Part shown: in pieces, positions 1 through 26,291 of the stretch | Layout: each line of letters begins with the position of its first letter | How positions within the stretch are numbered: position 1 is the first letter of the stretch | Origin: a virus | Virus record (IMG/VR): IMGVR_UViG_3300023196_003936 | Coordinates: 1-26,291 of that record | Direction: 5' to 3' (one strand) | DNA: 26,291 nucleotides | Position numbers and translations under genes: made by a program | Notes under the pieces: model-generated | Told to the model about the DNA's origin: nothing | Databases searched by the model: none | Seen by the model: only the letters and a program-made list of their open reading frames with translations

Positions 1-16
1 AAAAATATTTTGCGAA

Positions 17-51
17 TAAAAAGGGTGAGGCATCTGTAAACCCATGCCTCC
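17..51 (-). terminator. Rho-independent terminator after the FKBP gene
   Basis: Read on the minus strand this is a 7-bp GC-containing stem (GAGGCAT pairing with ATGCCTC) with a 10-base loop, followed by CACCC and a run of five T. It starts 24 bases after the FKBP stop codon and should end that transcript. The hairpin lies inside a 34-bp sequence repeated exactly at 598-631. Confidence 0.85.
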
Positions 52-58
52 CTGCGGT
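25..58. repeat. 34-bp exact direct repeat, copy 1
   Basis: Bases 25-58 are identical to 598-631, and both flanking bases differ on each side, so the repeat is exactly 34 bp. Each copy contains a terminator hairpin. The two copies bracket the FKBP gene, which makes the gene look like a cassette that could be gained or lost by recombination between terminators. Confidence 0.9.
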
Positions 59-74
59 CACAACGCGCATGTTA

Positions 75-569
75 TTAGGTAGCGAGTTCCTCGTCGGTTG
101 AAGTGTCTGCTGTGACCCCTACAAGCTCAATCTCAAATTGAAGAGTTTCGCCAGCTAGGGGATGGTTTAAATCGATGGTCACCATGTCCTCGTGTTGCTC
201 TGTTAAACGTCCCACAACGGTTTGACCATTTGGGGTGCGTAGCGGGACTGGCATGCCGTCAACCAACTCTAAACCCTCTGGGAAGCCAGATTTCGGAAAC
301 GTGGTTTGTGCCTCTGGATTAATATTCCCATATGCCTGATCAGGAGAGAGGGTCACTGTTTTGGTTTCACCCACGTTCATCCCGGTAACAGCATCATTAA
401 ATCCGGGAATCATCTGCCCTGAGCCAATTGTGAAGGTAATTGGCTCTCCACGAGTGTTTGAATTATCGAATTCTGTTCCATCCTCCAAGGTTCCTCGATA
501 GTGGACGGTCGCATTGGCTCCATCGGCTGCGGTTGCTGTTGTTGCTGTATCTGCGTTGTTTGTTGTCAT
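75..569 (-). CDS. SlyD-like FKBP-type peptidyl-prolyl isomerase
   Basis: A 164-aa protein expected to speed cis-trans isomerisation of proline peptide bonds and to act as a folding chaperone in the cytoplasm. After a 20-residue Thr/Ala-rich N-terminus come the FKBP start (VHYRGTLEDGTEFDNS, about 22-37), the GQMIPGFNDAVTGMNVGE segment (51-68), an inserted insert-in-flap-like region (about 75-125) and the SlyD signature VTIDLNHPLAG near the C-terminus. The order FKBP half, flap insert, FKBP half is that of SlyD. The metal-binding His/Cys-rich tail of E. coli SlyD is missing; the C-terminus is short and acidic. The ATG has a GAGGAAA ribosome site. The gene sits 28 bases after the SSB terminator and has its own terminator, so it is probably expressed by read-through or from an unseen promoter. 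It could help fold virion proteins; that is inference. Confidence 0.9.
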   Translation of the reverse strand: MTTNNADTATTATAADGANATVHYRGTLEDGTEFDNSNTRGEPITFTIGSGQMIPGFNDAVTGMNVGETKTVTLSPDQAYGNINPEAQTTFPKSGFPEGLELVDGMPVPLRTPNGQTVVGRLTEQHEDMVTIDLNHPLAGETLQFEIELVGVTADTSTDEELAT

Positions 570-589
570 TGTTTCCTCTTTTGGGATTA

Positions 590-624
590 ATAAAAAAGTG
601 AGGCATCTGTAAACCCATGCCTCC
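590..624 (-). terminator. Rho-independent terminator after the SSB gene
   Basis: On the minus strand a GAGGCAT/ATGCCTC stem with a 10-base loop is followed by CAC and TTTTTTATT. It lies just after the stop of the gp32-like gene and just before the FKBP gene. It duplicates the terminator at 17-51. Confidence 0.85.
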
Positions 625-631
625 CTGCGGT
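598..631. repeat. 34-bp exact direct repeat, copy 2
   Basis: Second copy of the 25-58 sequence, 573 bp away and without mismatch. It contains the terminator of the SSB gene. Confidence 0.9.
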
Positions 632-644
632 TCGGAGGTTAAGG

Positions 645-1424
645 TTAGTTACCGTTCAGTTCGTTAAAAGCTGCCAAGACACTTGGAGTATCTTCGTCCG
701 TTACCAGCTCTTGCGGTCGCCCTGTGGTTTCTTCGTGCTTTCCTTCGAGGTGCCCCATATAGCTGTCTAGTGCAGCCTGTACCTCTTCGGCTTTCTTAAA
801 TTGAAATACCGCGTCGAATTTTGGAATATTTTCTAAAAGTCGATTACACTCGCTATCTCCCCCTGTCGCCTCATCACACAACGCACTATTTCGGCGACGG
901 GGTGTTAGTGTCGTTTTTGGAAACGACGCTCCCGGTGGCTTGCCGTAAGTGAGGTTTAAATCAGTACCGTCCTCAATAGAGGTAATATCACCATATTCTG
1001 GATTTAAAACGAGGTTTAAGAGCGAAGTGTAGGCTTCCTTACCATAGCCCCAAATTCGAATGCCAGACTCCTCTTCTCCGCGAACTAGGACGGGTGAGAA
1101 AAAACGTTGACGTGGTGACAAATCTTTTGCCATCGTCATTGTGTCTTGGTCTTGGGTGTCGTTAAATTCTTTCCAAAGTTGGTCTTTGAAATTACAGATT
1201 GGGCAATCATCTCCATGGTTCTTTTTGGGGCAAAGCAAACCGCCCTTCTGATCTGGTCCTAAGTTATAGTGGAACCAGTAATCCTTGAACGGGTCGCCAT
1301 CTTGCGTTGCGACAATTCGAATTGTTTGTGTTCCGTCTTTTGGTCGCCAGAATGACCCTCCTGCCTTACCGTTACCTTTTACTGAATCGAGGCGTGCTCG
1401 AATTTTTGCGATGTCTAATCCCAT
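645..1424 (-). CDS. gp32-like single-stranded DNA-binding protein
   Basis: A 259-aa protein resembling T4 gp32, which coats ssDNA during replication, recombination and repair. The N-terminus (MGLDIAKIRARLDSVKG) suits the cooperativity region. An OB-fold region follows (RIVATQDGDPFKDYWFHYNL, about 36-55) with a zinc-binding set C65, H70, C74, C77 (written as C-x4-H-x3-C-x2-C). T4 gp32 also uses one His and three Cys. The C-terminus is acidic (about residues 230-259), as needed in gp32 for contacts with other replication proteins. The ATG has an AGGAG ribosome site. The gene lies downstream of the polymerase and tubulin-like genes after a 77-base gap and ends at the terminator at 590-624. Recognition is from motif order and length (T4 gp32 has 301 residues). 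Confidence 0.85.
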   Translation of the reverse strand: MGLDIAKIRARLDSVKGNGKAGGSFWRPKDGTQTIRIVATQDGDPFKDYWFHYNLGPDQKGGLLCPKKNHGDDCPICNFKDQLWKEFNDTQDQDTMTMAKDLSPRQRFFSPVLVRGEEESGIRIWGYGKEAYTSLLNLVLNPEYGDITSIEDGTDLNLTYGKPPGASFPKTTLTPRRRNSALCDEATGGDSECNRLLENIPKFDAVFQFKKAEEVQAALDSYMGHLEGKHEETTGRPQELVTDEDTPSVLAAFNELNGN

Positions 1425-1501
1425 CTTATACTCCTACTGTTGGTTTTGCCTTTGTTGGCTATAGTCAAGGCGACAAATATCTCGCCCTGCTGGTTTTAAA
1501 A

Positions 1502-2329
1502 TTATTTTTGAATGTGTGGGGTTCTTGAAATAATATATCCAATGTCATATTCATATTCCGTTGGATAAATTGCGTATGTTATGTTTACATTTGGCTCCTT
1601 TTTTGAATCAATTTGGTTTTTTACTTTCTTCATAAAATCCTTGTCAGTTTTTAGTTTTTCCTCACTCACTCCATAAATATAACATTTATTTCGAGGGTTG
1701 TCAAGGGAAAAAAACATTTTTTCTTCATTTTTTTTAGTGTCGAAGAGACCGACAGTGAATATCCGATGTGTTTCTTTTGCTTTCGGGATTATTCCCGATA
1801 CTGCCTTGTTGTTTTGAAAGTAATTCAACATGTGGATGGTCGGAACTATTACTTCATTTAACTTATCGTGATATCCAATAACTGGTGCGCCGCCGATTAC
1901 CTTTTCTACTTCTGGATTGGAGATAATCGCCATATTGTTGAACACTCCAGACCTTGTATATTCTTGCATTACATTATAAACCAATTTATCAATCATTAAA
2001 GATTGTTCATCTAATATGGAAGTGTCCGGCTTTATATATAAAATTGAAATTTTCCTGTTCTTAATTGCTTCTAATATTTTTAATGAGCCGCAAGATGCTT
2101 TGCTTCCGCCGCCGATTATAAAGGTGGATTCCCCCTTCATACCTTTGAAAAAGGTTTTTATTTTAGGATATGTGTAAGACTCATACTCCTCTGCTGTCTC
2201 AAGTATAGGTATATTATAGCACCCTTTTCCCTCTATGTCAACATTTATTTTAAATATTTTATATTGCGGATATTGTGCAAACGAATCTGCAATATTACAA
2301 CCTGCTGTACCTAAACCTACGATGTTCAA
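1502..2329 (-). CDS. Divergent tubulin/FtsZ-like GTPase-fold protein
   Basis: A 275-aa protein with FtsZ/tubulin landmarks in the right order. It opens with the nucleotide-binding loop GLGTAGCNI (5-13), then a strand ending in FKINVD (26-31) where FtsZ has a VNTD-type segment. A glycine loop GGGSKASCGS (73-82) is followed by a helix, where FtsZ has GGGTGTG. Then come SILYIKPD (95-102), NNMAIISNPE (131-140) and a long helix around HDKLNEVIVPTIHMLNYF (154-171) that would be the central H7 helix. The FtsZ catalytic NxDxxD loop is not visible after that helix, so GTP hydrolysis may be lost or altered. The length is below that of FtsZ or the phage tubulin PhuZ (about 315). The start is TTG with an AGAGG site, 1 base after the polymerase stop. 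A Rossmann-type nucleotide-binding protein is the alternative. Confidence 0.68.
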   Translation of the reverse strand: MNIVGLGTAGCNIADSFAQYPQYKIFKINVDIEGKGCYNIPILETAEEYESYTYPKIKTFFKGMKGESTFIIGGGSKASCGSLKILEAIKNRKISILYIKPDTSILDEQSLMIDKLVYNVMQEYTRSGVFNNMAIISNPEVEKVIGGAPVIGYHDKLNEVIVPTIHMLNYFQNNKAVSGIIPKAKETHRIFTVGLFDTKKNEEKMFFSLDNPRNKCYIYGVSEEKLKTDKDFMKKVKNQIDSKKEPNVNITYAIYPTEYEYDIGYIISRTPHIQK

Positions 2330-2330
2330 T

Positions 2331-3515
2331 TTAAACCTCTAACTTCTTAAGATTTCCAAAATCTTTTCCAACACTAACATTGACTTTAAATTTCCCAAGC
2401 TCGGTGTCAGAGAATATTCTCAGCAATTCTGGGAGTTTTTCTTTATCTTCGACCGATAGGTCAATAATAATAGAATCATGGATCGGGAAAGCAACATATG
2501 ATTTCATTCCTTTTAAATAATTAGATACCTTAATCATTTGTCTCAAAACATTTTCAGCGCATGTTGATTGAATAATGTAGTTTAACGCTGTTCTTTCCTC
2601 GGACGGAATCACCTTGTTCCAAAAGGTTGTCACTCGGCCCTGTGTGAAGTATTTTTGTACCACCGATTCTCTGCCATAGGCATGCTCGCAAAGAGGATCA
2701 TAACTTTCTGGATTATATAACCAAGCAAAGATCTTCTTCTTGGCTTGATCTCTGGTTAGTTGTCCATTAAAGATATTTTCTATATTCCACTCGTGGATGT
2801 CTCCTTCCGGCTGCGTTCTTCCCTGTAAAGACAATAAGGTTCTTAATTCTGCTGCGTTAAAGTCAAGCTCGACGAAATAATCATTCTTTGGCTTTAGGAT
2901 TGATCTAAATTCCTTGTCTAGCGTCAGAATAGGAAAGCTATTTTTAATTGTTGTCAATCGACCGGTCTTTGTTCCCCACACGTTAAACTTGCAATATGGA
3001 TCAATCTTTTTTAAAGTTTGGGAAAATTTTCTGTGTTTTGTTCGATATAAAGATAATTCCCTCTTATCGATATTAAGTCTTGTGTGTTTGATTTCATCGA
3101 CAGCCTTTATTAAATCAAGGGTGTATCCATAGTTACTTGGCTTCTTATAATTTTCGAATACATGCTGGCAAATCATATCTTTCGTATAACACCACTCTAA
3201 AAGAAACGCTTTTGGAACTAAATCGTAAAAACAGTTCTCATTTAGCGATATTTGCGATGTAATAAAAGATTTGATGTAAGCCTTAAATCTTTTTTCTACG
3301 TCCTCTAAGCGCGGCTTTAGAGCCTCTGGGCACACTTCTTTGAGTGCCTTCCCTCCACAGTATATTTTAGCGTACTGAATATCTCTACTTTCTAAGAAAG
3401 ATGAGTAGGACCACGTTTCTGAAATGCCTACAGGGACCGGCTCATTAAAAAGAAGTGTGCCGTCTTGATATATGCCAACACATTCTTTTTTATCGTCTAG
3501 GGTCTGAAATAACAA
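2331..3515 (-). CDS. Compact family A DNA polymerase without a 3'-5' exonuclease domain
   Basis: A 394-aa protein with the complete set of family A polymerase motifs. TGRLTT (184-189) precedes motif A at 214-225 (FVELDFNAAELR, catalytic D218). Motif B follows the R-x3-K-x3-F-x3-Y spacing (R255, K259, F263, Y267). Motif C is IHDS at 345-348, with catalytic D347. The usual HDE is HDS here, so the conserved Glu is replaced by Ser. F263 corresponds to the Taq F667/T7 Y526 position. The first ~150 residues are too short for an exonuclease domain and show none of its acidic motifs. The start is TTG, 5 bases after a GAGG site that overlaps the previous stop. It lies directly after a baseplate-region gene and 1 base before the tubulin-like gene. 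It may be the replicative or an auxiliary polymerase; another polymerase outside the window cannot be excluded. Confidence 0.85.
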   Translation of the reverse strand: MLFQTLDDKKECVGIYQDGTLLFNEPVPVGISETWSYSSFLESRDIQYAKIYCGGKALKEVCPEALKPRLEDVEKRFKAYIKSFITSQISLNENCFYDLVPKAFLLEWCYTKDMICQHVFENYKKPSNYGYTLDLIKAVDEIKHTRLNIDKRELSLYRTKHRKFSQTLKKIDPYCKFNVWGTKTGRLTTIKNSFPILTLDKEFRSILKPKNDYFVELDFNAAELRTLLSLQGRTQPEGDIHEWNIENIFNGQLTRDQAKKKIFAWLYNPESYDPLCEHAYGRESVVQKYFTQGRVTTFWNKVIPSEERTALNYIIQSTCAENVLRQMIKVSNYLKGMKSYVAFPIHDSIIIDLSVEDKEKLPELLRIFSDTELGKFKVNVSVGKDFGNLKKLEV

Positions 3516-3522
3516 ATGAGCC

Positions 3523-4770
3523 TCAATAGATACTTTCGATCTTCTTCTTAATTAATAATTTAACATGTTGGTTGAATTTGTCAAGTAAAAAGTCCTTATT
3601 TGTTGAAAGTTTTTTTCTAATCAGCGTATATGTCGTCGATCCCTCAAAGTAGTATGGCAAATTAAATTTAGACTCTAAATATTCTAAGGAAGGCTTAGGG
3701 TCAAGATCTGTTGCATTGAAAATTATTTTTTCCAATTCATTTTTTGAATATATAAAATTATTTTCTTTGTTTTTGACATGAATATACTTTTTCAATAAGT
3801 ATGTAGAAATAAATATTTCGTTTTGGATCTCATCAAGGGTGTGCTTCTTTCGGCTGTATGTGCAGATGCCCTCTTTACGAACTGGGCGTTTTTCGACAAA
3901 AGTATTATATCCAGTCAGCATTGTTGCTGTGAGATATTCTATATCAGAATATATAAGTTTGATGAATCTAGACGATAAATATACATCCGCTAGGGAAGCA
4001 CCTTCAAGGGAATATAACAATTCTTTTTTATTTACTGGAGAAGATAGATCAAAGTTAAGTCTCCATGGTATGTTCTTGTCAATGAGGAAGCCAAAATTTG
4101 TGGCCGCTTCTCGATAAAATTCGAAGTTTAGCGAATCTATAAAAAGCTGCTTGTGTTCGTTGTTTGAAGGATCGAGATCTGCAATCTCAACAGACATCCC
4201 AGAAGATAATGCTGATACCCTATTGGACAAGTAAAATGCAGTTCTTGTTATATATTCTATATCGCCGTTTTCTAATATGTGCAGAAACAATTTTTCGAAA
4301 TAAGATTTGACATCCAAAATTTCATCCTCTTTCTGGTTTCTTATTAGAGAACTGTTGAAGTCAGAGATAATTTGGGTAACATACAAATTATAATCTATAT
4401 CAGCATCTCGGAATGCATTAAAAACTTTAATATTTTTTAAATAAGAGTCTTCAGCTAAAGCGTCAACTCTAGATCTTTGCAAAAAGAGACTTTGCATCTT
4501 TTTGAACGCGGATGCAACCTCTGGCAATAAATAATGGCTTTCTTCCCCCGGAAGTATTACCAGGGAGGACTTAGATACACGTATTGGGTGAAAGCCGCGA
4601 TCTACCTTGCCATATAAAAGATTTTCAAAAGACCAATAGTCTTTCACACCGGGAACAACTGGGAAAAGACTTACAAAGTCTTCTGGCAGATTAAAAATAG
4701 CCTCATATAATATTCTATCTAGAAATAGCTTTTTTAGGTTTGTTGTGTTGTTGGCTGTAAAATTTGCCAT
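3523..4770 (-). CDS. Unknown 415-aa protein at the end of the tail gene block
   Basis: I do not recognise this family. The protein looks mostly alpha-helical and soluble, with no signal peptide, membrane segment or clear catalytic motif. A conserved-looking stretch is GFHPIRVSKSSLVILPGEE (about 79-97), and the C-terminus is basic (KLLIKKKIESIY). It follows the hub-like gene by 16 bases and precedes the polymerase gene by 7 bases, so it is co-transcribed with both. The position suggests a virion or baseplate component, but a replication-related role is equally open. The start is ATG; an AAGGA site lies rather far upstream (about 13 bases). Confidence 0.8.
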   Translation of the reverse strand: MANFTANNTTNLKKLFLDRILYEAIFNLPEDFVSLFPVVPGVKDYWSFENLLYGKVDRGFHPIRVSKSSLVILPGEESHYLLPEVASAFKKMQSLFLQRSRVDALAEDSYLKNIKVFNAFRDADIDYNLYVTQIISDFNSSLIRNQKEDEILDVKSYFEKLFLHILENGDIEYITRTAFYLSNRVSALSSGMSVEIADLDPSNNEHKQLFIDSLNFEFYREAATNFGFLIDKNIPWRLNFDLSSPVNKKELLYSLEGASLADVYLSSRFIKLIYSDIEYLTATMLTGYNTFVEKRPVRKEGICTYSRKKHTLDEIQNEIFISTYLLKKYIHVKNKENNFIYSKNELEKIIFNATDLDPKPSLEYLESKFNLPYYFEGSTTYTLIRKKLSTNKDFLLDKFNQHVKLLIKKKIESIY

Positions 4771-4786
4771 GACTGCTTGTTTTCCT

Positions 4787-7393
4787 TTATTTATTCTTTT
4801 TTGGTTTAAATCCGGATGCTACGAAATCTGCTTCAAGTTGGGTAGAAAAGACCCCATCTGATATCTGACTTCTAACCTTTCTTATTTGATGGTAACCACC
4901 GAGCCCCATTATTGCGTATGCACTACCCTCGTTCCACGGACGACCTTTACCACCGAGTGAGTGGGCCGGATTAATATAAATTAATCGCCCGGGATAAAAA
5001 AGAGTATTACCAAACATATCTATGTCAACAGAAAATTGATTTGCTAAAAGAGCATAAGGGTTCTGTGTTTCGAAGATTCTCTGTTCTTTAAGATTTTCAA
5101 TGTCGGTCTTCTTAAAAGAAGCACTTTTGACAACAGAGTCTTTTGATCCAAAAACGAAATGATATACGCCCCTCTCATTTAAATCTTCTTTTTTTGACTT
5201 CATATAGTCCTTTGGGTATTTTAAAAAATATTCTGATCCGTCTTTTGGGACAGCATAGATGGTTAGATAACTATAGTTCGTGCCCGGCGTGAAAGCGGTC
5301 CTTATGGGTCCGACTGACTCCTTCAGCCCTGTTATACTGTTCTTAGAATCAATAAAGGTGGTTTGGTATACAGACTTGGACGGCTTATAATTTTCAGTAA
5401 ATTTTTCTATTTTGTTTTCTATCAACTTAGCCATCAATTCTTTTATAAATTCACCAATACTTATTGTGAGTCTTCGCTTGGCAATCACCTCTTCATAAAA
5501 AAAGTTAGATAGTAACCTGACATCTACAGGAATATCTGCAATATTTACTTCTCCGGAGGCGAATCCCGTGTTCGTTGTCAACAGCCTGATGCTATTGCTG
5601 ATATTTGGATCCTTACCCAGTGCGGTAAGCTTGGCTGCGTCTGTGGCATTATCCGCTATAAGATTGAGCAAATCTCCCAAGTAAATAAAATAAATATCTT
5701 CACTTTGATCGTTTTCCTCCGCAGCTGCGTTTTGCCATGTATCTATGTCTTTCTGAATATTTATTTTTTGTTCGCCCGATAAAGAATTAGATTGCGATAT
5801 TGCAGCAACTGCCTTGGTGTCCATACCTTGGAAATTTAAAATCTGAGATAGTGAAGCCTTTAAGTAATGTACTCTATCCGTTTCTAGCAGTTTTGAAAAA
5901 ATAAATTTATATGATTCTTTGATAGCCTCTTCTTTGATCTTATCAAATTCATCATTTAATTTCTTAAGTTGTTCGGATGATTTATCACTGTCTCCCGACT
6001 TGGAGCGTTCTCTCACATCTTCTATCTCATCTTTCTTTTGTTTTATTTGTTTGCAAATTTCTACGCTGGGTAGAATTGTATTTAAAGAAGAATTTTTTGC
6101 CATTGTTTCGTAAGCAGAGTGATATTCTATATTTAAAGTAAAAGCTGCTGTGGTGGCACTATCAAAATCCAGTTCATAGTTTATCTGCTGTAGAAACATA
6201 GATAGTCTATTCTCTTGTATCGCTTTTATTTCTTCGCTCTTAAACAAGCTACTTCCTGTGGGAACGGCCCAGCCAACTTCTGCCAATATAAAAGCATTTG
6301 TATCTTTCCCCACCTTGGCATCATCTATGCTCACTGCCTCTCTTGGTAGAATTAAATCTAAATATGTGAAAGTGGATCCGTCTGCGGCTTGTCTTTCGGC
6401 AGTGAGTTGCCCAAAGTCTTGAAAATACAAACTTAAATTCGCAGCTAAGTCTGTAAACTTAGTTGCCTCATTTTGACCATTATACTGCCACTCGAAAGAT
6501 CTTATACCAAAGCCATCTCTGTTTTTAAAATATTGCCCTTTGTCGTTGGGAGACTGTCTAAATATTTTTCCCGTCTTAGAGTATCCCAAACTAATAGTGG
6601 GAAACGGAATTTCTATTTTTCTCCTCTTGGATCCTTCTATAATAATTTTAAAAAGCTTTATTTGCGGAACAAGAGAGGATAACTGTGCAGTAGTAAATGT
6701 TAATAATCTTGCGCCCTCTTTCTTTCCGACATAGGGTCCGAGAGGGTTAGAAGAGCTGTCTTCTATTCTAGAAACTAAGATCTTATTATAGGTTGGATAA
6801 TTTGCGGTACTTCTTAATACTTTATTTATCTCGCTGCTGTTAACTAACAAATAATTCTGATGTATGAAGGATGCAAACTTTGCATATTCTTGAGCAATAT
6901 ATTTTTCTATGTCTTTAATAGCTTCTTCGGGAGTTTTTTCTCCTGCTTCCACAGCCTTTTCAGCTTCGTGAATGAGGGTGCCATCTTTTTTTAACTCTTC
7001 TTTGACTTCCTCGCTTAAAGAGTCGTTTTCGTCGATATTTGCATCGCGAGCAGCTTTAATTTTATTTCTATTATCACTTCTTTTGATCAAATCAAATTTA
7101 GTCAAAAGAAGCGCAAACTTATCTCTCGTTTCGTCATCCGGTCCAAATAATTGACCTGCGTTGGCTATTTTGCCAACAGCATCTATATCTTCTGGTGTCA
7201 GGTATGGATATTCTTGTTTGTATAGATCGTGTCTCTGTTCTCTGGTTATATCAGCACCCAACACTTCGGAGACTCTTGTCGCCTTTCCCGATGCGGCTGT
7301 TGATGTGCCCTGATTAGAGTTTTTGAACGATTCTTCAAATCCATCAATGGTATTTAGTGATTTAAAATCTTCATTAGTTTCCAGTATACTCAC
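4787..7393 (-). CDS. Large baseplate/tail hub-like structural protein
   Basis: An 868-aa protein probably forming part of the baseplate. The last ~90 residues carry the pattern FSVDIDMFGNTLFYPGRLIY followed by GYHQIRKVRSQISDGVFSTQLE. That combination (a localisation or length-setting strand, then 'YHQIxKVxSxxxxGxFxTxLE') is typical of the C-terminal part of phage tail hub and late-control-D-like proteins. The first ~190 residues are charged and helical, and a likely coiled coil lies at about 440-490, rich in Lys/Glu/Asp. The start is GTG with a GGGGAG site 7 bases upstream. It is preceded by the LysM protein, the usual neighbour of a hub gene in myophages. The unusual length suggests extra domains; the exact T4 counterpart (gp27-like or other) cannot be fixed from motifs. 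Confidence 0.65.
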   Translation of the reverse strand: MSILETNEDFKSLNTIDGFEESFKNSNQGTSTAASGKATRVSEVLGADITREQRHDLYKQEYPYLTPEDIDAVGKIANAGQLFGPDDETRDKFALLLTKFDLIKRSDNRNKIKAARDANIDENDSLSEEVKEELKKDGTLIHEAEKAVEAGEKTPEEAIKDIEKYIAQEYAKFASFIHQNYLLVNSSEINKVLRSTANYPTYNKILVSRIEDSSSNPLGPYVGKKEGARLLTFTTAQLSSLVPQIKLFKIIIEGSKRRKIEIPFPTISLGYSKTGKIFRQSPNDKGQYFKNRDGFGIRSFEWQYNGQNEATKFTDLAANLSLYFQDFGQLTAERQAADGSTFTYLDLILPREAVSIDDAKVGKDTNAFILAEVGWAVPTGSSLFKSEEIKAIQENRLSMFLQQINYELDFDSATTAAFTLNIEYHSAYETMAKNSSLNTILPSVEICKQIKQKKDEIEDVRERSKSGDSDKSSEQLKKLNDEFDKIKEEAIKESYKFIFSKLLETDRVHYLKASLSQILNFQGMDTKAVAAISQSNSLSGEQKINIQKDIDTWQNAAAEENDQSEDIYFIYLGDLLNLIADNATDAAKLTALGKDPNISNSIRLLTTNTGFASGEVNIADIPVDVRLLSNFFYEEVIAKRRLTISIGEFIKELMAKLIENKIEKFTENYKPSKSVYQTTFIDSKNSITGLKESVGPIRTAFTPGTNYSYLTIYAVPKDGSEYFLKYPKDYMKSKKEDLNERGVYHFVFGSKDSVVKSASFKKTDIENLKEQRIFETQNPYALLANQFSVDIDMFGNTLFYPGRLIYINPAHSLGGKGRPWNEGSAYAIMGLGGYHQIRKVRSQISDGVFSTQLEADFVASGFKPKKNK

Positions 7394-7405
7394 TTTGGTA
7401 CTCCC

Positions 7406-7747
7406 CTAAACTCTATAAAATTCTAATATTTGTTCAATCGAGATTGGCACATAATAAATATCGCCTACTTGAAAATGTGACTCGGTTGGTTTTTGATTAA
7501 ATTGTGCGATAATCCACCAGTATCTAGGATCTCCATAATAATCCGATGCTATCTTATATAACCTATCACCGACTTGCCATCTTTTAGTTTCAAACTTTAT
7601 GGATGACATCTCTTCAGAGTTTGGATAATAAAGAGATTTTGAGTCATACTGACTAATCTGTTTAACACCTCTGTCTCTGAATAATTCGTCGTATGATTCT
7701 TCTTTGTTAACGATGATCTTGTTTGTTGAATATCTTGATACTGGCAT
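7406..7747 (-). CDS. LysM/gp53-like baseplate protein
   Basis: A 113-aa protein with one LysM-like domain at about 55-102. It runs from WQVGDRLYKIASDYYGDPRYW, shortened here to its core GDRLYKIASDYYGDPRYW, to FQVGDIYYVP. The form 'YGDPRYWWIIAQFN' is that seen in T4 gp53-type baseplate wedge proteins and in phage LysM tail proteins that join hub and tape measure. The domain may bind peptidoglycan or serve only as an assembly fold. The ATG overlaps the upstream stop as TAATG, so translation is coupled to the 207-aa gene. It lies between tape measure/tube-cap and hub genes, the standard place for such a protein. Confidence 0.82.
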   Translation of the reverse strand: MPVSRYSTNKIIVNKEESYDELFRDRGVKQISQYDSKSLYYPNSEEMSSIKFETKRWQVGDRLYKIASDYYGDPRYWWIIAQFNQKPTESHFQVGDIYYVPISIEQILEFYRV

Positions 7748-8370
7748 TAATTACTCCCTTCAGTAACTTTGACTTGTTTTGCGGCAGATTGCGGGGCTGT
7801 TGGATCCGCGACGGGTCCGGGAGCAGCGGGACCAGAATCAAAACGGGAGTATTGGCGTTCTGTATTGATGACGGCACCTCCGATTGAAATAGAAACTCTT
7901 TTTGGATATTTTTCAATTTTTCCGAAAATGTCGTCACCCTTCGTACTCGTGTCTACGGACGCGCCGCGTACTGCTGCAATTTTTCTTAATCTGTCGCCGA
8001 AATCGACAGACACGGAGTTGGGAGCGATAACTATAGGGGTCTCAACATACCCATTCCCGTCTAGAAGTTTTATTGACCACAGTGGTGATCTCGATATCAA
8101 ATCGTTTTCATAAATCGGTCTACTAAATTTATTTAAATTTGTAAGGAGATTTTTGAATTGTTGGGGGGATGTGAAGGTTTGTGCCACAGTAATGTTAATT
8201 GTTTGACCCGTCGTTTTATAGCTCTGGATAGCGTCTTGTCTTCCGTATACAGACACAGATTCCCACCCTATATCGTAGTCCAAACTGACACTCTCAAGGA
8301 TTGAAAAGCTTAGTTGTCCGAATTTGAGGTTGATAAACGGATATCTGTCTATTGTTACTGCTTTCGCCAT
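7747..8370 (-). CDS. Baseplate or tail tube-cap-like structural protein
   Basis: A 207-aa protein, mainly beta-strand by composition, with DYDIGWESVSVYGRQDAIQSY at about 30-50 (core IGWESVSVYGRQDAIQSY) and KTTGQTINITVAQTF after it. Such 'xYGRxDxxQxYKxTGQxIxI' segments are frequent in proteins encoded just after the tape measure in myophages, where they form the tube-baseplate junction. The C-terminal ~40 residues are Pro/Ala-rich and probably flexible. It starts 1 base after the tape measure stop and shares a TAATG junction with the LysM gene. I infer a junction role from position and fold type; no specific T4 homologue is claimed. Confidence 0.65.
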   Translation of the reverse strand: MAKAVTIDRYPFINLKFGQLSFSILESVSLDYDIGWESVSVYGRQDAIQSYKTTGQTINITVAQTFTSPQQFKNLLTNLNKFSRPIYENDLISRSPLWSIKLLDGNGYVETPIVIAPNSVSVDFGDRLRKIAAVRGASVDTSTKGDDIFGKIEKYPKRVSISIGGAVINTERQYSRFDSGPAAPGPVADPTAPQSAAKQVKVTEGSN

Positions 8371-8371
8371 A

Positions 8372-10783
8372 TTATCTACCTCCTGTTGTCTTAAAGTTGG
8401 GTTGAGCGTTCATCTTTCTTTGTAATCTCTCTTCTTGAATATCAAAAATCTTATCAAGGTTGCCATTAATATTGATTACCGGGGCATTATCGCCTTTATT
8501 ATTATCTACCATTGCTTTAGTTAGTTGGTCAATTGACTTTTTCAAGGCATTATTTGAATCTACCATAGCTGACTCAATTTCCATTCTTGCTTGGGCTATT
8601 TGATCTGTTTGCGTGTTTGTTTCCAATCCGAATACGCGGCTAACAACTGCGACACCTTGATCAAAAACCTTACCTAAGATGTCCAAGACCTCTGGAGATA
8701 ATAGATATCCGATAAAATCTTTCATTATTCCAAATAAGCTCTGAACTGCTCGTATTGGTGCCGTGATTGCGTCACCCATTGCTCGGAATGCATTGCCGAA
8801 GAGACCCAAGACCTCTATAAACGACGGACTGTTTCCGATAAAAATCATTGTGTATACATCTGCCAGCCAGCCAAGTAAGTATGCGAGATGTTTACCAACC
8901 CATATAATGGGTACAGACAAGAGAGAGATCGCCCCAGCGAATACTCGTAACGCCACCCCAGCACCGGTGAGTTCAAACAATAACCACCCTATATAACCAG
9001 CGAACATCATGAGTGATGAGCCGATGTGTTGTAAGACGGGAATGACTTTTTGCGTCATGGTTTTAAATACAGGATCCAACTCCTTCATAATGGGCTGGAC
9101 AGCCTCCGCGACCTGATTAAAAACATTCTTGAGTGCCAAAAATGCGCCGTAAGCAATGCCGGCAATGAGGATGAGTGGCGCGAGCCCTTGGACCATCCAG
9201 AGCATCAAGACTGTCTTTGCATACATAACAAACCCGCTCGTTTCATTTAATATTTCGTTAAAGCTTCCAATGTATGAATATGCCAAACCCATCATAACGA
9301 CCAGTGCTGATATTACAGCTATCACGGCACCGACCGGACCCGTTATAAAACCCATAGAGACACCAATGGCGAGAAGCGCGACTGGAATTGCCATCAGAGC
9401 TATCTTGAATGATGGATACGCGGCCATGAACGATGCTATTCCGCCTAGAAAGCCTTTAAAACCGCGAATAACTGGCTCTAAGTTTGCAACAACTGAAGTG
9501 AGCATACCAGTTAGGACTTCCATAACTGAATTAAATTTTGCTGTTTGTTCTGCCAACTTCTCAAGATCAGCCGCGCTCTGTTTTGTTTGCGGCTCCAATA
9601 AATCAAACCTATTATTCATAAGTAGGGCTAGTTCGCTCACATCCGCTAATCCCATAGCTGCAGCTGTTGCCTTTCTTTCGTAGTACTCCATCTGATCGAA
9701 TGATTTTCCGGCATCGTTAATGGCACTAGATAACATCCTCATTCTTTCTGTAGGATCTGTATTTTTTATCATTTTCGTCGTGCTCAGATATGGTCCACCT
9801 AATAGGGCATTTAGTTTACCAACTGCTTGTGCTGCGCCCTCAAAGGTATCAAATTGTTGTGTTATACTAAGTAAACTTTGGACTTCCATTCCTGCTGCCT
9901 TGGCATTTACAGCTAATTTCTTATATACGTCGGAAGATTTAGTGCCAAAGGCTGCTAGTTGCGGCAGAGCCTGTTGAAACCCTTCTGCCATCGCTTGGGG
10001 TGGCATGCCTATTTCTTGAGCCAAGACAAACATTTCACGCTGGAGGCTACTAGCTTCAGCCTCGGTCATAGCAAAGGCTGACATTAAAGTATTATATGTG
10101 GCGGCTGTGGTGGTCGCAGATATGCCCAACTCACTCAATACTGCTGTATTTTTTGCGAGCGACTCCTGTTGTGCTTCAGTTATACGGTTAAATCCTCCGA
10201 AGTTATTGATTAATCCGCCGTAAGCTTCAGTAATGTCTTTAACGCCTACCGATAAGGGGGAAAGGTCTCTTTGTAGTGAAATCATCTGGTTGCCGAACAT
10301 ATCCAGCGCACCAGTAGATCTGTTAAATTGTGTAAAAACCACATCTGTGGCGAAAGCGAGTGCCACCATTGCCTCAATCATGACTTCCGCGCCAGCTGAC
10401 AATAATTTGGCGGGATTGATGGCAGATTTAAACCCTGCCGTAAGATTAGCCATTGATGCAGCGGCGTTTTCTCCGCCTGTTGCCATCTCCAAGAATCCCC
10501 TAGCGTTTGACATTATACCATTTTCATTTTCTTTTAAAAGCCCGCCGAGGGAGCCAATCTTTTCCCCAAGACCGAAAGCTTTGTCGGCAAAACTAGATGC
10601 TGATGTTTCTCCGGCTTCGAGGGCGCGAGTAACATCTCTCCCTGATTCACTCAAATCTCGATAAGTTATACCCAATTTAGTCTGCACTTCGAGAAGTTCT
10701 CTGAGGGATTTTGTCAGATCTTGGACAGCTTCAGTGCTGCCTTCAGAAGTCAATGCTTCTAGGATTTGTTTTATTTCTGACAT
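8372..10783 (-). CDS. Tail tape measure protein
   Basis: An 803-aa protein that would set tail length and occupy the tube lumen until DNA ejection. The N-terminal ~430 residues are helical, with Ala/Gln/Glu-rich heptad-like stretches. A long hydrophobic region (about 450-670) follows with several membrane-like segments, for example ALMAIPVALLAIGVSMGFI and IAVISALVVMMGLAYSYIG. The C-terminus is again polar and helical. Long helices plus a central hydrophobic part, downstream of tube and chaperone genes and upstream of baseplate genes, is the hallmark of a tape measure. At 0.15 nm per helical residue the length predicts a tail of roughly 120 nm if the whole protein is used (inference). The ATG follows an AAGGA site. 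Confidence 0.85.
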   Translation of the reverse strand: MSEIKQILEALTSEGSTEAVQDLTKSLRELLEVQTKLGITYRDLSESGRDVTRALEAGETSASSFADKAFGLGEKIGSLGGLLKENENGIMSNARGFLEMATGGENAAASMANLTAGFKSAINPAKLLSAGAEVMIEAMVALAFATDVVFTQFNRSTGALDMFGNQMISLQRDLSPLSVGVKDITEAYGGLINNFGGFNRITEAQQESLAKNTAVLSELGISATTTAATYNTLMSAFAMTEAEASSLQREMFVLAQEIGMPPQAMAEGFQQALPQLAAFGTKSSDVYKKLAVNAKAAGMEVQSLLSITQQFDTFEGAAQAVGKLNALLGGPYLSTTKMIKNTDPTERMRMLSSAINDAGKSFDQMEYYERKATAAAMGLADVSELALLMNNRFDLLEPQTKQSAADLEKLAEQTAKFNSVMEVLTGMLTSVVANLEPVIRGFKGFLGGIASFMAAYPSFKIALMAIPVALLAIGVSMGFITGPVGAVIAVISALVVMMGLAYSYIGSFNEILNETSGFVMYAKTVLMLWMVQGLAPLILIAGIAYGAFLALKNVFNQVAEAVQPIMKELDPVFKTMTQKVIPVLQHIGSSLMMFAGYIGWLLFELTGAGVALRVFAGAISLLSVPIIWVGKHLAYLLGWLADVYTMIFIGNSPSFIEVLGLFGNAFRAMGDAITAPIRAVQSLFGIMKDFIGYLLSPEVLDILGKVFDQGVAVVSRVFGLETNTQTDQIAQARMEIESAMVDSNNALKKSIDQLTKAMVDNNKGDNAPVININGNLDKIFDIQEERLQRKMNAQPNFKTTGGR

Positions 10784-10798
10784 CTAGTAATTTTTTCC

Positions 10799-11128
10799 TT
10801 ATTTAAATGGCCACTTGATCCCTGTGGATTTTTCAAAGCCCTTTACCGCTTTGTTCAAAGATGTTTTTGTGTTATATGTCTTTGGGTTATTCAAGCCGTG
10901 TTTTTTGGCTGATTCTAAATATTTCTTTTCGTGACCGAGAGTTTTTGCAAAGGCTTTTAAATCTTTTGGCTTACCCTTAACGTGAGCATTTGGTCCGAAA
11001 ACAGGAAAGCCAAACATTTGTTTCAATATTAATTCAATGGTCATGCCTGCCATTCGAAGCAATCCTTCGTTTAATACCTCATCTTGGTTTTTAAGCTCTT
11101 CTAAATCTAAAACTATTTCTTTTTCCAT
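10799..11128 (-). CDS. Unknown small protein upstream of the tape measure
   Basis: A 109-aa basic protein that I do not recognise. It has an acidic N-terminus (MEKEIVLDLEELKNQDE), a short helix (LRMAGMTIELILKQMFGF) and a Lys-rich second half. It lies 15 bases upstream of the tape measure gene and 18 bases after the tube-like gene, inside the tail operon, so a role in tail assembly is likely. It has an AAGGAATAAG ribosome site before its ATG. Confidence 0.7.
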   Translation of the reverse strand: MEKEIVLDLEELKNQDEVLNEGLLRMAGMTIELILKQMFGFPVFGPNAHVKGKPKDLKAFAKTLGHEKKYLESAKKHGLNNPKTYNTKTSLNKAVKGFEKSTGIKWPFK

Positions 11129-11146
11129 TTTCTTATTCCTTTTATA

Positions 11147-11965
11147 TCACATTACTGCGACTATGATCTCTGATGCATTCGTGTCATCGACTTTGCCGGT
11201 GCCAACGGAGGCTTGTTTTAATTTCTCGGCACTGAATGGTACATTATATCGAAACACCATTTTACACTCCAACAGTCCATTTTCTGTATATGATAATTCG
11301 CCCAGATCGTAGCTTACTGGGGCAATCGATCTATAAACTACATTTTTTCTATCGTCCGAGCTTCTTTGATTTTTATCTACTTCTCGAAAAGTTCGACCTT
11401 TTGGGTTTTCTGTCAGAACAACGTTGCCGGTATTTCTTCCTCTAAACAACTCTACATTTATATAAGAACTTACACAATACGCTGTGTTGGGATCTGGAGC
11501 ATCTGCATCCATTGCTGCCCGGAAAGGGATATTTGCCGCTGGCTGCGGCTCACCATCGACGTTAGCGAAAGTTAGATAATAGGTATGAAATATTCTTGGT
11601 AGTAAATTAATAATATTTCCGTGAGGCGTATCTACTGCGTAAAAAGTTACTGTTATTTGTTGGAAGTCTGGATCTCTAGCTTCAGCCTGTCCATCTGAAA
11701 GTTGACCGGAAATATCTTCAAAGGAAACTTCTACAGTCGGAAGATCAATACTCTTAATTGCGTGACTAGGAATTTTAATTTCCTCTACATCATTGCCGCT
11801 AATAAGCCCATCGCTGATTGTGTTTTGTATTCCGGGGCTAACCTCTGGATCAGCTTGATAAAATTTTTCTGATTTTATAGCATAAACCTTCATATCCACT
11901 ATAAAGTTGTGAATTTGATAAGGCAAATAGTTTTTTGATGTCCAAAAGTCTGAACTAGCAGCCAT
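11147..11965 (-). CDS. Second tail tube-like protein (possible tube initiator)
   Basis: A 272-aa protein with tail-tube-fold character. VEVSFEDISGQLSDGQAEAR (about 75-94) precedes a strand QQITVTFYAVD, and the end has VSYDLGELSYTENGLLECKMVFRY, quoted here only by its core LGELSYTENGLLECKMVF. The 'Y/LGxLxYxxxxLLExxxxFxY' ending is like that of gp19-type tube proteins and the T4 gp54/gp48 tube-initiating relatives. It is not the major tube protein, which is better represented by 13090-13650. A strong AAGGGG site precedes the ATG. The gene starts a new unit just after the terminator at 11998-12039. Assignment as tube initiator or baseplate tube component is inference from fold resemblance. Confidence 0.6.
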   Translation of the reverse strand: MAASSDFWTSKNYLPYQIHNFIVDMKVYAIKSEKFYQADPEVSPGIQNTISDGLISGNDVEEIKIPSHAIKSIDLPTVEVSFEDISGQLSDGQAEARDPDFQQITVTFYAVDTPHGNIINLLPRIFHTYYLTFANVDGEPQPAANIPFRAAMDADAPDPNTAYCVSSYINVELFRGRNTGNVVLTENPKGRTFREVDKNQRSSDDRKNVVYRSIAPVSYDLGELSYTENGLLECKMVFRYNVPFSAEKLKQASVGTGKVDDTNASEIIVAVM

Positions 11966-11981
11966 GATATATCCCCTTTCT

Positions 11982-11993
11982 CTATAAATAGTT
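11982..11993 (-). promoter_or_regulatory. Shared intergenic motif AACTATTTATAG
   Basis: Read on the minus strand this is AACTATTTATAG, directly after a terminator and 17 bases before a start codon. Closely similar 12-mers occur at 17057-17068, 16624-16635 and 13697-13708. It could be a promoter element or an RNA processing site. The short distance to the ribosome site argues against an ordinary T4-type late promoter. Confidence 0.3.
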
Positions 11994-11997
11994 TTAC

Positions 11998-12039
11998 AAA
12001 AAAATAAAAATCCAAGAAATATTATTATCTCTTGGATTT
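11998..12039 (-). terminator. Rho-independent terminator after the tail chaperone genes
   Basis: On the minus strand a 10-bp stem (AAATCCAAGA pairing with TCTTGGATTT, as read on plus) with a 12-base loop is followed by TTTTATTTTTTT. The 5' arm lies inside the last codons of the small overlapping gene, so termination and the end of translation coincide. It separates the sheath-tube unit from the next tail unit. Confidence 0.85.
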
Positions 12040-12225
12040 AGAATGAGCTTTCTTCGCTTGTTCGGCTTCATTTTTTATTTCTTCAACCAAGCGATTCAAA
12101 AACCACCTTCTGATAACTATAGGAAGATTGTATGCTTCTATAAAGCTCCATCCGCCATGGTATTTCATTAGGAAAAATTCTTCATAAACATTCCTAATAT
12201 ATTCATCACTTAGGCCAAAAAAATT
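12025..12225 (-). CDS. Overlapping +1-frame extension of the gp26-like gene (probable tail assembly chaperone frameshift product)
   Basis: An open frame of 66 codons in the +1 frame relative to the 282-aa gene. It runs from just after an in-frame TAG (12226-12228) to TAA at 12025-12027. It begins NFFGLSDEYIRNVYEEFF and continues with GGWSFIEAYNLPIVIRRWFL and a Lys-rich tail. The first ATG (12168) would discard the first 19 codons and has no good ribosome site. The frame opens at a run of seven T (12217-12223) shared with the upstream gene, whose stop is at 12206-12208. A +1 or -2 slip there would fuse 63 residues to the upstream protein, giving about 342 residues. Tail chaperones of P2, lambda, Mu and many other phages are made this way at this genome position. 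A free-standing 47-aa protein from the ATG is the alternative. Confidence 0.65.
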   Translation of the reverse strand, partial: NFFGLSDEYIRNVYEEFFLMKYHGGWSFIEAYNLPIVIRRWFLNRLVEEIKNEAEQAKKAHSKSKR

Positions 12226-13054
12226 CTACGGTGAACGGTACCTCCAGGACCGTTCGGTAATCACAATTTTCACATTCAAAATCATGGTTCATTTCCACAT
12301 TGGGTGTGTTTCTTTTATAAACTTCTCGAAGGTGTTTGATGTCTCGTGCTGGTACCTTTGAGATAAATGCATTTAAAATTTCAGTAGTTGTGTCTCCGTT
12401 AACGGAAACGATCATTGTCTTAAGAACATCTTGCATTGATGTTTCAAGAAGCTTCTTTTTTCTTTTTGACTCTTGTGTTCTAGAAAGATACATCTCATCT
12501 TTACCAGTTAACAGCTTTGTCTCTACTTCCAACTTACTAAGAGGTAGCACCACAACTAGATTCCCATCGGCATTCCAATGTGACTCTGAATCATCTTCTG
12601 GGTGTAGAACATCAATAGAGTCTAAATCATATGTGATCTCATTAACGCTATTGCAGCTAGGGCAATTAATTTTTGCATTATATTCTTCGCCGTAGCCTGA
12701 TTTTCTTGCGGCAATCAACATCGCATTCCTATCACCAGTAAGCATGGTGGTTGGATCGATTGTTTTATCTACAATTACGCTTTTCAATAATCTCTCTAGG
12801 GCTACGCCCTGCTTGATCAATGTCTTAGAGGTAAGGATATCCTCTTCTTTAGCTGTCATGAATTTGATTTCAATGACATCAACACCATATAGTCGATGAT
12901 CTTCTGGGTAATACAGCCCCTTCGAAGGAAGTTCAACGAACTCTGTTGGTGTTGCAAAAGTTAGGGCTGCGCCGCCCATAGCAGCTACGGGATCCGTGTC
13001 TGCCGGTTTAGTAGATTCTTCCTTATTTAATCTACTCTTACTATTTCTAGCCAA
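12206..13054 (-). CDS. T4 gp26-family baseplate protein / tail assembly chaperone candidate
   Basis: A 282-aa protein with the gp26-family signature: ELPSKGLYYPEDHRLYG (41-57), IEIKFMTAKEEDILTSKTLI (61-80), then LTGDRNAMLIAARKSGYGEEY (about 105-125; core GDRNAMLIAARKSGYG). Two CxxC pairs, CPSC (131-134) and CENC (261-264), probably bind a metal together. In T4, gp26 is a baseplate hub assembly protein. The start is TTG with a GAGGTGA site 5 bases upstream. It lies between the tube gene and the tape measure region, where most phages keep frameshifted tail chaperones, and its end overlaps another frame at a run of seven T. I am confident of the family; the chaperone role is inference from context. 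Confidence 0.82.
   Translation of the reverse strand: MARNSKSRLNKEESTKPADTDPVAAMGGAALTFATPTEFVELPSKGLYYPEDHRLYGVDVIEIKFMTAKEEDILTSKTLIKQGVALERLLKSVIVDKTIDPTTMLTGDRNAMLIAARKSGYGEEYNAKINCPSCNSVNEITYDLDSIDVLHPEDDSESHWNADGNLVVVLPLSKLEVETKLLTGKDEMYLSRTQESKRKKKLLETSMQDVLKTMIVSVNGDTTTEILNAFISKVPARDIKHLREVYKRNTPNVEMNHDFECENCDYRTVLEVPFTVEFFWPK
12217..12223 (-). promoter_or_regulatory. Candidate programmed frameshift site (seven T)
   Basis: On the minus strand the gp26-like frame reads GAA TTT TTT TGG CCT AAG TGA. The +1 frame has a TAG just before the T run and then stays open for 66 codons. The window in which ribosomes could change frame is only about 20 bases and contains this homopolymer. A P-site Phe-tRNA can re-pair one base forward or two bases back with full matching. 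Confidence 0.6.
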
Positions 13055-13089
13055 TTCTCACCTCTTCTGTTAATTATTGGTTTTAAATG

Positions 13090-13650
13090 TTATTGATTAA
13101 AGTATTGGGTTCCGTCTTTGGTTTCACAAGTTGCCCAATCATACCTAAAGCTCATTTCAATTTCCGATAAATCCTCTGAAGCATAGTCCAGATCACCGAA
13201 GCCGAGCTTAATGAGGATAGCGTTTTTAAGGGTCCAAGTTTCTTGTGGATTTCCATCTGCATCAATCTGCGTAATTACAACTTCAAATGCCTGTCTTTTG
13301 GAGATGGTCTGTGGGTCTGCATCACCAGCTTCTTTTGGTCCCAAATACCCCATTCGCGTGAGCAAATCTAAAGTACCTTGGGCTGCATCGGGTGCAACTG
13401 GATCAATAAGGGTTAGACTAACCTCATTCCACTCCACCGTTCCGGGATAATAAAATTTGTGACTCAAATATTGAGCTTCTGCAGTATTTACTGTTATTTC
13501 TGGCTTGGTAACTGTTTTAGCAAACCAAAGCACTCCCGTACCCAGTGAAGAACCTGTTGTTGCTCCGCCATTGAGTTCGACTTGAAATCTATATTTCCTT
13601 TTTGGATTTGTTGTGCTCTGTGTCCAGAACCCGTCGTTTACGCTTGACAT
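13090..13650 (-). CDS. Major tail tube protein
   Basis: A 186-aa protein of gp19 type, forming the inner tube of the contractile tail. It starts with KRKYRFQVELNGG (about 17-29), then KTVTKPEITVNTAEAQYL (45-62), YPGTVEWNEVSLTLIDP (68-84) and the ending LDYASEDLSEIEMSFRYDWA (about 154-173). These are the strands and order seen in T4 gp19-like tubes (163 aa in T4). It lies directly after the sheath gene, the usual order. The ATG has an AAGGAGAAA site. A hairpin overlapping the sheath stop lies upstream. Confidence 0.88.
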   Translation of the reverse strand: MSSVNDGFWTQSTTNPKRKYRFQVELNGGATTGSSLGTGVLWFAKTVTKPEITVNTAEAQYLSHKFYYPGTVEWNEVSLTLIDPVAPDAAQGTLDLLTRMGYLGPKEAGDADPQTISKRQAFEVVITQIDADGNPQETWTLKNAILIKLGFGDLDYASEDLSEIEMSFRYDWATCETKDGTQYFNQ

Positions 13651-13696
13651 ATTTTATTTTCTCCTTAAAAAGCTTTCTGCCTAAAATAATATAGTT

Positions 13697-13708
13697 TTAT
13701 AAATGGTT
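13697..13708 (-). promoter_or_regulatory. Shared intergenic motif, variant AACCATTTATAA
   Basis: Minus-strand AACCATTTATAA lies between the sheath stop and the tube start, 47 bases before the tube ATG. It differs by two bases from the copy at 11982-11993. Function unknown. Confidence 0.22.
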
Positions 13709-13730
13709 TTCGAAGGATTAATCTTCGAAA
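13708..13730 (-). other. Hairpin overlapping the sheath stop codon
   Basis: TTTCGAAG and CTTCGAAA form an 8-bp stem around a 7-base loop that contains the sheath TAA. No T run follows on the minus strand, so it is unlikely to be a simple terminator. It could stabilise or allow processing of the sheath-tube transcript, which may help produce different amounts of the two proteins. Confidence 0.5.
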
Positions 13731-16582
13731 GATGCCCCTTGATTTGTAATAAAGAAATCAAGTGCAATGTATTCAATAGCCTTTGCTGGCTTGATAAAGA
13801 TCTTGGCATAAACAATATTTTGATCAACCAAATCTGGTGTTGTAGTCGTTTCGTCTAAGATTAGTTTATATTCACTAATTCCCAACCTACTCTTAACACT
13901 GGCCAAGAATGGGTCAACTAGTCCGATAAATCTATTCCATGTAGATCTAACATTTTGATCAAACAAGATTTGATTAGCAAAAATACTAACTTGTTTTTTC
14001 ACAAAAATCATCATCCTTCTAACATTGATTCTGTCAAGTGCCGATGGGGTGACCTGCAGAGTCTTTTGACCGAAGATGACAATACCTTCGTTTGGGAATG
14101 AGGCAATTGGGTTAATATTCGCATCATATAGATTATCTCTATCTCGCGATGTTAATTTTTGACTAACATTCAAAACTGGTAAGCCAGCTGCGCCAGTAGA
14201 AAGACCGCCGCGATTGAAGCCGGCTGGTGCGAACCATACCTCTGTTGCTGCCTCTGAAGAAGCAAATGTTCCCAAGGCTGCGACTGAAGGGGGCACCCAC
14301 AATCTATTGTTTGAAGTGGACGTATCTTGAATTTGAACCCACGGATAATATGCACATCCGTATGAACTATTCAACTGCCTATCTTCGAGGCTTGTAATTG
14401 TTGAAGATACTGTACCTCTTGCTGCTGTTGTTGCGTAAGCCGTACCCTCTGTATATGGCAAATAAACATCAGGAAGGTCGATGATTGCTAGTGCGTCTCC
14501 TCTCTCTTCACAAGTTTCAACCAATACGCGAGTTACATTTTCGTTTGTTACACCGGGGATTGTTGCAACATTCATCTCTACAACCTCTGGGTCGTTGATT
14601 AATTCAATTGCTGTTCTAAGGGTGTTTAGGGCATAATTGGTTTGCCTTGTTGCTCCCCCAGCCATTCCTGTATTTCTAAATGGTTCTAATTCTGTGATAT
14701 CCAGACCATCAAAGCCGCCAAAAAGAGGGGCAGTGAATCTAGTCCATTCATTGTCTACGACAGTTCTCCAACCTTTAGAGCCGGTGACACTCAACGCTGA
14801 TCCGCCCACACGAGAGCCTGACAGGTAATAAGCAGCAGATTTTCCAGAGTCTTGAACAATTTCATCTAGTGAGAATCTCCATTGAGGTTCTGTAATTGTT
14901 GTAGATACTGCGCCTGCAAGACGATTGACCATATCAGACCAATCTGGACTGAATTGTCTACTGTTGTAAGCACCTGTTCCGTTTTCCAAGAAAGCATCAG
15001 CTTGTGCGCCGAAGTAACTGTTTGTCTGATTAAACGGGTCACCCGCTGAAGACGACAGCCTCAATGACATTTCTGGGAAGTTCAAAGATGCGGTGTAGTC
15101 TGTAACAACAGCTCCGGTGGCAAAAGTCGAGATACCCGCCGAAGAGCGCATAGATAGCGGTGCAACATCAGACTCTATCGGGTCGGCTACGGATGTGCTG
15201 ATTACGACATTCCTAAATTTAGTAGGGCCCTCGACACCGAATGGAAGCATATTTGGATCCAATGTTCCAGCCTGTACAGCATCATTGACTTGGATTCTAA
15301 TATACTTAGAAGCGTTACTATAGTCACCATACTCTCTAAGAACTTTAGTATTTTGGTCCCATACAACATACTTGTCACCGATCTTTTTGGAGATATAGTT
15401 GTCTGCCATAGGATTCAGAGAAAGATTAGAATATCTTTCAACTACTTGCTGATTCTTGTCGCTATCGTCAGCTCTTCTAAGGACTAGCGTAAACGTTGCG
15501 TAATTATTTTTCCCAGAAGTGCTTCTGGAATAACTCAAATCTTGAATCGAAATTTTAATATTATCTTGTACCCACTTTCCCGGTTCTAAAGCGTGAACCT
15601 TGAAAAGTTTCTGCATATTATCTGCGTAGTATTCTGCGTTATTTGTTGATAAATCTTGAGAGAAGAACCATCCGGATTCTGCAGATTTAAAATCAGTATT
15701 GTAATCTGCCTTATCTGTCTTATCGAAAGCCATCAAGAGACCATATGATCCACTGTCAAGAGTGTTGGCATTGAGTTGTTGTTGAATCCACGACTCGTAA
15801 GTTTCTCCTAGCCAGTAATATTGACCGCCTTGTGCGACCGATGCAGAAGGAACAACCGCAGTATTAACTGTTTGAGGGTTTGTATTGAATACTTTTCTGA
15901 TAAAGCTTCTTGACGATGGGTCAAAGTTAAATTCTGTTTTGTGAACAACGACACCGGCTGCATCCAAAATTGCCGCTCTATAGGTTGGACCTTGAGCAGA
16001 TGTGTCATTGGATGAAGTTCCGAATAAGCCGTCGATACCGCCTGTAACAGCAGCTGTACGTGCCAAAGAGCCTGTAAGAATTACGGCTCCTCCGGAAGCT
16101 ACATACCAAACAGCACCTAAGTACCCTTCTTGGGTGCCGGGGGCATCATTGTTACCACCATTCGCACAAACATACAAGCCAAAAGCACCGCCATTGCTTG
16201 CGAAAGCTGTGCTGGTATCGACTGTTTCCCACCCTGCATCACCAGAGGTGGAGTCTTGTGCTTCTAAACCAGCAAGGCGAACGATTGTAACTCCGTCTGT
16301 GCTGTTTCTCAAATAAGCTTGAGCTGCATATGCTGCATACGTTGGTCCCTGATAGTTTCCATCACGCCAAACGTCGCCATTTGCTCGTCCCGGAACCGGG
16401 TTTCCAAAAACTTGCACGAATTCGTCATAAGAACGAACCGCGACGGGCTCCATTGCCGGTCCTTGGGGTAGGCGACCAATAATAACTGGACCGGGAGTTG
16501 AGTCAGCTGCTGGCAACTGAGACTGGTCGATCTCGCGGGTAAAAACACCGGGAGACACAAATTTAAATTTTCTAATTGACAT
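13718..16582 (-). CDS. Tail sheath protein
   Basis: A 954-aa contractile sheath protein. The N-terminus has the sheath signature FVSPGVFTREIDQSQLP (8-24) with GPVIIGRLPQGPAMEPVAV after it. The C-terminal ~150 residues are the conserved sheath core: NINPIASFPNEGIVIFGQKT, RINVRRMMIFVKKQVSIFAN, then LDETTTTPDLVDQNIVYAKI and an end in which sheaths carry 'A.EFI.L.F.I...GA.FEE' (here EYIALDFFITNQGASFED). T4 gp18 has 659 residues; the extra ~300 here lie in the middle and are probably surface-exposed domains. The ATG has an AGGAGAG site. The 127-aa gene is upstream and the tube gene downstream. Confidence 0.93.
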   Translation of the reverse strand: MSIRKFKFVSPGVFTREIDQSQLPAADSTPGPVIIGRLPQGPAMEPVAVRSYDEFVQVFGNPVPGRANGDVWRDGNYQGPTYAAYAAQAYLRNSTDGVTIVRLAGLEAQDSTSGDAGWETVDTSTAFASNGGAFGLYVCANGGNNDAPGTQEGYLGAVWYVASGGAVILTGSLARTAAVTGGIDGLFGTSSNDTSAQGPTYRAAILDAAGVVVHKTEFNFDPSSRSFIRKVFNTNPQTVNTAVVPSASVAQGGQYYWLGETYESWIQQQLNANTLDSGSYGLLMAFDKTDKADYNTDFKSAESGWFFSQDLSTNNAEYYADNMQKLFKVHALEPGKWVQDNIKISIQDLSYSRSTSGKNNYATFTLVLRRADDSDKNQQVVERYSNLSLNPMADNYISKKIGDKYVVWDQNTKVLREYGDYSNASKYIRIQVNDAVQAGTLDPNMLPFGVEGPTKFRNVVISTSVADPIESDVAPLSMRSSAGISTFATGAVVTDYTASLNFPEMSLRLSSSAGDPFNQTNSYFGAQADAFLENGTGAYNSRQFSPDWSDMVNRLAGAVSTTITEPQWRFSLDEIVQDSGKSAAYYLSGSRVGGSALSVTGSKGWRTVVDNEWTRFTAPLFGGFDGLDITELEPFRNTGMAGGATRQTNYALNTLRTAIELINDPEVVEMNVATIPGVTNENVTRVLVETCEERGDALAIIDLPDVYLPYTEGTAYATTAARGTVSSTITSLEDRQLNSSYGCAYYPWVQIQDTSTSNNRLWVPPSVAALGTFASSEAATEVWFAPAGFNRGGLSTGAAGLPVLNVSQKLTSRDRDNLYDANINPIASFPNEGIVIFGQKTLQVTPSALDRINVRRMMIFVKKQVSIFANQILFDQNVRSTWNRFIGLVDPFLASVKSRLGISEYKLILDETTTTPDLVDQNIVYAKIFIKPAKAIEYIALDFFITNQGASFED

Positions 16583-16623
16583 CTAAAGACTCTCCTATCA
16601 AAATCTAGATTAATTTATCACAA

Positions 16624-16635
16624 TAATAAATAGTT
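16624..16635 (-). promoter_or_regulatory. Shared intergenic motif, variant AACTATTTATTA
   Basis: Minus-strand AACTATTTATTA lies 42 bases before the sheath ATG. Of the four copies of this motif it is one of the two far enough from the start codon to act as a promoter element for the gene that follows. Function not established. Confidence 0.3.
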
Positions 16636-16656
16636 TGTTTTTTTTCCAAAAGTACT

Positions 16657-17040
16657 TTATTTATTTTGCTTCTTCTTTTTTAGAAACCCCGATCGGCCAG
16701 TGGCTTCTGGTAATTCTAAAATATATTGCGTGTTGTCGGAAATGTGGTAAGATTTCTTTATTTTTTTCTCTTCTTCTTCGGAAGAGTCCTCCAGCTTTGT
16801 GATAAGATCAAATGTCCTTTTTTCGGTCATTTTGTTTTTATAGAAAAAGTTTTTTAGATCCTCGTGAAGCTTTGTAATGGCATCTTCCGTGTTCTTTACC
16901 CTAGCAACAATTTGCCATGGCACTTCGATGACATCAGGAGGTTCTGGCGGGGTCTCTACTATTGTCTCCGCGTCTTCTTTCGGAAGAGGCTCTTCTTTTC
17001 TAGGAATTTTATAAAATAATGATCTAATCTTCTTCAACAT
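16657..17040 (-). CDS. Unknown 127-aa charged protein between fibre and sheath genes
   Basis: I do not recognise this protein. It has a basic N-terminus (MLKKIRSLFYKIPRKEE), a Pro/Glu-rich linker (about 16-42), a helical middle that could form a short coiled coil (about 50-90, very rich in Lys/Glu) and a Lys-rich end. There is no membrane segment or cysteine. It begins 17 bases after the shared motif at 17057-17068 and is the first gene after the fibre terminator. A structural or assembly role is suggested only by its place in front of the sheath gene. Confidence 0.7.
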   Translation of the reverse strand: MLKKIRSLFYKIPRKEEPLPKEDAETIVETPPEPPDVIEVPWQIVARVKNTEDAITKLHEDLKNFFYKNKMTEKRTFDLITKLEDSSEEEEKKIKKSYHISDNTQYILELPEATGRSGFLKKKKQNK

Positions 17041-17056
17041 AATTAATTTACCTTCG

Positions 17057-17068
17057 CTTTAAATAGTC
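17057..17068 (-). promoter_or_regulatory. Shared intergenic motif, variant GACTATTTAAAG
   Basis: Minus-strand GACTATTTAAAG follows directly after the terminator at 17072-17105 and lies 17 bases before the ATG of the 127-aa gene. That is the same arrangement and distance as the copy at 11982-11993. Confidence 0.3.
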
Positions 17069-17071
17069 AAC

Positions 17072-17105
17072 AAAAAAACGCCCTTCCATAAATAATGGAA
17101 GGACG
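17072..17105 (-). terminator. Rho-independent terminator after the coiled-coil fibre gene
   Basis: On the minus strand CCTTCCAT pairs with ATGGAAGG over a 5-base loop, extended by an outer CG pair. The stem is followed by GCG and seven T. It ends the fibre unit and separates it from the sheath unit. Confidence 0.9.
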
Positions 17106-17137
17106 CGATAAATAAATCAATATTTATCTTTTATTTT

Positions 17138-19597
17138 TTATGATTGAAGGGTAATCTTCTTCATTCCTGATACGGATACAGCATCGCCAACGTACATTGG
17201 TACGTGGAATACGATAGAATCCATTGCACCCTCCATTTCTGATACTGTGAACTCGTCGCTCATCAACTTGAAGCCGTTGACATGGACACTCATGATATCA
17301 GACATCGGAGCATTAAATGATGCAGCTGCCAGTGAGAATGCGCCTGCTTCGAAGTCGGAAACCATAATTTGCTCATATTCGTCGTGACGACCGTGAAGAG
17401 CCAGAACGTCAGCAGCTAATTTAGCTTCTTCCGCTCTTGCCAAAGATGCTTCAGCAACAAGATCTGCAGAAGCAGATGCTGCGTCAGCAATCATAAGATC
17501 TTCGATCTTCTTCATTGTGTCGTGAGACGCAGATGCGCCACCGAGTATACCAGACACTTCTTGAGCCAATTCGCCGCGTACTGCAGAGAATTCAGAAATC
17601 ATTGTTGTTTCGTTGTTATCAACGTCAGTTTGAACAACCAAACGAGCTGCAGCAGATTGAACTTCCTGTGCAGCGATTTGAGTATCAGCGTATGCCTTAG
17701 CATCGAATTCTGCCTTAGCAACAGAACCAGCTTGATTTACGCTACCTTCGACGATATCCAAACGACCGCCAAGACCACCTTCAGCCAATAGAGCACGAGA
17801 CTCTTCAGCAGCCAATGCAGCATCATTTGAGACTTCGTATGCAGCTTCTTTAGCTTCTTGCACATCTAATGCAGCTTGAATACCAGCTTCGATACCTCCG
17901 GCACGAGCGGTTTCACTTGCGAGATCTGCTGTGAGAACTGCTTCAGCAGCAACAGCACGAGCAGTCTCTGTAACAAGACTACCAGAGATTGCTGTTAATC
18001 CAGAATCAGAGTCTGATTTATTCTGATCAACATCAGCTTGAAGAGCAACGATACTTGCGATAACACTAACATCTGCTAATTGGTAAGCTGATGTAATTTC
18101 AAGCAAGGTATCAAAGTCAACTGATGAGCCAGAAAGAAGTGTGTCAATGCGACCTCTCTCGACACCAACAGCGGCATCGTTAGATGTTTCATATGCTGTA
18201 AGGTTATTTGCAACGACCGATTCTGCAGCCATAGCGCGAGCTTCTTCAGCTGCTAAAGCAGCATCATCAATGATCTTAGCGGCAGCGATTTCAGAACGAA
18301 TAGCAGCACGATCGTTGTCGCCATCTAACTCATTTCCGTCAACCTCAAGTTGAAGAGCGGCTAAAGCAGCATCATCAATGATCTTAGCGGCAGCGATTTC
18401 AGAGCGGATTAAAGCGCGATCGGTCGAAGTGGCTTGTTGTTCTGCCAAAAAGTTTGCAGCATTAAGCTGGTCTGCGGCGGCGCGAACGGTTTCTTCAGCA
18501 ATCATATCAGCATCGATGATATCGTGCAGGTCTTGAACAGCCTGAATTCTATCAGCAATCTCTGTATCTACCTTGCCGTCAAGTGTGGATTCAGCCAATA
18601 GAGCACGAGACTCTTCAGCAGCCAATGCAGCATCATTTGAGACTTCGTATGCAGCTTCTTTAGCTTCTTGCACATCTAATGCAGCTTGAATACCAGCTTC
18701 GATACCTCCGGCACGAGCGGTTTCACTTGCGAGATCTGCTGTGAGAACTGCTTCAGCAGCAACAGCACGAGCAGTCTCTGTAACAAGACTACCAGAGATT
18801 GCTGTTAATCCAGAATCAGAGTCTGATTTATTCTGATCAACATCAGCTTGAAGAGCAACGATACTTGCGATAACACTAACATCTGCTAATTGGTAAGCTG
18901 ATGTAATTTCAAGCAAGGTATCAAAGTCAACTGATGAGCCAGAAAGAAGTGTGTCAATGCGACCTCTCTCGACACCAACAGCGGCATCGTTAGATGTTTC
19001 ATATGCTGTAAGGTTATTTGCAACGACCGATTCTGCAGCCATAGCGCGAGCTTCTTCAGCTGAAATAGCAGTATCTGCATCTGATTTGTTCTGATCAACC
19101 TCAGTTTGAAGAGCAGCTAAAGCAGCATCATCAATGATTTTGGCAGCAGCGATTGCATCGTCACGATTAGACTCATTGAGAGTACGTGCAGCAAGAGCAA
19201 ATGCTCTTTCTTCAGCATCTTTAGCAATGCGGGCTGCTTCTTCGACACCCAACTCACCACGGATGGCAGCGCGGTCGTCAGAAGCAGCAAGCTCAACGGC
19301 ATCAAGATTAGCTTGAAGAGCTGCTTTATCAGCATTTAATTTTCTCATATTAACAAGAGCGTCATCACTAATTGTCAGATATTCTGACAATTCAGTTGAT
19401 AATTTCATGTATCTAAGATCGGCAAAGTTGCCCATGTCGATTGTACCGTACATGGACATCCCGAAATCGTCCGATTGAGCAAGTTCCGCCATGGAAGCGA
19501 ATTTTGTTCCATCAGCCTTCTTAAGCTCAATGTCAACATTGTCGAGTCTAGCGCGTGTACGTGCGACTCTTTGTAAGTTTTTGTTTTGTTCAGACAT
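17138..19597 (-). CDS. Coiled-coil tail fibre-like protein with internal repeats
   Basis: An 819-aa protein, probably a trimeric fibre or whisker on the virion. The N-terminal ~100 residues (ASMAELAQSDDFGMSMYG and onward) may be the attachment domain. Residues ~95-720 are Ala/Glu/Asp-rich repeats of the type AAIRSEIAAAKIIDDAALAA and EEARAMAAESVVANN that predict a long coiled coil. The C-terminal ~65 residues (FNAPMSDIMSVHVNGFKLMS, then DSIVFHVPMYVGDAVSVSG) match the small beta domain 'hVNGhxLxxxxFTVxxxxxxIxFxxPxxxGDxVxVxG' found at the tips of many phage fibres. Within the gene is a perfect 473-bp direct repeat with a spacing of 270 codons. The ATG has a GGAGAAA site. Host receptor binding is inferred, not shown. 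Confidence 0.75.
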   Translation of the reverse strand: MSEQNKNLQRVARTRARLDNVDIELKKADGTKFASMAELAQSDDFGMSMYGTIDMGNFADLRYMKLSTELSEYLTISDDALVNMRKLNADKAALQANLDAVELAASDDRAAIRGELGVEEAARIAKDAEERAFALAARTLNESNRDDAIAAAKIIDDAALAALQTEVDQNKSDADTAISAEEARAMAAESVVANNLTAYETSNDAAVGVERGRIDTLLSGSSVDFDTLLEITSAYQLADVSVIASIVALQADVDQNKSDSDSGLTAISGSLVTETARAVAAEAVLTADLASETARAGGIEAGIQAALDVQEAKEAAYEVSNDAALAAEESRALLAESTLDGKVDTEIADRIQAVQDLHDIIDADMIAEETVRAAADQLNAANFLAEQQATSTDRALIRSEIAAAKIIDDAALAALQLEVDGNELDGDNDRAAIRSEIAAAKIIDDAALAAEEARAMAAESVVANNLTAYETSNDAAVGVERGRIDTLLSGSSVDFDTLLEITSAYQLADVSVIASIVALQADVDQNKSDSDSGLTAISGSLVTETARAVAAEAVLTADLASETARAGGIEAGIQAALDVQEAKEAAYEVSNDAALAAEESRALLAEGGLGGRLDIVEGSVNQAGSVAKAEFDAKAYADTQIAAQEVQSAAARLVVQTDVDNNETTMISEFSAVRGELAQEVSGILGGASASHDTMKKIEDLMIADAASASADLVAEASLARAEEAKLAADVLALHGRHDEYEQIMVSDFEAGAFSLAAASFNAPMSDIMSVHVNGFKLMSDEFTVSEMEGAMDSIVFHVPMYVGDAVSVSGMKKITLQS
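17780..18252. repeat. 473-bp perfect direct repeat within the fibre gene, copy A
   Basis: Bases 17780-18252 are identical to 18590-19062 with an offset of 810 bp (270 codons), so the repeat is in frame. The flanking bases differ on both sides. At protein level it covers about 157 residues, from the EEARAMAAESVVANN part to AALAAEESRALLAE. Confidence 0.93.
18253..18295. repeat. Short in-frame repeat of the AAKIIDDAALAA unit
   Basis: A stretch of about 43 bp, nearly or fully identical to 18361-18403 (offset 108 bp, 36 codons). A more diverged third copy begins at 19117. It encodes the unit SEIAAAKIIDDAALAA of the coiled coil and shows that the gene has grown by several in-frame duplications of different size. 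Confidence 0.8.
18590..19062. repeat. 473-bp perfect direct repeat within the fibre gene, copy B
   Basis: Second copy of 17780-18252. The absence of any third-position change means the duplication is recent or is kept uniform by gene conversion. Confidence 0.93.
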
Positions 19598-19641
19598 ATT
19601 ATTTTTTCTCCTTGGGGGCTTCCCATTTAATAATATATGTT

Positions 19642-19660
19642 GGCGACTTTAGGTGTCGCC
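19642..19660 (-). other. Hairpin between the two fibre genes
   Basis: GGCGAC and GTCGCC form a 6-bp GC-rich stem with a 7-base loop just after the stop of the 810-aa gene. On the minus strand no T run follows, so it probably does not terminate and may protect or process the message. On the plus strand a T run does follow, but no plus-strand gene uses it. Confidence 0.5.
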
Positions 19661-19669
19661 GGACCTTTT

Positions 19670-22102
19670 TTATAGCAACCAGTTTGAAATGTCATCTGTT
19701 GTTATAACAGTTCCATCTGGTGAGGCTGCGCACCATTTATCAATATTATAAGCATAGTTAAAATCAGCTATGCCAAGCGAAGTCAAGACTGTACTCATTT
19801 GAGATTCGTCATAAACCGCTGACCAATTGGTCAATGCAATATAAGATGCAAAGGTGAAGTCAGACTTTCTAACAACGATACAAATTGCATCAGCTGCTTC
19901 TGAAATGTCAACGACGACGGCTCCAGTGGGAATGGTCATTCTTTCAGTAAGAGCACCACCCTCTGCAGGCATTGTATAGACTTTTTCACTGTATTCTATG
20001 ATCCAAGTATTTGAAGTTGCACCGAAATGCACTTGATTAATTTTACCCGTATTTCCATTATCATGTACTTTGGTAAATGATAGTGGGGCGGATGATGCAT
20101 CTAAATCTATGAGGTAAGCACAGCCGGCTTCGGTTCCGACAAAAACCTTACCAGCAGGTCCATATGCAGCACACGCAGGTGCATCATATATACCGTGAGC
20201 ATCGGGGCCGTATGAAGTAAAGGCACTCCACGTCTGAAGATCTTGAGTGAAATACAAAACTGTATTTCCGTCGTCGTTCTTCACATGCATGTGAGATCGG
20301 TAAGCCCCACCATCGGTTCCGTGAACATATTTAATAATATTGGAAAGATTTCCTCCATGGAAGGGATCATAAGATGATCCTGCTTGTGCCGGAGCTGTTT
20401 CGCCCGGTGCAATGATGCCCACAAATGAACTTCCGTCAGGACCGGCTGTCCAGCCTTCTCCCGGAAGAGCCTCGCTTATTTGATTACCATAAAATACAGC
20501 ATCATATTCAGCATAGTGACCGCCGCCTGAAGGAAGCATGATTGTACTTGTACCTTCGGCTTCCCATGAGAGAAGGGCAGATGCACTGAAACCTGCTGTG
20601 CCGTCTATAACAGATTGAAAGAATGTTCCGTCATCAGATTGAACACCTGATAGCAAGTTTAGGTTATATTTCTTGATAAGCTCTTTTACAAGTGCATCAA
20701 GATCTAGATCACCTCCGCTGCCATCGTCAAAAGTTACATCAGTAAGTATTTCATTGCTACCCTGACTAGATATAGACAGGGATTTTATGGTCAAATCGCC
20801 AATATAGAATGGACCCCAAAAGGAATTTCCTTCATCATCACTGGTCAGCTGATCGTGTGTACCAGCGTGTGAGAGATTAGGGTGATCTAAGTAGGACATG
20901 ACGATAATGCCATCACCAACATTTAGTTGTGAGATAAAAATGTTAACTGTGGTATCAGCTTTTGCAAGGATAACCCCTGCTGCATCAACTACTGCTACAT
21001 ATACTGAATGAGAACCACCCGATGGGGCAGTAAGAGCCGCATCTGCACCAATAGCTGTCAATGCTTTCGCACCGTCAATTGTTGCGCCAACTTCTCCAAA
21101 TCCAGTCAGAGATGCTGACCAGTTTGCTGCGCCTTCTGCCGTGGCTGCTGCATTTGGAGTTCCCGTAACAGCTATATTTGTTCCCGTTGCAGCAACATCG
21201 ACTGAAATAGCAGCAGAAGGTGGTCCGACTGTGAATGACCCACTTGAAGGTACAGACGCTGCACTATTTGCTAGCACTATTCCGTCAGCGGTCTGAGTGA
21301 TTATTACCGAATGTTCTTCGAGATAGTTGCCGCCAACAAGAGCCCAAGTATAATCACCATATAATAAATTCATTGGGATAGTCTCTGGAGACACGCCAAC
21401 AGCAAGTGTCGCATTGTGTACAACATCACCTGTGCTGACATGAGTGATCACCAAAGAGGTGCCATCCCAACCGTCGTTATAAGAGTCAGTTTTCACAATG
21501 GTTACAGATACGGATGGTGAATTATTGATGGTATCCGAATTACCCACGATCACGTTTCCTGCTGAGTCAACAGCTGCGACATAAACAGTATGTTCTCCAA
21601 CGTATGCAGGAGTCACTGTTACGGATGCGCCTAGAGCGGTTAGGGTTCCGCCATGTGGCTCCCCTTCTGCTCCCAGAGCAGAGAAGGAGTAAGCCCAGTG
21701 GGTCGCTCCCGCTGTGATCGCATCAGCGTTGAGAGTAGCAGACACTGTGACATCTCCATCACTAACAGACAATACCGGAGTAATGACTGTGTTCGAGCCC
21801 ACTACAAATGTTCCTGTGCCTGATCCTCCAACAAGGCTGGCTAGCAAGGTGCCACTCTCATCCGTGATGGTAGCCACAATCTCACTCGGATATTCGCCCG
21901 GAACCATAGTATAGGTGTACGTTCCCGTTTCAACAGAAATTGTCTGTGTTAATCCAGCTGGATATGCGACAGCGGTTGCTGGACCCGAGGTCGCTAGAAC
22001 TGTGACACCGTTGGAATCAGAGATTGTAAGACTACCTCCGTTCCAAGTATCACCATAAGAATCGGCTTGGAAGATATCTAAATCAATAGTATTTACAGGC
22101 AT
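19670..22102 (-). CDS. Large fibre/virion surface protein with a duplicated N-terminal module
   Basis: An 810-aa protein, mostly beta-strand, acidic and Gly/Ser/Thr-rich, without a signal peptide. A module of about 190 residues occurs twice (about 5-193 and 198-388). Each copy starts with DSYGDTWNGGSL or DSYNDGWDGTSL and later carries a W-x-x-S segment, an ALTAIGA-like segment and HTVYVAAVDSAG or HSVYVAVVDAAG, which looks like an Ig/fibronectin-type strand pair. The 'DxYxDxWxG' motif may bind calcium. The C-terminal half (about 430-810) has beta-propeller-like strands (KVFVGTEAGCAYLIDL; TWIIEYSEKVYTMPAEG) ending in WCAASPDGTVITTDDISNW. The start ATG overlaps the leader peptide stop (TAATG) and has an AAGGAGG site. 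The neighbouring gene is another fibre-like gene. Receptor or surface binding is inferred. Confidence 0.7.
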   Translation of the reverse strand: MPVNTIDLDIFQADSYGDTWNGGSLTISDSNGVTVLATSGPATAVAYPAGLTQTISVETGTYTYTMVPGEYPSEIVATITDESGTLLASLVGGSGTGTFVVGSNTVITPVLSVSDGDVTVSATLNADAITAGATHWAYSFSALGAEGEPHGGTLTALGASVTVTPAYVGEHTVYVAAVDSAGNVIVGNSDTINNSPSVSVTIVKTDSYNDGWDGTSLVITHVSTGDVVHNATLAVGVSPETIPMNLLYGDYTWALVGGNYLEEHSVIITQTADGIVLANSAASVPSSGSFTVGPPSAAISVDVAATGTNIAVTGTPNAAATAEGAANWSASLTGFGEVGATIDGAKALTAIGADAALTAPSGGSHSVYVAVVDAAGVILAKADTTVNIFISQLNVGDGIIVMSYLDHPNLSHAGTHDQLTSDDEGNSFWGPFYIGDLTIKSLSISSQGSNEILTDVTFDDGSGGDLDLDALVKELIKKYNLNLLSGVQSDDGTFFQSVIDGTAGFSASALLSWEAEGTSTIMLPSGGGHYAEYDAVFYGNQISEALPGEGWTAGPDGSSFVGIIAPGETAPAQAGSSYDPFHGGNLSNIIKYVHGTDGGAYRSHMHVKNDDGNTVLYFTQDLQTWSAFTSYGPDAHGIYDAPACAAYGPAGKVFVGTEAGCAYLIDLDASSAPLSFTKVHDNGNTGKINQVHFGATSNTWIIEYSEKVYTMPAEGGALTERMTIPTGAVVVDISEAADAICIVVRKSDFTFASYIALTNWSAVYDESQMSTVLTSLGIADFNYAYNIDKWCAASPDGTVITTDDISNWLL

Positions 22103-22146
22103 TAGATCCCCCTCCTTATTATTTTATTTATTTTATTTATTTTCAT
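22102..22146 (-). CDS. Leader peptide MKINKINKIIRRGI, coupled to the fibre gene
   Basis: A 14-codon open frame with its own strong ribosome site (AGGAGG, 6 bases before the ATG). Its TAA shares a base with the ATG of the 810-aa gene (TAATG). The Shine-Dalgarno sequence of the fibre gene lies inside its last codons, which encode Arg-Arg-Gly. It is built from a repeated Lys-Ile-Asn codon set in an AT-rich tract. Translation of the leader would open or couple the fibre start. The peptide itself may have no function. Confidence 0.5.
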   Translation of the reverse strand: MKINKINKIIRRGI

Positions 22147-22290
22147 ATTTTTTCCTCCTAGAAAAAAGAAAATTTGCCCTTTAAAAAAACAGATGTTTTT
22201 CAAAAAAACAAGATGCTAGTCTGCGGACAGACTTAATCGGCTTAGTTAGATACAAATTATCTCAAAAGCAAAAAAAATGTGAAAATATAT
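22147..22290 (-). promoter_or_regulatory. Untranslated leader of the fibre unit
   Basis: About 144 bases between the PrkA terminator and the leader peptide. On the minus strand it holds an AGATAATTTGTATCT inverted repeat, a GC-rich hairpin at 22218-22233 (AGTCTG-TCCG-CAGACT) and two T7 tracts preceded by CATCTTG and CATCTG. A transcription start for the fibre genes must lie here or upstream, but I cannot point to a convincing promoter. The hairpin and T tracts are separated by about 9 bases, so they do not make a standard terminator. Confidence 0.4.
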
Positions 22291-22328
22291 AATAAAAAAG
22301 AAACCCTGTAAGGAATCTTACAGGGTTT
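22291..22328 (-). terminator. Strong rho-independent terminator after prkA
   Basis: AAACCCTGTAAG and CTTACAGGGTTT form a 12-bp stem over a 4-base loop, followed on the minus strand by CTTTTTTATT. It lies 46 bases after the PrkA stop. It isolates the PrkA/SpoVR/DUF444 unit from the fibre genes. Confidence 0.93.
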
Positions 22329-22373
22329 TTGTGTTTTTTATTTTAAAACGTTTATTTTTGAAAAATATTTGAG

Positions 22374-24317
22374 CTAGCTGTCTCTCCACAGATTGTTTGA
22401 AGCGTATTTAATAACTTCGTTTGCTGACCTCTCGCTATATCCATATTCATCCATCAAGGTTTTAATCATCTCGTTGTATTTACTTTGTTGTTTCTTGTCT
22501 CTCGATTTAGATTTTGTAACAATTCTGGAAATGTCACGAACTGAAGCAAGGAGTTTGTTTTCGATTGCCTCCTTGAGTGGTCCATAAGAGGTCCAGTCAA
22601 TTATCTCGCCCTTTCTCAATTTCGCAAACATGTAAGCTGTGATGTCGGCTCTGAAATTTTCTCTTGCAGAACCGATGATACCAATTTGCTCTTCGATTGA
22701 TTGTAAGAATTCCTCATCGGCATGCATATCTTCATTCGTTACTTTATCTTTCACTTTAGAGCCGTTTACATAGGCTTCTGCGTGATCTAGATAATTGTTA
22801 AACAAGGACTCTGCCTGTTCCTGATATGCTGAAACGAAAGCCTTTGTAATTTCCGTCTCTAACATTTTCAGATATTCATCATGTAGCTCTTTTTGAAGGA
22901 ATGAAAGATATTTCTCTCTTAAGTCTTCGACAACGACCTGTTCCTTGACTTGTTTGATTAGGGCATCCCTAATTGAAATGGGGGTAACCATATTGTTTTC
23001 AGAGTCAGCGACGGCCGCGTCGATGGACTTCATAATAAATCTTGTTGAAATTCCCGTCATGCCCTCATCGCGAACTTCGTCCCTAAGATCATTAATATCA
23101 ATTTTCTTGATATAACCCTTTTCAACAACTTCTTGACCGTTATAAATCTTCATTTTTGTTACCGGGTCAACCTTGTTGGATGGCTTAAGTCTCGTAAGAA
23201 CAGAAAACATTGCTGCCAACTCTAAGGTGTGTGGCGCGATGTGTGCATCAAAGTCCGACTCATCTAATAATTTTTTATAAATCTTCTTCTCTTCATCAAC
23301 CTCCAAACAGTAAGGTATATTAACTCTTACGATTCTGTCAAGAATCGCTTCATTGGTGTTCTCTGATTTAAATTTAATCCATTCGGCTTCGTTGCAGTGT
23401 GCGAGAATAACACCGTCAAAGTAAATCATGGCACCTTTGCCGGGGGATGGGACTACTTTTTCCTGCGTTGCAGTAATCATTGTGTGCAAGAATTCAATTT
23501 CGTTCTTGAAAACCTCAACAAACTCAACAATTCCACGATTTCCTACGTTGAAGGCTCCGTTTAGGCTTAGAGCGCGAGGGTCGTCTTCCGGATAGAGGTC
23601 TAATTTTGATATGTCTTCTGACCCTATCAGGATGCTTGTGTCTTGAGTATTTGCATCCATAGGTGGAACAACACCTACCCCACGTCTTCCACGAATTGAA
23701 AAGCTGGTTTCCTTTACGGGAAATTTCATATAATCTCCATCGTATTCTTCCAATAGCCTGTGGCGACAAACTGGGCACAGATCTCCCTCTATTTTAACAC
23801 CATATAAATCTTGGAATTGATCTCTTAAGCTTCTGGGAATAAGATGTATAGGTTCTTCGTTGATTGGACAACCGTCAAGAGAGTATAATATACCGCTCTG
23901 CTCAAGGGCTCTTTTAATATGCTCAACGAGAGCTGATTTGCCCGCGCCGACGGGTCCGAGCAATAGGAGCACTTGGCGACTCTCTTCTCCTTTCATGGCG
24001 GCTGAGTGGAGATACCTCATGACTTTCGCTAGGGGTCTTTCCATTCCGAAAAACCTTGTTTGAAAATAATCATAAGTTTTTAAGGATTCACCGTCAAAAA
24101 GAGTATTACATCGAGAATCGTCTTCTGTCATCCTAGTGATGCCCTTGTCCACAATTGTTTTATAAAGTCTCTTGTGGGCAAGTTGAGAAATAGTCTTGTC
24201 TTCCTCTAGAAGCTCAAGGTAATCAGAAAACGTACCCTTAAACTTCTCTCTTTTACTGTCGTTCTTATGCTTTTCAGCCAGTTCTAAAAATTTATTAGTT
24301 TTTGATTTGTTTGTCAT
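22374..24317 (-). CDS. prkA: PrkA/YeaG-like AAA+ serine protein kinase
   Basis: A 647-aa protein, almost exactly the length of E. coli YeaG. Landmarks: an N-terminal FSDYLELLEED segment like that of PrkA, FFGMERPLAKVMRYLHSAA (89-107), the Walker A motif GPVGAGKSAL (121-130), a CPVC pair (171-174), LNGAFNVGNRGIVEFVEVFK (252-271) with ITATQEK after it, and FDGVILAHCNEAEW (300-313). These are the signature blocks of the PrkA family. In E. coli the yeaGH operon responds to stress and nitrogen starvation; PrkA has been reported as a kinase and, in Bacillus, as an ATP-dependent protease. I chose the ATG at 24317, 1 base after the SpoVR stop, because it fits the family N-terminus and coupling; an in-frame ATG at 24338 would add 7 residues. 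A full and apparently intact protein inside a phage genome is unusual. Confidence 0.92.
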   Translation of the reverse strand: MTNKSKTNKFLELAEKHKNDSKREKFKGTFSDYLELLEEDKTISQLAHKRLYKTIVDKGITRMTEDDSRCNTLFDGESLKTYDYFQTRFFGMERPLAKVMRYLHSAAMKGEESRQVLLLLGPVGAGKSALVEHIKRALEQSGILYSLDGCPINEEPIHLIPRSLRDQFQDLYGVKIEGDLCPVCRHRLLEEYDGDYMKFPVKETSFSIRGRRGVGVVPPMDANTQDTSILIGSEDISKLDLYPEDDPRALSLNGAFNVGNRGIVEFVEVFKNEIEFLHTMITATQEKVVPSPGKGAMIYFDGVILAHCNEAEWIKFKSENTNEAILDRIVRVNIPYCLEVDEEKKIYKKLLDESDFDAHIAPHTLELAAMFSVLTRLKPSNKVDPVTKMKIYNGQEVVEKGYIKKIDINDLRDEVRDEGMTGISTRFIMKSIDAAVADSENNMVTPISIRDALIKQVKEQVVVEDLREKYLSFLQKELHDEYLKMLETEITKAFVSAYQEQAESLFNNYLDHAEAYVNGSKVKDKVTNEDMHADEEFLQSIEEQIGIIGSARENFRADITAYMFAKLRKGEIIDWTSYGPLKEAIENKLLASVRDISRIVTKSKSRDKKQQSKYNEMIKTLMDEYGYSERSANEVIKYASNNLWRDS

Positions 24318-24318
24318 T

Positions 24319-25620
24319 TTAAAATTCCCATATTTCATTTTCGATGATCGTTATAAATTCTACATTGTCATTCCACAAGTAACATATATTGTCATATACC
24401 TTATTTGCGTATGATAAATCTAAATCTCGTCCGTCGTGCTCATGCTTTATGAAAAGAGTGTTTGTTTTCTTTTCAAAATTTTCGACATAAACAATCGGAA
24501 CTCCATTAAGACCCACACTACTAATTAGAGCGTTCCTAACGCTTTTCCAACCTTCTTCGTCAGAAATTTCATTTATTGCATAATTTCCTGTGTTTTTCTG
24601 ATAAGAGTATGAAAATAAGTTTAGCTCGTTACACATTTCTTCGTCTAAATATTTACGAATAAAGGATTCATCATCGTGGGTTTGTCTAACCAGTAGACAC
24701 TCCTCGAAGCCGTGCTCTCTTTCTATTTTTTTGAATAAAGAGTAGCCCAAATGGTAAGGATTAACCTTTCCCACGATCGGACGAACAACCTGATTGTGTG
24801 TTTTTAAAAATGCAAGATGATATTTGTCTGGCAATTCAAGATCATACATAATTTTTTCATGAATTAAAACTGCCCAGCCCTCGTTCATAATCTTGGTCTG
24901 ACCTTGCGGGACAAAATATTTAGATCTTCTCTCTACCATTTCCATCAAATCCTGTTGCCAGTCTTCGAGGTCTCTTGCATTTTTTCTAATAAATTCTAAT
25001 AAGTTATATTCTTGCCTAACAAGACCAACGTCCAAATTGATTTTGCCCTTTGTTTTTTTAAACAAATCTATCTTCGCTTCATCTTGGCTTATTCTGTTAA
25101 TACCCGGAGTTCTAGGTATCTGGTATTGAATAGAGTGACAAGCATCCAAAACTCTTTCGACTTTTTCAATTCCAATGTCCGGATCTTCTATATATTGCTG
25201 CACCCTTTTAGCTGCTGATTTGAATCTGGATATTATATTATTTGGATCCGTGTGTGTAAACATTCTATTGTTTTTGAAAAAATCAGAGTGTCCAACACAA
25301 TGAGACATCGTTAGAAGATGCGTGCTCATCGGGTTTTCAAGCATCAAGTACGCAATAGAAGGGTTTGAATTAATAATCATTTCATATGGCAACCCCTCCA
25401 TACCCAAATTGTATCTGGTAATAGTTCTTTCAAAAGATTTCCCGAATGACCAATGACGGTAATGAGTAGGGAGACCTGAATATGCCATTGCTCCGATCAT
25501 CTCATGATAATTTAAAATTTCATATTCTATCGGAAACCAATCTAAGTTGTATTTTTCTTTGGCTATTTCACGAATTTTCTCGTCCCAACTTTGCAATTCT
25601 TTCACTGTCCAATCTTTCAT
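24319..25620 (-). CDS. spoVR: SpoVR/YcgB family protein
   Basis: A 433-aa protein with the SpoVR family blocks. They are SGLPTHYRHWSFGKSFERT (about 55-73), YEMIINSNPSIAYLMLENP (about 86-104), MSHCVGHSDFFKNNRMF (about 111-127), FVPQGQTKIMNEGWAVLIHE (about 256-275) and NPYHLGYSLFKKIEREHGFE (about 305-324). The His and Glu residues in these blocks (HxxGHxxFF, NEGW) suggest a metal site, although the biochemical activity of the family is not established. E. coli YcgB has about 510 residues; the missing part is mainly C-terminal. The start at 25620 overlaps the DUF444 stop as TAATG and follows a GGAGGAAAAA site, so I prefer it to an ATG 13 codons upstream. In Bacillus SpoVR is needed for spore cortex; in Proteobacteria it is stress-related and accompanies PrkA and YeaH. 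Confidence 0.92.
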   Translation of the reverse strand: MKDWTVKELQSWDEKIREIAKEKYNLDWFPIEYEILNYHEMIGAMAYSGLPTHYRHWSFGKSFERTITRYNLGMEGLPYEMIINSNPSIAYLMLENPMSTHLLTMSHCVGHSDFFKNNRMFTHTDPNNIISRFKSAAKRVQQYIEDPDIGIEKVERVLDACHSIQYQIPRTPGINRISQDEAKIDLFKKTKGKINLDVGLVRQEYNLLEFIRKNARDLEDWQQDLMEMVERRSKYFVPQGQTKIMNEGWAVLIHEKIMYDLELPDKYHLAFLKTHNQVVRPIVGKVNPYHLGYSLFKKIEREHGFEECLLVRQTHDDESFIRKYLDEEMCNELNLFSYSYQKNTGNYAINEISDEEGWKSVRNALISSVGLNGVPIVYVENFEKKTNTLFIKHEHDGRDLDLSYANKVYDNICYLWNDNVEFITIIENEIWEF

Positions 25621-26291
25621 TAACTTTTTCCTCCAAATATATGTTGAAATGATGGCCAAATGTGTGTTGGCTTTGATAACTTAACTTTCTTAAATGAATC
25701 ATCTGTTATAGGGGCTAACTTTTTCCATAAATTTGTTGCCTCGCTCTGATTATATCTAAAGCTTTTTGTCAATATTGATAATTCCGATTCTGGATGTGCC
25801 ATTGGGTCGATTTCCGCATAACAGATCATTTGATTGAGTTGTTTTAATTCAGTAAAAAGCGCGACTGTTTTGGGATCGTCGAAAGACCAGTTTTCTCCAT
25901 CGCCGGAATAAAAAGTATAGATATTCCAGCTAGAAGGGTGATATCTCTTGTTTATTATATCTTTTGTCATTTCCAGAGCAGAAGACATGACAGTACCACC
26001 TGTTGTCCCTCTCTTGAAAAAATCGTCCTCGTTAACTTCGCGGGCTTCGGTGCAATGAGATATAAAAACAACTTCAATATTGTTATATTTATATCTTAAA
26101 AATTGATATAATAGAAAGTAAAAGCTTCTAGCAATATATTTTTTATTTTTAGTCATAGATCCGGAGACATCCATCAGAAAAAAGACCACGGCGGAGTTGT
26201 TTTCCTGTGGCTTGGGCTTCATATGTTTGTATTTTAGGTCGTCTTCGTGAAAAGGGAATCTTTCTCCAGATTCTGGGTCATAAGCTCCAGA
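25620..26291 (-). CDS. YeaH/YhbH-like DUF444 protein with VWA-type domain (5' end outside window)
   Basis: An open frame of 223 codons that runs out of the window at 26291 without a start, so it is partial; the ATG at 26222 is internal. The MIDAS-type sequence VFFLMDVSGSMTKNKK (DxSxS) lies shortly after the visible start. It is followed by IEVVFISHCTEAREVNEDDF, FKRGTTGGTVMSSALEM (with the MIDAS Thr) and TFYSGDGENWSFDDP. This matches the C-terminal part of YeaH (427 aa in E. coli). In bacteria this protein is encoded with PrkA/YeaG and is probably its partner. Here it is the upstream gene of the coupled series DUF444-SpoVR-PrkA. Confidence 0.9.
   Translation of the reverse strand, partial: SGAYDPESGERFPFHEDDLKYKHMKPKPQENNSAVVFFLMDVSGSMTKNKKYIARSFYFLLYQFLRYKYNNIEVVFISHCTEAREVNEDDFFKRGTTGGTVMSSALEMTKDIINKRYHPSSWNIYTFYSGDGENWSFDDPKTVALFTELKQLNQMICYAEIDPMAHPESELSILTKSFRYNQSEATNLWKKLAPITDDSFKKVKLSKPTHIWPSFQHIFGGKS

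Follow-up and report, generated by a model that had tools for sequence, protein, structure and literature searches.

A DUF444-SpoVR-PrkA gene trio carried as a unit by viruses and its possible role in protein remodelling

Organization of the DUF444-SpoVR-PrkA operon

The window analysed here, a stretch of 26,291 nucleotides, is a fragment of a marine bacteriophage that carries the genes for DUF444, SpoVR, and PrkA in a tight operon, all on the minus strand (Table 1). The first-pass annotation had placed three adjacent, same-strand family genes at this position, and this was confirmed by matches to Pfam PF04285 (DUF444), PF04293 (SpoVR), and PF08298 plus PF06798 (PrkA), whose scores far exceed the curated cut-offs. 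The junction between the DUF444 and SpoVR genes, GTTAATGAAAG, contains the TAATG stop-start overlap that had been described. The proposed 1-base gap between SpoVR and PrkA depends on the start codon. It holds for the ATG at 24317, the second methionine, where most homologues begin, but not for the longer reading frame from 24338, which overlaps SpoVR by 20 bases. The family signatures had been called near-complete; of DUF444 the window holds 223 of about 400 residues because the contig stops at 26291, and it is the relatives, at ~400 residues, that are complete.

The hairpin that closes the operon is a credible terminator. Most of the close relatives folded have hairpins with differing stem sequences at this position, although the count of terminator-like sites by itself was not above chance. 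Fibre and tail genes were also said to follow the trio directly. The next two genes do encode long proteins that have no Pfam match and are fibre-like by their repetitive sequence, whereas the tail sheath gene lies ~6 kb from the trio.

Table 1. Genes, motifs, and signals of the operon in the window
Feature	Position	Strand	Remarks
DUF444 (YhbH/YeaH) vWA protein gene	25620..26291	-	PF04285; 5' part lost at contig end
MIDAS motif DVSGS of DUF444	26157..26171	-	full MIDAS kept in viral sequences
TAATG stop-start overlap, DUF444/SpoVR	25618..25622	-	read directly in the sequence
SpoVR gene	24319..25620	-	433 aa from conserved ATG; full PF04293 profile; start matches relatives
SpoVR HCVGH motif (H107, H111)	25288..25302	-	candidate metal ligands; both His in 187/187 sequences
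SpoVR NEGWA motif (E247)	24871..24885	-	candidate third metal ligand; E247 in 187/187 sequences
PrkA AAA+ protein gene	22374..24317	-	PF08298 + PF06798; preferred ATG 24317
Walker A GPVGAGKSAL of PrkA	23928..23957	-	G128, P129, K134, S135 invariant in viral and cellular PrkA
Terminator hairpin closing operon	22301..22328	-	12-pair stem, then T-rich tail

Conserved features of the three proteins

The motifs of all three proteins had been judged intact, and the Walker A, MIDAS, and SpoVR His/Glu blocks are indeed all present. PrkA (489 bits to PF08298 and 267 bits to PF06798; cut-offs 25) retains Walker A, acidic residues, a sensor-like Asn, and an Arg, with G128, P129, K134, S135, E272, E275, N316, and R335 invariant across 27 sequences; its relatives have a median length of 647 aa. 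Pfam assigned the protein to the PrkA AAA family; at E 0.001 no MoxR match appeared. Its score against the NCBIfam equivalog PRK15455 (412.6 bits) falls below the cut-off of 576, and these profile comparisons assign it to the PrkA/YeaG family but not to the named equivalog. PrkA entries 9xip, 9xiq, and 9xir have been deposited. In vitro, neither kinase nor protease activity was detected for Bacillus anthracis PrkA, which formed ATP-dependent oligomers (PMC13001217).

The partial DUF444 gene product scores 240 bits against PF04285 (cut-off 27) over profile positions 220-415 of 418. In a relative whose DUF444 is complete (L002, 402 aa), the full-length protein scores 375.9 bits against the sporulation YhbH equivalog TIGR02877, below the cut-off of 467.95, and its structural model aligns to vWA domains with Z 15.6 over 160 residues (rmsd 2.6). 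The MIDAS residues D220, S222, S224, T279, and D310 (L002 numbering) are invariant among 40 viral sequences.

SpoVR matches PF04293 with 388 bits (cut-off 27) over profile positions 1-405 of 407 and scores 265.7 bits against the NCBIfam equivalog PRK11767, for which the cut-off is 679. The protein is predicted to adopt a zincin-like fold in which a His-His-Glu set is kept and the catalytic Glu is absent: residue 108, the position of the Glu in HExxH, is Glu in 0/187 sequences, and the motif reads HxxGH instead. Foldseek alone gave no significant match with the SpoVR model (pLDDT 84.9). The 50 VIA matches listed consist of zinc metallopeptidases and related proteins, with ACE2 recurring, at a Foldseek E of 0.05 at best; structural re-alignment scored highest against zinc metallopeptidases (Z 10.2 over 176 residues, with an rmsd of 4.0). 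Additionally, the NEGWA region aligned weakly, in a profile comparison, with the NEGF motif of an M1 aminopeptidase (E 0.59).

The trio across viral genomes

All three genes were found together in 306 of the 318 related viral loci fetched, and most of the remaining 12 are cut by contig ends. The view that the phage carries the whole set stands, the window's DUF444 being truncated only by the end of the contig. The viral loci show two gene orders. The window and Thermus phages have DUF444-SpoVR-PrkA, whereas other large viruses have the order found in cells, PrkA-DUF444-SpoVR. Many of the cell-order records were missed by the TerL profile, and their viral status consequently rests on IMG/VR classification and on neighbouring genes. 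Trees of each protein, which had been suggested as a check, place the sequences with the window's order in one distinct marine viral group for PrkA, DUF444, and SpoVR alike. The PrkA tree rules out a single origin of the permuted order and indicates that it arose at least twice. The trio genes are under strong purifying selection, with dN/dS of 0.008-0.050 where computable. The occurrence of all three genes together in hundreds of viral contigs shows that the trio is an established viral device and not a stray 'sporulation' gene, and this occurrence, with one order fixed across the marine clade, argues that the genes act as one unit.

The trio is stable while its neighbours change. Within the window's close clade the string runs capsid, adaptor, two genes of unknown product, trio, and terminator, so that DUF444 lies downstream of the major head protein and the head-tail adaptor; in 27 of 29 loci its start lies between -44 and +9 bases (most often -4) relative to the upstream gene's end. 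As the coupled end of a head-neck string, the trio in this clade would be expected to be expressed late. The T4-type late-promoter motif TATAAATA was absent within 400 bases upstream of DUF444 in all close relatives examined. In sister clades the trio lies near PhoH, and on eight of their contigs the capsid gene is 73-112 kb away; viruses with the cellular order have the trio next to genes for replication or nucleotide metabolism (DnaB, ribonucleotide reductase). These placements rule out virion assembly as a general rule drawn from position.

We also considered whether the locus is an assembly artefact joining phage DNA to bacterial genes. The window does end inside DUF444, and the record of Enterobacter phage LAU1 ends in an apparent host yeaG-yeaH flank. 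Against an artefact, many independent contigs repeat the order and the joins: phage head-neck genes stand directly upstream of the trio in 29 related loci, and fibre or sheath genes follow it in many. No sign of a chimeric join was found, and chimerism or contamination is thus refuted for the window's clade; as an account of the locus it is scarcely conceivable. Nor was a close bacterial source found. A GTDB contig scan, able to detect close relatives only, returned one weak match; no near-identical bacterial relatives were recovered, the best homologues in a plasmid collection being about 40% identical. LAU1 was rejected as a carrier, as its YeaG-YeaH genes, arranged in bacterial order, sit right at the end of its record and cluster tightly with those of E. 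coli; they most likely represent host flank.

A proposed remodelling machine and its relation to known systems

Our preferred reading, which we hold tentatively, is that the trio quite possibly constitutes one protein-remodelling machine, kept by viruses as a unit, with a late or virion target in the window's clade. PrkA would be the ATP-driven AAA+ motor; DUF444 would be the adaptor, a vWA/MIDAS protein expected to hold a substrate peptide; and SpoVR, zincin-like but with a changed active site, would be their partner, serving as a platform or a modified hydrolase. In such a machine the adaptor would capture the target protein and the motor would pull or reshape it, a mode of action modelled on the MoxR-vWA or RavA-ViaA chaperone pairs. 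Complex formation, chaperone activity, and late expression are what we infer from co-conservation, intact motifs, strong selection, and this clade's coupling to the end of the head-neck string. Our leading guess for the window's clade is remodelling of a late protein or of the virion; the target would most likely be used in building or finishing the particle. Jumbo-phage MoxR-vWA pairs have been proposed as virion-assembly chaperones (PMC7824862). The distance from the capsid gene in the eight sister-clade contigs speaks against a purely virion role, and positions in sister clades and cell-order viruses together indicate that a virion-only role is not general. The missing TATAAATA motif counts against the late reading, and the Pfam assignment of PrkA outside the MoxR ATPases counts against the likeness to those pairs.

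A host-physiology module is also possible, though doubtful: phage copies might replace or boost host YeaG-YeaH-YcgB and thereby keep starved or stressed cells productive through a shift in RpoS or toxin-antitoxin control. Cellular YeaG and YeaH function in nitrogen starvation (PMC4664914), B. anthracis needs PrkA for osmotic stress survival and sporulation (PMC13001217), and spoVR is the viral sporulation-class gene of top abundance in an oxygen minimum zone (PMC8940887); furthermore, nucleotide-metabolism genes stand beside the trio in cell-order viruses, and PhoH is near it in sister clades. In the window's clade, however, the trio has head-neck genes as its coupled neighbours, and no gene for a host stress-response regulator was seen with it. 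The first-pass annotation had inferred that the trio steers starvation or dormancy; its location, with different neighbours elsewhere, gives that inference no support, and the stress link comes only from the cellular homologues. It is improbable that the machine serves counter-defence, by disassembling a host anti-phage complex or shielding the infected cell from other phages. Conflict systems do employ MoxR-vWA ATPases (PMC7159879), but PADLOC models match neither PrkA nor SpoVR and DUF444 only marginally (E 0.006), leaving a known defence system unsupported, and defence or anti-defence genes were not identified beside the trio.

The cellular job of PrkA, DUF444, and SpoVR is poorly defined, and the viral trio bears on this question. 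A broader form of the remodelling reading, rather unlikely at present, is that a general AAA+/vWA/altered-zincin machine acts in protein assembly of large phages, here in head-tail construction; if it were true, the phage version would reveal the biochemical role of the cellular stress trio. The cellular sets (YeaG-YeaH-YcgB of E. coli and PrkA-YhbH-SpoVR of B. subtilis) comprise the same three families with the same domain content and are usually adjacent. PrkA comes first in the cells examined and last in the window, and window and cellular proteins share about 40% identity for PrkA and that or less for the others; the viral proteins score below the NCBIfam equivalog cut-offs. MoxR-vWA pairs, among them one from jumbo phages that includes a metallopeptidase-vWA protein (PMC7824862), resemble the trio in combining an AAA+ motor, a vWA partner, and a metallopeptidase-type domain, for which SpoVR is the predicted counterpart, and the DUF444 vWA gene lies in the operon of the ATPase at nearly all loci. 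The trio differs in that PrkA belongs to another AAA+ family and SpoVR is a separate protein lacking the HExxH Glu.

The auxiliary spoVR of viruses from the ETNP oxygen minimum zone (PMC8940887) is, like that of the window, a marine-virus SpoVR; that study treats it as a sporulation gene and leaves PrkA unnamed in its text, whereas SpoVR is almost never alone in the viral contigs examined here, which suggests that spoVR listed as a 'sporulation gene' in viromes is often misread. Ralstonia jumbo phage RsoM2USA has, within 5 kb, both SpoVR and PrkA genes, which its authors name separately without describing a set; unlike in the window, the strands and coordinates in their table suggest the cellular order (PMC8504454). 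The Thermus phages phiYS40, Lalka8, and MN1 share the permuted order with the window, although their PrkA is about 32-34% identical to that of the window and the PrkA tree points to a separate origin of the order. In phiYS40 an extra gene separates SpoVR and PrkA, unlike in the window, and in Lalka8 the trio lies between the portal/minor head protein and TerL genes. Thermus phages with the trio grow on laboratory strains, and its function is therefore open to testing.

Organization and conservation of the trio in the window

The window spans all 26,291 bases of an IMG/VR-type virus record. The genes identified in it lie on the minus strand; among them are those for a tail sheath (PHROG match, E 2e-63), for a baseplate hub and for a gp32-like SSB, together with a PolA-like fragment. 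A search of the phage collection with positions 18000-26291 returned no near DNA match. The first-pass annotation had described a DUF444-SpoVR-PrkA operon, and this observation was borne out by Pfam scores far above the cut-offs, a TAATG coupling of DUF444 to SpoVR, a gap of 1 base between SpoVR and PrkA, and a hairpin terminator 3' of the trio. When close relatives were folded, most showed a hairpin at the same place, with differing stem sequences. The dN/dS values of the trio, taken from those diverged pairs for which they were computable, were 0.008-0.050; since synonymous change far exceeds amino-acid change, all three genes are maintained.

Positions of the trio and of other features in the window and in related loci
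Sequence	Position	Strand	Feature	Remarks
Window	25620-26291	-	DUF444	5' end cut; far above Pfam cut-off
Window	24319-25620	-	SpoVR	Far above Pfam cut-off
Window	22374-24317	-	PrkA	From conserved start; far above Pfam cut-off
Window	17138-19597	-	Fibre-like protein	819 aa; long internal duplication (NLTAYETSNDAAVGVERGRIDTLLSGSSVDFDTLLEITSAYQ and following present twice)
Window	2331-3515	-	Short PolA-like ORF	394 aa; beside gp32-like SSB, adjoining tail genes
Window	1502-2329	-	Protein with tubulin/FtsZ-like glycine-rich motifs	GLGTAGCN and GGGSKASCGSLKI
Window	75-569	-	FKBP-type peptidyl-prolyl isomerase-like gene	
L061	9600-10781		Gene near trio in sister-clade loci	Weak match to PF00091 Tubulin
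L067	13525-14928		Divergent phage GroEL-like gene	Downstream of PrkA; also in 25 other sister-clade loci
L041	2300-3526		DUF2201 metallopeptidase-vWA gene	<=10 kb from trio; also in ten other loci
L113	1796-2656		HNH-type endonuclease-like gene	Between PrkA and DUF444 of a cell-order virus
L089 (MN688132.1)	1-3308		YeaG-YeaH	Opens the Enterobacter phage LAU1 record

Elsewhere in the window, the fibre-like protein has no Pfam match. The protein with tubulin/FtsZ-like motifs, which has no Pfam or NCBIfam match, is possibly a phage tubulin, and the FKBP-type gene could encode a second folding factor.

Gene order and ancestry

Searching with SpoVR brought up 121 related viral contigs, of which 80 were fetched. 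The order and strand of DUF444-SpoVR-PrkA are the same in 77 of them, and the remaining 3 are cut by contig ends. Broader, overlapping searches yielded 389 PrkA stretches, 392 SpoVR stretches and, with a proteobacterial-type SpoVR as query, 111. Among 318 fetched viral loci, with some contigs entered more than once, 150 have this permuted order and 156 have PrkA-DUF444-SpoVR (92 and 89 of 186 distinct SpoVR sequences, respectively). Twelve have neither full order, most being cut by contig ends. One locus (L332) has SpoVR alone despite 5 kb on either side, and another (L160) is without SpoVR. The DUF444 split into two adjacent frames upstream of SpoVR in two loci (L022 and L033) is a frameshift or assembly error, and the YeaG-YeaH pair of LAU1 is probably host flank taken into the phage record. 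An oxygen minimum zone study ranked spoVR first in abundance among viral sporulation-class genes (PMC8940887); the co-conservation of the trio in viral loci speaks against taking it for a lone sporulation gene.

PrkA-DUF444-SpoVR is the order of the cellular records examined with all three genes (Thermomicrobium, S. meliloti, Cupriavidus, Sphingobium, Pontibacillus) and of two huge uncultured phages, whereas Thermus phage isolates share the permuted order of the window. In each of the midpoint-rooted PrkA, SpoVR and DUF444 trees, the permuted-order sequences of the marine viruses group together and those of Thermus phages make up a separate group. Cells were represented in these trees by only ten plasmid or chromosome-like records. 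The PrkA tree places one cell-order virus (L113) as sister of the marine clade. Because a single clade for all permuted-order PrkA was rejected by a constrained tree test (p-AU 7e-13), the permutation probably occurred at least twice, with long branches as a caveat.

Genomic neighbourhood

In the window's close clade the trio ends a string of prohead protease, small gene, scaffold-like gene, major head protein, head-tail adaptor and two unknown genes, and is followed by the terminator and fibre-like and sheath genes. In 27 of 29 loci the spacing between DUF444 and the gene upstream of it falls within -44 to +9 bases, most often at -4. This string and spacing favour late co-expression of the trio. 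Eight large sister-clade contigs place the capsid gene 73-112 kb away, and sister-clade neighbours are PhoH, GroEL-like or DUF2201 genes. In a cell-order virus (L100) DnaB/helicase-loader genes stand on one side of the trio and ribonucleotide reductase on the other; reductase genes are likewise downstream in L098 and L101. Thus, the trio is stable and its surroundings are variable.

Protein anatomy and proposed function

PrkA keeps its AAA+ residues, and sequence matching links its family to the solved structures 9xip, 9xiq and 9xir; DUF444 is a vWA protein with a complete MIDAS. A sequence search of solved structures with SpoVR found no relative. The best re-alignments of its model (pLDDT 84.9) were with the folds of zinc metallopeptidases from several families (at best Z 10.2, 176 residues, rmsd 4.0); this resemblance is suggestive, as Foldseek alone gave no significant match and middling Z scores are common for helical models. 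The NEGWA motif aligns weakly with NEGF of an M1 aminopeptidase (profile E 0.59). All 187 SpoVR sequences have H107, H111 and E247, and none has the catalytic Glu of HExxH. The simplest reading of model and alignment is a metal-binding fold whose peptidase chemistry would have been changed or lost.

The leading account of the trio is a remodelling machine conserved among viruses, which in the window's clade would probably serve late in infection. The first-pass annotation had instead proposed a stress/dormancy set steering host physiology. That proposal is partly supported, in that the phage carries the full, maintained set and the marine viruses with its gene order group together in all three trees; the steering of starvation or dormancy found no support, and an action on host physiology is a rival, less likely reading. 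In cells, homologues of the trio are linked to nitrogen starvation, osmotic stress and sporulation (PMC4664914, PMC13001217), and in haloarchaea two PrkA genes are adjoined by DUF444 and SpoVR (PMC3102087). Several systems of the MoxR-vWA type use AAA+ motors and their vWA partners to remodel complexes (PMC7159879), and in jumbo phages MoxR with a metallopeptidase-vWA partner, the type of the DUF2201 genes found here, has been proposed to act in virion assembly (PMC7824862). Since PrkA is not MoxR, the likeness is one of working mode only.
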